The notes under the pieces were generated by a model. That model had not been told where the DNA came from and ran no database searches. It saw only the letters and a list, made by a program, of their open reading frames with translations. A DNA stretch of 64,000 nucleotides from Sphingomonas morindae. GTDB lineage: Bacteria; Pseudomonadota; Alphaproteobacteria; Sphingomonadales; Sphingomonadaceae. Location of the stretch: NCBI RefSeq assembly GCF_023822065.1, contig NZ_CP084930.1, positions 1,442,001 through 1,506,000 on the forward strand, written 5' to 3'. This document shows, piece after piece, positions 1 to 64,000 of this stretch (the first letter of the stretch is position 1; each line of letters starts with the position of its first letter). The position numbers and the translations under genes were made by a program.

Positions 1-132
1 GGCGCGGCGCCGCAGCTGCTGCGCCAGGTGTCGGGCGATGGCTGCACCGCCGCCGCGCCGAGCGCGCCGAAGCCGCCGGTGCCGCCCGCGCCGCCCGCCA
101 CGCCGCGCCCGCCGGCGCCCGACACGATCTGA
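1..132 (+). CDS. C-terminal fragment of an unidentified protein
   Basis: An open frame enters from the left edge and ends at TGA 130-132, giving 43 residues. The fragment contains one Cys in a VSGDGCTAA context, followed by a tail of alternating Pro and Ala that ends PAPDTI. Such Pro/Ala tails occur at the ends of many secreted or periplasmic alphaproteobacterial proteins, but nothing here identifies a family. A strong intrinsic terminator starts 9 bp after the stop, which supports this being the true end of a transcribed gene. Confidence 0.5.
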   Translation, partial: GAAPQLLRQVSGDGCTAAAPSAPKPPVPPAPPATPRPPAPDTI

Positions 133-141
133 TCGCCGGCC

Positions 142-185
142 GCGCCCCGCCCGCCATCGCGCCGGGCGGGGCGCTGTTTTTCTTT
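142..185 (+). terminator. Intrinsic terminator after the partial gene
   Basis: A perfect 12-bp GC stem pairs 142-153 with 163-174 around a 9-nt loop. It is followed at once by a T-rich tract (175-185, TGTTTTTCTTT). Its position between the stop at 132 and the next start at 218 makes it a textbook Rho-independent terminator, and one of only two clear ones in the window. Confidence 0.85.
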
Positions 186-217
186 GCGAAGGCGCGCCGC
201 CGCGGCTAGCCAGACCT

Positions 218-874
218 ATGGCATCTTCCGCCCCGGCGACGGCCCTGCCCCGCTCGCTCTTCTTCTTCGCGCTGCTCTATGGCGGCATGGTGTGCATGGC
301 CGGCGTGCTGGGCAACAAGCTGCTCGCGCTCGGGCCGCTGGCGGTGGAAGGCGGCATCTTCGCCTTTCTGATCCTGGTCGTCACCTCGAGCGCGGTCGCC
401 GAGCTGCACGGCGCGGCCATGGCCAATCGGCTGGTGCGCTGGGGCTTCGTGCCGATGCTGGTGGCGATCGCGCTGATCCAGCTGATCCTCGCCCTGCCCG
501 CCGCCGGCGCGATGGAGCCGAGCCGGCTGGCCGCCTTCCACACCATCCTCGCGCAGGGCGCGCGGCTGATGTTCGCCGGCCTGATCGCCTATGGCACGTC
601 GCAGACGCTCAACGTCACCCTGTTCAGCGCGCTCAAGGGGCGCGAGGGCGGGCGGCTGCTGTGGCTGCGCGCGGGCATCGCCAGCATCGCCAGCCAGGTG
701 GTGGATACCTTCCTGTTCGTGACGATCGCCTTTTACGGCGTGTTCCCGATCACCGGGATCATCATCGGCCAGATGATCGCCAAGGTGGTGCTCTCGGCGG
801 TGCTGGTGCCGCCCGCCGTCTACGCCATGGTCGCGCTCGGCCGCCGGCTGGACGCCGGAATCCCGGTTGGATAA
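218..874 (+). CDS. yhhQ: Queuosine precursor transporter, VUT/YhhQ family
   Basis: A 218-residue inner-membrane protein with about six hydrophobic segments. The family (DUF165/YhhQ) imports preQ0/preQ1 for queuosine tRNA modification. Recognisable parts are the N-terminal GNKLLALG region, the VTSSAVAELHG stretch and the SQVVDTFLFVTIAFYG segment typical of the family. The frame stays open upstream to position 38, but that part is Arg/Pro-rich low complexity and spans the terminator, so ATG 218 is the sensible start. A TAGCCA hexamer lies 5 nt before it, suggesting a leaderless transcript. The neighbour argB is functionally unrelated. Confidence 0.85.
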   Translation: MASSAPATALPRSLFFFALLYGGMVCMAGVLGNKLLALGPLAVEGGIFAFLILVVTSSAVAELHGAAMANRLVRWGFVPMLVAIALIQLILALPAAGAMEPSRLAAFHTILAQGARLMFAGLIAYGTSQTLNVTLFSALKGREGGRLLWLRAGIASIASQVVDTFLFVTIAFYGVFPITGIIIGQMIAKVVLSAVLVPPAVYAMVALGRRLDAGIPVG

Positions 875-901
875 GCGCGGCGGCGCCGCTATGGCGCGGC
901 C

Positions 902-1813
902 ATGACCAGCTTTCCCGATATGGCGCCCGATCCGGCGCTGCTCGCCAAGGCCGAAACGCTGACCGAGGCGCTGCCCTATCTGCAGCGCTATGCCGGGCAG
1001 ACCTTCGTGGTCAAATATGGCGGGCACGCCATGGGCGATCCCGACATGGCGCGCAGCTTCGCCGAGGATGTGGTGCTGCTCAAGGCGGTGGGCATCAACC
1101 CGGTGGTGGTGCATGGCGGCGGCCCGCAGATCGGCGCGATGCTGAAGCGGCTGGGCGTGCAATCGCGCTTCATCGACGGGCTGCGCGTCACCGATGCCGA
1201 GACGGCGCAGATCGCCGAAATGGTGCTGGCGGGATCGATCAACAAGGAGATCGTCTCCTGGATCGGCCAGGCCGGCGGCAAGGCGGTGGGCCTGTCGGGC
1301 AAGGACGGGCGGATGGTGGTGGCGGACAAGGTGGGCCGCGCCGCGCCCGATCCGCTCCAGGGCATCGAGCGCCATGTCGATCTCGGCTTTGTCGGCGAGC
1401 CGCGCCGGGTCGATCGCGCGCTGCTGGACACGCTTTCGGGCCAAGGCTTCATCCCCGTGGTCGCGCCGATCGCGATCGGCGAGGACGGCCATACCTACAA
1501 CGTGAACGCCGATACCATGGCCGGCGCCATCGCCGCCGCGCTCGGCGCCGCGCGCTTCTTCCTGCTCACCGACGTGGCGGGCGTGATGACGAAGGACAAG
1601 CAGCTCGTCTCCGATCTCACCCCCGCGCTGATCGCGGCGCTGCGCGAGGACGGCACCATCTCGGGCGGCATGATCCCCAAGGTGGAGACCTGCGTGCGCG
1701 CGGTGGAAGCCGGGGTGGACGCGGCGGTCATTCTCGACGGCCGGGTGCGCCACGCCATGCTGCTCGAAATCTTCACCCGCCGCGGCGCGGGCTCGCTCGT
1801 CCGCGCGGGCTGA
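902..1813 (+). CDS. argB: Acetylglutamate kinase
   Basis: 303 residues, normal family length. It phosphorylates N-acetyl-L-glutamate with ATP, the second step of the acetylated arginine pathway in the cytosol. Seen: [10 protein letters not shown] with the catalytic Lys near the N-terminus, [11 protein letters not shown] for substrate and phosphate binding, the [11 protein letters not shown] segment, and [10 protein letters not shown] near the C-terminus. TATGGC (890-895) lies exactly 6 nt before the ATG, so the mRNA may be leaderless. argG is 14 kb away, so arginine genes are scattered rather than in an operon. Confidence 0.97.
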
Positions 1814-1819
1814 GCCGGC

Positions 1820-2692
1820 TCAGCCGGGCGCGGCGGCGAGCCGCGCCGCCTCGGCGCGGATCTCGGCCAGCAGCGCCGCCGGCGCCACGCCCGCCGCACG
1901 CAGCGCCGCCAGCGCGGGCGCGCCGTCGCGCTTGGCGAGGCGGCGGCCATCGGGCCCGCGCATCAGCCCATGATGGTGGTAGAGTGGCGTCGGCAGCCCC
2001 AGCAGCGCCTGGAGCAGGCGGTGGACATGGGTGGCGGCGAACAGATCCACCCCGCGCACGACATCGGTGACGCCCTGAAAGCCATCGTCGATCGTCACCG
2101 CCAGATGATAGGCGGCGGGCGCATCCTTGCGGGCGAGCACGACATCGCCGAACGGCGCGGGCGCCGCCTCCACAAGGCCGGCGCGGCTGTCGTGCCACGC
2201 CAGCGGACCGGCGAGCGCGAGGGCGCGCCGCATGTCCAGCCGCCAGGCATGGGGCGCGGCGGCGCGGCGGGCGGGATCGTCGGCCAGGCCCCGGCAGGTG
2301 CCGGGATAGACGCTTCCCTCCGGCCCGTGCGGCGCCGAGGCGGCGGCGGCGATATCGGCGCGCGAGCAGAAACAGGCATAGAGCAGGCCCATGGCGCGCA
2401 GCCGCGCGAGCGCCGCGCGATAGGCGGGCAGGCGCGTCGACTGGCGCAGCACCGGCCCGTCCCAGGCGAGGCCGAGCCAGGCGAGATCCGCGACGATGCC
2501 CTCGACAAAGGCCTCGCGCGTGCGGCCGGGATCGATATCCTCGATCCGCAGCAGGAAGCGGCCGCCGGCGGCGCGCGCGCGATCATGCGCCAGCACCGCC
2601 GCTACGGCATGGCCGCGATGCAGCCGTCCGGTTGGGCTCGGGGCGAATCGGCTGATCACCGCATCATCCTGGCCCGACACCCTATTGACCAT
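1820..2692 (-). CDS. gluQ: Glutamyl-Q tRNA(Asp) synthetase
   Basis: 290 residues. Truncated GluRS paralogue lacking the anticodon-binding domain. It charges glutamate onto the queuosine base of tRNA(Asp). Seen: SRFAPSPTGRLHRGHA, in which HRGH is the HIGH motif; KRDGAP as the KMSKS-like loop; and a zinc site CFC followed by YPGTC, matching the Cys-x-Cys/Tyr/Cys ligand set of E. coli GluQ. It converges on argB with only 6 bp between stops. Together with the queuosine-precursor transporter 1 kb away, two queuosine-related genes sit at this end of the window. Confidence 0.93.
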   Translation of the reverse strand: MVNRVSGQDDAVISRFAPSPTGRLHRGHAVAAVLAHDRARAAGGRFLLRIEDIDPGRTREAFVEGIVADLAWLGLAWDGPVLRQSTRLPAYRAALARLRAMGLLYACFCSRADIAAAASAPHGPEGSVYPGTCRGLADDPARRAAAPHAWRLDMRRALALAGPLAWHDSRAGLVEAAPAPFGDVVLARKDAPAAYHLAVTIDDGFQGVTDVVRGVDLFAATHVHRLLQALLGLPTPLYHHHGLMRGPDGRRLAKRDGAPALAALRAAGVAPAALLAEIRAEAARLAAAPG

Positions 2693-2847
2693 GAGTCATC
2701 GCCCGTGCTGTCATGCTGCCGTCACCAGAACCGTGCACGGGGTTCGGCGACGAAGTTGACGCGGCCGGTACGGCATCGCGTCCTGGGTGCGACAGGGCTG
2801 AAGCCGCAGCGGGCGTGATCGCGCACCGTGGAGGTTCATGTCGTCCC

Positions 2848-3414
2848 ATGTATCATCCCGATCTGATCCGCCACCCCGATGGCTGCCCGACCCTGGTGCT
2901 GAACGCGGACTATACCCCGCTCAGCTATTACCCCCTCTCGCTCTGGCCGTGGCAGACGGCCGTCAAGGCCGTGTTCCTCGAACGGGTCGATATTGTCGAC
3001 ACCTATGAGCGCGCGGTCCACTCGCCCAATTTCTCGATGAAGCTGCCTTCGGTGATCGCGCTGCGCCAGTTCGTGAAGCCTTCGGCGCATCCCGCCTTCA
3101 CCCGCTTCAACCTGTTCCTGCGCGACAGCTTCGCCTGCCAATATTGCGGCGCGCGGCATGATCTCACCTTCGATCATGTCGTGCCGCGCGCGCAGGGCGG
3201 GCGGACCACCTGGGAGAATGTCGCGACCGCCTGCGCGCCCTGCAATCTGCGCAAGGGCGGCCGCACGCCGGCCCAGGCGCGGATGACGCTGGCGACGCGG
3301 CCGGTGCGGCCCACCAGCTGGGCGCTGCAGGAAAATGGCCGCCGCTTCCCGCCCAATTATCTGCACGAAAGCTGGCGCGACTGGCTCTATTGGGACGTGC
3401 CGCTGGAAGCCTGA
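2848..3414 (+). CDS. HNH endonuclease family protein
   Basis: 188 residues. The N-terminal half (VLNADYTPLSYYPLSLWPW) is the conserved start of a widespread bacterial HNH family. The C-terminal half carries the zinc-stabilised HNH nuclease: CQYC, then the catalytic DHVVPRAQGG, then the ENVATACAPCN region that supplies the second Cys pair. The role is not settled; in other genomes the family is chromosomal and not linked to restriction systems. The frame is open upstream to 2713, but ATG 2848 gives the conserved N-terminus. It ends 10 bp from the oppositely oriented egtD. Confidence 0.88.
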   Translation: MYHPDLIRHPDGCPTLVLNADYTPLSYYPLSLWPWQTAVKAVFLERVDIVDTYERAVHSPNFSMKLPSVIALRQFVKPSAHPAFTRFNLFLRDSFACQYCGARHDLTFDHVVPRAQGGRTTWENVATACAPCNLRKGGRTPAQARMTLATRPVRPTSWALQENGRRFPPNYLHESWRDWLYWDVPLEA

Positions 3415-3424
3415 GCGGCCCCGC

Positions 3425-4408
3425 TCAGGGCGCGGCGGGGGCCGGCCGCGCCTCGGCGAGCAGCAGCGCGAAGCGATCCTCGGCGTCGGTCCATTCCGCC
3501 CGGGGCTGCCAGCCGCCGGCGCGGAGCAGCAGCCGGGCATCGCGCGGGCCATATTTGTGGCTGTTCTCGGTGTGGATCGTCTCGCCCGCGCCGATCTGGA
3601 AGGCGCGGCCCGCCACGGTGAAGCGGCAGGCCTCGCGCGCCTCGAGATGCATCTCGATGCGCGCCTCCGCCTCGTTCCACCGCGCGACATGGCGGAAGCG
3701 ATCGACCGGGATATCCCCCTCCAGCTCGCGATTGATGCGGTGGAGCAGGTTGAGATTGAAGGCGGCGGTGACGCCGGCCGCATCGTCATAGGCGGGCACC
3801 AGCACGGTGGGCGACTTGATGCGATCGATCCCGATCAGCAGCAGCGCGCCCTCGCCCAGCGTGTCGGCCATGGCGGCGAGCAGGCCGACGGCGGCCTGGG
3901 GGCCCATATTGCCGATCGTCGAGCCCGGGAAGAAACCCAGGCGCGGCGTGCCGGCGATGGAGCGGGGCAGCGTCAGCGGCCGCATGAAATCGGCCTCGAC
4001 GGGATGGACCGGCAGCCCCGGGAAGCGCGCCCCCAGCGCGGCCGCCGAGGCGCGCAGAAAGGCACCCGAAATATCGATCGGCACATAGGCGCTGGGCGCC
4101 ACCGCGCCGAGCAGCAGCGGGGTCTTGGCGGAGGAGCCCGAGCCGAACTCCACCACCGCGCGGCCGGCACCGACCCGCTCGGCGATGGCGGGGGCGGCCT
4201 CGGCCAGGATCGCACGCTCGGTGCGGGTGGGATAATATTCGGGCAGCGCGGTGATCGCCTCGAACAGCTCCGAGCCGCGGCGATCGTAGAACCAGCGCGC
4301 CGGAATGGCGCGCGGCCGCGCGGCGAGGCCCGACAACACATCGGCGCGGAAGGCGGGATCGACCATGTCCGTTTCCGTCGCCGCCTCGCGATCGCGGTCC
4401 ATCAGCAT
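3425..4408 (-). CDS. egtD: L-histidine N-alpha-methyltransferase (EgtD)
   Basis: 327 residues. SAM-dependent enzyme that trimethylates histidine to hercynine, the first committed step of ergothioneine synthesis. Seen: ARWFYDRRGSELFEAIT, PEYYPTRTE, VVEFGSGSSAKT (SAM loop), YVPIDIS, FFPGSTIGN and the IHTENSHKY segment that contributes to histidine binding. A longer frame runs upstream through egtB, but ATG 4408 lies 1 nt beyond the egtB stop and gives the family N-terminus; ATG 4402 is an alternative. It is the downstream gene of the egtB-egtD pair. Confidence 0.95.
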   Translation of the reverse strand: MLMDRDREAATETDMVDPAFRADVLSGLAARPRAIPARWFYDRRGSELFEAITALPEYYPTRTERAILAEAAPAIAERVGAGRAVVEFGSGSSAKTPLLLGAVAPSAYVPIDISGAFLRASAAALGARFPGLPVHPVEADFMRPLTLPRSIAGTPRLGFFPGSTIGNMGPQAAVGLLAAMADTLGEGALLLIGIDRIKSPTVLVPAYDDAAGVTAAFNLNLLHRINRELEGDIPVDRFRHVARWNEAEARIEMHLEAREACRFTVAGRAFQIGAGETIHTENSHKYGPRDARLLLRAGGWQPRAEWTDAEDRFALLLAEARPAPAAP

Positions 4409-4409
4409 G

Positions 4410-5705
4410 TCAGAGGTCCTTGGCCAGGCGCACGCCGGTGAACTGCCAGCGCTGGTGCGGGTAGAAGAAATTGCGGTAGCTGGCGCGGACATGGCCGCGC
4501 GGGGTGGCGCAGCTGCCGCCCTTGAGCACGAATTGGCCCGACATGAACTTGCCGTTATATTCGCCGACCGCGCCCTCGGCCGGGCGGAAGCCGGGATGCG
4601 GCAGATAGGCCGAGCCGGTCCATTCCCACACATCGCCGAACATCTGCCGCAGCCCCGCGCCGGCGGCCGCCGGCCTAGGCCGCACCGGGCCGGCCTGGTC
4701 GAGCAGCGTGCCGCGCGTCGGATCGAGCCCGGCGGCGGCGCTTTCCCATTCCGCCTCGGTGGGCAGGCGCGCGCCCGCCCAGCGCGCGAAGGCGTCGGCC
4801 TCATAATAGCTGATGTGCCGCACCGGCGCCGCCAGATCCATGAGATCGAGCCCGTCCAGGCCGAAGCGCCGCGTCCACCCGCCGGCCTCGTCCTGCCGCC
4901 AATAGGCGGGCGCGACGATGCCCTCCGCCTGCACCCAGGCCCAGCCATCGGCGAGCCACAGGCTGGCGGTGCGATAGCCGCCATCCTCGACAAAGGCGCG
5001 CCATTCGCCGTTGGTGATCGGGCGATCGGCCAGCGCATGCGGCACCAGCCACTGAACGTGGCGCGGCCCTTCGCAATCGAAGGCGAAGCCGGCGCCGTCA
5101 TGGCCGATCTCGACGGCGCCGCTGCGCCCCTCGACCCAGGCGAGCGGCGCGGGCGCGGCGCTCGGCCGGCGCGGCTCGGCGGCGAAGGCGGCGGGAGCGA
5201 GCGGATTTTGCGCGAACAGATGCAGCAGATCGGTGAGCAGCAATTCCTGGTGCTGCTCCTCATGCTCGCAGCCGAGCGCGATCAGCGCGCGCGCCGCCTC
5301 GTCCAGCGCGGGGAGCGCCGCATCGAGCGCCGCGTCCACCGCCGCGCGATAGGCGCGCACCTCGTCCAGCGAGGGGCGGGTCAGCAGGCCCCGGCGCGGC
5401 CGCGCCATGCGCGCGCCTTCGGCCTCGTAATAGCTGTTGAACAGAAAGGCCCAGCGCGGATCATAGGGCGTGTAGCCGGGCACATGATCGCGCAGCACGA
5501 AGGTTTCGAAAAACCAGCTGGTGTGCGCCAGATGCCATTTGGCGGGCGAGGCATCGGGCATGGACTGGGCGCTGGCATCGGCGTCCGAAAGCCCCGCGGC
5601 GAGCGCCATCGTGCGCGCGCGCACGGCCTGCAACCGCAGCCCGAGTGGATCCGCCGCCTGTCCGCAATCCGCCGACGCCGCCCGCGCCTCGTGCCCGCCC
5701 GCCAT
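4410..5705 (-). CDS. egtB: Hercynine oxygenase / sulfoxide synthase EgtB
   Basis: 431 residues. Non-haem iron enzyme that joins hercynine to a thiol donor (Cys or gamma-Glu-Cys) through a sulfoxide. The N-terminal DinB-like part gives the iron ligands: KWHLAHTSWFFETF and CEHEEQHQE, the His-x3-His-x-Glu arrangement. The C-terminal part is an FGE-sulfatase fold (TNGEWRAFVEDGGY, WEWTGSAYLPHPGF, VLKGGSCATP). A TTG at 5720 would add five residues. ATG 5705 is preferred because GGAAAGGG lies 5 nt upstream of it. No egtA, egtC or egtE is in the window. Confidence 0.94.
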   Translation of the reverse strand: MAGGHEARAASADCGQAADPLGLRLQAVRARTMALAAGLSDADASAQSMPDASPAKWHLAHTSWFFETFVLRDHVPGYTPYDPRWAFLFNSYYEAEGARMARPRRGLLTRPSLDEVRAYRAAVDAALDAALPALDEAARALIALGCEHEEQHQELLLTDLLHLFAQNPLAPAAFAAEPRRPSAAPAPLAWVEGRSGAVEIGHDGAGFAFDCEGPRHVQWLVPHALADRPITNGEWRAFVEDGGYRTASLWLADGWAWVQAEGIVAPAYWRQDEAGGWTRRFGLDGLDLMDLAAPVRHISYYEADAFARWAGARLPTEAEWESAAAGLDPTRGTLLDQAGPVRPRPAAAGAGLRQMFGDVWEWTGSAYLPHPGFRPAEGAVGEYNGKFMSGQFVLKGGSCATPRGHVRASYRNFFYPHQRWQFTGVRLAKDL

Positions 5706-5794
5706 GAACGCCCTTTCCAATGACCCAGGTTAACGAAGCGGCCCGGCGAAAGGTTGCCGCGCCCGAGGTTCGCATCGATTTCAGGTAGATGCTC

Positions 5795-6376
5795 TTAGCG
5801 GGTCGCGCCCGGCCGCCAAAGCGGATCGCCACCGCCGGCGGCGTTGAGCTGGCGGCAAAGCGTGAAGAGATGATCCGACAGCCGATTGAGATAGGCGAGC
5901 GCGGCCGGATTGAGCGCCTGTTCCGCCGCCGCCGCCATCGCCGCCCGTTCGGCGCGGCGCGTCACCGCGCGGGCAAGGTGCAGCGCCGCCGCCGCCGCGC
6001 TGCCGCCGGGCAGGATGAAGGAGGCGAGCGGCGCAAGATCCGCGTTCATCGCGTCGATCTCGGCTTCCAGCCGCGCGATCTGCGCGGGCAGGATGCGCAG
6101 CGCGCCATCGCCGCCCTCGAAACCGTCGCCGGGCGTGGCGAGATCGGCGCCGAGATCGAACAGCTCGTTCTGGATGCGGCCGAGCATGGCGCGCGCGGCA
6201 TCGCCCTCCGGGCCGGCGGCGAGCGCAGCGACCGCGACGCCGATCGCCGAATTGGCCTCGTCCACCTCGCCGATCGCGACGATGCGCGCATCATGCTTGG
6301 CGACGCGGCTGCCATCCACCAGCCCGGTGGTGCCGGCATCGCCGGTGCGCGTGTAGATGCGCGTCAGCTTCACCAT
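5795..6376 (-). CDS. Cob(I)alamin adenosyltransferase, PduO type
   Basis: 193 residues, full length for the PduO/MMAB family. It transfers the adenosyl group of ATP to cob(I)alamin to make coenzyme B12. Seen: IYTRTGDAGTTGL, the N-terminal ATP-binding signature; GEVDEANSAIG; and the C-terminal RLSDHLFTLCRQLN helix with the conserved Asp. It starts 9 bp after the HIG1-domain gene and is probably cotranscribed with it. No other cobalamin gene is in the window, so this could serve salvage as well as synthesis. Confidence 0.93.
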   Translation of the reverse strand: MVKLTRIYTRTGDAGTTGLVDGSRVAKHDARIVAIGEVDEANSAIGVAVAALAAGPEGDAARAMLGRIQNELFDLGADLATPGDGFEGGDGALRILPAQIARLEAEIDAMNADLAPLASFILPGGSAAAAALHLARAVTRRAERAAMAAAAEQALNPAALAYLNRLSDHLFTLCRQLNAAGGGDPLWRPGATR

Positions 6377-6385
6377 CGCCGGGGT

Positions 6386-6622
6386 TCAGCCGCGCGGATG
6401 GATCAGCAGCAGCAACAGCACCGCCGCCGCGACGGCGAGGAACTGGAACTGGATGCGGCGCCACATCATGCGGTTCTGGCGCAGGCCCGAGCGACTCGGC
6501 CCCTCGCCGGTGCGGCGCAGCGCGCTATCCTCGGTGCGGAGGAAGATCACGATCCCGCGCACCAGCGCGCCGAGCGCCGCCAGCGCGAACACGATCACCA
6601 ACAGGGTGAGCAGGATCGTCAT
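6386..6622 (-). CDS. Twin-TM HIG1 domain protein
   Basis: 78 residues with two hydrophobic helices (residues 2-28 and about 59-75) joined by a basic loop containing RQNRMMWRRIQFQ. This matches the bacterial HIG1-domain layout, a family related to mitochondrial respiratory supercomplex factors that modulate cytochrome c oxidase. Function in this organism is inferred only from the family. TAGGAT (6629-6634) sits 6 nt before the ATG, a good -10 element for leaderless transcription of this gene and the adenosyltransferase behind it. Confidence 0.75.
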   Translation of the reverse strand: MTILLTLLVIVFALAALGALVRGIVIFLRTEDSALRRTGEGPSRSGLRQNRMMWRRIQFQFLAVAAAVLLLLLIHPRG

Positions 6623-6628
6623 GCCCCC

Positions 6629-6634
6629 ATCCTA
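6629..6634 (-). promoter_or_regulatory. Probable -10 element for the HIG1-adenosyltransferase operon
   Basis: TAGGAT read on the minus strand, 6 nt from the ATG at 6622. The distance puts the transcription start at or next to the start codon. No clear -35 was recognised. Confidence 0.4.
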
Positions 6635-6702
6635 CGCGGTTGTTGCCGCCATGGAAAGCGGCGAGCGGCTCGGCTAGGAGGGGCGCACGGGAGGACCACC
6701 GC

Positions 6703-7008
6703 ATGTTCGCGATCTACCAGATTCTCCAGCTGCTGCTGACGATCCTTTTCTGGATCATCATGATCCAGGTCGTCATCTCCTGGCTCTTCGCCTTCAACGT
6801 CATCAACCATCACAACGAGATGGTTCGCTCGATCGTGCGCGGCCTCGATGCCGTGACCGAACCCATCTATCGGCCGATCCGGCGCATCCTGCCCGATTTC
6901 GGCGGGCTGGATTTCGCGCCCATGGTGGTGCTGCTGCTGATCTACATCCTCCAGCGCATCCTGCTGCCCTCGATCTTCGCCTCGCTGATCGTGCCGGGGG
7001 CGATGTGA
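6703..7008 (+). CDS. yggT: YggT family membrane protein
   Basis: 101 residues with two hydrophobic regions flanking a cytoplasmic segment. Seen: the [13 protein letters not shown] segment and the family-defining [19 protein letters not shown] loop. The family is linked to osmotic tolerance and, in some bacteria, to envelope or division functions. Its biochemical role is unknown. ATG 6703 follows GGGAGGACC, a good ribosome site. It overlaps folD by 4 bp (GTGA), so the two are probably translationally coupled. Confidence 0.9.
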
Positions 7009-7892
7009 GCGACGCCGCGATCATCGACGGCAAGGCCCATGCCGCCGCGCTGCGCGCGCAGGTGGCGGACGGCGTCGCCGCCTTCGCCGCCGCCGCCGGC
7101 CGCGTGCCGGGGCTCGCCGTGGTGCTGGTCGGCGAGGATCCGGCGAGCCAGGTCTATGTCCGCTCCAAGGGCCAGGCCACCGAGGCCGCCGGCATGGCGA
7201 GCTTCAGCCACCGCCTGCCGGCCGAAGCGTCCGAGGCGGAATTGCTCGCGCTGATCGCGCTGCTCAACGCCGATTCCGCGGTGGACGGCATTCTCGTCCA
7301 GCTGCCGCTGCCGCACCAGATCGACGAGGACCGGGTGATCGCCGCGATCCATCCCGACAAGGATGTGGACGGCTTCTCGATCGCCAATGTCGGGCGGCTC
7401 AGCGTCGGCCAGCCGGGCTTCGTGCCGTGCACGCCGCTCGGCTGCGCGATGCTGCTGGAGGACCGGCTCGGCGACCTGGCCGGGCTGGATGCGATCGTCA
7501 TCGGCCGCTCCAACATCGTCGGCAAGCCGATGGCGCAGCTGCTGCTGGCGCGCAACTGCACCGTCACCATCGCCCATTCGCGCACGCGCGACCTGGCCGA
7601 GAAGGTGCGCCGCGCCGATATCGTGGTGGCGGCGGTGGGCCGCCCGCATTTCGTGCGCGGCGACTGGATCAAGCCGGGCGCGACCGTGATCGATGTCGGC
7701 ATCAACCGGATCGAGGCCGGCGACGGCAAGACCCGGCTGGTGGGCGACGTCGCCTTCGACGAGGCGCGCGCGGTGGCCGGAGCGATCACGCCCGTGCCCG
7801 GCGGGGTCGGGCCGATGACGATCGCGGTGCTGATGCGCAACACGCTGGTCGCCGCCCATCGCACCGCCGGCCTCCCCTATACGGGGATCTGA
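7005..7892 (+). CDS. folD: Bifunctional methylene-THF dehydrogenase / methenyl-THF cyclohydrolase
   Basis: 295 residues. It interconverts 5,10-methylene-THF and 10-formyl-THF with NADP, supplying one-carbon units. Seen: [16 protein letters not shown] with the catalytic Lys, [19 protein letters not shown], the [10 protein letters not shown] nucleotide-binding loop and [10 protein letters not shown] near the end. The start is GTG 7005, overlapping the yggT stop. The stop overlaps the marC ATG by 1 bp (TGATG). Confidence 0.97.
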
Positions 7893-8518
7893 TGCTCGAA
7901 CATTTCCTCAGCGCCTTCGTCACTTTGTTCGTGGTGATCGATCCGTTCGGCTGCGCGCCGATCTTCGCCGGGCTGACCGGCGGGGCGAGCGCGCAGCATC
8001 GCCGGTCGATGGCGGTGCGTTCGACCGCGATCGCCTCGGTGATCCTGCTGATCTTCGCGCTGCTCGGCGAGCCGCTGCTCAAGGTGCTGGGGATCAGCCT
8101 GGATGCCTTCCGCATCGCGGGCGGGGTGATGCTGGCGCTGATCGCGCTGGAGATGGTGTTCGAGAAGCGCACCCAGCGCCGCTCGGAACGCGCCAGCAAG
8201 GTCGCGCGCGAGCCCGGGCCGGTCGAGGATATCGCCGTCTTCCCCATGGCCATGCCGATGATCGCGGGCCCCGGCTCGATCGCCTCGGCGATGCTGCTGA
8301 TGGGCCGCAGCCATGGCCTGATCGAGCATGCGCTGGTGCTCGCCGCTTTGGGCGCGGTGCTGGCGCTGATGCTGCTGTCGCTGCTCGCGGCGGGCGCGCT
8401 GATGCGGCGCGTGGGCGAGAGCGTGGAAGGCGTGATCACCCGGCTGCTGGGCGTGCTGCTCGCCGCGCTGGCCGTCCAGTTCATCCTGGACGGGCTGCGC
8501 GGCGCCTTCCACCTCTAG
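7892..8518 (+). CDS. MarC family membrane protein
   Basis: 208 residues with about six transmembrane helices. The VVIDPFGCAPIFAGLT segment near the N-terminus, AFRIAGGVMLALIALEMVF in the middle and FPMAMPMIAGPGSIA after the central loop are the MarC/UPF0056 signatures. The family was once linked to multiple antibiotic resistance, but that link was not upheld and its substrate is unknown. It is the third gene of the yggT-folD-marC unit, starting inside the folD stop codon. Confidence 0.9.
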   Translation: MLEHFLSAFVTLFVVIDPFGCAPIFAGLTGGASAQHRRSMAVRSTAIASVILLIFALLGEPLLKVLGISLDAFRIAGGVMLALIALEMVFEKRTQRRSERASKVAREPGPVEDIAVFPMAMPMIAGPGSIASAMLLMGRSHGLIEHALVLAALGAVLALMLLSLLAAGALMRRVGESVEGVITRLLGVLLAALAVQFILDGLRGAFHL

Positions 8519-8524
8519 CGCGGA

Positions 8525-10318
8525 TCAGGGGCGCAGCCGCCAGATCCGCCACGGATTGCCGGGCGGCAGCGCGATCGGGATCAGCCAGGCCGGGGTCCAG
8601 CCCCCGGCCAGCTTGGCGTAGAAGCCGCCCGGCGCCTCGGATCGGTAGATGGTCGATTCCGACATATTGGGGCAGACGAGCAGATAGTCCGCCCGGTGCG
8701 CCAGCATGATCGCATGCGCCTGTTCCGGCGTGCCGCGCATCGCATGCTCGACATCGAGGATCGCGCCGGCGTTGCGATGATAGGGTCCGGCCACGGCGCT
8801 GTGATGGGTGAGCGCGATCAGCCGCGGCCCGGCATCCACGAAGGTGAAGACCACCCCCTTGGGCAGCCGGCCGATCGGCCGCAGCGCGGGGATGGTGGGG
8901 CAGCGCCGATTGGCGCGCCGCACCGGATCGGGCCGCGCCTTGCCCGCGCGCGGCCGCGCCTTGCCGGGCAGCCAGGCTTCGAGCGGCGTCATCAGCCCGC
9001 CCGAGAGCAGCGCCACGATCGCCGCCCCGGCGACGCCGCGCACCCAGAGCGGGCGATCCCCCAGCCGCAGGATCAGCGTCCAGCAGGCCCAGGCCACCAC
9101 CGGCACCGCCAGCATCTGCGCGCTGGCGATGGTGCGGAACTGCCAGAAGGTGAGCGCGAAGGCGAAGAGGCCGAAGGCGAGGCCCGGCAGCCAGGGGCCG
9201 AGCAGGCGCCGCCGCCCGGCGCTCCACAGCAGCGCCAGTCCACAGGCCAGCCCGATCGCGGGGAGCGCGGCGGCGGGCAGCGCGACATCGCGCGGATGCG
9301 CGGTGATCGGCCGCGCCTCGCGGACATGGCTGAGCCACAGCCGCTCGGCCTCGGGCGGGATATTCTCCAGCCGGTGGCCCCAGCATTGCGGGAAGAGCAG
9401 GCGATAGGCGAGCAGCGCCACCAGCCCGGCGGCGCAGACGAGCAGCAGCCGCGTCACCCGGCCGCGCGCCGGAACCAGCGAGAGCCCGGCCAGCAGCAGC
9501 GCCGCCAGCACCACCGTGACCAGCCAGACCGGGGTCAGCGCATCGCAGCGCGGCGCCCAATTGTCGGTGGAGGCGAAGGCGAGAAAGGCCGCGCCGGTGG
9601 ATCCCGCGAGCGCCAGCCCATAGGCGCGCATCCGCAGCGCGGCCTCCGCCTCCCACGCCCAGCGGAGCGCGATCGCCGCGCCGGCAAAGACGATATAGGG
9701 CAGCATCTCCAGCCCGATCGCCAGCGACAGCGAAGAGGAGAGCGCGACCAGCACGCCCGCGCGCACCGGCCGGGGATCGCTGAGCCCGGCGAGCGTCACC
9801 ATCAGCAAGGCGAGCTGCCAGCCATGATGATCGATCCGCAGGGGCGACCACATCAGCATCGCCGATCCCGCGCAGCACAGCAGCACCAGCGCCACCGGAT
9901 AGGCGAGCGGCGCGATCAGCCGGCGCACCACCAGCGCCAGCGCCAGCATCGCCACCAGCATCGGCAGCAGCGGCGCCACCGCCACCGCGAACCGCCAGGC
10001 ATCCAGCGTGCCGAGCAGCGGCCGCGCCAGCAGCACCAGCCCCGCGATCGGCAGGTCCACCAGCCGCGACCAGTGGATGTTGAAGCCCTGCGGCGGGTTC
10101 AGCCGATATTGGCGGAGATCGTACCAGCCCTGCCCGCCCAGCCAATCCCGCACCTGGACGAATCGGATATTGTCATCGGTATCGCCGAGCGCGAGCCAGT
10201 GGATGGCGGCCCATTTCTGCCACAGCAGCACCGCCGCCGCGCCGATCCAGAACAGCAGAACCGCCAGTCGCCAGCGGCGATCTAGCCAATCGGCCAGCGC
10301 GGCCAGGGTCCGGGCCAT
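8525..10318 (-). CDS. STT3-like GT-C family membrane protein
   Basis: 597 residues with a dozen or so hydrophobic segments, then a soluble C-terminal region of about 150 residues. The first periplasmic loop has LGDTDDNIRF (residues 44-53) with clustered acidic residues. A later loop has RIDHHGWQ (161-168), resembling the DHH motif of archaeal AglB/STT3 oligosaccharyltransferases. HWSRLVD (82-88) is also notable. Such proteins are often mislabelled AcrB/AcrD family in sphingomonads, but no RND features are visible. Inferred: it moves a glycan from a polyprenyl carrier in the periplasm. It is divergent from gtrA-GT2, which makes polyprenyl-phosphate sugars. Confidence 0.65.
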   Translation of the reverse strand: MARTLAALADWLDRRWRLAVLLFWIGAAAVLLWQKWAAIHWLALGDTDDNIRFVQVRDWLGGQGWYDLRQYRLNPPQGFNIHWSRLVDLPIAGLVLLARPLLGTLDAWRFAVAVAPLLPMLVAMLALALVVRRLIAPLAYPVALVLLCCAGSAMLMWSPLRIDHHGWQLALLMVTLAGLSDPRPVRAGVLVALSSSLSLAIGLEMLPYIVFAGAAIALRWAWEAEAALRMRAYGLALAGSTGAAFLAFASTDNWAPRCDALTPVWLVTVVLAALLLAGLSLVPARGRVTRLLLVCAAGLVALLAYRLLFPQCWGHRLENIPPEAERLWLSHVREARPITAHPRDVALPAAALPAIGLACGLALLWSAGRRRLLGPWLPGLAFGLFAFALTFWQFRTIASAQMLAVPVVAWACWTLILRLGDRPLWVRGVAGAAIVALLSGGLMTPLEAWLPGKARPRAGKARPDPVRRANRRCPTIPALRPIGRLPKGVVFTFVDAGPRLIALTHHSAVAGPYHRNAGAILDVEHAMRGTPEQAHAIMLAHRADYLLVCPNMSESTIYRSEAPGGFYAKLAGGWTPAWLIPIALPPGNPWRIWRLRP

Positions 10319-10411
10319 AAGTCGTAACGCCCCTCAGGATTGAGATTCCAAGGGAGCCGCTCTAGTCGGGTTGTCGACGGGGGCAAGGGCTGCAGGCAAG
10401 GACGGGAACGG

Positions 10412-10843
10412 GTGCGATCGGGCATAGCCAGGCTCTGGCACATTTTGGAGGACGATCACCGCGTGATGGTGGCGCAGCTCGCGCGCTACGGATTCGCGGG
10501 CGTGGGCGTCACCCTGTTCCAGATCGCGGTGTACAACGCGCTGGCGGGGCCGCACGGCTATGCGCCGCTGATCGCCAACAGCTTCGCCTTCGTGGCGGCG
10601 ATGCTGCTGGGCTATACCATCCACAGCCGCTTCAGCTTTCAGGGCCATGGCCGCCGCGACAATGTCGCCCGCTCCGCCGGCCGCTTCGTCATCGCCTCGC
10701 TGATCGGTTTCGCGATCAACAGCTTCTGGGTCTGGTCGCTGACCGGGCTGCTGCACCTGCCGCACTGGGCGCCATCGCTGCCGATGTTCTTCGTCACCCC
10801 CTTCGCGCTGTTCTGGCTCAACCGCCGCTGGGTGTTCGGATGA
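10412..10843 (+). CDS. GtrA family flippase-like protein
   Basis: About 143 residues with four hydrophobic helices. Seen: QLARYGFAGVGVT as the first helix, ANSFAFVAAMLLGYTIHSRFSF, GRFVIASLIGFAINSFWVW, and NRRWVFG at the end, all typical of GtrA. The family is thought to flip polyprenyl-phosphate-linked sugars across the inner membrane. The start is uncertain: GTG 10412 is listed, while GTG 10463 or ATG 10466 lie behind GGAGG (10447-10451). It overlaps the GT2 gene by 4 bp (ATGA), the usual gtrA-gtrB coupling. Confidence 0.85.
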   Translation: MRSGIARLWHILEDDHRVMVAQLARYGFAGVGVTLFQIAVYNALAGPHGYAPLIANSFAFVAAMLLGYTIHSRFSFQGHGRRDNVARSAGRFVIASLIGFAINSFWVWSLTGLLHLPHWAPSLPMFFVTPFALFWLNRRWVFG

Positions 10844-11829
10844 TCGATCCCGGCTTCAGCGCGGGGGCGGCGGCGCGCCCGCTGATCACCATCCTCGCCC
10901 CGGTCAAGGATGAGGAGGCCGCGATCGGCCCCTTTGTCCGCCGCGTCGCCACGGTGCTCGACGCGCTCGACGAGCCCGCCGGCTGGGAGATCCTGTTCAT
11001 CGACGATGGCAGCCGCGACGCCACGCTCGCCGCCATCCTCGCCGCGCACGCCGCCGATCCGCGCATCCGCTGCCTCTCGCTCTCGCGCAATTTCGGCAAG
11101 GAAGCGGCGCTTTCGGCCGGGCTCGATCATGCCGCCGGCCAGGTGGTGATTCCGCTCGACGTCGATCTGCAGGATCCGCCCGAGGTGATCGGCACCATGT
11201 TGGCGAGCTGGCGCGAGGGCAATGACGTGGTCTATGGCGTGCGCCGCAACCGCGAGGCCGACACGCTGCCCAAGCGGCTGACCGCCGATCTCTATTATCG
11301 CGCGCACAATTGGCTCTCGGCGGACAAGATCCCCGAGCATGCCGGCGATTTCCGGCTGCTCGACCGCAAGGTGGTGGACGTGATCCGCCGCATGCCCGAG
11401 CGCAACCGCTTCATGAAGGGGCTGTTCGCCTGGGCGGGCTTCCGCCAGGCGGCGGTGGAATATGATCGCGTCTCGCGCGATGTCGGCACCACCAAGTTCA
11501 ACTATTGGAAGCTCTGGACGCTCGCGCTCGACGGCATCACCTCCGGCTCCACCCTGCCGCTGCGGATCTGGAGCTATCTGGGCGCGATGGTGGCGGTGGT
11601 GGCGCTGTTCTACGCCGTGTTCATCGGCGTGCGCACGCTCGTCTTCGGGGTCGATGTGCCGGGCTATCCCTCGCTGATGGTGGCGACGCTCTTCTTCGGC
11701 GGGGTGCAGCTCATCTCGCTCGGCGTGCTGGGCGAATATGTCGGGCGCATCCTGGTGGAGACCAAGCATCGCCCGATCTACGTGGTGCGCGAGCGGATCG
11801 GTGCCGAGCTTCAGCCGGTGGCGTGCTGA
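10840..11829 (+). CDS. Glycosyltransferase family 2, polyprenyl-phosphate sugar synthase type
   Basis: 329 residues. The N-terminal GT-A domain shows LAPVKDEEAAIG, FIDDGSRDAT, SRNFGKEAALSAGLD, the metal-binding DVDLQDPPE and GDFRLLDRKV. Two C-terminal transmembrane helices (about residues 240-310) anchor it, as in GtrB and DpmA-like enzymes. It probably transfers a sugar from a nucleotide to undecaprenyl phosphate on the cytosolic side for flipping by GtrA. The stop overlaps the start of the methyltransferase by 1 bp, so gtrA, GT2 and methyltransferase form one unit. Confidence 0.92.
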   Translation: MIDPGFSAGAAARPLITILAPVKDEEAAIGPFVRRVATVLDALDEPAGWEILFIDDGSRDATLAAILAAHAADPRIRCLSLSRNFGKEAALSAGLDHAAGQVVIPLDVDLQDPPEVIGTMLASWREGNDVVYGVRRNREADTLPKRLTADLYYRAHNWLSADKIPEHAGDFRLLDRKVVDVIRRMPERNRFMKGLFAWAGFRQAAVEYDRVSRDVGTTKFNYWKLWTLALDGITSGSTLPLRIWSYLGAMVAVVALFYAVFIGVRTLVFGVDVPGYPSLMVATLFFGGVQLISLGVLGEYVGRILVETKHRPIYVVRERIGAELQPVAC

Positions 11830-12557
11830 TGGAGCGCGCCATCTATGAGCGCATGGCCGAAATCGATGGCGAACATTGGTGGTTCACCGCGCGGCGGCAG
11901 ATCGTGGCGCAGGCGATCCGCGACCGGGTGACGCTGCCGCCGGCGCCGCGCATCCTGGAGATCGGCGCGGGCACCGGCGCCAACCTGCCGATGCTGGCGG
12001 CGTTCGGCACGGTCGACGCGGTCGAGCCCGACGAGGCGGCGCGCGCGCTCGCCAGCCGGCGCAGCGGCATCGCGGTGAAGGGCGGGCTGCTGCCGCACGC
12101 GGTGGCGCTGCCCGATGGCGGCTACGACCTGATCGTGCTGCTCGACGTGCTGGAGCATATTCCCGACGATCGCGGCGCGCTGACGGTGCTGCGCGCCAAG
12201 CTGGCGCCGGGCGGAACGCTGCTGATGACGGTGCCCGCCGCGCCCTGGATGTGGAGCGCGCACGATGTCGCGCATCATCACCACCGCCGCTACACCGCGC
12301 GCAGCTTCGCCGCGGTGATGCGCGACGGCGGCTTCCGGGTGCGGCATCTCAGCCACTTCAACACGCTGCTCTTCCCGCTGATCGCCGGGGTGCGGCTGCT
12401 GCACCGGCTGACCGGCCGCGAGGGCGGCGACGACGCGCTGCCGGGCGCGACCACGAACCGGATGCTCGCGCGCATCTTTGCGGCCGAGCGTTATTGGGTG
12501 ACGCGGCGCGCGCTGCCCTTCGGTGTCTCGCTGCTGGCGATCGCCGAGCCGTCCTGA
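11829..12557 (+). CDS. Class I SAM-dependent methyltransferase
   Basis: 242 residues. It begins with DGEHWWFTARRQI, common in sugar- or lipid-linked methyltransferases near GT2 genes. It then shows the SAM loop ILEIGAGTGANLPML, the acidic AVEPDE strand end, and LIVLLDVLEHIPDD (motif II), followed by HHHHRRY. ATG 11829 overlaps the GT2 stop; a longer open frame upstream is only a shadow of the GT2 gene. Substrate unknown; context suggests a polyprenyl-linked sugar or glycan. Its last 67 bp overlap, on the opposite strand, the end of the next membrane-protein gene. Confidence 0.88.
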   Translation: MERAIYERMAEIDGEHWWFTARRQIVAQAIRDRVTLPPAPRILEIGAGTGANLPMLAAFGTVDAVEPDEAARALASRRSGIAVKGGLLPHAVALPDGGYDLIVLLDVLEHIPDDRGALTVLRAKLAPGGTLLMTVPAAPWMWSAHDVAHHHHRRYTARSFAAVMRDGGFRVRHLSHFNTLLFPLIAGVRLLHRLTGREGGDDALPGATTNRMLARIFAAERYWVTRRALPFGVSLLAIAEPS

Positions 12558-14083
12558 TTGGCGGTGATCCGGTAGAGAATGCCGAAGCGCCGCCCCGTCC
12601 ACACCGGGACGAGGCCGGGATCGCGCGGCCAGCGATCGCGCGGCATGTCGATCATCCACAGATAATCGAACGCGGCGCGCGGGAATTTGGCGAGCGCCAG
12701 CTCGAGCACGGGCTCGTTGCGGGCGCGGCAATCCGGCCGGCGCAGCAGCTGCGAGGGATCGTGGCTGAAATAGCGGCCGGCGGCGCGGTAGCGGATCCTG
12801 AGCAGCTGCGCGCCGGGCGCCACCCACTGATCGTTGACGAAGGAATGGCGCCGCACCGTCGCCATCGAGCTCAGATGCTCCATGCGCGTGGTGTACCAGA
12901 CATTGCGGCACGGCACCGTGGCCAGCACCATCACCCGCGCGCCCATCGGCACATGATCGAGCGCCTTGAGCTGCGCCTGGTAATTGCGCTCATAGCGGAG
13001 GAAGGCGGCGGTCGAGACGGCGATGCGCGCGGCGAAGAAGCCCGTCGCCACCAGCGCCACCGCCAGCGCCACGCGCGGGCGCGCGATCGGCCGCAGCGCG
13101 AGGATGGCGAGCGCCAGCATATAGGGGACCAGCCGCATATCGGCATAGGCCGAGCTGAGCAGGACGCGCGGCAGGCAGACGAACACGATCGCCAGCAGCA
13201 GCGCCGCCAGGCCGAGCACGGCATCGTAGCGGCGGCGCGGCGCCACCAGCCCCGACAGGGCGACGGCGTAGAGCAGCGCCGCGCCGGCGCGATCCCACAG
13301 CTCGACCCGCTCGCGCAGCACCGAATAGAGCCAGCGCCATTTGAAGTTCCAGTTGAACCAATCGAAGGTGCCGCGCGGGGCGGCGCCACCGCGCCACGGC
13401 AGCAGCAGCAGCGCCGGCGGCGCCAGCGGCAGCACCGCCAGCCCCGCCTTCCACAGCGCCGGGAGCCAGGCCATGCCGGCGCGGCGGCCGCGAACCGCCT
13501 CGGCGATGAAGCAGAGCAGCCCCAGCGTGCCCCAGGCGAAACTGTGCGCCACCCAGATGAGGAAGGCGACGACCAGGAAGATCCAGGGCCGCGCCGCCAG
13601 CCGGCCGGTGCGCGCCAGCCGCAGCCACCAGGCGAAGGCGATCAGCATCAGCGCCATCGCCAGCGCGAAATTGAGGAAGCCGAACTGGAAGGGATAGCCA
13701 TAGGCGAGCGGCAGCGCGAACAGCGCGGTCGGCGGCACGCGGCCGTGGATCTCGCGCGCGAGCAGCAGCAGCCCGGCCACGGTGAGCGGCGGGATGGCGA
13801 GCACGATCAGCTTGACCGCCAGCTCGAGCCCGAGCAGCGGGCCGAGCAGCTCGACCAGCAGATCGCAGCCGAGATTGCCGATCAGCCCCCAGTCGAAGCG
13901 GTAATAGCGGCCGAGCCAGGGCGAGCTGCCGATATCCAGCTGCACGCGATAGCGGCCCATATGGCCCATGAGATCGGTGAGCGGCGGGATCGGCGGCAGC
14001 AGCAAGGGTATCGCCGCCAGCGCGATCATGGCGATGGCGAACCAGCGCGTTTCCCACCAGGCGTGTTTCGGGGAGGCGTTCAT
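12491..14083 (-). CDS. Polytopic membrane protein of unknown function
   Basis: 530 residues, about ten to twelve hydrophobic helices, followed by a soluble C-terminal region of about 150 residues. Features include PPIPPLTDLMGHMGRY with acidic and His residues in the first outer loop, FGFLNFALAMALML and the WFNWNFKWRW stretch. The overall plan resembles GT-C glycosyltransferases but no canonical motif is certain, so no function is assigned. The final codons (beyond about residue 510) overlap the methyltransferase 3' end convergently. It lies inside the glycan block. Confidence 0.75.
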   Translation of the reverse strand: MNASPKHAWWETRWFAIAMIALAAIPLLLPPIPPLTDLMGHMGRYRVQLDIGSSPWLGRYYRFDWGLIGNLGCDLLVELLGPLLGLELAVKLIVLAIPPLTVAGLLLLAREIHGRVPPTALFALPLAYGYPFQFGFLNFALAMALMLIAFAWWLRLARTGRLAARPWIFLVVAFLIWVAHSFAWGTLGLLCFIAEAVRGRRAGMAWLPALWKAGLAVLPLAPPALLLLPWRGGAAPRGTFDWFNWNFKWRWLYSVLRERVELWDRAGAALLYAVALSGLVAPRRRYDAVLGLAALLLAIVFVCLPRVLLSSAYADMRLVPYMLALAILALRPIARPRVALAVALVATGFFAARIAVSTAAFLRYERNYQAQLKALDHVPMGARVMVLATVPCRNVWYTTRMEHLSSMATVRRHSFVNDQWVAPGAQLLRIRYRAAGRYFSHDPSQLLRRPDCRARNEPVLELALAKFPRAAFDYLWMIDMPRDRWPRDPGLVPVWTGRRFGILYRITANQDGSAIASSETPKGSARRVTQ

Positions 14084-14192
14084 CGGACCGGAAGAGCCTT
14101 AGAGCCTGATCGGTCGCGGTGGAAGCGTCTGTCGCGGTGGAAGCGGCCAAGGCGCTTCCCTACACGGCCCGGCTCGGGCAGAGCGGATCCTC

Positions 14193-15809
14193 GTGGATCG
14201 AAGGACGCCGGTGCCGCCATCATCGCTGACCGAACGACGCGCGCGCGCCGCGCTGCTGCTGCTGGCCGTGACGCTGCTCGCCGCCGGGCTGCGGCTGTGG
14301 CACGGCTTCGCCCACCCCTTCTGGCTGGACGAGGCCTATAGCGCCTATGCCGCCGATCACGGCTTCGCCTTTCTGTGGCACGTGGTGCCGCGCTACGAGA
14401 CGCATCCGCCCTTCTATTACTCGCTGGTGCGGCTGTGGAGCCTCGCCTTTGGCGAGACGCTGGCGGCGCGCCGCTCGCTGGGGCTGATCGCGGGGATCGC
14501 GGCGGTGCCGGTGGCGATGCTGGCGGCGCGCCGGCTGGCGGCGCTGATCGGGCTCGCGCCGCGCCGCGCCGCGCTGCTGGCCCTGCTGGTGGGGCTGTTC
14601 GCCGCCTGCCATCCGCTGATGCTGCAGATGAGCCGGCAGGTGCGGCCCTATCCGGTGATGACTTTGGTCTATGCGCTGGCGCTGCTGCCGCTGTTCCGCC
14701 TCGCCGCCGCCGCGCGCGCCGGCCGGCCGCTGCCCACCGGCGCGCTGGCGGGCTTCGCGCTCGCCGAGGCGGCGATGCTGTGGCTCCATTCGCTCGGCCC
14801 GCTGTTCGGCGCGGCGCTGGGGCTGGCGCTGCTGCTGGTGACGGTGCGCCCCGGCCTGGCGCGGCGCGACGCGGTGGCGCTGCTCGCCAGCCAGGCGCTG
14901 GCGGGCCTGCTCTACCTGCCCGCCTTCGCGATCATGCTCGGCCAGGCGCCGACCTGGATCCAATCGACCTGGCTGGTGTTCCGCCCGGCCACGCTGATCG
15001 CGCAGCTGGGGCTGATCTACGCCAGCTGGAACCGCTGGGTGAGCCTGATCGCGCTGCTCCTCGCGCTGGCGGGCGCGGCGAGCCTGGGGCGCCGCCATTG
15101 GGGCGGCCGCGTCGCGGCGGCGCTGGCGATCCTCGCCATCCTGCCGGTGGCGGCGGCGATCCTGCTGTCGCTGACGGTGGCGCCCGTCTTCCTCACCCGC
15201 ACGCTGAGCCCGGTGACGGTGCCGGGGCTGCTGCTGATCGCCGCCGGCGCGGCGCAGACCGGGCGGCTGGCGCTGGCGACGCTGCCGCTGGCGGCGCTGC
15301 TGCTGACGGGCGAGGCGGCGGTGACGCGCCTGATGCTGCGCGCCGGCCCGATGCAGGACTGGTATGGCGCCATCGCCTGGCTGCGGCCGCGCATGGCCCC
15401 GGGCGACACCCTATGGGCCTATCCCAATGAGGGAGCGCTGCCGCTCTCCTACGCGCTGCGCGACGAGCGGCGGACCCTGCCGATCCGCGCCATTCCGGCG
15501 CCGGTGCCGGCCTTTGGCATGGGCGGCTATTTCCCGACCGGCAGCCGCGGCGTGGTGTCGCTCTACCCGGACCAGATCGCCCGGCTGATGGCGAGCCCGG
15601 CGGCGCGCACGCCACCCACCATCTGGGTGCTGCGGCTGGGGCCGTGGAAATATGATCCCGGCGACCGGCTGGTCCGCGCGCTGGCGGCGGACCGGCGCGT
15701 GGTGGGCCATTTCCGGCGCGGCGCGATCGACCTGATCGGTCTGCGCCGCGCCGGGGACGGGCTCAGCGCCCGTCGCGACGCCCCAGCAGCCGCAGACGCA
15801 GCGCGTTGA
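14193..15809 (+). CDS. Glycosyltransferase family 39 (ArnT/PMT-like)
   Basis: 538 residues, GT-C fold. The first outer loop carries [10 protein letters not shown], with the catalytic acidic residue next to a helix end, and ETHPPFYY follows about 35 residues later. This is the D/E-x plus HPP pattern of ArnT and protein mannosyltransferases. About eleven hydrophobic helices are followed by a periplasmic domain. It should use a polyprenyl-phosphate sugar donor such as the product of the neighbouring GT2. Start GTG 14193 is assumed; GTG 14211 is possible. The 3' end overlaps argG convergently by 47 bp. Confidence 0.85.
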
Positions 15810-16983
15810 GCTTGATGAAGCCGGCCGCGTCGCGCTGATCATAGGCGCCGGCATCGTCCTCGAAGGTGACGACCTTCTCGGAATAGAGCGTATCGGGCGA
15901 CTTGCGGCCGACGACCGAGGCGAGCCCCTTGTAGAGCTTGAGCCGCACCGTGCCGTTGACGCGCGCCTGGCTGTGATCGATCGCGGCCTGGAGCATCTCG
16001 CGCTCGGGCGAGAACCAGAAGCCGTTATAGACCAGCTCGGCATAGCGCACCGCCAGCTCGTCCTTGAGATGGGCGGCGCCGCGATCGAGCGTGATCTGCT
16101 CGATTCCGCGATGCGCGGCATGGTAGATGGTGCCGCCCGGCGTTTCGTACATGCCGCGCGACTTCATGCCGACGAAGCGGTTCTCGACCAGATCGAGCCG
16201 GCCGATGCCATGGGCGCGGCCGAGATCGTTGAGCCGGGCGAGCAGCACCGCCGGCGACAGCGCCTCGCCGTTCAGCGCGACGCCGTCGCCGCGCTCGAAA
16301 TCGATCGTGATATAGTCCGGCCGGTCGGGCGCATCCTCGGGATTGACGGTGCGCGAATAGACATAGTCCGGCACTTCCTGCCACGGATCCTCGAGCACCT
16401 TGCCCTCGGACGAGGTGTGGAGGAGATTCGCGTCGGTGGAGAAGGGGCTTTCGCCGCGCTTGTCCTTGGGCACCGGAATCTGGTGCGCCTCGGCATATTC
16501 GATCAGCCGGGTGCGGCTGGTGAGATCCCATTCGCGCCAGGGCGCGATCACCTTGATGTCGGGCTGGAGCGCATAATAGCCCAGCTCGAAGCGGACCTGA
16601 TCATTGCCCTTGCCGGTGGCGCCATGGCTGACCGCATCGGCGCCGACCTGGCGCGCGATCTCGATCTGGCGCTTGGCGATGAGCGGCCGCGCGATCGAGG
16701 TGCCGAGCAGATAGAGCCCCTCATAGGTGGCGTTGGCCCGCATCATCGGAAAGACATAGTCGCGCACGAACTCCTCGCGGAGATCGTCGATGAAGATATG
16801 CTCGGGCTTGACGCCCATCAGCTCGGCCTTGGCGCGCGCCGGCTCCAGCTCCTCGCCCTGGCCGAGATCGGCCGTGAAGGTGACGACCTCGCACTGATAG
16901 GTCTCGCGCAGCCATTTGAGGATGACGCTGGTATCGAGGCCGCCCGAATAGGCGAGCACGACGCGATTGACGGGCTGCGTCAT
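15763..16983 (-). CDS. argG: Argininosuccinate synthase
   Basis: 406 residues, full length. It condenses citrulline and aspartate using ATP, the penultimate step of arginine synthesis. Seen: [12 protein letters not shown] (PP-loop), [10 protein letters not shown], the [17 protein letters not shown] substrate loop and [15 protein letters not shown] lies about 6 nt upstream of the ATG as ribosome site. The last 15 codons overlap the GT39 gene on the other strand. argB lies about 14 kb to the left. Confidence 0.98.
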
Positions 16984-17066
16984 GGACTGATCCTTACGGC
17001 TAGGGGTATCGGAACGCGCGGGCCTGTGCCATCGCGACCGCCTCGGTTCAAGCGTCGGATGCGCGA

Positions 17067-17504
17067 ATGATGAAGAAGACCATCGGCCTCGCCCTGCTGG
17101 CCGCCGCCGGCGCCGCCTGGGCGGACCCCCCGCCGGTGGCGCGCGCCACCGTCGCCGCGCGCGCCGCCACCATGTTCGGCAAGGCCGACACCGACCGCGA
17201 CGGCTGGCTGAGCCGCGCCGAATATCGCGCCGCCGTGCTCGCCGTGGCGCGTCGCTACGACCCCAAGATCCCGAGCGAAGGCAAGGGGATGGACGCGGCG
17301 CTGGCGCAGTTCGACAGCCTCGACCGGCGCCATGAGGGCCGCATTCCGCGCGCCGATTTCATCGCCGCCGCGCTCGCCCATTTCGACGGCGCCGATCTCA
17401 ACCATGACGGCGTCATCACCCCCGACGAGGCGCGGCGCGCCGCCAAGATCAAGCAGAAGGCGATTCTCTCGGCCAAGCCCGCCGCCGCGCCCGCGACGCG
17501 CTAG
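17067..17504 (+). CDS. Secreted EF-hand protein
   Basis: 145 residues. An N-terminal signal peptide ([19 protein letters not shown]) is followed by two canonical EF-hand loops, [12 protein letters not shown] and [12 protein letters not shown], with a degenerate third between them ([12 protein letters not shown]). It probably binds calcium in the periplasm. Function beyond that is unknown; small EF-hand proteins of this kind are abundant in sphingomonads. It converges on cfa with 6 bp between the stops. Confidence 0.85.
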
Positions 17505-17510
17505 ACCGGC

Positions 17511-18728
17511 TCAGCCCTGGGCGAGCAGCGCCTGCTCGCGCTCGGCCATATAGTCGCGCGTGATCGGCAGGCTGTGCCGGTTGCGCGCGAATTGCAGCTG
17601 GAAATTGACCATGTCGGCATGGCGGAAGGCGGTGCAGGCGCCGGCGAGATAGAAGCGCCACATGCGGTAGAAGCGCGCATCGTACATGCGCTCGATCTCC
17701 GCGCGGGCGGCGCCGGTGCGCGCATACCAGTGCGCCAGCGTCAGCCCGTAATGGAAGCGCAGCACCTCGACATCGGTGAGCGCGAGATGCGCCTTCTCGC
17801 TGGCCGCGACGGTTTCCGACAGCGCCGGGATATAGCCGCCGGGGAAGATATATTTGGCGGTGAAGCTGTCGGTGTAGCTGGGCGGCCCGAGCCGGCCGAT
17901 GGTGTGGACCAGCGCCACGCCATCCTCGGTCAGGAGATCGTGGACGCGCTCGAAATAGGCGCGGAAGTGCGGCGCGCCGACATGCTCGAACATGCCGACC
18001 GAGACGATGCGATCGAACCGGCCCTCGAGCTGGCGGTAATCGATCAGCTCGAAGCGGACGCGATCCGCCACGCCGGCGGCGCTGGCGCGCTCGCGCGCGA
18101 TCTTGAGCTGCTCCTCCGACAAAGTGATGCCGAGCACATCGACATCGGCGACGCGGTTCAGATACAGCGCCATGCCGCCCCAGCCGCAGCCGATATCGAG
18201 CACGCGCTGGCCGGGTCGGAGATCGAGCTTGGCGGCGATATGCGCCTTCTTGGCGAGCTGCGCCTGATCCAGATCGGTCTCGCCGCCGGCGAAATAGGCG
18301 CAGCTATATTGCCGGTCGCGATCGAGGAACAGCTCGTAGAGACGGGCCGAGAGATCGTAATGATGGGCGACGTTGCGCTTCGCCTGGATCAGCGAATTGG
18401 CGCGGAACAGGCGCATCAGCAGCGGCGACTCGCCGATCGCCAGCGCGCCGCGGACATGGCGCTCCCAGCTGATGTTGAAGCGGAAGAGATCGAGAAAGGC
18501 GAGGATGTCGTCGCCCTCCACCTCGATCCGGTGATCCATATAGGCTTCCGGAAAGCCGAGCACCGGCCGCCGCATGATGTCCAGGGGGACTTTCGCGTCG
18601 GCGAACCGGATATGGACGGGCGCGCGCCCCGGATCGGGGCTGCCATAGCGATGCGTCGTGCCGCTCGCCTCGGTCACCACCAGTTCGCCGGTGGTGATCA
18701 GGCGGCGCAGATAGGTGTCGAGTAACAT
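17511..18728 (-). CDS. cfa: Cyclopropane-fatty-acyl-phospholipid synthase
   Basis: 405 residues. It uses SAM to add a methylene bridge to unsaturated acyl chains of membrane phospholipids. Seen: KRNVAHHYDLSARLYELFLD, the SAM loop VLDIGCGWGGMALYL, GITLSEEQL, SVGMFEHVG with the active-site Glu/His region, and KYIFPGGYIPAL. The N-terminal lipid-binding region (residues 1-110) is complete. Upstream is a 42-bp gap to rlmN on the same strand, so co-transcription is possible. Confidence 0.95.
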   Translation of the reverse strand: MLLDTYLRRLITTGELVVTEASGTTHRYGSPDPGRAPVHIRFADAKVPLDIMRRPVLGFPEAYMDHRIEVEGDDILAFLDLFRFNISWERHVRGALAIGESPLLMRLFRANSLIQAKRNVAHHYDLSARLYELFLDRDRQYSCAYFAGGETDLDQAQLAKKAHIAAKLDLRPGQRVLDIGCGWGGMALYLNRVADVDVLGITLSEEQLKIARERASAAGVADRVRFELIDYRQLEGRFDRIVSVGMFEHVGAPHFRAYFERVHDLLTEDGVALVHTIGRLGPPSYTDSFTAKYIFPGGYIPALSETVAASEKAHLALTDVEVLRFHYGLTLAHWYARTGAARAEIERMYDARFYRMWRFYLAGACTAFRHADMVNFQLQFARNRHSLPITRDYMAEREQALLAQG

Positions 18729-18770
18729 TTCGGGGCCGTCTGTAGGCGCAGGCGGCCGCCGCTGACAAGC

Positions 18771-19976
18771 TCAGTCGAGCGCGGCCTGTTTTTCGGCGGC
18801 GATCCGATCCAGCTCGGCGCGGCTCTTGCGCTCGGCGGCCGATTTCAGCTGGCCGCAGGCGGCCATGATGTCGCGGCCGCGCGGGGTGCGGACCGGCGCC
18901 GAGATGCCGGCCTGGAAGACGATCTCCGAAAAGGCGCGGACCCGCTCGGGCGTCGAGGTTTCGTAGGGCGCGCCGGGCCAGGGATTGAAGGGGATGAGGT
19001 TGACCTTGGCCGGCAGGCGATAGTGGCGCAGCAGGCGCACCAGCTCGCGCGCGTCGGCGTCGCTGTCATTCTTGTCCTTCAGCATCACATATTCGAAGGT
19101 GATGCGGCGGGCATTGTTGGCGCCCGGATAGGCGGCGCAGGCGGCGAGCAGATCGTCGATGCCATATTTCTTGTTGAGCGGCACGATCTCGTCGCGCACC
19201 GCCTTGGTGACGGCGTGGAGCGACACGGCGAGATTGACGCCGATCTCCTCGCCGGCGCGCGCCATCATCGGCACCACGCCCGAGGTGGACAGGGTGATTC
19301 GCCGCTTGGACAAAGCGAGCCCGTCGCCGTCCATCACGATCCGCAGCGCATCGCGCACGGCATCGAAATTGTAGAGCGGCTCGCCCATGCCCATCAGCAC
19401 GATATTGGTGAGGAGCCGCCCCTCGGGCTGGCTCGGCCACTCGCCCAGCGCATCGCGCGCGAGCATCACCTGGCCGACGATCTCGCCCGCCGTCAGGTTG
19501 CGGACCAGCTTCATCGTGCCGGTGAAGCAGAAGCGGCAGTTGAGCGTGCAGCCGACCTGGCTCGACACGCACAGGGTGCCGCGATCCGCATCGGGAATGA
19601 AGACCATTTCGAAATCATGGCCGTCATGGCTGCGCAACAGCCATTTGCGCGTGCCGTCGGTGGAAAGCTGCGCGGTCACCACCTCGGGGCGGGTGATGAC
19701 GAAATGCTCGGCGAGCCAGGGATGCTGCGCCTTGGCGATATCCGTCATGCCCGTGAAATCGGTGACGCCGCGATTATAGATCCAGTGCCACAGCTGCTTG
19801 GCGCGCAGCTTGGCCTGGCGCGCCTCCAGCCCGCGGGCGAGCAGCGCCTCGCGAATCGCCTCGCGCGAGAGACCGACAAGATCGATCCGCCCGTCGGCGC
19901 GCGGCGATTCGGCGCGCGGCACCGGCACGGGATCGACATGGCCGGGAATCGGCATCAGGGCTTCGACGGTCTGCAT
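18771..19976 (-). CDS. rlmN: 23S rRNA A2503 / tRNA A37 C2-methyltransferase
   Basis: About 401 residues. Radical-SAM enzyme that methylates C2 of adenosine 2503 in 23S rRNA and A37 in some tRNAs. Seen: [10 protein letters not shown], the CxxxCxxC cluster motif; [11 protein letters not shown]; and the C-terminal DIMAACGQL with the conserved catalytic Cys. The frame opens at GTG 19985, but ATG 19976 is preferred because TATGTG (19983-19988) lies exactly 6 nt upstream of it, the spacing seen before many starts in this window. Confidence 0.96.
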
Positions 19977-20124
19977 CGCGGCCACATAGGCCAGACGGGC
20001 CCGATTTTCCAGTCGCGCGCCGCCGTCATCCCTCCGTCGAACCGCTCCTTTCGCCGCGTCGATGTTGAAGCTTCGGCAAGGCTTTGGGCATAAGACGCGG
20101 GTGAATCATCGGGTGGGGTACCTT

Positions 20125-20211
20125 ATGCTGTTCCAGATCGCCGCTTCGACCATGGGCTCGGTCATCGCGCTCTCCTTCCTGTCGCTCTACCGCCAGGCCG
20201 GCCGGATCTGA
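20125..20211 (+). CDS. Possible 28-residue membrane peptide
   Basis: A short frame, ATG 20125 to TGA 20211, encodes one hydrophobic stretch (MLFQIAASTMGSVIALSF) and a short basic tail (YRQAGRI), the profile of a single-pass small membrane protein. GTG 20101 in frame would add eight residues. GGTGGGG lies 7-8 nt upstream of the ATG. It occupies the otherwise empty space between divergent rlmN and the IalB-like gene. No family is recognised; it may be chance. Confidence 0.35.
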   Translation: MLFQIAASTMGSVIALSFLSLYRQAGRI

Positions 20212-20227
20212 TCGCGCGCGGCGGCGC

Positions 20228-20731
20228 TCACCGCCCGGGGGGGCAGGCGAGCATCGCCGCGTCGATCGCGCTGGCCGCGCCGCGCAGCCGATAGACATCG
20301 GCATAGGCGCGGCCATCCTCGGCGACGGTCGAAACGCTCATCGAACTGCCCGAGCGCATCGCCGCGACGATCGCCGCATCCGCGCGGCGATCGGCCGCCC
20401 AGGCGCGTCCGGCCGCCACCACCAGCCGGAAGCCGCTATCGCCGATGCTCAGCGTCACCGGCGCGGCGGGCTGATGGCCGCGACTCAGCCGCACCGAGAG
20501 CTGGGCGCGGATGCGCTGCGCCGGGAAGGCGGCGACGCTCGCCACCGCGCCGAGGCCGAAGGCGCTGGTGCCGGGCGGCGGCTCGGCCATGGCGAAGCAC
20601 CGGTCCGACGCCGGCTCGCGAAACGCGGCCCAATCGTGGAACACGCCCAATGTCTCGCGCGCCGGTGCCGCCGCCACGAGCAGCACCAGCGCCAGCGCCG
20701 CCCGCTTATGGTTTACGCGAGGTTCAGGCAC
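20228..20731 (-). CDS. Secreted protein, invasion-associated locus B (IalB)-like
   Basis: About 167 residues starting at GTG 20731. A short basic stretch and hydrophobic core (ALALVLLVAAAPA) form a signal peptide. The mature part opens LGVFHDWAAFREP, contains two Cys far apart (RCFAM and the C-terminal MLACPP), and has beta-rich text such as LSIGDSGFRLVV. This resembles IalB-type periplasmic proteins, which begin with a similar GVFxDW segment. The assignment is by pattern only. The frame runs on upstream across dnaN, but that part is a shadow. Confidence 0.55.
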   Translation of the reverse strand: MPEPRVNHKRAALALVLLVAAAPARETLGVFHDWAAFREPASDRCFAMAEPPPGTSAFGLGAVASVAAFPAQRIRAQLSVRLSRGHQPAAPVTLSIGDSGFRLVVAAGRAWAADRRADAAIVAAMRSGSSMSVSTVAEDGRAYADVYRLRGAASAIDAAMLACPPGR

Positions 20732-20806
20732 GGCTTGCCAGGGCGGGGACGCGCCGCCGCGCGATCTGCGCGCGCGGCGCCTGTCCATGGTCCACGGGAG
20801 TTGCTT

Positions 20807-21382
20807 ATGCGTTTGCGCACGTCCACCTTCATCCTCGCCCTGCCGCTTGCGCTTGGCGCGGCGCCGGCCTTTGCGCAACAGGCACCCTTCACCGGCGCGC
20901 GCGTGGAAGGGCTGATCGGCTGGGACCGGCTCCAGAACAACGGCCATAGCGACGATATCGTCTATGGCGTCCAGGGCGGCTACGACGTGCAGATGGGCCC
21001 GGCGCTGGTCGGCATCGAGGGCGGCATCGACGACAGCAACAACAAGAGCTGCTTCGGCGCCCGCACCGCCGCGGATCCGCGCGTCTGCGCCAAGGCCGCG
21101 CGCGATCTCTATATCGGGGCGCGGGTCGGCAAGGTGCTGACGCCGCGCGCGCTGATCTATGCCAAGGCCGGCTACACCAATGCCCGCGTCAAGGAGACGC
21201 TGAACGACGGCGATACCCAGGCGACGCTGTTCCACACCGATCTCGACGGCGTGCGGCTCGGCGCGGGCGCGGAATATGCGGTCGGCCCCAATTCCTACCT
21301 CAAGGCCGAATATCGCTATTCCAATTACGAGCGCGGGTTCAGCCGCAACCAGCTGGTCGCCGGGTTCGGCTTCCGCTTCTGA
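20807..21382 (+). CDS. Outer-membrane beta-barrel protein (porin-like)
   Basis: 191 residues. Signal peptide MRLRTSTFILALPLALGAAP with a cleavage site after AFA. The mature chain alternates polar and hydrophobic residues with many Gly and aromatic residues (YGVQGGYDVQMG, RVGKVLTPRALIYAKAGY, EYRYSNYERGFS) and ends in FGFRF, the terminal aromatic signature recognised by the BAM complex. The OmpA-like eight-stranded barrel family fits the length. GGGAG is 6 nt before ATG 20807. Function beyond a small barrel is not determined. Confidence 0.85.
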   Translation: MRLRTSTFILALPLALGAAPAFAQQAPFTGARVEGLIGWDRLQNNGHSDDIVYGVQGGYDVQMGPALVGIEGGIDDSNNKSCFGARTAADPRVCAKAARDLYIGARVGKVLTPRALIYAKAGYTNARVKETLNDGDTQATLFHTDLDGVRLGAGAEYAVGPNSYLKAEYRYSNYERGFSRNQLVAGFGFRF

Positions 21383-21490
21383 TCGCCCGCCGAGCGGTGC
21401 CGGCGCCGCCCATCGGATCGCACGCGGTTTGATGTGGCGGCGGCGCGGGCAGGCGCTATAAACACGGTCCGACATGATTGGGGTGGGTTG

Positions 21491-22609
21491 ATGAAGGCGA
21501 CGATTGAACGGGCTGCACTGCTGAAGGGGCTTAGCCATGTGCAGTCGGTGGTGGAGCGCAGGAACACCATCCCGATCCTCTCCAACGTGCTGCTCGATGC
21601 CGCCGCCGGCGGCGGGCTGAAGCTGATGGCCACCGATCTCGACCTGCAGATCGTCGAGACCGTCGCCGCCGCGGTCGACCAGCCGGGCGCGACCACTGTC
21701 TCCGCCCACACGCTGTTCGATATCGTGCGCAAGCTGCCCGAGGGCGCGCAGGTCCAGCTTTCGGCGGCCGACGGCAAGATGCTGGTCGCCGCCGGCCGCG
21801 CCCGCTTCAACCTCGCCACCCTGCCGCGCGACGATTTCCCGGTGATCGCCGAGGGCGATCTGCCCACCCAGTTCGAGCTGCCCGCGGCGATGCTGCGCCA
21901 GATCATCGACAAGACGCGCTTCGCCATCTCCACCGAGGAGACGCGCTATTATCTCAACGGCATCTACCTCCATGTCGCCGAGGAAGGCCCGTCCGGCCCG
22001 GTGCTGAAGGCGGCCGCCACCGACGGCCATCGCCTGGCGCGCGTGACGGTGCCGGCGCCCGCCGGCGCCGAGGCGATGCCCGGCGTGATCGTGCCGCGCA
22101 AGTGCGTGGCCGAACTGCGCAAGCTTCTGGACGAGGTGGACGGCACCGTCGACCTCTCGCTGTCCGCCACCAAGATCCGCTTCGGGCTGGGCACCGCCAT
22201 CCTCACCTCCAAGCTGATCGACGGCACCTTCCCCGATTATTCGCGCGTGATCCCCACCGCCAACGACAAGCTGCTCAAGATCGACCCCAAGAGCTTCGCG
22301 CAGGGGGTGGACCGGGTGGCCACGATCGCCAGCGAGAAGACGCGCGCGGTGAAGATGACGCTGGACCGCGACAAGGTGGTGCTCTCCGTCACCAGCCCCG
22401 AAAACGGCACCGCCGCCGAGGAAGTGCCCGGCGACTATACCGCGCTGGGCTTCGATATCGGCTTCAACGCGCGCTATCTGATGGACATTCTCGGCCAGAT
22501 CGACGGCGATCTGGTGGAGGTGCACCTCGCCGACGCGGCCGCGCCCACGCTGATCCGCGAGAATGACAAGGCGGCCGCCTTGTACGTGCTGATGCCGATG
22601 CGCGTCTGA
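21491..22609 (+). CDS. dnaN: DNA polymerase III beta sliding clamp
   Basis: 372 residues, full length. Forms the ring clamp for replicative polymerase. Seen: the N-terminal MKATIERAALLKGL, NTIPILSNVLLDA, the central TEETRYYLNGIYLH and TDGHRLARV, and a C-terminal ALYVLMPMRV in place of the usual YVVMPMRL end that contacts clients. GGGTGGG lies just upstream of ATG 21491, and TATAAA at about 21459 could be its -10. It heads a run with the MHS transporter, recF and gyrB. dnaA is not adjacent, as usual in this class. Confidence 0.97.
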   Translation: MKATIERAALLKGLSHVQSVVERRNTIPILSNVLLDAAAGGGLKLMATDLDLQIVETVAAAVDQPGATTVSAHTLFDIVRKLPEGAQVQLSAADGKMLVAAGRARFNLATLPRDDFPVIAEGDLPTQFELPAAMLRQIIDKTRFAISTEETRYYLNGIYLHVAEEGPSGPVLKAAATDGHRLARVTVPAPAGAEAMPGVIVPRKCVAELRKLLDEVDGTVDLSLSATKIRFGLGTAILTSKLIDGTFPDYSRVIPTANDKLLKIDPKSFAQGVDRVATIASEKTRAVKMTLDRDKVVLSVTSPENGTAAEEVPGDYTALGFDIGFNARYLMDILGQIDGDLVEVHLADAAAPTLIRENDKAAALYVLMPMRV

Positions 22610-22643
22610 TCCGGCGGGCGGAGCGAGCGCGGCGGCGGCGGCG

Positions 22644-23936
22644 ATGAGCGTGTCCGTCCCCCTCTCGACCGGCGCGCGGCTCCGGTCGATCCTGGGCGGC
22701 GCGGCGGGCAATCTGGTCGAGTGGTACGACTGGTACGCCTATTCGGCCTTCGCGCTCTATTTCGCGCACATCTTCTTCCCGAGCGGCGATCGCACCGCGC
22801 AGCTGCTCAACACCGCCGCGATCTTCGCGCTCGGCTTCGTCATGCGGCCGCTGGGCGGGTGGATCATGGGCCGCTTCGCCGATCGGCGCGGCCGCAAGGC
22901 GGGGCTGACGCTTTCGGTGACGCTGATGTGCGCGGGATCGCTGCTGATCGCGCTGTGCCCGCCCTATGCCCGTATCGGCGCCGCCGCGCCCGCGCTGCTG
23001 GTGCTGGCGCGCCTGCTCCAGGGGCTCAGCGTCGGCGGCGAATATGGCGCCAGCGCGACCTATCTGTCCGAGATGGCCGGCCGCGCGCATCGCGGATTCT
23101 GGAGCAGCTTCCAATATGTCACGCTGATCGGCGGGCAATTGCTGGCGCTGGCGCTGCTCCTGGTGCTGCAGGCGCTGCTGAGCCCGGCGCAGATGGATGG
23201 CTGGGGCTGGCGTGTGCCCTTCGCGATCGGCGCGCTGCTGGCGCTGCTGGTGTGGCGGATGCGGCGCGGCCTGGCCGAGACCGAGAGCTTCCGCCGCGCC
23301 GAACGCGCCGCCGCCCCGCGCGGCGCGCTCGCCGATCTGTTCGGCCGCCACCGCCGCGAGACCGCGCTGGTGCTCGCGCTCACCGCCGGGGGTACGCTCG
23401 CCTTCTACGCCTATTCCATCTACATGCAGAAATTCCTCGCCAACACGGCGGGACTGCCGCCGGCGGTGGCGAGCGCGATCATGGCCTGGGCGCTGCTGCT
23501 CTACGCGCTGCTCCAGCCCGCCTTCGGGGCGCTCAGCGATCGGATCGGGCGCAAGCCGCTGCTGCTGGGCTTCTCGATCGGCGGCGCGCTGCTGACCGTG
23601 CCCGTCTTCACGCTGCTGGAGACGGTGCGATCGCCGCTGATCGCCTTCGCGCTGGTGATGCTGCTGCTGCTTCTGGTGTCCGGCTACACCGCGATCAACG
23701 CGGTGGTGAAGGCCGAGCTTTTCCCCGCCGCGATCCGCGCCACCGGCGTGGCGCTGCCCTATGCCATCGCCAATGCGCTGTTCGGCGGCACCGCCGAATA
23801 TGTCGCGCTGTGTTTCAAGAATAGCGGGCTGGAGCGCGGCTTCTACTGGTATGTGGCGGGGATGGTGGCTTTGTCGGGGCTGGTCTATGCGCGGATGCGG
23901 GACACGCGCGACGCGAGCCTGATCACCGAGGACTGA
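22644..23936 (+). CDS. MFS transporter, metabolite:H+ symporter (alpha-ketoglutarate permease-like)
   Basis: 430 residues, 12 predicted helices. Seen: [19 protein letters not shown] in helix 1, [18 protein letters not shown] in the loop 2-3 signature, and [18 protein letters not shown] in helix 4. All are typical of the MHS/KgtP branch that takes up organic acids with protons. The exact substrate cannot be read from sequence. It sits between dnaN and recF, 1 nt from recF, which is an unusual insertion into a replication cluster and probably makes recF dependent on its transcript. Confidence 0.9.
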
Positions 23937-23937
23937 C

Positions 23938-25023
23938 ATGGCGGTCGCCCGCCTGACGCTGACCGACTTCCGCTCCTACCCGCTGCTCCAGCTCGCCGTG
24001 CCGCCCGGCTTCGTGGTGCTGACGGGCGAGAATGGCGCGGGCAAGACCAATATATTGGAGGCGGTGTCGCTGCTCGCGCCGGGACGCGGGCTGCGCGGCG
24101 CGGCGCTGGCCGAGATGGCGCGCAGCGACGGCCCCGGCGGTTTCGCCGTCGCCGCGCGGCTGACGGACGCGACCGAGATCGGCACCGGCACGCTCGCCGC
24201 CGCGCCCGAACGCCGGCAGGTGCGCATCAACGCCGCCGCCGCCGCCGCCACCGCGCTTTCGGAACGGCTCTCCGTGCTGTGGCTGACACCCGCCATGGAC
24301 CGGCTGTTCAGCGACAGCGCGGGCGGCCGCCGCCGCTTTCTGGATCGGCTGGTGCTGGCGCTGGAGCCCGGCCATGGCCATCATGCCGCGCGCTACGAGG
24401 CGGCGATGCGCGCGCGCAACAAGCTTCTGGCCGAGCCCGAGGGCGCCGATCCCGCCTGGCTGCGCGCGCTGGAGGCCGGCATGGCCGAGCATGGCGAGGC
24501 GCTGGCGGGCGCGCGCGCGCGGGTGGTGGCGGCGCTGACGGAGCGGCTCGCCGCGGCGCCCGAGGGCCCCTTCGCGCGCGCTGCGCTGGCGCTGGAGGGG
24601 TGGCGCGGCGGCGATCTGGCGGCCGAGCTGCGCGCCGGCCGCGCGCGCGACGCCGCCGCCGGGCGGACGCTCGCCGGGCCGCACCGCAGTGATCTCGCCG
24701 TCACCCATATCGGCAAGGGCCAGCCCGCCGCGCGCTGTTCCACCGGCGAGCAGAAGGCGCTGCTGATCGGGCTGGTGCTCGCCCATGCCGGGCTGGTGGC
24801 GGAGCGGCTCGGCCGGCCGCCGCTGCTGCTGCTGGACGAGGTGGCGGCGCATCTCGACCCCGGCCGCCGCGCCGCGCTGTTCGAGCGGCTGGCGGCGATG
24901 GGCGGCCAGGTCTGGATGACGGGGACCGAGCCCGCTCTGTTCGCCGAACTGCCCGGCGCGACGGCGCGGCTGGCGGTGGCGGACGGCCGTGTGGCGGCCC
25001 TGTCCGGGTCCATTTCGCTTTAG
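23938..25023 (+). CDS. recF: DNA replication and repair protein RecF
   Basis: 361 residues. SMC-like ATPase that loads RecA at gaps with RecO and RecR. Seen: [12 protein letters not shown] at the N-terminus, Walker [24 protein letters not shown], the signature region [10 protein letters not shown] and Walker [14 protein letters not shown]. It starts 1 nt after the transporter stop and is followed 30 bp later by gyrB. Confidence 0.96.
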
Positions 25024-27507
<2,484 letters not shown>

Positions 27508-27550
27508 GGGCGCGCGGCGTGCGCGCGGCGGCCTGGTGGGCGGGCGGACG

Positions 27551-28363
27551 GTGACGGGGCGCGCGGCGGTGGCGGCGGCCCGCCATCTCGGCGAGGCCTG
27601 CCGCGCGGTGCTGGAGACGATCGACCCGCGCGAAAAGGCGATGGCGGCGCGCGCCGCCGCGCGCGCGTGGAGGAGCGGCCGGCTGGCGGCGGGGGGCGCG
27701 ATCGCGCTGCCCGATACGCCGCCGCGCGGGGCGCGTCCCGAATTGCTGCCGCCGGGGCGCATGCCCAAGCGCGGTCGGGCGGGATCGCCGCGCTCGCGCA
27801 TCGCGCTGCTGCATGCGCTGGCCCATATCGAATATGTGGCGATCGACCTCGCCTTCGATTGCGCGGCGCGGTTCGCGGCGGGGCGGCCGCGCGCCTTTGT
27901 CGACGATTGGCTGGGCGTGGGCGCCGACGAGGCGCTGCATTTCTGCCTGCTCGACCGGCGTCTGCGCGCGCTGGGCAGCTTTTATGGCGCGCTCCCCGCC
28001 CATGCCGGCCTGTGGGACGCGGCCGAGCGCACGCGCGCCGATTGCGCCGCGCGGCTCGCGGTGGTGCCGATGGCGCTCGAGGCGCGGGGACTGGACGTGA
28101 CGCCGGCCACCGTCGCCCGCTTCGAGGCGGCCGAGGATCGGCGCTCCGCCGCCATTCTCGCCCGCATCTATCGCGACGAGATCCGCCATGTCGCGATCGG
28201 CCGGCGCTGGTTCGAGGCGGAATGCGGGGCGCGCGGCGCCGAGCCGGTCGCCCTGTGGCGCGCGCTGGTCTCGGACGGATTCCAGGGCATCGTCAAGCCG
28301 CCCTTCAACGCCGCCGCCCGCGCAGAGGCGGGGCTCGTCGCCGCCTATTACGAAGCGCTCTAG
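27551..28363 (+). CDS. DUF455 ferritin-like protein
   Basis: About 270 residues from GTG 27551. Iron-ligand-like pairs are spaced along a helical bundle: HALAHIEYVAIDLA, GADEALHFCLLD and YRDEIRHVAIG, the Glu-x2-His repeats of ferritin-like folds. The C-terminus KPPFNAAARAEAGL is also typical of DUF455. Biological role unknown; a di-iron or ferroxidase activity is a family-level guess. The upstream frame to 27440 is inside gyrB and was discarded. It converges on the flippase gene with 7 bp between stops. Confidence 0.85.
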   Translation: MTGRAAVAAARHLGEACRAVLETIDPREKAMAARAAARAWRSGRLAAGGAIALPDTPPRGARPELLPPGRMPKRGRAGSPRSRIALLHALAHIEYVAIDLAFDCAARFAAGRPRAFVDDWLGVGADEALHFCLLDRRLRALGSFYGALPAHAGLWDAAERTRADCAARLAVVPMALEARGLDVTPATVARFEAAEDRRSAAILARIYRDEIRHVAIGRRWFEAECGARGAEPVALWRALVSDGFQGIVKPPFNAAARAEAGLVAAYYEAL

Positions 28364-28370
28364 CGGCGCG

Positions 28371-29891
28371 TCACGCCGCCGCGGCGGGCTTGGCCTTGAG
28401 GCTGAACAGCATCCGGTCCTCCTGGCCGAAGCCGCGATACCAGATGACCACGCCATAGGCGCCGAGGATGGCGGGCACGCCGAGCAGCAGCTCCAGCCAT
28501 TCGGGCAGCAGCAGCGCCGCCACACCGACCGCCGTGCCCGCCGCCGCCGCCGGGATCAGCGCCCAGCGCCAGCCCGACACGCGGCCGCCGAGCAGGCGGC
28601 GCAGCAGCCCCGCCTTGGCCAGCGAGGCGACGCCGAGGCCGAGCAGCAGCGCGATCGCGGGGCCGGCGGCGGCGATCGGATCGTCGCGCCAGTTCGCCAC
28701 CGGGTGGAGCGTGCGGATCAGCCAGATCAGCACCACCGACAGCAGCGTCTGCGCCACGATCATGGCGATGGAGATCATCAGATTGCGCTTGGCGGCGATA
28801 TAGATCAGCGCCGCTTCGCTGACGACGGCGGTGGCGGCGATCGCCTCCGCCGCGAGCAGCACGCCGAGCGCGCCCGAGCCGCCGACGAATTTGGGGCCGA
28901 CCAGCCCCATCACCGCCTCGCCCGGGATACCCAGCGCGAGCGCGATGCCGACCTGCGCGGCGATGATCCAGAAGCCGACCTGGCGGACCTGCTTGGCCAC
29001 GGCGGCGCGATTATCATCGGCCAGTTCGCGCGTGATGACGGGGCCGAGAATGGGATCGAAGCTGGTCTTGAGCTTCTGCGGCAGCGACGCGACCTGCTGC
29101 GCCACATAGTAGATGCCGACGATCGCCGGCGAGAAGAAGAGGCCGAGAATGGCGATGTCGAGCCGGCGCGAGCCCCATTCGATCGCGTCCGCGCCCGCCA
29201 GCGGCAGGTTGCGGCGCATGATCTTGAGCAGCCGGCGCGGCTGCGGCGCCCAGCCGCGCGGGGGGCCGTAATTGCGCATCAGCGGCACGATCGAGGCGAT
29301 CAGCGCGGCGATGGCGGAGAGGGCATAGCTGAGGATCAGCCCGTCGCGCAGCGAGTAGAAGGACAGGGCCGCCGCCGCGATCGAGATCACCCAGGGCTCG
29401 ATCAGCGAGCGGGCGCGCACCGTGGCGGCGATATCGCCGCGATAGGCCAGGCCCGCCAGCGCGATATCCGACCCCGCCCAGCCGAAGATGGTGAGCGGCA
29501 GCAGCCAATCGAAGCCGTTCAGCTCGCTATTGGGAAAGAGCAGCACCGGCCAGATCATCAGGATCGCGGCGGCCAGCGCCGAGACGATCCAGCCGACCAG
29601 CAGCCCGTCCCACACGACATGGACATGCGGCCGCCGCGTGGTGGCGAGCTGCTGCGCGAGGCCGCGCTTCAGGCCCAGCGTAGCGAGCTGGCCGGCGAAC
29701 TCGACGATGATCGTGGCATAGGCGAAGCGGCCCAGCACCGCCGCGCCATAGATGCGGCCGGCGATGAACAGAAAGGGCAGGCGCGCCGCGAGCCGCAGCA
29801 GGAAGCCGAAGAAATTGGTGCGGCCGCCCTTGGCGAGCGCGGCGATATCGCCCGGACCCTGCGGCTCGCGCGTGCGGCTGAAGGCGTTCAA
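28371..29891 (-). CDS. Polysaccharide flippase (Wzx/MATE-like)
   Basis: 506 residues with about 12-14 helices. The opening region (GRTNFFGFLLRLAARLPFLF, GRIYGAAVLGRFAYA) and TLGLKRGLAQQL fit the oligosaccharide flippase superfamily, which moves polyprenyl-linked repeat units to the periplasm. The only start available at the right place is TTG 29891, whose TTGA overlaps the polA stop. Translation therefore probably depends on ribosomes finishing polA. No polysaccharide genes lie beside it, though the glycan block at 8.5-15.8 kb could use such a flippase. Confidence 0.82.
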   Translation of the reverse strand: MNAFSRTREPQGPGDIAALAKGGRTNFFGFLLRLAARLPFLFIAGRIYGAAVLGRFAYATIIVEFAGQLATLGLKRGLAQQLATTRRPHVHVVWDGLLVGWIVSALAAAILMIWPVLLFPNSELNGFDWLLPLTIFGWAGSDIALAGLAYRGDIAATVRARSLIEPWVISIAAAALSFYSLRDGLILSYALSAIAALIASIVPLMRNYGPPRGWAPQPRRLLKIMRRNLPLAGADAIEWGSRRLDIAILGLFFSPAIVGIYYVAQQVASLPQKLKTSFDPILGPVITRELADDNRAAVAKQVRQVGFWIIAAQVGIALALGIPGEAVMGLVGPKFVGGSGALGVLLAAEAIAATAVVSEAALIYIAAKRNLMISIAMIVAQTLLSVVLIWLIRTLHPVANWRDDPIAAAGPAIALLLGLGVASLAKAGLLRRLLGGRVSGWRWALIPAAAAGTAVGVAALLLPEWLELLLGVPAILGAYGVVIWYRGFGQEDRMLFSLKAKPAAAA

Positions 29892-32641
29892 TGCGCGGCG
29901 CCCCAGCTCGGCCCGGTGCCGATCTCGACGCCGAGCGGCACCGACAGGGTGACGGCCGGGCCGGCCGCCGCTTCCATCACCGCGCGGATCACCTCGGCGG
30001 CGCGCGCGGCCTCCTCCTCCGGCACTTCGAACACGAGTTCGTCATGCACCTGGAGCAGCATGCGGACGCGATCGAGCCCGGCGGCGGCGAGCGCGGGCCC
30101 CATGCGCACCATGGCGCGCTTGATGAGATCGGCGGACGTGCCCTGGATCGGCGCGTTGATCGCCTGGCGCTCGGCGCCCTGCCGCTCGCCCACCGTCTTG
30201 CCCTTGATCCCGGGCAGCCAGGTCTTGCGGCCGAACAAAGTGGTGACATGGCCCTGCGCGCGGACCTGCGCCACCGTATCGGCGATATAGCGGCTGACCC
30301 CGGGGAAGCGGGCGAAATAGCGATCGATGATCGCCTGCGCCTCGCCCCGGTCCACCCCCAGCCGGCCGGCCAGCCCGAAGGCCGAGATGCCGTAGAGGAT
30401 GGCGAAATTGATCGTCTTGGCGCGGCCGCGCGTCTCCCGCGTCACCTCGCCGAACAATTCCTGCGCGGTGAGGCTGTGAATGTCCGCGCCGGTGGCGAAG
30501 GCCTCGCGCAGCTCGGGCACATCGGCCATGTGCGCGGCGAGGCGCAGCTCGATCTGCGAATAGTCCGCCGAGAGGATGACATGGCCCGGCGCGGCGACAA
30601 AGGCATCGCGGATGCGGCGCCCCAACTCGGTGCGGATGGGGATGTTCTGGAGATTGGGATCGGTGGAGGACAGCCGCCCCGTCTGCGCCACGGCGAGGCT
30701 GAAGCTGGTATGGACCCGGCCCGTCTCGGGATTGATCTGCTGCTGCAGGGCATCGGTATAGGTGGTCTTGAGCTTGGTGAGCTGGCGCCATTCCAGCACC
30801 AGCCGCGCCACCTCCACGCCATCGCCCGCCAGCCGTTCCAGCTCGTTCACATCGGTGGAATAGACGCCCGACTTGCCCTTGCGGCCGCCCTTGAGTCCGA
30901 GCCGCTCGAACAGCACCTCGCCGAGCTGCTTGGGCGAGCCGATGGTGAAGGGGCCGCCCGCGGCTTCGTGGATCACGCCCTCCAGCCGCGCGATCTCGAC
31001 CGCGTAATCGGCCGAGAGCCGCTGCAATTCGTCGCGATCCACCCGGACGCCAGCGCGCTCCATCGCCGCGACGACGGGCACCAGCGGCCGATCGACCAGC
31101 TCATAGACGCGGGTCGCGCCCTCGGCGGCGAGACGCGGCTTGAGCCGGCGCCACAGCCGCAGCGTCACATCGGCGTCCTCGGCGGCATAATGGGTGGCGC
31201 GCTCAAGCCCGACCCGATCGAAGCTGACCTGATTCTTGCCCGAGCCGCAGACATCCTTGAAGGCGATGGTGGTGTGGGCGAGATGCGTCTTGCACAGATC
31301 GTCCATGCCATGGCTCTGGCGGCCGGCATCGAGATCGTAGCTGATCAGCATCGTATCGTCATAGCCGACCAGATCGAGCCCGGCGCGCGCCAGCACCAGC
31401 ATGTCGAACTTCAGATTCTGCCCGATCTTGAGCACGGCGGGATCGGCGAGCAGCGGCGCCAGCCGCGCCAGCACCAGCGCGCGGGGCAGCTGCACCGGCA
31501 CCTCGGCGAGCAGGCCCTCGCCCTCGCCGACATGGCCGATCGGGATATAGCAGGCCTGGCCGGGCACCAGGGCGAGGCTGACGCCGACCAGATTGGCCCG
31601 CATCGCATCGAGATGATCGGTCTCGGTATCGATCGCGACATGGCCCTGCGCGGTGGCCGCCGCGATCCAGCGGTCGAGCGCCTCGATCTCCACCACCGTC
31701 TCATAGGCCTCGTGGCGGAAGGGCGGATCATCGGGCAGCGCCGCCGCCGCAGCGGCCGGCACGGGCGCCGCGCCGCCATCGCCGAGCTTGGTGAGCAGCG
31801 AGCGGAAGCCCTGATCCTCCAGAAAGGCGCGCAGCGGCGCCGGCGGAATGCCCTGGAGCGAGAGCCCGTCGAGCGGTTCGGGCAGCGGCGCGGCGCAGTG
31901 CAGCTCCACCAGCCGGCGCGAGAGCCGCGCCGTATCGGCGTGCTCGATCAGCGCCTGGCGCAGCTTGGGCTTGGTGATCGACTCGGCGGCCGCCAGCACC
32001 GATTCGAGATCGCCATAGGTCTGGATCAGCTGGCTCGCCGTTTTCGGCCCGACGCCGGGCACGCCGGGCACATTGTCGACGCTGTCGCCCATCAGCGCCA
32101 GCACATCGCCGAGCTTGTCCGGTCCGACGCCGAACTTCTCGACGACATAGTCCGGCCCGATCCGGCGATCATTCATCGTGTCCAGCATGTCGAGCCCGGG
32201 CTCGATCAGCTGCATCAGATCCTTGTCGGACGAGACGATGGTGACGGCCCAGCCCTCGGCCAGCGCCGCCTTGGCGTAGCAGGCGATGATATCGTCCGCC
32301 TCGAAGCCGGCCACTTCGATGCACGGCACCGAAAAGGCGCGCGTCGCATCGCGGATCATCGGGAATTGCGGGACGAGATCCTCGGGCGGCGGCGGGCGGT
32401 GCGCCTTGTACTGATCGTACATCTCGTTGCGGAAGCTGTGGCTGCCCTTGTCGAAGATCACGGCCAGATGGCTCGGCCCCTCCGGACCGGCCAGCTCGTT
32501 CAGCAGCTTCCACAACATGGTGGTGAAGCCATAGACGGCGCCGGCGGGCTGTCCGTGCCGATTGGTCAGCGGCGGCAGCCGGTGATAGGCGCGGAAGATA
32601 TAGCTCGATCCGTCGACGAGATAGAGATGGCTGGCGGGCAT
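29888..32641 (-). CDS. polA: DNA polymerase I
   Basis: 917 residues with all three domains: 5' nuclease (1-290; LVDGSSYIFRAYH, FEADDIIACYAK, GDSVDNVPGVPGVGPKTA), 3'-5' proofreading exonuclease with its metal residues kept (AIDTETDHLDAM, D338 and E340), and polymerase (DYSQIELRLAAHM, RGRAKTINFAILYG, LQVHDELVFEVPE). It removes primers and fills gaps. TAGACG (32648-32653) is 6 nt before the ATG, suggesting a leaderless mRNA that also carries the downstream flippase. Confidence 0.98.
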   Translation of the reverse strand: MPASHLYLVDGSSYIFRAYHRLPPLTNRHGQPAGAVYGFTTMLWKLLNELAGPEGPSHLAVIFDKGSHSFRNEMYDQYKAHRPPPPEDLVPQFPMIRDATRAFSVPCIEVAGFEADDIIACYAKAALAEGWAVTIVSSDKDLMQLIEPGLDMLDTMNDRRIGPDYVVEKFGVGPDKLGDVLALMGDSVDNVPGVPGVGPKTASQLIQTYGDLESVLAAAESITKPKLRQALIEHADTARLSRRLVELHCAAPLPEPLDGLSLQGIPPAPLRAFLEDQGFRSLLTKLGDGGAAPVPAAAAAALPDDPPFRHEAYETVVEIEALDRWIAAATAQGHVAIDTETDHLDAMRANLVGVSLALVPGQACYIPIGHVGEGEGLLAEVPVQLPRALVLARLAPLLADPAVLKIGQNLKFDMLVLARAGLDLVGYDDTMLISYDLDAGRQSHGMDDLCKTHLAHTTIAFKDVCGSGKNQVSFDRVGLERATHYAAEDADVTLRLWRRLKPRLAAEGATRVYELVDRPLVPVVAAMERAGVRVDRDELQRLSADYAVEIARLEGVIHEAAGGPFTIGSPKQLGEVLFERLGLKGGRKGKSGVYSTDVNELERLAGDGVEVARLVLEWRQLTKLKTTYTDALQQQINPETGRVHTSFSLAVAQTGRLSSTDPNLQNIPIRTELGRRIRDAFVAAPGHVILSADYSQIELRLAAHMADVPELREAFATGADIHSLTAQELFGEVTRETRGRAKTINFAILYGISAFGLAGRLGVDRGEAQAIIDRYFARFPGVSRYIADTVAQVRAQGHVTTLFGRKTWLPGIKGKTVGERQGAERQAINAPIQGTSADLIKRAMVRMGPALAAAGLDRVRMLLQVHDELVFEVPEEEAARAAEVIRAVMEAAAGPAVTLSVPLGVEIGTGPSWGAAH

Positions 32642-32762
32642 CGGCCGCGTCTAGCAGCGCCGCGCGGCGATGGCGACTGCCCGAGCGCCGGAGCGTGCCG
32701 CCTTTCCCCCGGCGCTGTGGCCGGTTTACCATGCGGCTCCGGTCCCTTCAGGAGTCGCCGTC

Positions 32763-33278
32763 ATGCGCATCCCCCTCGCCGCCCTGCTCGTCGCCGCGCT
32801 CGCCGCGCCCCTTCCCGCCCAGGCGCCGAGCCGCACGGTCAGCTTCCGCTCGGCGACGGGCGCGGCCGGCACCGCCACCCTCACCGCCGCGCCCAAGGGG
32901 CTGCTGATCCATGTCGAGGCCGAGGGGCTGAGCCCCGGCTGGCACGCCATCCATGTCCATGCCGTGGGCGACTGCTCCGACGCCGGCTTCAAGAAGGCGG
33001 GCGGCCATGTCCATGGCGATGGCGCGGCGGTGCACGGCCTGCTCAACCCCGCCGCCACCGATCGCGGCGATCTGCCCAATATCTACGCCGATGCCGACGG
33101 CCATGCGCGCGCCGAACTCTTCACCCCCATGCTGGCGCTGGCCGACGGCCAGGGCGACCGGCTCAACATCCTCGATGCCGATGGCGCGGCGCTGGTGATC
33201 CACGCCAACAAGGACGATTATACGAGCCAGCCGATCGGGGGCGCCGGCGACCGGGTGGCGTGCGCGGTGGTGAAATAG
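32763..33278 (+). CDS. sodC: Cu/Zn superoxide dismutase with altered zinc site
   Basis: 171 residues. Signal peptide MRIPLAALLVAALAAPLPAQ, so periplasmic. It converts superoxide to peroxide. Copper ligands are present: H64 and H66 (HVHAVGDC), bridging H82 (AGGHVHG) and H147 (VIHANKDD). R164, the disulfide pair C71/C167, and zinc ligands H91 and D103 (GDLPN) also remain. The third zinc His, normally in HxGDLPN, is Asp here (TDRGDLPN, D100). AGGAG is 8 nt before ATG 32763. Confidence 0.93.
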   Translation: MRIPLAALLVAALAAPLPAQAPSRTVSFRSATGAAGTATLTAAPKGLLIHVEAEGLSPGWHAIHVHAVGDCSDAGFKKAGGHVHGDGAAVHGLLNPAATDRGDLPNIYADADGHARAELFTPMLALADGQGDRLNILDADGAALVIHANKDDYTSQPIGGAGDRVACAVVK

Positions 33279-33291
33279 CGGGCGCGGCGGC

Positions 33292-34560
33292 TCACACCGC
33301 CCGCATCGCCCCCACGAACAGGCCGACGCGCGCGCTCAGCGCGTCGGCGCGCTCGGCGATCAGCCCGGCATTGCGCGACAGCACCGTGGCGCCGATTCCG
33401 GCCTCGCCGACGCTGCTATCGATCACGCGCAGATTTTCGCCGATATGCTGGCAGGCGAGCACCGCCTGATCGGCGTGGAGCACGATCTCGCGCACCGCGT
33501 CGCTCTCGGCGCCGACCGCCGCCTCGATCGCCTGGCTGGCATGATCGATCCGGCCGAACGCCTGCTCGATGCCGCCCTGCGAGGCGCTGACGCTGCCCAT
33601 CATCTCGCGCATCTGATCGATCCGGTGGCCGATATCGCCGGCCGCCCGGCGCGCCTGGCCGGCGAGCCCCTTCACTTCCTGCGCCACCACCGCGAAGCCG
33701 CGCCCCGCCTCGCCGGCGCGCGCCGCCTCGATGGTGGCGTTGATGGCGAGCAGATTGACCCGCGCCGCCAGCGCTTCGATCATCGCCACCGCCTGGCTCA
33801 CCTCCTCCGCCCCGGCGGCGAGCGCGCGGGTGCGCCCGGCGGCGAGCCCGACGAGCGCCTCGGCCTCCGCCCTGGTTTCGCGCGCGGCCTCGAGATGGCG
33901 GCCGATCGCGCCGAACATCTCGCCCAGCCGCCGCGCGCGGCCGGCGATATCGCCCATGCCGACCGTGGTCTGGGTGGCGGCGGCGGCGGTGGCGGCGCTG
34001 CGCTCGCCGATTTCGGCGCCGCGCTCGGTCATCTGCTGGCCCATCTGATCGACCTCGTCGGCGGCGCTGCCGAGCAGCCGGGCCAGCACCGCCACATCGC
34101 CGACGAAATCCTCGCTCATCGCGTCGAGCCGGATGAGGCGATCGGCGTGACGCCGCGCCTGGCGCCGCTCGCGCTCGGCGGCGAGCGCGACGATCGCCTG
34201 GTTGCCGAGCACGCCGGCAAATTCGCCCTCCCGGGTCAGGATCATGCCCTCGCGGCCGCCGCTGGCGGCGTAGACATCGAGCAGGTCGGCGACGTCGAGC
34301 CGGATCTCGGCGACGGGGCAGGCATGGACGCGGCGCGCCAGGCCCTGGGTGTAGGCGGGGTTCTGCAGCAGCGCGAAGCCGTAGGGATTGAACAGGATGC
34401 GGCGGATATCGGCCTCGAACAGCGCGCCGAGCGGGCGGCGATCATCATCCAGCACCGCGATCAGCCGGCGCTGCGGACGCGCCAGGAAAAGCTCGACCGC
34501 GCGCACCAGCGGCGTGTCCAACGGCAGGGCCGCATCTTCCTCGATCCAGCTGTCCAGCAC
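33292..34560 (-). CDS. Soluble chemoreceptor with N-terminal CBS-like pair
   Basis: 422 residues from GTG 34560. No transmembrane segment or HAMP domain. Residues 1-125 look like two CBS-type halves ([23 protein letters not shown] with [24 protein letters not shown] with [20 protein letters not shown]), separated by [15 protein letters not shown] helical linker leads to the methyl-accepting signalling hairpin; its tip (residues 269-300, [20 protein letters not shown]) is intact. It should signal through CheA/CheW from the cytoplasm in response to a small ligand, possibly a nucleotide. No che genes are nearby. Confidence 0.85.
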
Positions 34561-34660
34561 GCCCGCCCATCCGTAGCCATTCGAGATGGATCTAGACGAA
34601 AGTCGGTAAAGGCGGAGTTAGCCGAATGTTACGGACGGGTGACGAAGAGGTATCGGAAAG

Positions 34661-36256
34661 TCAGGGAACAAGGACCGTATCGCGCGCCTCGCCAAGCGTT
34701 TCCGGGTAATCGAGTGTGTAGTGCAGCCCCCGGCTCTCCTTGCGGGCGAGCGCACAGCGGACGATAAGATCCGCCGTTTCCACGAGGTTGCGCAGCTCGA
34801 TCAGATCGGCGGTGACGCGGAACTCGCCGTAATAGTCTTCGACTTCGCGGCGAAGCATGCGGATGCGGTGCTGCGCGCGCTCCAGCCTTTTGGTGGTGCG
34901 GACGATGCCCACATAATCCCACATGAAGCGCCGGATCTCGCGCCAATTGTGCTGCACGATCACCTCCTCGTCCGAGTCGGTGACGCGGCTGGCATCCCAG
35001 GGCCGGATCGGCGGCGGCGGCGGCAACTCGTCCCAATGGCGCGCGATGTGCGACGCCGCCGCCTCGCCATAGACGAAACATTCGAGCAGCGAATTGGAGG
35101 CGAGGCGATTGGCGCCGTGCAGGCCCGATTGCGTTACCTCGCCGGCGGCATAGAGGCCGGGCAGATCGGTGCGGCCCTTGCGGTCCACGATCACCCCGCC
35201 ACAGGTATAATGCTGGGCCGGCACGACCGGGATCGGCTCGCGCGTGATATCGATCCCCAGCCCCATCAGCTTGGCGTGGATGGTGGGGAAATGGCCGATG
35301 ATGAAGTCGGCCGGCTGGTTGCTGATGTCGAGATGGACATAGTCCAGCCCCAGCCGCTTGATCTCGTGATCGATCGCGCGCGCCACCACGTCGCGCGGGG
35401 CGAGTTCGGCGCGGGGATCGAAATCGGGCATGAAGCGGTGGCCCGCCCCCGGCACGCCCGGCGGCAGCTTCAGCTGGCCGCCCTCGCCGCGCATCGCCTC
35501 GGTGATCAGGAAATTCTTGACCTCGAGATTCCACAGGCAGGTGGGGTGGAACTGCATCATCTCCATGTTGGAGACGCGCGCGCCCGCGCGCCACGCCATG
35601 GCGATGCCGTCGCCGGTCGCGCCGCGCGGCGCGGTGGAATAGAGATAGGTGCGGCCGGCGCCGCCCGTCGCCAGGATGGTGGCGCGGCCGGTGAACAGCT
35701 CCACCTCGCCCGATCGCCGATCCAGCGCATAGACGCCCCAGACGCGGCCATCGCCCAGATAGCGCTCGCCATGGCGCGAGGTGGCGAGATCCACCGCCGC
35801 CATGCCCGGCACCAGCGTGATATTGGGATGCGCGGCCGCCGCCGCCTGCAGCGCCACCTGCACCGCGCGCCCGGTGGCATCGTCGACATGGACGATGCGG
35901 CGATGGCTGTGGCCGCCTTCGCGCGTCAGGTGCAGGCTGTTGCCGGCCATGTTGAAGGGCACGCCCAGCGCGATCAGCCGCTCGATCGCGCGCGGCGCAT
36001 TCTCGATCACGAACTCGACGGTGGCGCGATCGTTGAGGCCCGCGCCGGCGATCATCGTGTCTTCGATATGGCTTTCGAAGGTATCGCCTTCCTCCAGCAC
36101 GGCGGCGATTCCGCCCTGCGCCCAGTTGGTCGATCCGTCGTCGAGGCCGCCCTTGGCCAGCACCACCACGCGGAAGCGTTCCGCCAGGCTCAGCGCGGCG
36201 GTGAGGCCGGCCGCGCCGGAGCCGACGATGACGACGTCATAGGCCGCTATGGCCAT
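34661..36256 (-). CDS. nadB: L-aspartate oxidase
   Basis: 531 residues, full length. FAD enzyme that oxidises aspartate to iminoaspartate, the first step of de novo NAD synthesis. Seen: VVIVGSGAAGLTAAL (dinucleotide loop), NWAQGGIAAVL, ATGRAVQVAL, ATGGAGRTYLYSTAP, MQFHPTCL, HYTCGGV and GLHGANRLASNSLLECFVYG. nadA and nadC are not adjacent. Its ATG overlaps the stop of the upstream ABC ATPase by 1 bp (TGATG), so an ABC transporter subunit and NAD synthesis are translationally linked here, an unexpected pairing. Confidence 0.97.
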   Translation of the reverse strand: MAIAAYDVVIVGSGAAGLTAALSLAERFRVVVLAKGGLDDGSTNWAQGGIAAVLEEGDTFESHIEDTMIAGAGLNDRATVEFVIENAPRAIERLIALGVPFNMAGNSLHLTREGGHSHRRIVHVDDATGRAVQVALQAAAAAHPNITLVPGMAAVDLATSRHGERYLGDGRVWGVYALDRRSGEVELFTGRATILATGGAGRTYLYSTAPRGATGDGIAMAWRAGARVSNMEMMQFHPTCLWNLEVKNFLITEAMRGEGGQLKLPPGVPGAGHRFMPDFDPRAELAPRDVVARAIDHEIKRLGLDYVHLDISNQPADFIIGHFPTIHAKLMGLGIDITREPIPVVPAQHYTCGGVIVDRKGRTDLPGLYAAGEVTQSGLHGANRLASNSLLECFVYGEAAASHIARHWDELPPPPPIRPWDASRVTDSDEEVIVQHNWREIRRFMWDYVGIVRTTKRLERAQHRIRMLRREVEDYYGEFRVTADLIELRNLVETADLIVRCALARKESRGLHYTLDYPETLGEARDTVLVP

Positions 36257-37173
36257 CAGCCGCGCCGGGTGAGCGAGAGGAACACATCCTCCAGATCCGC
36301 CTCGCGGGTGGAGACGTCCACCACGCTCAGCCCGGCATCGGCGAGCGCGGTGAGCACGTCGCCGGCATGGACGCGGGTCTTGTCATAGCTGATGACGATG
36401 GTGCGCGGGCCCTTCAGCTCGACCTTCTCGAAGCAGCGCGCCTCGGGCGGGGCGGCGAGGTCGCGATCCACCGTCACCTCCACCACCTTCTCGGTCGCCT
36501 TGGCGAGCAGCGCGGCGGTGGGCTCGTTGGCGATGAGCCGGCCATTGTTGATGATCGCGATGCGATCGCACAATTCCTGCGCTTCCTCGAGATAATGGGT
36601 GGTCAGCACCACCGTCGTGCCCTGGCGGTTGAGCTCGCGCACATAGGCCCAGAGCTGCTGGCGCAGCTCCAGATCGACGCCGGCGGTGGGCTCGTCCAGC
36701 ACCAGCACCGGCGGCGTATGGACGAGCGCCTTGGCGACGAGCAGCCGCCGCTTCATGCCGCCCGACAGGGTGCGCGCGAAGGCATTGGCCTTGTCGGCCA
36801 GATGCACCGCGCGCAGCAATTCCTGGGTGCGCCGCTGCGCCTTGGGCACGCCATAGAGGCCGGCGTAGATTTCCAGCGTCTCGGCCGGGGTGAAGAAGGG
36901 ATCGAACAGGATCTCCTGGGGCACGATGCCGATCGAGACCTTGGCGTTGCGCGGATGCTCGTCGATGTCGAAGCCCCAGATCGAGGCGGTGCCCCCGGTC
37001 TTGTTGACGAGGCCGGCGAGGATGTTGATGAGCGTCGACTTGCCGGCGCCATTGGGGCCGAGCAGGCCGAATATCTGGCCGCGCGGCACATCGAAGCTGA
37101 CGCCGTCCAGCGCGCGCTTGCCGCCCTGATAGGTTTTTTCGAGCTGCCGGATGCTGATCGCCGCCTGTTCCAT
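36256..37173 (-). CDS. ABC-2 type transporter ATP-binding protein
   Basis: 305 residues. Single ATPase domain with Walker A GPNGAGKSTLIN, signature LSGGMKRRLLVAKAL, Walker B VLVLDEPTAGVD and the switch His in LTTHYLEEA. A C-terminal extension (residues 230-305) is typical of CcmA/DrrA-like exporters. No permease gene is adjacent, so its partner must be elsewhere. TATCTG (37181-37186) sits 7 nt before the ATG as a possible leaderless -10. Confidence 0.92.
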   Translation of the reverse strand: MEQAAISIRQLEKTYQGGKRALDGVSFDVPRGQIFGLLGPNGAGKSTLINILAGLVNKTGGTASIWGFDIDEHPRNAKVSIGIVPQEILFDPFFTPAETLEIYAGLYGVPKAQRRTQELLRAVHLADKANAFARTLSGGMKRRLLVAKALVHTPPVLVLDEPTAGVDLELRQQLWAYVRELNRQGTTVVLTTHYLEEAQELCDRIAIINNGRLIANEPTAALLAKATEKVVEVTVDRDLAAPPEARCFEKVELKGPRTIVISYDKTRVHAGDVLTALADAGLSVVDVSTREADLEDVFLSLTRRG

Positions 37174-37275
37174 GCGCCGCCAGATAGACGCTGCGCCGCG
37201 CCGCCGCCAGAGCCCGCATCACGCTCGCGCACGGGCATGATTGCGCGGCGGCGGCCGGCTTGCTATCCGCGCGCC

Positions 37276-37485
37276 ATGATCCAGCCGCCTGAAACGATCC
37301 GCGTATCGCATCGCCGCGTCGTCTGCGACGGCGCCACCGACATTCCGAGCGGTTCGGCGCTCGGCCATCCGCGCGTCTGGCTCGAGATCGACGAGGATGG
37401 CTTTGTCGAATGCGGCTATTGCGATCGCCGCTTCGTGCTGATCGGCGGCCCGGCCGATCACCCGCCGGCGGGCCAGGCCGCCTGA
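37276..37485 (+). CDS. Small zinc-finger protein, NDUFS6-like
   Basis: 69 residues. Core: VVCDG, LGHPRVWLEIDEDG and ECGYCDRRFVLIGG. The Cys plus His plus Cys-x2-Cys set is that of the zinc site in the mitochondrial complex I accessory subunit NDUFS6, widespread in alphaproteobacteria. Association with respiratory complex I is inferred from that family. TATCCG (37264-37269) lies 6 nt before the ATG. Confidence 0.85.
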   Translation: MIQPPETIRVSHRRVVCDGATDIPSGSALGHPRVWLEIDEDGFVECGYCDRRFVLIGGPADHPPAGQAA

Positions 37486-37540
37486 GCCAGGCCGGCTTCC
37501 CCCCGCGCCAAGGGGGGATGCGCCACGCCAACGGGGCGCC

Positions 37541-37546
37541 TATATC
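37541..37546 (+). promoter_or_regulatory. Probable -10 element for tldD
   Basis: TATATC ends 6 nt before ATG 37553, the same hexamer and distance as at gyrB. It predicts a leaderless tldD mRNA. Confidence 0.45.
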
Positions 37547-37552
37547 GCCGCC

Positions 37553-38983
37553 ATGGCCACCGCTCCCGATCCCCGCTCCCTGCTGTATCGCGACGGCTTC
37601 GATCCCGACGCCGCGCTCCGCCTGACCGCCGAGGCGCTGGGGCGCTGCGACGATGGCGAGCTTTATCTCCAGCACAGCGTCTCCGAGAGCTTCGGCTTCG
37701 ACGACGGCCGCCTCAAGACGGCCGATTTCACCACCCAGAGCGGCTTCGGGCTGCGCGGCGTCTCGGGCGAGACGACCGCCTTCGCCCATGCCAACGAGAT
37801 CAGCGCCCCCGCGATCCGGCGCGCCGCCGAGACGATGCGGCTGCTCGATCCCGCCGCGCAGGGGCCGGCGGCGCCGCCGCCGCGCACCAACCGCCACCTC
37901 TATACCGGCAGCGATCCGCTCAGCATCGTGCCCTTCGCGCGCAAGGTGGCTTTGTGCCAGACGATCGACGCGCTGGCGCGCGCCCGCGATCCGCGCGTGG
38001 CGCAAGTTTCGGTCGGGCTGGCGGGCAGCTGGAGCGTGATCGAGATCGTGCGGCCCGACGGCTTCCTCGCCACCGATATCAGGCCGCTGGTGCGGCTCAA
38101 CGTCACCATCGTGGTGGAGCAGAATGGCCGCCGCGAGAGCGGCACCTTCGGCATGGGCGGACGCTATCTCTACGACCGGCTGTTCGAGCAGCCGACCTGG
38201 GAGCGCGCGATCGGCGAGGCGCTGGCGCAGGCGCTGGTCAATCTGGAGGCGGTCGCCGCGCCCGCGGGCGAGATGACGGTGGTGTGCGGCCCGGGCTGGC
38301 CCGGCGTGCTGCTGCACGAGGCGATCGGCCATGGCCTGGAGGGCGATTTCAACCGCAAGGGCTCGTCCGCCTTTTCCGGCCGGATCGGCGAGCGCGTCGC
38401 CGCGCCGGGGGTGACGGTGATCGACGATGGCTCGATCGCCGATCGGCGCGGCTCGCTCTCGATCGATGACGAGGGCACGCCGACCCAGGCCAATGTCCTG
38501 ATCGAGGACGGCATCCTGCGCGGCTATATGCAGGACCGGCTGAATGCGCGGCTGATGGGCGTGGCCGCCACCGGCAATGGCCGCCGCGAGAATTTCGCCT
38601 ATGCGCCGATGCCGCGCATGACCAACACCTTCATGCTGGGCGGCAACGACGATCCGCAGGAGATCATCGCCCGCGCCGGGAACGGCATCTACGCCAAGAG
38701 CTTCGGCGGCGGCCAGGTGGACATCACCTCGGGCAAGTTCGTCTTCTCCTGCACCGAGGCCTATCGCATCGAGAATGGCCGGCTGGGCGCGCCCATCAAG
38801 GGCGCGACGCTGATCGGCGACGGGCCCTCGGTGCTGACCCGGGTGCGCGCGATCGGCAACGACATGGCGCTGGACGAGGGCATCGGCATGTGCGGCAAGG
38901 GCGGCCAGTCGGTGCCGGCGGGGGTGGGCCAGCCCAGCCTGCTGATCGACCGGTTGACCGTGGGCGGCACCGCCGCCGGCTGA
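37553..38983 (+). CDS. tldD: TldD metalloprotease
   Basis: 476 residues. Catalytic subunit of the TldD/TldE (PmbA) protease, which trims small ribosomally made peptides and unfolded chains. The zinc motif HEAIGHGLEGD is present (HExxxH followed by Asp), as are YLQHSVSESFGFDDGRLK, SGRIGERVAAPGVTVIDDG and the C-terminal GMCGKGGQSVPAGVGQP. The partner tldE/pmbA is not in this window. The frame has no obvious ribosome site, consistent with the -10 so close to the start. Confidence 0.95.
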   Translation: MATAPDPRSLLYRDGFDPDAALRLTAEALGRCDDGELYLQHSVSESFGFDDGRLKTADFTTQSGFGLRGVSGETTAFAHANEISAPAIRRAAETMRLLDPAAQGPAAPPPRTNRHLYTGSDPLSIVPFARKVALCQTIDALARARDPRVAQVSVGLAGSWSVIEIVRPDGFLATDIRPLVRLNVTIVVEQNGRRESGTFGMGGRYLYDRLFEQPTWERAIGEALAQALVNLEAVAAPAGEMTVVCGPGWPGVLLHEAIGHGLEGDFNRKGSSAFSGRIGERVAAPGVTVIDDGSIADRRGSLSIDDEGTPTQANVLIEDGILRGYMQDRLNARLMGVAATGNGRRENFAYAPMPRMTNTFMLGGNDDPQEIIARAGNGIYAKSFGGGQVDITSGKFVFSCTEAYRIENGRLGAPIKGATLIGDGPSVLTRVRAIGNDMALDEGIGMCGKGGQSVPAGVGQPSLLIDRLTVGGTAAG

Positions 38984-39150
38984 TCCTCGGGAACCGCTTG
39001 GCGCCAAGGACGTTCGGCGGCGGTTCACCCCTCAGTCTGCACCGCGCCCTCTGCCTATTTTCTGGGCAGCCGGTAACAATTGCTCAATAATCGGGCGCAC
39101 GATTGGCCGCGTTTCCGCGCGCACCCCGCATGACGCGGGCCTTTTGCCTC

Positions 39151-39165
39151 TGGCACGGCTCTTGC
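39151..39165 (+). promoter_or_regulatory. Sigma-54 promoter of glnK-amtB
   Basis: TGGCACGGCTCTTGC, with C before and T after, matches the RpoN consensus YTGGCACGRNNNTTGCW at every defined position. It lies 34 bp upstream of the glnK ATG, giving a short leader with a GGGGAG ribosome site. This implies NtrC-dependent induction under nitrogen limitation. No convincing full NtrC dyad was recognised, only a TGCACC half-site near 39037. Confidence 0.88.
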
Positions 39166-39198
39166 TGGAAGACAGCGGGAGACAAACAGGGGAGCGGC

Positions 39199-39537
39199 AT
39201 GAAACTCGTCATCGCGATCATCAAGCCCTTCAAGCTCGACGAGGTCCGCGAGGCGCTGTCCGATGTTGGCGTGGCCGGCATGACGGTGACCGAAGTCAAG
39301 GGCTTCGGGCGGCAGAAGGGGCAGACCGAGATCTATCGGGGCGCCGAGTACAGCACCAACATGGTGCCGAAGATCAAGGTCGAGGTCGCCTGTGGCGACG
39401 ATCTCTCGCACCGGGTGGTGGAAGCCATCCAGCAGGCGGCGAACACCGGCGCGATCGGCGACGGCAAGATCTTCGTGCTCGATCTCGCCCAGGCGGTGCG
39501 AATCCGCACCGGCGAGACCGACGATGTGGCGCTCTAA
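39199..39537 (+). CDS. glnK: Nitrogen regulatory PII protein
   Basis: 112 residues, exact family length. Trimeric sensor of 2-oxoglutarate, ATP/ADP and, through uridylylation, glutamine. Seen: MKLVIAIIKPFKLDEVREAL, the T-loop GRQKGQTEIYRGAEY with Tyr51 as uridylylation site, and VLDLAQAVRIRTGE. Linkage to amtB 16 bp downstream marks it as the GlnK type, which blocks the ammonium channel when nitrogen is plentiful. A sigma-54 promoter precedes it. Confidence 0.96.
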   Translation: MKLVIAIIKPFKLDEVREALSDVGVAGMTVTEVKGFGRQKGQTEIYRGAEYSTNMVPKIKVEVACGDDLSHRVVEAIQQAANTGAIGDGKIFVLDLAQAVRIRTGETDDVAL

Positions 39538-39553
39538 GGGGAAAGGGGCAGAA

Positions 39554-40906
<1,353 letters not shown>

Positions 40907-40920
40907 GCTTCCTCCTGCGA

Positions 40921-40960
40921 AGAGCCTGGGCCGGCGAGGCAACTCGCCGGCTCTTTTTTC
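40921..40960 (+). terminator. Intrinsic terminator of glnK-amtB
   Basis: A 9-bp stem pairs 40930-40938 with 40943-40951 around a GCAA tetraloop (GNRA class), followed by TCTTTTTTC. It is 14 bp past the amtB stop and is the second of the two clear Rho-independent terminators in the window. Confidence 0.92.
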
Positions 40961-40982
40961 GGCCCGCGCGCCCGCGCGCGGC

Positions 40983-41405
40983 TCAGCCCTGGAGCTGCGT
41001 CATCAGCCCCATCAGCGGGGTGAGATCATAGCCGGCATTGGCCGCCTTGGCGCGGATCTGGTCGGGTGAATCGCCGGCGCGCGCCCGCGCCAGCGCCCAG
41101 AGATAGGTGGAGCGCGTGCCCGACCGGCAATAGGCGAGCGTGCGGCCCTCCACCCCGTCCAGCGCCGCGCCCATCGCCTCGACCTGATCGAGCGACAGGC
41201 CGGCATGATCCACCGGGATCGCGACATAGCCGAGCCCGGCCGCGCGCGCCGCCGCCTCAATCGCGGCGCCCTCGGGCTGGCCCGGCTCCTCGCCCTCTGG
41301 CCGGTTGTTGATGATCAGCACCACGCCCTGATCGGCGGCGGCGGCGATATCGGCGGGGCCGATCTGCGGCGATACCAGCATCGTCTCGTCGAGCGTCCTG
41401 AACAT
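40983..41405 (-). CDS. TIGR01244 family sulfur transferase/phosphatase-like protein
   Basis: 140 residues. The active-site loop AYCRSGTRSTYLWAL has the Cys-x5-Arg arrangement of dual-specificity phosphatases, and the N-terminus (VSPQIGPADIAAAADQGV, INNRPEGEEPGQP) is typical of the BLH/DSP-like TIGR01244 family. In other bacteria this domain is fused to a persulfide dioxygenase and linked to sulfide detoxification; here it stands alone. GGAGG lies 4 nt before ATG 41405. It follows recQ by 10 bp on the same strand. Confidence 0.85.
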   Translation of the reverse strand: MFRTLDETMLVSPQIGPADIAAAADQGVVLIINNRPEGEEPGQPEGAAIEAAARAAGLGYVAIPVDHAGLSLDQVEAMGAALDGVEGRTLAYCRSGTRSTYLWALARARAGDSPDQIRAKAANAGYDLTPLMGLMTQLQG

Positions 41406-41415
41406 AGTACCTCCT

Positions 41416-43182
<1,767 letters not shown>

Positions 43183-43186
43183 CGCG

Positions 43187-43753
43187 CTACCCGGTAGCGC
43201 CCCCGGCCGCCGCCGTCATCCCCGCAAGCGCATCGATCGCCGCCCAGCCGGCGAGACCGAGCGGGCGCAGCCGGCGCGCGTGGGCGGGCGACATGCCGCC
43301 AAGCGCGATCGCGCGCCGCTCCGCGCCCAGCAGCAGCCCCAGCCGCACCGGGCCGAGCGCCGGCGCGCCGGGATGCGAGCGGGTGGGGAAGACGGGCGAG
43401 ACGAAGCGCAGATCGGCGCGGCGCGCGGCGTGGAGCTGGCGGCGATCATGCACCGCCATGGTGCGCAGCAGCGGCCGCGCGGTACGGCGATGCGGGCTCG
43501 GCCCGTGCGCACCCGCCGCGCCCCAGGAGATGGCGAGGCGGGGCGGCCCGGCGAGGAGCAGCACCTGCCTCCGCGCGCGCGCCACCGCGCGCACCTGGCG
43601 GAACAGCGCCTGCCGCGCGGCGGGCGCCAGGCCATAATGGCGGAAGATCACGCCGGCGCCGCGCGGCAAGCGGCTAAGGGCGGGCAGCAGCGCCGCGCCG
43701 ATCCGCTCGTCGGTCATCAGCCACAATCGGGGCAGGGTCTGGCGGGGGCGCAT
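43187..43753 (-). CDS. ThiE/TenI-like protein, shortened
   Basis: 188 residues. Parts of the thiamine-phosphate synthase barrel are visible: AAGAHGP at the position of GVHLGQ, TMAVHDRRQLHAAR, FVSPVFPTRSHPG and IALGGMSPAHARRL. The family's N-terminal strand region is short and the AxRxKDx substrate segment is absent, so it may not make thiamine phosphate. A TenI-like or regulatory role is as likely. ATG 43753 is chosen over an in-frame ATG at 43777 because it lies 7 nt from the shared -10 palindrome and avoids overlap with yggS. Confidence 0.7.
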   Translation of the reverse strand: MRPRQTLPRLWLMTDERIGAALLPALSRLPRGAGVIFRHYGLAPAARQALFRQVRAVARARRQVLLLAGPPRLAISWGAAGAHGPSPHRRTARPLLRTMAVHDRRQLHAARRADLRFVSPVFPTRSHPGAPALGPVRLGLLLGAERRAIALGGMSPAHARRLRPLGLAGWAAIDALAGMTAAAGGATG

Positions 43754-43775
43754 CGCCGCTCCTATAGGCGCGGCC
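43754..43775. promoter_or_regulatory. Symmetric bidirectional promoter between thiE-like gene and yggS
   Basis: The 22-bp gap between two divergent ATGs holds the palindrome CCTATAGG (43761-43768). On each strand TATAGG lies exactly 7 nt before the start codon. One element can serve as the -10 for both genes, producing two leaderless mRNAs from overlapping polymerase sites that cannot be occupied together. Confidence 0.55.
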
Positions 43776-44447
43776 ATGGCCGATCCCCAATCCCCCGATG
43801 CGCGGCTCGCCGCGCTGCGCGACCGCCTCGATCACGCCGCCGGGCTGGCGGGCCGCGCGCCCGGCGCGGTGACGCTGATCGCCGTTTCCAAGACGATCGC
43901 GCCCGAGGCCATCACCCCGCTGATCGCCGCCGGGCAGCGCGTGTTCGGCGAGAATCGGGTGCAGGAGGCGCAGGCGAAATGGCCCGCGCTGCGCGAGGCG
44001 ACGCCGGATTGCCGGCTGCATCTGGTCGGCCAGCTGCAATCCAACAAGGCGGACGAGGCGGTGCGGCTGTTCGACGCGATCCATGCGGTCGACCGGCCGT
44101 CGCTGGTCGCGGCGCTGGCGCGCGCGATGGACAAGGCGGGACGCCGGCCGGACTGTTTCGTGCAGGTGAATATCGGCGAGGAGCCGCAGAAGGGCGGCGT
44201 CGCGCTGGCCGATCTGCCCGCGCTGCTCGCCGAGGCGCGCGCCGCGGCGCTGCCGGTGATCGGACTGATGGCGGTGCCCCCCGCCGATCGCGAGCCGGCG
44301 CCCTATTTCGCGCTGCTCGCCAAGCTCGCCCGCGACCATGGCCTGGCCGGGCTGAGCATGGGCATGTCGGGCGATTTCGAGACGGCGGCGCTGCTGGGCG
44401 CCACCCATGTGCGGATCGGCACCGCGCTGTTCGGCGCGCGCGGCTAG
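43776..44447 (+). CDS. yggS: PLP homeostasis protein YggS
   Basis: 223 residues. Binds pyridoxal phosphate on a Lys in a single TIM barrel and balances free PLP and amino-acid pools, with no known catalytic activity. Seen: TLIAVSKT with the PLP Lys, FGENRVQEAQAKW, LHLVGQLQSNK, QVNIGEEPQKGG and LSMGMSGDFETAALLGATHVRIG. It is divergent from the ThiE-like gene, sharing a 22-bp promoter gap, so two cofactor-related proteins may be alternately transcribed. Confidence 0.95.
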   Translation: MADPQSPDARLAALRDRLDHAAGLAGRAPGAVTLIAVSKTIAPEAITPLIAAGQRVFGENRVQEAQAKWPALREATPDCRLHLVGQLQSNKADEAVRLFDAIHAVDRPSLVAALARAMDKAGRRPDCFVQVNIGEEPQKGGVALADLPALLAEARAAALPVIGLMAVPPADREPAPYFALLAKLARDHGLAGLSMGMSGDFETAALLGATHVRIGTALFGARG

Positions 44448-44477
44448 GGGCCCGCGCCCCCGGCCGCGCCGGCCGGC

Positions 44478-45734
44478 CTATTGGTTCATCGAATCGAAGA
44501 AATCCTCGTTCGTCTTCGAGTCCTTCATCTTGTCGAGCAGGAACTCCATCGCGTCGGTGGTGCCCATCTGCATGAGGATGCGGCGCAGCACCCACATCTT
44601 CGAGAGCTTGGACTTCTCGACCAGCAGCTCTTCCTTGCGGGTGCCCGACTTGCCGACGTCCATCGCCGGGAAGATGCGCTTGTCCGCGACCTTGCGGTCC
44701 AGCACGATCTCGGAATTGCCGGTGCCCTTAAACTCTTCGAAGATCACCTCGTCCATGCGGCTGCCGGTGTCGATCAGCGCGGTGGCGATGATGGAGAGCG
44801 AGCCGCCTTCCTCGATGTTGCGCGCCGCGCCGAAGAAGCGCTTGGGCCGCTGCAGCGCGTTGGCGTCGACACCGCCGGTCAGCACCTTGCCCGAGCTGGG
44901 CACGACCGTGTTGTAGGCGCGGCCGAGCCGGGTGATGGAATCGAGCAGGATCACCACGTCCTTCTTGTGCTCGACCAGACGCTTGGCCTTTTCGATCACC
45001 ATCTCGGCGACCTGCACGTGGCGCTGGGCGGGCTCGTCGAAGGTGGAGGAGATGACCTCGCCCTTCACCGAGCGCTGCATATCGGTGACTTCCTCGGGCC
45101 GCTCGTCGATGAGCAGCACGATCAGGAAGACCTCGGGATGATTGTCCGTGATCGCCTTGGCGATGTTCTGGAGCAGCACCGTCTTGCCGACGCGCGGCGG
45201 CGCCACGATCAGCGAGCGCTGGCCCTTGCCCTGCGGCGCGACGATATCGATCACCCGCGCCGACCGGTCCTTCACCGTCGGATCGAGCGTGTCGAGCGTC
45301 AGCTTCTGTTCGGGATAGAGCGGGGTGAGATTGTCGAAATTGACGCGGTGGCGGACCACGTCGGGATCGTCGAAATTGATCGAGATGAGCCGCGTCAGCG
45401 CGAAATAGCGCTCGCCGTCCTTGGGCGCGCGGATCTCGCCCTCCACCGTATCGCCCGTGCGCAGCCCGAATTTGCGGACCTGATTGGGGCTGACATAGAT
45501 ATCGTCCGGACCGGCGAGATAATTGGCTTCGGGCGAACGGAGGAAGCCGAAGCCATCGGGCAGCACCTCGATCGTGCCGACGCCCATGATCTGATCGCCC
45601 TGCTCCGCCTGCTCCTTGAGGATGGCGAACAGCAGATCCTGCTTGCGCATGGTCGACGCGCCCTCGACACCGAGTTGCTCGGCCATCGAAACCAGTTCGG
45701 CGGGCGACGTCTTTTTGAGATCTTTAAGATGCAT
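44478..45734 (-). CDS. rho: Transcription termination factor Rho
   Basis: 418 residues. Hexameric RNA helicase that ends transcription. Seen: N-terminal [35 protein letters not shown] (RNA-binding cold-shock-like part), [15 protein letters not shown] (Walker A), [12 protein letters not shown] and [11 protein letters not shown]. The scarcity of intrinsic terminators in this window agrees with heavy reliance on Rho. It follows hemJ with a 196-bp gap that contains its own promoter candidate. Confidence 0.98.
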
Positions 45735-45837
45735 GGAGCGGGCTTGGTCCTGAGGAGGCGGCGCGGCTGGCGGGACGGGAACGACGATGTCGGGAAAGGC
45801 GCCGCCGCGAGGAAAAGCAGGGCACCGTCAGCGCGCG

Positions 45838-45864
45838 GTTAAAGCGGCGCGCAACCCAAGTCAA
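45838..45864 (-). promoter_or_regulatory. Candidate sigma-70 promoter of rho
   Basis: On the minus strand TTGACT (45859-45864) and TTTAAC (45838-45843) are separated by 15 bp; shifting the -10 by one base to TTAACC gives 16. The leader to the rho ATG would be about 95 nt, enough room for autogenous Rho control, which is known for rho in other bacteria. Confidence 0.4.
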
Positions 45865-45930
45865 GCGGCCGGGCGCGGCCTGCGCCGACCGGATATGGGG
45901 ATCGGACGGATGGTGGGCAAGCGGCGCGGC

Positions 45931-46383
45931 TCAGAAGGGCTTCACGATCACCAGCAGCACGATCAGGATGGTCGCCAGGCTGGGCACCTCATTGGCCAGC
46001 CGCAGCCCGCGCGTCGAGGCCGGACGCCAACCCCGCGCCAGCTTGCGGCTAAGCCCCACCGCCCAGCCATGATAGGCCGAGAGCAGCAGCACCAGCGCCA
46101 GCTTGGCGTGGAACCAGCCCTGCGCGAAGGCATCGATGTGCAGCGCCAGCGCGAGACCGAGCAGCCACACCGCGATCATCGCGGGGGTGACGATGATCCG
46201 CCGCAGCCGCACCAGGCGCGCCACCCAGGCGCGATCCTCCGGCGATCCGGGCGCGCATTCGGCCTGGTAAATGGCGTAGCGCGGCAGCATGAACAGCCCC
46301 GCCATCCAGAAGATCACGAAGATCAGGTGCGCCGCCTTCACCCAGAGATAGGCCTCGCCCAGCCAGCCCGTCAGCGCCGCCAT
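45931..46383 (-). CDS. hemJ: Protoporphyrinogen IX oxidase HemJ
   Basis: 150 residues with four helices. Seen: YLWVKAAHLIFVIFWMAG with the conserved His, LPRYAIYQAE, FHAKLALVLLLSAYHG and NEVPSLATILIVLLVIVKPF, all conserved in HemJ. It oxidises protoporphyrinogen IX to protoporphyrin IX at the inner membrane in bacteria lacking HemG/HemY. Its ATG overlaps the hemE stop by 1 bp (TGATG), so the two haem genes are coupled. Confidence 0.93.
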   Translation of the reverse strand: MAALTGWLGEAYLWVKAAHLIFVIFWMAGLFMLPRYAIYQAECAPGSPEDRAWVARLVRLRRIIVTPAMIAVWLLGLALALHIDAFAQGWFHAKLALVLLLSAYHGWAVGLSRKLARGWRPASTRGLRLANEVPSLATILIVLLVIVKPF

Positions 46384-47429
46384 CACGCCCCCCGTACCAG
46401 GCTGAGCAGCGCTTCGACATGCGCCACCGGCACTTCGGGCACGATGCCGTGGCCCAGATTGAAGATATGCGGCCGCTCCGCGAAGGCGGCGCGGATCCGC
46501 GCCACGCCTTCCGCCAGCGCCGCGCCGCCGGCGAGCAGCGCCAGCGGATCGAGATTGCCCTGCACCGGCAGCCCGGGCGGCAGCGCCGCATCGGCCCAGG
46601 CCGGATCGACGCTTTCGTCCAGCCCCAGCGCGTCGGCTTCCACCTCGCGCGCATAGGCGGCCAGCCGCCCGCCCGCGCCCTTGGGAAAGCCGATCACCGG
46701 CACGCCGGGGTGGCGGGCGTGGAGCGCCGCGACGATCCGGGCCGCCGGCGCGATCACCCAACGCTCGAACTCGGCCGGGGCAAGGCTGCCCGCCCAGCTG
46801 TCGAACAGCTGCACGGCGTGCACGCCGGCCTCGATCTGGCCCGAGAGATAGTGGATGGTGGCCTCGGTGACCGCCTCGATAATCGCGCCGAACCGGGCCG
46901 GATCGCGATAGGCGAGGCCGCGTGCCGCCGCCTGGTCGCGGCTGCCCTCGCCCGCCACCATATAGGTCGCCACCGTCCAGGGCGCGCCCGCGAAGCCGAG
47001 AAAGGTGGTGGCCGGCGGCAAGGCGGCGGCGACGCGGCGCACCGTCTCATAGACCGGATCCAGCCGCGCCGGCGCGGCGGCGAGATCGGCGAGCTTATGG
47101 TCCGCGAGCGGCGGGGCGAGGCGCGGCCCCTCGCCCGCCACGAAGCTGAGCGTCTGGCCCAGCGCATGGGGGATCACCAGAATGTCGGAGAACAGGATGG
47201 CGCCATCGAAGCCGAAGCGGCGGATAGGCTGGAGCGTCACCTCGGCGGCGGCCTCGGGATCGTAGCAAAGCTCGAGAAAGCCGCCCTTGCTCGCCCGCAG
47301 CGCGCGATATTCGGGAAGATAGCGCCCGGCCTGGCGCATCAGCCAGATCGGCGGCGGATCGCGCCGCGCGCCGCGCAGCACCGCGAGCAGGAGCCGATCG
47401 GGCCTACCCGCGGAAAGATCGGTTCCCAT
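46383..47429 (-). CDS. hemE: Uroporphyrinogen decarboxylase
   Basis: 348 residues. Converts uroporphyrinogen III to coproporphyrinogen III in haem synthesis. Seen: PPIWLMRQAGRYLPEYR, the RQAGR signature; DGAILFSDILVIP; GFAGAPWTVATYMVAG; QLFDSWAG; and GNLDPLALLAG. The ATG at 47429 opens away from the probable origin, the same arrangement as in Caulobacter, where hemE transcription starts within the origin. TATAAG lies about 8 nt upstream of the start. Confidence 0.97.
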   Translation of the reverse strand: MGTDLSAGRPDRLLLAVLRGARRDPPPIWLMRQAGRYLPEYRALRASKGGFLELCYDPEAAAEVTLQPIRRFGFDGAILFSDILVIPHALGQTLSFVAGEGPRLAPPLADHKLADLAAAPARLDPVYETVRRVAAALPPATTFLGFAGAPWTVATYMVAGEGSRDQAAARGLAYRDPARFGAIIEAVTEATIHYLSGQIEAGVHAVQLFDSWAGSLAPAEFERWVIAPAARIVAALHARHPGVPVIGFPKGAGGRLAAYAREVEADALGLDESVDPAWADAALPPGLPVQGNLDPLALLAGGAALAEGVARIRAAFAERPHIFNLGHGIVPEVPVAHVEALLSLVRGA

Positions 47430-47444
47430 CCTTATCCCTTATAT

Positions 47445-47620
47445 GAATCGAAGAATCTGTAGGAGTCAGTAGGCGGCTCCGAACCGGGGTTTATTCAGCG
47501 GCGGCGAATCTGCCAACAGCTTGACGTGGCGCCCCGGCGCGGTCGCCCGCCGAGTCGGTGGCGCCGCCCCCGCTATCCACAGCCTGTGGATAAGCGGCCG
47601 CGGCTGTGGAGAAGAGAGTC
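47445..47620. promoter_or_regulatory. Cluster of six GANTC (CcrM) methylation sites
   Basis: GANTC occurs at 47445, 47453, 47463, 47506, 47552 and 47616. With A and T at roughly 16 percent each, about half a site is expected in 176 bp. Clustering at the origin fits cell-cycle methylation control as known in Caulobacter. Confidence 0.75.
47573..47593. promoter_or_regulatory. Inverted pair of DnaA boxes
   Basis: CTATCCACA (one mismatch) and TGTGGATAA (perfect, minus strand) face each other with 3 nt between. The 8-bp arms 47574-47581 and 47585-47592 are perfect inverted repeats. A third, one-mismatch box in the same orientation as the second follows at 47605-47613. Confidence 0.8.
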
Positions 47621-47695
47621 GAAAAGCAGACGGACAGTGGGGCTGGATCCGTGCTTCGGCTTTGTCACCGGCTTGCCCTGCGGCTACACGGCGGC

Positions 47696-47704
47696 TTATC
47701 CACA
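47696..47704 (+). promoter_or_regulatory. Perfect DnaA box
   Basis: TTATCCACA, the consensus 9-mer, 42 bp before the ppsR ATG. It lies about 100 bp from the inverted pair, leaving a spacer for origin remodelling. Confidence 0.8.
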
Positions 47705-47745
47705 GGCTTGGCCACACAGGCGTCGAAGCCCAGCACGGACCGCGC

Positions 47746-48579
47746 ATGACCAGGCTGCACCTGCATCTCCTTTCCGACTCCACCGGCGAAACGCTGGAGA
47801 ATGTGGCCAAGGCGGGCCTCGCCCAGTTCGAGGGCGTGGAGGCGATCAAGCATTTCTGGCCGATGGTGCGATCCGAAGGCCATCTCGATCGCGTGCTGGT
47901 GGAGATCGCGCAGAAGCCCGGGCTCATCATCTACACGCTCGTCAATTCGTCGGTCCGGCGCCGGCTGGAGGCGCGCTGCGCCGCGCTGGGGCTGAGCGCG
48001 GTGTCCGCGCTCGATCCGGTGATCGAGGCGCTGTCGCACCTGCTCGGCCAGGCGACGATCGGCCGGCCGGGGCGCCAGCATGTGCTCGACGAGGCCTATT
48101 TCGCCCGGGTCGAGGCGATCCACTATACCATCGCGCACGATGATGGCGTCGCCCCCGAGGATTGGGAGGATGCCGATATCGTGCTGGCGGGCGTGTCGCG
48201 CTCGTCCAAGACGCCGACCTCGATCTACCTCGCCAATCGCGGCTATCGCGTCGCCAATATCCCGCTGGTGGTGGAGAGCCCGCCGCCCCCCAACCTCTTC
48301 ACGCTGCGCCGGCCGCTGGTGGTGGGCCTGACGACCAGCCCCGAACGGCTCGTGCAGATCCGGCGCAACCGCCTGCTCTCGCTGAACGAGATGACCGAGA
48401 CCGCCTATGTCGATCAGGATCGGGTGGCGCGCGAGCTGGCCTTCGCCCGGCGCATGTTCTCCGACAATGGCTGGCCGGTGATCGACGTCACGCGCCGCTC
48501 GATCGAGGAGACGGCGGCGGCGATCATCAATCTGGCCAATGAGCGCGAGGATCGCGCCGCCGAAACGGTGGCGCCATGA
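47746..48579 (+). CDS. ppsR: Pyruvate, phosphate dikinase / PEP synthase regulatory protein (kinase-pyrophosphorylase)
   Basis: 277 residues. Bifunctional enzyme that phosphorylates a Thr of PPDK or PEP synthase with ADP and removes it with Pi. Seen: HLLSDSTGETLENVAKA, NSSVRRRLE, the P-loop GVSRSSKTPTSIYLA, the HYTIAHDDG segment and RRSIEETAAAI. ATG 47746 is the first gene to the right of the origin, the RP001 position of other alphaproteobacteria. It overlaps maf by 4 bp. Confidence 0.93.
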   Translation: MTRLHLHLLSDSTGETLENVAKAGLAQFEGVEAIKHFWPMVRSEGHLDRVLVEIAQKPGLIIYTLVNSSVRRRLEARCAALGLSAVSALDPVIEALSHLLGQATIGRPGRQHVLDEAYFARVEAIHYTIAHDDGVAPEDWEDADIVLAGVSRSSKTPTSIYLANRGYRVANIPLVVESPPPPNLFTLRRPLVVGLTTSPERLVQIRRNRLLSLNEMTETAYVDQDRVARELAFARRMFSDNGWPVIDVTRRSIEETAAAIINLANEREDRAAETVAP

Positions 48580-49172
48580 CGCTGATCCTCGCCTCCGGCA
48601 GCGCCTCGCGCCGCGCGATGCTGGACGCGGCCGGCGTCGATTACGAGAGCCAGGCGCCGCGCGTGGACGAGGAGGCCGCCAAGGCCTCGCTCAAGGCCGA
48701 GGGGATCGACGCGCGCGATCTGGCGGATGCGTTGGCGGAGCTGAAGGCGCTGGCGGTGTCGCGCCGCGCGCCCGGCCGGCTGGTGATCGGATCGGATTCG
48801 CTGGTGGCGCTGGCCGACGGCACGCTGCTCGACAAGCCGGACAGCCGCGATCAGGCCGCCGCCCAGCTGCGCGCGATGCGCGGCGGCCGGCATCGGCTGG
48901 TGAGCGCGGTGGTGGCGGCGCGCGACGGCGTGCCGATCTGGCGCGCGGTGGATCAGGCGACGCTCGAGGTGCGCGATTTTTCCGAGGCGTTCCTCGAGGC
49001 CTATCTGGACGCGGAATGGCCGGCGATCGCCGCCTGTGTCGGCTGCTTCCGGATCGAAGGCCGGGGCGTGCAGCTTTTCTCACGGCTCAGCGGCAGCCAG
49101 TTCACGATCCTCGGCATGCCGTTGATGCCGCTGCTCGCCTGGCTGCGCGATACGGGCGTGATGGCGGCATGA
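48576..49172 (+). CDS. maf: Maf/YceF-type nucleotide pyrophosphatase
   Basis: 198 residues. Hydrolyses non-canonical nucleoside triphosphates. Seen: LILASGSASRRAMLDAAGV and RLVIGSDSLVALADG; the SD pair rather than the CDT of true Maf matches the YceF branch, which prefers m7GTP. Also KPDSRDQAAAQLRAM. It lies within the ppsR-maf-aroE-coaE-dnaQ string, overlapping both neighbours by 4 bp. A second paralogue lies at 61.45 kb. Confidence 0.92.
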   Translation: MTLILASGSASRRAMLDAAGVDYESQAPRVDEEAAKASLKAEGIDARDLADALAELKALAVSRRAPGRLVIGSDSLVALADGTLLDKPDSRDQAAAQLRAMRGGRHRLVSAVVAARDGVPIWRAVDQATLEVRDFSEAFLEAYLDAEWPAIAACVGCFRIEGRGVQLFSRLSGSQFTILGMPLMPLLAWLRDTGVMAA

Positions 49173-50026
49173 GCCTGCCCTATGCCGAGGTGATCGGCGA
49201 TCCGGTCGATCATTCCAAATCGCCGCTGATCCATGGCTTCTGGCTGGAGGCGCTGGGCCTGGCCGGCCGCTACGGGCGCACCGCCGTCTCCGCCGACGAT
49301 CTGCCCGCCTTTTTCGCCGCGCGGCGCCGCGATCCGGACTGGCGCGGCTGCAATGTCACCGTGCCGCACAAGGAGCGGGTGATCGCGCGGCTCGACCGGC
49401 TCGATCCGCTGGCGGCGCGCATCGGCGCCGTCAACACGGTGGTGCGCGAGGCCGATGGCGCGCTGGTCGGCCATAATAGCGACGCGCCCGGCTTCCTGCG
49501 GCCGCTCGCGCCGCTGCTCGCGCGCCCGCACCTTTTCCGCATGGCGCGCGTGCTCGGCACCGGCGGCGCGGCGCGGGCGATCGTCGCCGCGCTCGCGGAC
49601 CAGGGCTTCACCCTGGTCGTGGCCGGGCGCGATCCCGGCAAGGCGCGGGCGCTGCTCGATGAGCTGGCGCCGGGCGAGGGCCATCATGCGATCACGCTGG
49701 CGCAGTTCGCCGAGCCCACCGACTTCCCGTTCGACGATCGCGCGGGCTGCCTCGATCTGGTGGTGAACGCCACCAGCCTCGGCATGGCGGGCCAGCCGCC
49801 GCTTCCCTTCGACATCAGCCACGCGCCGCCCGGCAGCCTTGTCTACGACATCGTCTACGCCCCGCTCGAGACGCCGCTGCTCGCCGCCGCGCGCGCGCGC
49901 GGCCTGCCGGTGATCGACGGGCTGGAGATGCTGGTGGGCCAGGCCGCGATCGCCTTTGGCCGCTTCTTCGGCCAGGCGCCCCCACCCGGCGGCGATCGTG
50001 CGCTGCGGGAGCGGCTGCTGGCATGA
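49169..50026 (+). CDS. aroE: Shikimate dehydrogenase
   Basis: 285 residues. NADPH-dependent reduction of 3-dehydroshikimate in aromatic amino-acid synthesis. Seen: GDPVDHSKSPLIHGFWL, CNVTVPHKE with the catalytic Lys, IGAVNTVV, HNSDAPGF, VLGTGGAARAI, VNATSLGM and GLEMLVGQA. It starts at ATG 49169 inside the maf stop, and its own stop overlaps coaE by 4 bp. Confidence 0.96.
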   Translation: MSLPYAEVIGDPVDHSKSPLIHGFWLEALGLAGRYGRTAVSADDLPAFFAARRRDPDWRGCNVTVPHKERVIARLDRLDPLAARIGAVNTVVREADGALVGHNSDAPGFLRPLAPLLARPHLFRMARVLGTGGAARAIVAALADQGFTLVVAGRDPGKARALLDELAPGEGHHAITLAQFAEPTDFPFDDRAGCLDLVVNATSLGMAGQPPLPFDISHAPPGSLVYDIVYAPLETPLLAAARARGLPVIDGLEMLVGQAAIAFGRFFGQAPPPGGDRALRERLLA

Positions 50027-50664
50027 TCCTGCTCGGGCTGACAGGCTCGATCGGCATGGGCAAGACCACGGTCGCCACCATGTTCCGGCGGATGGGCGTG
50101 CCGGTGTTCGACGCCGATGCGACAGTGCGTAGCCTGCAGGGGCCGGGCGGCGCGCTGCTGCCCGCGATCGAGGCGGCGTTCCCCGGCACCACCGGGCCCG
50201 ACGGGGTGGACCGCGCGGCCCTAGGCGCGCGCGTGTTCGGCGATCGCGCCGCGCTGCGCCGACTGGAGGCGATCGTGCACCCCGCGGTCGATCGGGCGCG
50301 GCGCGGCTTCGTGCGTCGCCATCGCGCGCGGCCGCTGCTGGTCGACGACGTGCCGCTGCTGTTCGAGACGGGCGGCGATCGCCGCGTCGACGCGGTGCTG
50401 GTCGTCTCCGCGCCGGCCTGGCGGCAGCGGCGGCGCGTGCTCGCCCGGCCGGGGATGAGCGCGCTCCGGCTGCGCCAGGTGCTGGCCCGGCAGATACCCG
50501 ACCCGATCAAGCGCCGGCGCGCCGATTTCGTGGTGGACAGCGGCGCCGATCTGGCCACGACGCGGGCGGCGGTGCGCCGACTGGTCGCTTGCCTCACGGC
50601 GCACGGAGTCCGATACTGCCGGACATGCGCGAAATCGTCTTCGATACCGAAACCACCGGCCTGA
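50023..50664 (+). CDS. coaE: Dephospho-CoA kinase
   Basis: 213 residues. Last step of coenzyme A synthesis. Seen: LLGLTGSIGMGKTTVA (P-loop), PVFDADATVRSL, EAIVHPAV and VDDVPLLFETGGD. The C-terminal stretch after about residue 190 diverges from the family because it reads through the dnaQ start in another frame. The genes overlap by 40 bp. Confidence 0.93.
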   Translation: MILLGLTGSIGMGKTTVATMFRRMGVPVFDADATVRSLQGPGGALLPAIEAAFPGTTGPDGVDRAALGARVFGDRAALRRLEAIVHPAVDRARRGFVRRHRARPLLVDDVPLLFETGGDRRVDAVLVVSAPAWRQRRRVLARPGMSALRLRQVLARQIPDPIKRRRADFVVDSGADLATTRAAVRRLVACLTAHGVRYCRTCAKSSSIPKPPA

Positions 50665-51332
50665 GCCCGGCCGATGGCCACCGTCTGGTGGAGATCGGCT
50701 GTGTCGAGATCATCAACCGCGTGGAGACGGGCCGTAGCTTCCACGCCTATTTCCATCCCGAGCGGGACATGCCGGTGGAGGCCGAGCGGGTGCACGGGCT
50801 GTCGCTCGCCTTCCTCTCCGACAAGCCGCGCTTCGGCGAGGGCGCCGCGGCGCTGCTGGACTTTCTCGGCGAGGCGCCGCTGGTGGCGCACAATGCCAGC
50901 TTCGATTTCGGCTTTCTCAACTGGGAGCTCAACGCCTGCGGCCACCCGCCCATCGCCATGCACCGCATGGTGGATACGCTGGCGATCGCGCGGGCGCGGC
51001 ATCCCGGCGCCAAGCACAGCCTCGATGCGCTGTGCACCCGCTACGGCATCGATCGCAGCCATCGCGTGAAGCACGGCGCCCTGCTCGATGCGCAGCTGCT
51101 CGCCCAGCTCTATGTCGAGCTGATGGGCGGCCGCCAGATCGGGCTCGGCCTTGCCGAGGCCGCGCCGATCCTCGTCGAGACGGACGAGGCGGCGGTGCTG
51201 GCGGCGGCGCCGGCGCGCGAGGCGCGGCCGCCGCGCCGCTTCCAGCCGAGCGCGGACGAGATGGAGCGGCACCGCGCCTTCGTCGCAACGTTGTCCAATC
51301 CCGTGTGGGCGCGCTACGCGCCCGCCGGCTGA
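50625..51332 (+). CDS. dnaQ: DNA polymerase III epsilon (proofreading) subunit
   Basis: 235 residues. 3'-5' exonuclease of the replicative polymerase. Seen: REIVFDTETTGLSPADG (Exo I), EIGCVE, VAHNASFDFGFLNWEL (Exo II) and YGIDRSHRVKHGALLDAQLLAQLYVEL (Exo III, His and Asp, quoted across two blocks). The C-terminal residues form the alpha-binding tail. TACTGC lies 5 nt before ATG 50625, inside coaE, so it may have its own leaderless promoter besides read-through. Confidence 0.96.
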   Translation: MREIVFDTETTGLSPADGHRLVEIGCVEIINRVETGRSFHAYFHPERDMPVEAERVHGLSLAFLSDKPRFGEGAAALLDFLGEAPLVAHNASFDFGFLNWELNACGHPPIAMHRMVDTLAIARARHPGAKHSLDALCTRYGIDRSHRVKHGALLDAQLLAQLYVELMGGRQIGLGLAEAAPILVETDEAAVLAAAPAREARPPRRFQPSADEMERHRAFVATLSNPVWARYAPAG

Positions 51333-51382
51333 CCAGAAGCGGGCGGCGGTCGCCGTCCGGCGAAGACATAAGGAGGATGGAC

Positions 51383-51973
51383 ATGGAAATTCGCGTCTCC
51401 GGCCACCAGGTCGATACGGGCGACGCCCTGCGCGAGCATGTCATCGAGCGATTGAACGGGATCGCCGACAAATATTTCAGCCGCGCGATCTGGGCCCAGG
51501 CGACCTTCGGCAAGGGACCGCACGACAATGGCTTCAGCTGCGACATCGTCGCCCATGTCACCCAGGGGCTGGTGCTGAAGGCGGCCGGCTTCGGGATGGA
51601 GGCGCACCCCGCCTTCGACGAGGCCGCCGCCAAGATCGAGAAGCAGGTGCGCCGCTATTCCAAGCGGCTCAAGGCGCATGGCGCCACCACCGGCGCGGTG
51701 AGCGAGGCCGAGCTGTTCGACAATGCCAATGCCGGCTACACCGTCTTCCGCGCCGGCGCCGAGGAGGAGGAGCCGGTCGAGGACAATCCGCTGATCATCG
51801 CGGAAACGCGCGTGGACGTGCCGGACGCCTCGGTGTCGGACGCGGTGATGATGCTCGATCTGCGCAACACCTCGGCGCTGCTCTTCAAGAATAGCGGGAC
51901 GGGCGCGCTCAACATGGTCTATCGGCGCGGCGACGGGACGATCGGTTGGGTCGAGCCCAATCGCGGCGGCTGA
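51383..51973 (+). CDS. hpf: Ribosome hibernation-promoting factor, long form
   Basis: 196 residues. Residues 1-100 form the HPF/RaiA ribosome-binding domain (MEIRVSGHQVDTGDALREHV, IEKQVRRYSKRLKAH). Residues 140-196 form the dimerisation domain of long HPF (DVPDASVSDAVMMLDL, NVYRRGDG-type end read here as NMVYRRGDGTIGWVEP). It pairs stalled 70S ribosomes into 100S dimers in stationary phase. AGGAGG sits 6 nt before ATG 51383; an ATG at 51377 would abut the site and is rejected. Confidence 0.95.
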   Translation: MEIRVSGHQVDTGDALREHVIERLNGIADKYFSRAIWAQATFGKGPHDNGFSCDIVAHVTQGLVLKAAGFGMEAHPAFDEAAAKIEKQVRRYSKRLKAHGATTGAVSEAELFDNANAGYTVFRAGAEEEEPVEDNPLIIAETRVDVPDASVSDAVMMLDLRNTSALLFKNSGTGALNMVYRRGDGTIGWVEPNRGG

Positions 51974-51993
51974 GGAACCGAATACCTTCCCAC

Positions 51994-52461
51994 ATGGACG
52001 ATCTGAGCGACATCCTCGCGCCCGAGGCGGTGTTCCATGATCTGAACGCCGCGTCCAAGAAGGCGCTGTTCGCCACGCTTGCCGGGCTCGCCGCTCGGCA
52101 GGCGGGGCTGGACGCGCGCCTGGTGGGCGAGCGGCTGCAGGAGCGCGAGCGGCTCGGATCGACCGGCTTCGGCGCGGGCGTGGCGATCCCGCACGGCAAG
52201 ATCGACGGGCTGGACCGGGTGATCGGCCTCTTCGCCAAGCTGGATCGCCCGATCGACTTCGCCGCGATCGATCAGCTTCCCGTCGATCTCGTCTTCGTGC
52301 TGCTGTCGCCGCCGGCGGCGGGCGTGGATCATCTGAAAGCGCTGGCCCGCGTCTCGCGGCGGCTGCGCGATCGCGGCTTTGTCGCCAAGCTGCGCGGCGC
52401 GGGCTCGGCCGACGCGCTCTACGCGCTGTTCGTCAACGGCGACGCGCGCGACGCCGCGTGA
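51994..52461 (+). CDS. ptsN: PTS IIA-like nitrogen regulatory protein
   Basis: 155 residues. EIIA(Ntr) accepts phosphate from NPr on the His in GVAIPHGKIDGLDRV and couples carbon, nitrogen and potassium control. Also seen: SDILAPEAVFHDLNAASKKAL at the start and VFVLLSPPAAGVDHLKALA. The usual hpf-ptsN neighbour rpoN is missing here although a sigma-54 promoter exists at 39.15 kb. TACCTT lies 5 nt before the ATG. Confidence 0.95.
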   Translation: MDDLSDILAPEAVFHDLNAASKKALFATLAGLAARQAGLDARLVGERLQERERLGSTGFGAGVAIPHGKIDGLDRVIGLFAKLDRPIDFAAIDQLPVDLVFVLLSPPAAGVDHLKALARVSRRLRDRGFVAKLRGAGSADALYALFVNGDARDAA

Positions 52462-52922
52462 GCGCCGCGCCCACCGGCGAGACCGCCCATTTCCGGGCGC
52501 TGGAATCGCTCTATGCGGCCGCGCCGATCAACCGCCTGTTCGAATCGCGGCTGGAAATCGCCGAGGCCGGGCTGGCGCGCATCCATTTCGAGGTGGATGC
52601 GCGCGTCCACCATGCCGCCGGCGCGGCGCATGGCACGCTCTATTTCAAGATGCTCGACGATGCCGCCTTCTATGCCGCCAACAGCCTCGTCTCGGACACC
52701 TTCCTGCTCACCACCGCGTTCAATCTGCTGCTCACCGCGCCGATCCGCGCCGGGCGGCTGGTGGCGGAGGGGCGCTGGGTGAGCGGCCGGCGGCGCGTGC
52801 TCGTCGCCGATGCGCGGCTGATCGATCCCGCCGGCGAGGAGATCGCCCGCGGCACGGGCACCTTCATGCGGTCGCGCTTCGCCCTCTCCTCGCTGCCCGG
52901 CTATGCCGTGCCCGCCGCATGA
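52458..52922 (+). CDS. PaaI-type hotdog thioesterase
   Basis: 154 residues from GTG 52458, overlapping ptsN by 4 bp. The hotdog helix region HHAAGAAHGTLYFKMLDDAAFYAANSLV carries His, Gly and Asp residues of the active-site helix (quoted here only to place it at about residues 51-78). It probably hydrolyses an acyl-CoA; the substrate is unknown. It shares the ptsN transcript, and the next gene also overlaps by 4 bp. Confidence 0.8.
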   Translation: MSAAPTGETAHFRALESLYAAAPINRLFESRLEIAEAGLARIHFEVDARVHHAAGAAHGTLYFKMLDDAAFYAANSLVSDTFLLTTAFNLLLTAPIRAGRLVAEGRWVSGRRRVLVADARLIDPAGEEIARGTGTFMRSRFALSSLPGYAVPAA

Positions 52923-53263
52923 GCGCCGCCCGGCTCGCCGCGCGCATCGAGGCGACCGCGCTGATGCGGCTGGCCGAGGCGCGCGGCGGCAGCGCCGCCT
53001 TGCTCCATCGCGGTCATGCCGAGGCCGGAACGATTCTCGTCTATCTTGCTGATCGCGGCGCGTTTTTCGGGCTGTTCGAGCGGCTGCTCCAGGCCGATTC
53101 GCGCTATCGCTGGACCAAGGTCGGACCACAAGATGTTGAGAATTCAGAGGCTCTTAACACCTATATCCGGGGACGCACCCGAATCGATCCGGACCTGTGG
53201 GTGGTGGAACTGGATATCGCCGGAGTCGAACGCTTCGCCGCTGAAATGATCGCGACGGGTTGA
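52919..53263 (+). CDS. DUF1491 family protein
   Basis: 114 residues. Seen: RLAARIEATALMRLAEARGG, AGTILVYLADRG and RTRIDPDLWVVELD, the pattern of DUF1491, a small soluble family found mainly in alphaproteobacteria. No function is known. It is the last gene of the ptsN-thioesterase-DUF1491 overlapping set. Confidence 0.82.
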   Translation: MSAARLAARIEATALMRLAEARGGSAALLHRGHAEAGTILVYLADRGAFFGLFERLLQADSRYRWTKVGPQDVENSEALNTYIRGRTRIDPDLWVVELDIAGVERFAAEMIATG

Positions 53264-53413
53264 CGCAGCCGCCACCGCCGGGTCAAAGGACCGTCATTCA
53301 TTGGTAACGGCTGCCGCCCGTGTTTCTCAAGGTGGCTCCCGTAGTCGGGGGATCGCGTCAGGCCCGGAAGTTCGGGGGGCCGAGCTTGATTCACCGCCTC
53401 ATTACGGACTGAA

Positions 53414-54082
53414 ATGCGTCAAGCGCTGCGCGCGGCCGTCACGGCTGCGTCCTTCTTCTGCGTCGTCGGTGCGACGGTGGTTTCGGCCCCGTCCTTCGCT
53501 TCCGAAACGCCGGGTGCGCCGGCGGGAAGCGCCACCGCGATGCTCGCGGCGGTCACCGGCCCGCTCCTCGCCGTGGATGTCCACGCGCTTCAGCAAAGCG
53601 ATCCGGACTTCTCAACGCAGGCCGATCCCGCCCGTTCCGCCACGACCGACACGCTGGGCAGCGCCAGTCCCCAGTCGCTCGAGACGCTGGTCGCCGATCA
53701 CCTGGACGATAGCACCGCCACCGAGGAAGAGCGCTGCCTCGCCACCAGCGTTTATTACGAGAGCAAGGGCGAGCCCCTGCCCGGCCAGCTCGCTGTCGCG
53801 CAGACGATCCTCAACCGGTCCAAGTCGGGCCGCTTCCCCGATTCGGTGTGCGGCGTGGTCCGGCAGCCGGGCCAATTCTCCTTCCTGCGTGGCGGCGATC
53901 TGCCGAGCCCGCCTCAGGCGAGCAGCGCCTGGCAGCGCGCCGTCGCCATCGCCAAGGTGGCGCGCGAGGGGCTGTGGAAGCAGATCGCCCCGGCGGCGCT
54001 CTATTTCCATGCGCGGCGCGTGTCGCCGGGCTGGGGCAAGGTCCGCATCGCCTCGATCGGAAACCACATCTTCTTCCGCTGA
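53414..54082 (+). CDS. Periplasmic cell-wall hydrolase, SleB/Hydrolase_2 family
   Basis: 222 residues. Signal peptide in residues 1-30. A linker of about 70 residues leads to the catalytic domain: EERCLATSVYYESKGEPLPG with the catalytic Glu, AVAQTILNRSKSGRFPDSVC and QFSFLR. These fit the SleB lytic-transglycosylase-like family that cleaves peptidoglycan. A 150-bp upstream gap gives room for its own promoter; no consensus was recognised there. Confidence 0.9.
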   Translation: MRQALRAAVTAASFFCVVGATVVSAPSFASETPGAPAGSATAMLAAVTGPLLAVDVHALQQSDPDFSTQADPARSATTDTLGSASPQSLETLVADHLDDSTATEEERCLATSVYYESKGEPLPGQLAVAQTILNRSKSGRFPDSVCGVVRQPGQFSFLRGGDLPSPPQASSAWQRAVAIAKVAREGLWKQIAPAALYFHARRVSPGWGKVRIASIGNHIFFR

Positions 54083-54123
54083 GCGGACTTTCAACCGTTC
54101 GCGCGATGTTCTAAGGCGGGGCC

Positions 54124-54612
54124 GTGTCCGGCTCCGCTTCCGCTGAATGCCTCGCCGACGCCCCGCCCGTGGCGCGGGACGTGGCGCGGGGCGTCTCCCG
54201 CTTCTTCTTCCGCGCCGATCGCATGGCGCTGTGCGAGGTGCCGCTCGGCAATAGCCGCCGCGCCGACATCATGGCGCTGGACGGCAAGGGGCGGATCGTG
54301 ATCGTCGAGATCAAGGTCTCGCGCGCCGATCTGCTCGGCGATGGCAAATGGCCCGAATATCTGGATTATTGCGACAGTTTCTACTGGGCGGTGCCGCCCG
54401 GCTTCGATCTCGCTCCGTTCGAGACCGAGGCGTTCCGCCCCGATCTCTGCGGGCTGATCGTCGCCGATCGCTACGATGCCGCCATCGTGCGCGAGGCGCC
54501 GTGCCGCCCGCTGGCCGCCGCGCGCCGCAAGGCCGAGACGCTGCGCTTCGCGCGCCGGGCCGCGCGCCGCGTGCTCGGCGGGCTCGATCCCGATGCGATC
54601 GGCTGGGACTGA
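54124..54612 (+). CDS. mmcB: MmcB family DNA repair protein
   Basis: 162 residues from GTG 54124. PD-(D/E)xK-type core: RRADIMALDGKGRIVIVEIK with the Asp and the Glu-x-Lys, then SRADLLGDGKWPEYLDYCD and FYWAVP. MmcB in Caulobacter is a LexA-regulated repair protein linked to ImuBC-independent DNA-damage tolerance. TAAGGC (54112-54117) lies 6 nt before the GTG. No SOS box was seen. Confidence 0.9.
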   Translation: MSGSASAECLADAPPVARDVARGVSRFFFRADRMALCEVPLGNSRRADIMALDGKGRIVIVEIKVSRADLLGDGKWPEYLDYCDSFYWAVPPGFDLAPFETEAFRPDLCGLIVADRYDAAIVREAPCRPLAAARRKAETLRFARRAARRVLGGLDPDAIGWD

Positions 54613-54621
54613 GCCATGGCC

Positions 54622-55230
54622 TCAGCCGTTGATCCCCGGCCCCGCCACTGCCTTCTTGGTCTTGGGCTTGGCTTCCTGAAGCACCTTGAGGATCACCGCC
54701 GAGCGCGGATCGCGCGTGGCATAGTCGATCGCCGAAAGCCCGGCGACGTGATCGGCGATGCGCGGATCGGCGCCCTGGGTGATGAGCGCGCGCACCACCG
54801 GCAGGCTGTGCGCCTCGGTGGCGAGGATCAGCGGGGTTTCGCCCTGGTTATTGGGCAAGTCCACATTGGCGCCGTAGGTGAGAAGATCCTGCACGCCCTC
54901 CGCCCAGCCGAGCTGCGCGGCGATGGCCAGCGCCGTCATCCCGTCGCGGTCGCGCGCGTTGATGTCCGCGCCCTTGCCGAGCATGAAGTTCATCCAGGTC
55001 AGATCGCGGCGGCGGGTGACGATGTGCAGCGCCGTCTCGCCCGTATTGCTGTCGCGGCCCTGGATGATGGTGGTGGCCGGCTTGTCCAGAAGCTCGGTCG
55101 CCTTGGTGCCGTCGCGATCGCGCACGGCCTTGAGAAAGCTGTAGCTGTCCGACACGAATTGCTGCGCCTGGAGCGGCACGGCGCCCGCCAGCAGCATCGC
55201 CCCCGCCCAGGCCCGCCATCCCCGCATCAT
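54622..55230 (-). CDS. Secreted ankyrin-repeat protein
   Basis: 202 residues. Signal peptide ([16 protein letters not shown]) followed by four ankyrin repeats from about residue 60: [41 protein letters not shown] and [13 protein letters not shown]. Periplasmic protein-protein interaction is inferred. GGGAG is 7 nt before the ATG. It converges on mmcB with 9 bp between stops. Confidence 0.88.
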
Positions 55231-55268
55231 TCTGCTCCCTTCGCTTGCAATGCGCCTGTTAGCGCAGC

Positions 55269-55865
55269 ATGGCTGGCCCTGTCATGAACCTTCGCCCCTT
55301 GTCGTGCGCGGTGCTGCTCTGCCTCGCCGCCTGCCAGGATCGGCACGCGCCGGCCGAGGCGCCGCCGCTGGCGGGCGCGCGGCTGGGCGGACCCTTCAGC
55401 CTGACCGACCAGGCCGGCCGCCCCGTCAGCGACCGCAGCTTCGCCGGGCGCTACCGGCTGATCTATTTCGGCTACAGCTATTGCCCCGATGTCTGCCCCA
55501 CCACGCTCCAGGCGCTGATGGCGGGCTATCACCGGCTGCCGGCCGAGGTGGCGCGGCGGATCGTGCCGATCTTCATCACCGTCGATCCCGCGCGCGACAC
55601 GCCGCCGGTGCTCGCGCGCTATGTCGCCGCCTTCGGGCCCGAGCTTGTCGGGCTGACCGGACCGGCCGACCGCATCGCGCCGATCGCGCGCGCCTATGGC
55701 GTCTCCTTCCATGCCCAGCCGGCCGCTCCGGGCAGCACCGGCTATCTGGTCGATCATGTCAGCCAGCCTATCCTCTACGGGCCGGACGGCGCCCCGATCG
55801 TGCTGCTGCCCGCCGATCAGGGGCCGGACGCGGTGGCGGCGACGCTGCGCCGGTGGGTGCGATGA
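55269..55865 (+). CDS. SCO1/SenC family lipoprotein
   Basis: 198 residues, or 193 from ATG 55284. A lipobox LCLAAC gives an N-terminal lipid-anchored Cys. The thioredoxin fold carries the copper-binding CPDVC ([14 protein letters not shown]), [12 protein letters not shown] and the His in YLVDHVSQP. The family delivers copper to the CuA site of cytochrome c oxidase or acts as a thiol reductase. It overlaps the YcgN-family gene by 4 bp. Confidence 0.93.
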
Positions 55866-56296
55866 GCGCGCGCTTCTGGGAGACCAAGCGGCTTGAGGAT
55901 ATGAGCCGCGAGGAGTGGGAATCGCTCTGCGACGGCTGCGGCAAATGCTGCCTGCACAAGCTCGAGGACGAGGAGACCGGCGAGGTCTTTCCCACCAACG
56001 TCGCCTGCCGTCTGCTCGATCGACGCTCGGGCCGGTGCAGCGATTATCGCCGGCGCCAGGCCTTTGTGCCCGAATGCGTGCGGCTCACGCCGCGCAGCCT
56101 CGCGACGATCGACTGGCTGCCCGGCACCTGCGCCTATCGCCTGCTCGCCGATGGCGCGCCGCTGCCGGACTGGCATCCGCTGATCACCGGCGATCCCGAA
56201 TCGGTGCATCGCGCCGGCATTTCGGTGCGCGGCTGGACGGTGAGCGAGGATGATGCGGGCGATCTCGAACATCATATCGTCGAGCGTGATCTCTGA
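55862..56296 (+). CDS. YcgN family cysteine-cluster protein
   Basis: 144 residues. Seen: [13 protein letters not shown], the C-x2-C-x2-CC cluster; [17 protein letters not shown]; and [19 protein letters not shown] and [12 protein letters not shown]. The Cys set resembles the YkgJ-type zinc or iron-sulfur cluster family. Function unknown. It overlaps both flanking genes. Confidence 0.9.
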
Positions 56297-57008
56297 GCCG
56301 CGCTTCTCGGCCGGGGGGCTGAGCCGCACGCTGGAGATCCGCCGCGTCGCCACCGCGCGCGGGCTGCGGCTGACGGTGGATCCGCGCGACGGCGCGGTGC
56401 GGCTCAGCATGCCGCCGCGCCATTCCGAAGCCAAGGCGCGCGCCTGGGCCGAGAGCAAGCGCGGCTGGATCGAGGCGGCGCTCGCGCGTCTGCCCGTGCC
56501 CGCGCCGATCCGGCCCGGCGGGCGGCTGCCCTTTCGCGGCGCGGCGCTGACGCTCGACTGGCAGCCGGACGCCGCGCGGCGGCCGCTGCTCGAGGGCCAG
56601 CGGCTGCGCGTGGGCGGGCCGCTGCCCGGCTTCGCGCGCCGCGTGCTGGACTGGGCGCGCCGCGAAGCGCTCGCCCAACTCGAGGCGGAGACGCGCGCGC
56701 TCGCCGCCGAGGCGGGGGTGACGGTGGGCCGTGTCGCCATCGGCGATCCGCGCGGCCGCTGGGGCAGCTGCTCGGCGAGCGGCGACATCCGCTATTCCTG
56801 GCGGCTGATCCTCGCCCCGCCCTTCGTGCTGAGCGCGACGGTCGCGCACGAAGTCGCCCACCGCCTGCACATGGATCACAGCCCCGCCTTCAAGGCCGCC
56901 GAACGCCGCCTCGCGGGCGATCCGGGCCCGGCGCGCGCCTGGCTGCGCGCCCATGGCGCCAGCCTCCACTGGATCGGCCGCGAGCCCGAGCCGGACACCC
57001 TGGTCTAG
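56286..57008 (+). CDS. YgjP/DUF45-type metallopeptidase
   Basis: About 240 residues from GTG 56286; ATG 56250 in the same frame would overlap the previous gene by 47 bp and its ribosome site abuts the start. Seen: [37 protein letters not shown] and the zinc site [17 protein letters not shown] with HExxH and a third His. This is the SprT/YgjP (formerly M48-like) fold; substrates are unknown. Confidence 0.88.
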
Positions 57009-57020
57009 CGGCGCCCCACC

Positions 57021-57733
<713 letters not shown>

Positions 57734-57737
<4 letters not shown>

Positions 57738-58570
57738 GGTCGGTGTCCGCTGGCGGCGAGCTGGTCGCGGTGGCGCCATTCGAGCAGCGCGCGCGCGGCC
57801 AGGGTCACCAGCGCGAGCAGGGCGAGGAGCGAGGCGACCGCGAAGGCGCCGACGAAATCATATTCATTGTACAGCTGCTCCACCTGGAGCGGCATGGTGT
57901 TGGTGAGCCCGCGAATATGGCCCGACACCACCGACACCGCGCCGAACTCGCCCATGGCGCGGGCATTGGTGAGCAGGACGCCATAGAGCAGGCCGAAGCG
58001 GATATTGGGCAGCGTCACATGCCAGAAGGTGGCGAACCCGCCCGCGCCCAGCGTGAGCGCGGCCTCTTCCTCGGCGCGGCCCTGCGCGGTCATCAGCGGG
58101 ATCAGCTCGCGCGCGACATAGGGGAAGGTGACGATCGTCGTGGCCAGCACGATTCCCGGCACGGCGAACATGATGCGGATGCCATGGCCGAGGAGCAGCG
58201 GCCCGAACCAGCCGCGCGAGCCGAACAGCAGCACATACATCAGCCCCGCCACCACGGGCGAGATCGAGAAGGGCAAATCGATCAGGCTGACGAGCAGATT
58301 CTTGCCCCGGAAATCATGCTTGGTGATCGCCCAGGCGGCGGCGACGCCGCACAGCGTGTTGATCGGCACCGTCAGCGCCGCGGTCAGCAGCGTGAGGCGG
58401 ATCGCGGCCAGCGTATCGGGCTGGCCGAGCGCGGCGAGAAAGGCGGGCACGCCCTTGGCGAGCGCGCCGGCGAACACCATCGCCAGCGGCAGCAGGATGA
58501 GCAGCCCCAGCCAGGCGAGCGCCAGCGCGATCAGCCAGCGGCGCGGCGACGAGGCGCGGCGCGGCGTCAT
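57734..58570 (-). CDS. cysW: Sulfate ABC transporter permease CysW
   Basis: 278 residues with six helices. Seen: [22 protein letters not shown], the permease loop [24 protein letters not shown] (EAA motif region, residues about 160-185) and [15 protein letters not shown]. With CysT it forms the membrane channel. It overlaps cysT and cysA by 4 bp each. Confidence 0.95.
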
Positions 58571-59418
58571 CCCTGGCCCAGCCGTCGCCGTTCGCGACCC
58601 TGAAGGATGTTGATCCCGGTCAGCAGCACGAAGGAGGTGGCGAGCAGCACCGCCGCGATCGCGGTGGCGCCGGCATAATCATATTGCTCGAGCTGGGTGA
58701 CGATGAGCAGCGGCGCGATTTCCGTATGATAGGGCATGTTGCCGGCGATGAAGATGACCGAGCCATATTCGCCGACGCCGCGCGCGAAGGCGAGCGCGAA
58801 GCCGGTGATCAGCGCCGGCGCGATTTCCGGCAGCAGCACGCGCAGGAAGATGGCGCTGCGCCCGGCGCCGAGCGTGGCGGCGGCCTCCTCGATATCATGG
58901 CCGAGATCGGCGAGCACCGGTTCGACCGTGCGCACGATGAAGGGCAGGCCGACGAAGATCAGCGCCAGCACCACGCCGGCGGGGGTATAGGCGACGGGAA
59001 GCCCCAGCCGCGCGAGCGGCGCGCCGATCCAGCCATTGCGCGCATAGAGCGCGGTGAGCGCGATGCCGGCAACGGCGGTGGGCAGGGCAAAGGGCAGGTC
59101 CACCATCGCGCCGGCCAGCCTCTTGCCGGGAAATTCGTAGCGCACCAGCACCCAGGCGATGAGCAGGCCGATGCCGCAATTGATCCCGGCGGCGGCGAGC
59201 GCGGCGCCGAAGCTCAGCCGATAGGCGGCGAGCGCGCGCGCGCTGAAGCCGATCGCCAGGAAATGGCCCGGCCCCAGCGACACCGAGCGCCACAGGATCG
59301 CCGCCAGCGGCAGCAGCACGATTAGCCCGAGCCAGGCCAGGCTGAGCCCCAGCGTCAGGCCCAGCCCCGGCATGGCGCCCCGATGGCGGCGGCGGCGCGA
59401 AAGGGAAAGGCGGCTCAT
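58567..59418 (-). CDS. cysT: Sulfate ABC transporter permease CysT/CysU
   Basis: 283 residues. Seen: WVLVRYEFPGKRLAGAMVDLPFALPTAVAG (membrane core, residues about 85-114), LYARNGWIGAPLARLG, EEAAATLGAGRSAIFLRVLLP as EAA loop, and RGVGEYGSVIFIAGNMPY. The frame is open to 59517, but ATG 59418 (MSRLSLSRRRRHRG) gives a normal basic N-terminus. It is separated from sbp by 55 bp. Confidence 0.95.
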   Translation of the reverse strand: MSRLSLSRRRRHRGAMPGLGLTLGLSLAWLGLIVLLPLAAILWRSVSLGPGHFLAIGFSARALAAYRLSFGAALAAAGINCGIGLLIAWVLVRYEFPGKRLAGAMVDLPFALPTAVAGIALTALYARNGWIGAPLARLGLPVAYTPAGVVLALIFVGLPFIVRTVEPVLADLGHDIEEAAATLGAGRSAIFLRVLLPEIAPALITGFALAFARGVGEYGSVIFIAGNMPYHTEIAPLLIVTQLEQYDYAGATAIAAVLLATSFVLLTGINILQGRERRRLGQG

Positions 59419-59473
59419 CGGCCCATCAAGGATCGCATTTGCGCGCGCCTGTCCAGTCGGGGCGGCGCCGGGC

Positions 59474-60499
59474 TCAGTGCTTGGCCGCCGCGAAAATCTG
59501 GTCGAACGCCGCGCCATCGGCGAAATGGGCCGCCTGGGCGCGCGTCCAGCCGCCGAAATTGCGCTCCACGGTGAACAGCTTCAGGCGGGGAAAGCGGCTG
59601 GCGTAGCGCGCCGAGACGGCGGCATCGATCGGGCGGTACCAGTTCTGCGCGATCACCGCCTGGGCGGCGGGGGTGTAGAGATAGCGCAGATAGGCCTCGG
59701 CCACCGCGCGGCTGCCCTTGCGATCGACATTCTGGTCCACCAGCGCCACCGGCGGCTCGGCGCGGATCGAGACCGAGGGCACGACCACCTCGAACTTGCC
59801 GCCGCCGCTCTCCTGCATCGCCAGATAGGCCTCGTTTTCCCAGGCGATCAGCACATCGCCCTGGCCGCGCTGCACGAAGCTGGTGGTCGCCCCGCGCGAG
59901 CCCGAGTCGAGCACGGGCACATTGTGGAACAGGCGGGTCATGAAATCGCGCGCGCCCGCATCGCTGCCGGTGGCGCCGCGCGCATAGCCCCAGGCGGCCA
60001 GATAATTCCAGCGCGCGCCGCCCGATGTCTTGGGATTGGGCGTAATCACCTGCACGCCGGGCTTCACCAGATCGCCCCAGTCATGGATCGCCTTGGGATT
60101 GCCCTTGCGGACGAGGAAGACGATCGTGGAATAATAGGGCGTGGAGTGATCGGGCAGCCTGGTCTGCCAGTTGGCGGGCAGCAGCTTGGCCTGGCTGGCG
60201 ATCGCATCAATGTCATAGGCGAGCGCCAGCGTCACCACATCGGCCGGCAGACCATCGATCACCGCGCGCGCCTGCGCGCCCGAGCCGCCATGGCTCTGGC
60301 GGATCGTGACCGTCTGCCCCGTCTTGCGCTTCCACGCGGCGGCGAAATCGGCATTCACCGCACGATAAAGCTCGCGCGTGGGATCATAGGAGACGTTGAG
60401 CAGCTCGATCGGCGCGGGCGCGGGCGCGGGTGCGGCGGCGAGCGGGCCGGCGGCGGCGAGCGCGGCAAGGCCCGCGAGCAGGACGGAACGTCGGCGCAT
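59474..60499 (-). CDS. sbp: Periplasmic sulfate-binding protein
   Basis: 341 residues. Signal peptide [20 protein letters not shown]. Mature protein: [70 protein letters not shown] and ENEAYLA, the sulfate-binding protein signatures. ATG 60508 abuts GGGGAG, whereas ATG 60499 lies 9 nt from it, so the latter is chosen. First gene of the importer operon; thiosulfate as an extra substrate is possible. Confidence 0.95.
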
Positions 60500-60588
60500 C
60501 AGCAGCATCTCCCCATGTGCCTTTCCCTGCTATGGGGTGGCGGCCGTCGGGAGAAAGCGGAAAATCTTGGCCGGGGCCTATAAAGACT

Positions 60589-61083
60589 TCAGGCGTGCAG
60601 CGCGTCCGCGCGCGCCGAGGCCGCCGCGCGCGGCTCCGGATCGGCCGCGTCGCCCTCGTCGCCGGCGATCTCGAAGCTGGCGGCATCGGCGAGCGACGTG
60701 CCCGCCAGCGTGCGCAGCGTATCCTCGCGCACCTGCACCATCAGCCGGCGGATGGCGCAGCGCGCCTCGTCATGACAATCGTCGCATCGGGCGTAAAAAT
60801 TATGGCTGGCACAGGGCACCAGCGCGATCGGCCCGTCGGTGATGCGGATGACATCGGCGAAGCTGATCTCGGCGGGCGGCTTGGCCAGCACATAGCCGCC
60901 GCCCGGCCCGCGCCGGCTGCCGATAAAGCCCGCCTTCTTGAGATCCAGCAGGATCAACTCCAAATACTTGCGCGGCACCCGCTGCTGGCTGGCAATTTCC
61001 TGGGCCTGTACCGGGCGGCCGGCTTCGGCTTCGGCGAGGTGCAACAGCGCGCGCAGCGCATAGCGGGTTTTCTGCGATAGCAT
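60589..61083 (-). CDS. Rrf2 family transcriptional regulator with Cys cluster
   Basis: 164 residues. Winged helix in residues 1-75 (LSQKTRYALRALLHLAE, QRVPRKYLELILLDLKKAGF, GPGGGYVLAKPP). C91, C100, C103 and C109 (C-x8-C-x2-C-x5-C) could hold an iron-sulfur cluster; the spacing differs from IscR. Position 90 bp upstream of and co-oriented with sbp-cysTWA suggests it senses sulfur or redox state and controls sulfate uptake. Divergent from infA. Confidence 0.88.
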   Translation of the reverse strand: MLSQKTRYALRALLHLAEAEAGRPVQAQEIASQQRVPRKYLELILLDLKKAGFIGSRRGPGGGYVLAKPPAEISFADVIRITDGPIALVPCASHNFYARCDDCHDEARCAIRRLMVQVREDTLRTLAGTSLADAASFEIAGDEGDAADPEPRAAASARADALHA

Positions 61084-61110
61084 GGCGGCTCCGCCTTATG
61101 CCTCCAAAGC

Positions 61111-61140
61111 TTGACCGGCAATGACTGCGCCTTGGATAAA
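61111..61140 (+). promoter_or_regulatory. Candidate sigma-70 promoter of infA
   Basis: TTGACC (61111-61116) and GATAAA (61135-61140) are 18 bp apart, about 80 bp upstream of the infA ATG and pointing toward it. The leader is long for this window. The site begins 28 bp from the Rrf2 start, so an Rrf2-bound operator could affect both directions. Confidence 0.4.
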
Positions 61141-61220
61141 TGGACCGATGGCTTCCCTTTGCGGGCGGCAATCGCTATGGCGGCGCCGGTTATGCGGCTC
61201 CTGCCCGATACAGAGGTTTG

Positions 61221-61439
61221 ATGGCGAAAGAAGAACTGCTCGAGATGCGGGGCCAGGTGGTGGAGCTGCTGCCCAACGCCATGTTCCGCGTGCGACTCGA
61301 AAATGATCATGAGATTCTTGGTCATACCGCCGGCAAGATGCGCAAGAACCGCATTCGTGTGCTGGTCGGCGATGAGGTGCTTGTCGAACTCACGCCCTAT
61401 GACCTGACCAAGGGCCGCATCACCTACCGCTTCAAATAA
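61221..61439 (+). CDS. infA: Translation initiation factor IF-1
   Basis: 72 residues, exact family length. OB-fold protein that binds the A site during initiation. Seen: [59 protein letters not shown] and [14 protein letters not shown] lies 5 nt before the ATG. It heads infA-maf-RNase-yacG. Confidence 0.97.
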
Positions 61440-61450
61440 GGCGGCCGGCC

Positions 61451-62023
61451 ATGCGCCTGGTGCTCGCCTCCGCCTCGCCGAGGCGGCTTGATCTGCTGGC
61501 GCGGATCGGGATCGTGCCCGAAGCGGTCGATCCCGCCGATCTCGACGAAAGCCCGCGTCGCGCCGAGCTGCCCCTGCCCTATGCCGAGCGGCTGGCGGCC
61601 GAAAAGGCGCGGGCGGTGGCCGTGCGCCACCCCGGCTGCGCGGTGCTCGCCTGCGATACGGTGGTGGCCTGCGGCCGCCGCATCCTGCCCAAGGCGGAGG
61701 ACGAGGCCAGCGCGCGCGCCTGCCTCGCGCTGCTCTCGGGTCGGCGCCACCGCGTCCATTCGGCGGTGGCGCTCATCACCCCCGAAGGCGCGCTGCGCCG
61801 CCGCCAGGCGACCAGCGTCGTCGGCTTCAAGCGGCTCTCGAGCGACGAGATCCAGGCCTATCTGGCCGGCGGCGAATGGCACGGCAAGGCGGGAGGCTAT
61901 GCCATTCAGGGCTTCGCCGAGAGCTTTGTCCGCTTCCTCTCCGGCAGCCATTCCGGCGTGATCGGCCTGCCGCTGTTCGAGACGCGGGCGCTGCTGATCG
62001 GCGCCGGGCTGATCCATGGCTGA
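61451..62023 (+). CDS. Maf nucleotide pyrophosphatase, YhdE type
   Basis: 190 residues. Seen: RLVLASASPRRLDLLARIGI, LACDTVVACGRRIL, SGRRHRVHSAVAL and GKAGGYAIQGFAESFV. The CDTVV motif and GGYAIQG loop mark the dTTP/UTP-hydrolysing YhdE branch, unlike the YceF-like paralogue at 48.58 kb. Follows infA by 11 bp and overlaps the RNase-like gene by 8 bp. Confidence 0.94.
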   Translation: MRLVLASASPRRLDLLARIGIVPEAVDPADLDESPRRAELPLPYAERLAAEKARAVAVRHPGCAVLACDTVVACGRRILPKAEDEASARACLALLSGRRHRVHSAVALITPEGALRRRQATSVVGFKRLSSDEIQAYLAGGEWHGKAGGYAIQGFAESFVRFLSGSHSGVIGLPLFETRALLIGAGLIHG

Positions 62024-62993
62024 ATGGCTGGTCGACGCGGGCGTCGGCGAACAGCGCGCCGCCCTTGTCGAGCAGGACTGCATCCTCGAAGCCGCGATCG
62101 ACCGCGACGACGACCGGCTGCGTGTCGGCGAGATCGTCGCGGCGCGGCTGGGCGAGCGGATCGGGCGCGGCGCCTGGCTGCGGCTGGAGCGCGGCGCGTG
62201 CGTGCTGGAGGCGGTGCCGCCCGGCCTTTCGGAAGGGCGGCCGCTGCACGCCGAGATCATTCGCGAGGCGCTGCCCGAACCCGGCCGCGCCAAGCCGGCG
62301 CGCGCGCGGATCACCGAGGCGCCGCCGCGTGCCGCGCCCGCGCTGGCGGAGCGGCTGCAGGGCGCGCCCGTCCGGATGCTGGGCGCGCACGAGGCGGGCC
62401 GGCTGGAGGCGCTTGGCTGGAGCGCGCTGATCGAGGAGGCGATCAGCGGCGAAATCGCCTTTCCCGGTGGCGCGCTGCGCCTCTCGCCCACGCCCGCCAT
62501 GGCGCTGTTCGACGTGGATGGCGGTCTGCCGCCCTTTGAACTCGCCTGCGCCGGTGCCCGTGCGGCGGGCGCGGCGATCCGCCGCCTCGGCATTGGCGGC
62601 TCGATCGGGCTCGATCTGCCGACGCTCGGCAACAAGGCCGAACGCAGCGCGGCGGCGGCGGCGCTGGATGCGGTGCTGCCCCCGCCCTTCGAGCGGACCG
62701 CCGTGAACGGCTTCGGTTTCCTGCAGATCGTCCGGCCGCGCGCGCGCGCCTCGCTGCCCGAGCTGGTGCGCGCCGATCCCGCGCTCACCGCCGCGCTCGA
62801 TCTGCTGCGCCGCGCCGCCGGGCTGGTGGGCGCGGTGACGTTGGTCGCGGCGCCGGCGGTGATCGCGCGGCTCGAGGCGCGGCCGGACTGGCTCGCCGCG
62901 CTCGGCCGCCGTGTGGGGGGCGCGATCGCCTTGCGGGCCGATCCCGCGCGCGCCATATCCCCCGCCTATGCCGATGCCGTCCCGGGGCGCTGA
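62016..62993 (+). CDS. Miniature RNase E/G family protein
   Basis: 325 residues, compared with about 490 or more for RNase G/E. The N-terminus (RAALVEQDCILEAAIDRDD, VAARLGERIGRGAWLRLE) resembles the S1-containing start. The catalytic region is compressed: ALFDVDGG aligns with the D303 motif, and GSIGLDLPTLGNKAER with the D346 strand, so both catalytic Asp seem kept. VNGFGFLQIVRPRAR follows. The zinc-link Cys pair and the large 5'-sensor insertions are not visible. Commonly labelled ribonuclease in sphingomonads; RNA substrate unknown. It overlaps yacG by 26 bp. Confidence 0.8.
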   Translation: MAEWLVDAGVGEQRAALVEQDCILEAAIDRDDDRLRVGEIVAARLGERIGRGAWLRLERGACVLEAVPPGLSEGRPLHAEIIREALPEPGRAKPARARITEAPPRAAPALAERLQGAPVRMLGAHEAGRLEALGWSALIEEAISGEIAFPGGALRLSPTPAMALFDVDGGLPPFELACAGARAAGAAIRRLGIGGSIGLDLPTLGNKAERSAAAAALDAVLPPPFERTAVNGFGFLQIVRPRARASLPELVRADPALTAALDLLRRAAGLVGAVTLVAAPAVIARLEARPDWLAALGRRVGGAIALRADPARAISPAYADAVPGR

Positions 62994-63141
62994 CGCCGCC
63001 TGCCCGCTCTGCCGCCGCCCGGTCCAGCCGGACTTCGCGCCCTTTTGCAGCCAGGGCTGCCGCGATCGCGATCTTCTGCAATGGCTGGGCGAAGGCTATC
63101 GCCTGCCCGGCCGCGCGATGGATACGGAGGAGGAGGGCTGA
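62968..63141 (+). CDS. yacG: DNA gyrase inhibitor / zinc-binding YacG
   Basis: 57 residues. Zinc site CPLC (residues 12-15) and CSQGC with RDRDLLQWL following, the YacG pattern. It binds GyrB and inhibits gyrase in E. coli. ATG 62968 is chosen because TATCCC (62956-62961) sits 6 nt upstream; ATG 62974 is the alternative. Overlaps the RNase-like gene in another frame. Confidence 0.9.
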   Translation: MPMPSRGADAACPLCRRPVQPDFAPFCSQGCRDRDLLQWLGEGYRLPGRAMDTEEEG

Positions 63142-63184
63142 GCGCGCCGCTTCCGGGCCGCCGCGCACGTGTGCGAAATGGCTC

Positions 63185-63212
63185 TAGACAGGCGCCGCTC
63201 CCGCCCTCTATA
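63185..63212 (+). promoter_or_regulatory. Candidate promoter of tRNA-Phe
   Basis: TAGACA (63185-63190) and TCTATA (63207-63212) with a 16-bp spacer, 30 bp before the mature tRNA. The 12-mer GGCGCCGCTCCC occurs twice, at 63191 (inside the spacer) and 63213 (just after the -10), overlapping the likely start site. Confidence 0.5.
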
Positions 63213-63241
63213 GGCGCCGCTCCCACGCAGGACATGCGTTG

Positions 63242-63317
63242 GCCCGGGTAGCTCAGTTGGTAGAGCACGTGACTGAAAATCACGGTGTCGGTGGTTCGAT
63301 TCCGCCCCCGGGCACCA
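63242..63317 (+). tRNA. tRNA-Phe (GAA)
   Basis: 76 nt including encoded CCA. Acceptor stem GCCCGGG pairs with CCCGGGC (63307-63313); discriminator A63314. D-arm GCTC-AGTTGGTA-GAGC, anticodon stem CGTGA/TCACG with loop CTGAAAA, giving anticodon GAA; variable loop GTGTC; T-arm GGTGG-TTCGATT-CCGCC. All stems pair fully. Single gene, not part of a tRNA array. Confidence 0.97.
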
Positions 63318-63419
63318 CAAGCGCGAAGAAGGCCCGCCTGGCCCCCCAGATCGCATCCGCTGAAGCCTCTCCCGCGCCCGCGAGTGCCGGCGCCTTTCCG
63401 CGTGGCCAAGGCTGTACAC

Positions 63420-63854
63420 TCAGAGCGAGGTCTCGCGCCGCGTGAGTGCCAGAAATTCGTCCGGCACGGGCAAATCCTTGGGCCAGTAGCCCGCCCCCTT
63501 CAGGTTCCAGAAGCGCCGCGATCGCCAGATGTTGGTGCCGAGCACCTTGACCTTGTCGGTGCCGTCGAGCCGGTGGCCGGCCGCCTCGAGCCCGGCGACC
63601 AGCTGGCTCCGGGTGAGCGGGCGGCCCGCCTCCACGATCAGCCCGCGCGCATCGTCGAGCAAGGTGCTGAGCTGGGCGCTCTGCTCCGCGCGCGAACGCC
63701 CGGCGCGGCCGACCGGGAAAAGCGTGTCGCCCATGTCGAAATTGATCTGGCCTTCCTGGATGCGGGCATAGGTGTGGATCAGCCGATCCAGGGCCTCCAA
63801 CTCCGCGCGCAGTTGGCTCCGTCGTTCGAGTGCTTTGCGCAGCAGATCGTCCAT
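63420..63854 (-). CDS. Coiled-coil plus winged-helix-like protein
   Basis: 144 residues. The N-terminal 35 residues (MDDLLRKALERRSQLRAELE) form a helix or short coiled coil. The C-terminal 75 (ARGLIVEAGRPLTRSQLVAGLEAAGHRL, then VKVLGTNIWRSRRFWNLKGAGYWP, listed here as two separate blocks) resemble a winged helix of the HARE/HB1 type, in which LGTxxxR marks the recognition region. DNA binding is inferred. ATG 63854 begins the family-like helix; an upstream in-frame start at 63908 would add 18 Arg/Gly-rich residues. Confidence 0.7.
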   Translation of the reverse strand: MDDLLRKALERRSQLRAELEALDRLIHTYARIQEGQINFDMGDTLFPVGRAGRSRAEQSAQLSTLLDDARGLIVEAGRPLTRSQLVAGLEAAGHRLDGTDKVKVLGTNIWRSRRFWNLKGAGYWPKDLPVPDEFLALTRRETSL

Positions 63855-64000
63855 TCCGTTCCCCCTGCCCGATCCGGCTCCGTGCGGATGGAGCCGCACT
63901 CTCCTCATGATCCGGAGGCCCGGGCGGGAAACAAGTTTGGAATATTACTTGGGCGCGTGCGGCTTTGGGCGAAGAGAATGGCTTTTTAAGAAAAGCTTGG

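Follow-up and report, generated by a model that had tools for sequence, protein, structure and literature searches.

Where does replication of the Sphingomonas morindae chromosome begin, and why should the DNA at that place be crowded with the methylation motif GANTC? The stretch analysed here (the window) comprises 64,000 nucleotides of contig C1 (positions 1442001-1506000), which is given as 3,490,000 bases in a genome of 4,237,930 bases in four contigs, and it holds a gap of 316 bases between the divergent genes hemE and ppsR. The original prediction, made from the letters of the window, called this gap a probable chromosome origin. Gene context, a cluster of DnaA boxes, the least stable element of the window, conservation and skew at chromosome scale all support that reading, to which we assign a probability of roughly 95%. 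An origin near hemE has already been predicted for the family, to which this gap adds one well-supported member. The origin itself was thus to be expected; what stands out is the sharp confinement of GANTC to the origin gap.

Gene context of the hemE-ppsR gap

Pfam matches bore out the neighbours named in the original prediction, with rho, hemJ (UPF0093) and hemE to the left, and ppsR, maf, aroE, coaE and a gene for a DnaQ-like exonuclease to the right. As at other hemE-type origins, the gap separates hemE from a divergently transcribed neighbour:

46383-47429, reverse strand: hemE, uroporphyrinogen decarboxylase (Pfam URO-D, 4.1e-114)
47430-47745, no strand: probable chromosome origin (oriC), the non-coding gap of 316 bases between divergent hemE and ppsR, with a box cluster, conservation of the gap and a skew switch at its counterpart in genome G005
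47746-48579, forward strand: ppsR, kinase/pyrophosphorylase (Pfam Kinase-PPPase, 7.3e-94)

The gap had also been described as the largest gene-free one in the window, which we could not confirm: by crude gene calling, several stretches without a called gene are longer, and one of these holds a P-II-like open reading frame at 38984-39391 (product recognised by eye). Mechanically called open reading frames of at least 100 aa cover 313 of the 316 gap bases, and we call the gap non-coding on the strength of where the alignments of hemE and ppsR in relatives begin. At 63242-63317, the window carries a tRNA-Phe (gaa), its sole tRNA and its sole Rfam match above gathering score.

A cluster of DnaA boxes, conserved among relatives

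DnaA boxes were counted against the consensus TTATCCACA at one mismatch or fewer unless stated otherwise. Two perfect and two one-mismatch boxes had been predicted, two of them as an inverted pair 3 nt apart, and all four were recovered, with GCC as the spacer of the pair:

47573-47581, forward strand: predicted DnaA box CTATCCACA, one mismatch, within a block conserved in the alignment of 97 gaps
47585-47593, reverse strand: predicted DnaA box TTATCCACA, perfect, facing the box at 47573-47581
47605-47613, reverse strand: predicted DnaA box TTCTCCACA, one mismatch
47696-47704, forward strand: predicted DnaA box TTATCCACA, perfect, ppsR-proximal

Like other hemE-type origins, the gap has a box cluster beyond chance: none of 5000 dinucleotide shuffles of its sequence contained four boxes (mean 0.02), and three of 5000 contained at least one perfect box. 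The whole 4.24-Mb genome holds seven perfect boxes, two of them in the gap, and a reversed control pattern also occurs seven times, so the genome-wide total is at chance level and the exceptional signal is the clustering. Across 778 kb sampled from the source genome (36 stretches plus the window, covering 1.506-1.680 Mb gaplessly) there were 37 boxes, and no second 316-bp stretch with even two of them was found.

The arrangement recurs among relatives. In 110 hemE loci (109 relatives and the window), ppsR is divergent from hemE in 103; the other seven have no ppsR match, the contig ending there in at least two. Removal of six same-order loci from other families (L150, L151, L153-L156) left 97 family gaps, among which near-duplicates were kept (e.g. 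L070/L075, L134/L136), so the 97 are not independent. At least one box is present in 90 of these gaps, at least two in 73 and a perfect one in 49, with no box at one mismatch or fewer in seven. The head-to-head pair with 3-nt spacing occurs in 37 of the 97 at up to two mismatches per box (13 at up to one), and a forward box lies past nucleotide 200 of the gap in 74. At the level of the class, 72 genomes besides G000 had a hemE match, and loci were fetched from 40 of them. A divergent hemE-ppsR gap was present in 42 of 51 further loci; the nine lacking a divergent ppsR, including L196 and L174 (the latter from the window's family), were left out of the pooled rate. Two records, L105 ('Bacillus sp. 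2B10') and L093 ('Microvirga sp. SRT01'), have sphingomonad-like hemE origins with divergent ppsR and HemE identities of 67% and 70%, and are probably mislabelled.

A likely unwinding element beside hemE

The left part of the gap had been described as relatively A+T-rich, and it is: 47430-47509 is 49% A+T compared with 30% for the window, and 47430-47474 reaches 58%. Nearest-neighbour energies place the least stable 40-mer of the window within this part, from 47432, and this stretch beside hemE is likely the unwinding element. An A+T-rich, unstable element thus accompanies the boxes, as it does at other hemE-type origins.

47432-47471, no strand: candidate DNA unwinding element adjoining the hemE start, the 40-mer of lowest nearest-neighbour stability in the 64-kb window
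47459-47473, forward strand: GTAGG...GTAGG direct repeat, 10 bp apart, putatively DnaA-trio-like, in a block conserved in the alignment of 97 gaps
47490-47496, forward strand: TTTATTC, a TTAT(G/T)C element after GGGG, possibly a weak DnaA box, conserved in the alignment of 97 gaps

Alignment of the 97 gaps yielded conserved blocks at GTWGG by the unstable stretch, at GGGG(A/T)TTAT, at TTGCCAACA, at the central box and at the ppsR-proximal box. Of the 97 family gaps, 82 have GTWGG in their first 140 nt, a count made without a shuffle control. In the basal unwinding system, a short G+C spacer separates a DnaA box from the DnaA-trio repeat next to it. That order is resembled by 34 of the 97 gaps, in which an R1-like box TGTGGATA (one mismatch or fewer) follows GTWGG within 6 nt; the window gap differs from these in having no such box after its GTWGG. 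As the adjacent box is missing, a canonical DnaA-trio or basal unwinding system in the window was judged suggestive at most, and both the unwinding scheme and the DnaA-trio identity of the GTAGG repeat are put forward here as conjecture from motif likeness. Boxes and DnaA-trios have together been described as the basal unwinding system (PMC10225481).

Position of the gap on the chromosome

Were the gap the origin, the cumulative GC skew of the chromosome had been expected to show its minimum there. We sampled skew in 18 stretches of 20 kb across C1, with further samples added. Six of eight samples at 0-1.42 Mb were negative, those at 0.6 and 1.0 Mb being weakly positive; the value was close to zero at 1.6 Mb, all seven samples at 1.8-3.02 Mb were positive, and both from 3.2 Mb were negative. 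Of the further samples, those at 1.3 and 3.30 Mb were positive (the former weakly), and the one at 1.7 Mb was weakly negative. In the left arm the polar motif GGGNAGGG favours the reverse strand and in the right arm the forward strand; the samples at 0.8 and 1.8 Mb depart from this. Skew thus changes sign in the region of the gap, at coarse resolution, and it switches cleanly at the corresponding gap of a relative (see below). Within 1.36-1.68 Mb, however, the cumulative skew reaches its local minimum near 1.56 Mb, at a distance of 72 kb from the gap (1.4895 Mb), which speaks against an exact coincidence. Two parS sites, at 1.5466 and 1.5484 Mb, lie 57 kb from the gap on its ppsR side. The second skew switch of C1 is at about 3.15 Mb; a dif consensus gave no match at three mismatches or fewer, and ter was therefore placed by skew and GGGNAGGG polarity alone, at about 3.1-3.2 Mb. 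An origin near dnaA was ruled out, as that gene is at 2.017 Mb, 527 kb from the gap, and the 20 kb sampled around it hold three one-mismatch boxes, which are scattered. Location of dnaA far from the origin has been reported for Sphingomonadales (PMC8116508).

The signal is cleaner in genome G005, of the same genus and in one contig of 4,429,509 bases, where the hemE-ppsR gap (8.45-8.82 kb) sits at the GC-skew switch at the resolution of sampling. Of 11 samples between 12 kb and 2.23 Mb, 10 have a positive skew (+0.0002 in one of them) and one, at 1.99 Mb, has -0.005, whereas all nine from 2.43 to 4.21 Mb are negative. The polarity of GGGNAGGG follows the skew in all but the samples at 1.77 and 4.19 Mb. 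The parS sites of G005 are 13-15 kb from the gap, measured round the circle. Searching by pattern, we found parS in five of six chosen other one-contig genomes (G005 included), 6-15 kb from hemE in all five, and none in the sixth, G058.

Gene order suggests why the source genome should differ. Its origin block (thiE to about 1.498 Mb) matches 4-18 kb of G005 in the same orientation. The genes to the left of the origin at 1.426-1.462 Mb have their matches at 92-131 kb of G005, to the right of its origin, and most keep their orientation. The block at 1.539-1.557 Mb, which carries parAB, rsmG, mnmG and mnmE, is inverted relative to G005 and lies across the origin from its place there (on the ppsR side in the source genome). 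Between these blocks many genes have no match in the fetched part of G005. One simple inversion was dropped as an explanation of the parS offset, since several moved blocks were seen. Our claim is accordingly limited to local rearrangement near the origin, which on this comparison could plausibly have blurred the local skew and separated parS from the gap.

GANTC is concentrated in the gap

Six GANTC sites lie in the window gap, a number reached by one of 5000 shuffles (mean 0.98):

47445-47449, no strand: GANTC (CcrM) site 1, in an alignment column common to 40 of 97 gaps
47453-47457, no strand: GANTC site 2, from the sequence
47463-47467, no strand: GANTC site 3, overlapping the GTAGG repeat, in an alignment column common to 30 of 97 gaps
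47506-47510, no strand: GANTC site 4, from the sequence
47552-47556, no strand: GANTC site 5, in an alignment column common to 61 of 97 gaps
47616-47620, no strand: GANTC site 6, from the sequence

In the sample of the source genome, GANTC occurs at 0.96 per kb, and two of 2451 tiles of 316 bp hold six sites. Another cluster, of seven per 316 bp in sliding windows, lies near 1.5865 Mb in non-coding-looking DNA (L035:283-820, C1 about 1586283-1586820), upstream of an acyltransferase-like open reading frame recognised by eye.

Over the 97 family gaps, there are 507 GANTC sites (15.3 per kb) compared with a shuffle mean of 150 (sd 12), and 2.04 per kb in 550 kb of flanking DNA, most of it coding, from these loci. 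As controls, seven palindromes matched in composition gave 42-198 sites in the same gaps (1.3-6.0 per kb), the highest being AGNCT at 6.0 versus 1.6 per kb. In 75 loci of a subset of 80, density is 13.6 per kb in the gap, and counting in 300-bp bins it drops to 1.3-3.0 per kb towards hemE; towards ppsR the nearest bin has 5.6 per kb, one bin 3.6 and the other full bins 1.0-2.3. Individual gaps hold 3-19 sites in 90 of 97 cases and one or two in seven, with 19 in two genomes of the same genus and 11-12 in others of the family. The gap of genome G005 has 11 GANTC in 246 bp, whereas no 367-bp stretch has more than six in the 400 kb sampled from other parts of that genome. A rise of GANTC around ori is already known (PMC9836097); we found no description of its confinement to the origin gap of sphingomonads in a literature search with thin coverage of subscription journals.

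The 507 sites occupy 107 distinct alignment columns, and among eleven close relatives (the window, eight of the same genus and two of other genera) pairs share 1-8 of them, while the near-identical L134 and L136 share all 19. So many columns, with so few shared by any pair, suggest selection for GANTC number as well as place, on an alignment that is imperfect for gaps of this length.

Outside the family, 42 further gaps carry 6.6 GANTC per kb compared with 1.5-3.5 per kb for the controls, so the richness is class-wide and strongest in the window's family. The six same-order loci of other families set aside above have 0-2 sites each, and L196, which lacks a divergent ppsR, has 11 in 700 bp. L169 and L170, the hemE-ppsR gaps of two genomes (G027 and G039) that share a genus in a different family of the order, carry 13 GANTC in 469 bp, so a dense origin array is not unique to the family of the window.

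The proteins that would act on these sites appear to be present. GcrA is a transcription regulator, and the RAMA domain is carried by CcrM. The GcrA model matched all 40 genomes, the source genome included, and one of 13 non-Caulobacter control genomes (Sulfolobus); the RAMA domain was found in 39 of 40, again including the source genome, and among the controls in Caulobacter alone. An origin enriched in a methylation motif is thus accompanied by a putative cognate methylase, as in the Dam/SeqA system.

Proposed mechanism and its rivals

We envisage that DnaA would bind the four-box cluster at 47573-47704, two boxes of which stand head to head, and might spread leftwards over weaker sites such as TTTATTC at 47490 and the GTAGG repeats at 47459-47473. 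The unstable stretch at about 47432-47471 beside hemE would then open, and the helicase would be loaded there. After firing, the six GANTC sites of the origin would turn hemimethylated and would remain so until CcrM, acting presumably late in the cycle, restored them, so that the methylation state of the origin could report whether it has fired.

The boxes stand between two divergent genes, and might instead form a DnaA-controlled operator for the hemE and ppsR promoters, with replication starting near parS at about 1.56 Mb; the local skew minimum and the parS sites of the source genome do lie at 1.547-1.562 Mb. Yet the 778 kb sampled hold no second box cluster, the gapless 1.506-1.680 Mb included, relatives have parS beside the hemE-ppsR gap, skew switches at that gap in G005, and the offset in the source genome coincides with moved gene blocks. 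We therefore consider an operator of this kind very improbable.

If the gap is the origin, the meaning of its GANTC sites is still to be weighed. Their crowding could be a by-product, either of GcrA/CcrM-dependent hemE and ppsR promoters or of a general intergenic excess of the motif, and we hold the chances of this to be a little below even. Caulobacter without CcrM has been reported to control initiation normally (PMC3973325), the non-coding-looking spot near 1.5865 Mb has even more sites per 316 bp than the origin, AGNCT is also raised in the gaps, and some GANTC columns recur (in up to 61 of 97), as expected of a promoter site. On the other hand, 15.3 per kb is far above a 1.5-fold excess and exceeds every control palindrome in the same gaps as well as the flanks (2.0 per kb), 11-19 sites in one gap are seemingly more than two promoters need, and nowhere in the 400 kb sampled elsewhere does G005 reach the density of its gap. 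Our bolder proposal, that the dense, position-flexible CcrM array of sphingomonad origins is a separately evolved, Dam/SeqA-like lock that restricts a DnaA-dependent origin to one firing per cycle through hemimethylation, is tentative and on present evidence rather unlikely. If true, the methylation lock would have one direct target in the site at 47463, which falls within the candidate unwinding element. The array makes CcrM gating of initiation testable at a DnaA-dependent origin outside Caulobacter, the organism in which the published account found CcrM methylation dispensable for that control.

Comparison with known origins

For Sphingopyxis granuli, a published account places the origin near hemE and describes conserved boxes together with a putative DUE; according to it, DoriC predicts a hemE-side origin for most Sphingomonadaceae (PMC4741004). 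These origins and the window gap are alike in the hemE-side gap, DnaA boxes, putative DUE and conserved gene order; GANTC goes unmentioned in the parts of that report drawn on here.

CtrA sites have the form TTAA-N7-TTAA. The window gap contains none (and no TTAA at all), one of the 97 family gaps has such a site, and CtrA silencing of the Caulobacter type was ruled out for the window gap on this ground. The Caulobacter origin Cori and other hemE-type alphaproteobacterial origins were reportedly treated by Brassinga et al., and Caulobacter has the hemE context. Cori shares that context with the window gap. It also contains several GANTC motifs, although CcrM was reported not to be required for initiation control there (PMC3973325); a Caulobacter-type origin differs in its CtrA site, missing from the window gap, and in the distance of dnaA in the source genome.

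Escherichia coli oriC is subject to Dam/SeqA sequestration and has 11 GATC in about 245 bp. The gap of G005, with its 11 GANTC in 246 bp, is alike in dense adenine-methylation sites but differs in methylase and motif, and the analysis brought up no reader protein for the sphingomonad origin. The repABC origins are rich in GANTC (PMC6090056), and for Agrobacterium ori2 hemimethylation has been proposed to limit re-initiation (PMC11514494); both share origin GANTC with the window gap, but belong to RepC-dependent secondary replicons, in contrast to the putatively DnaA-dependent hemE origin described here.
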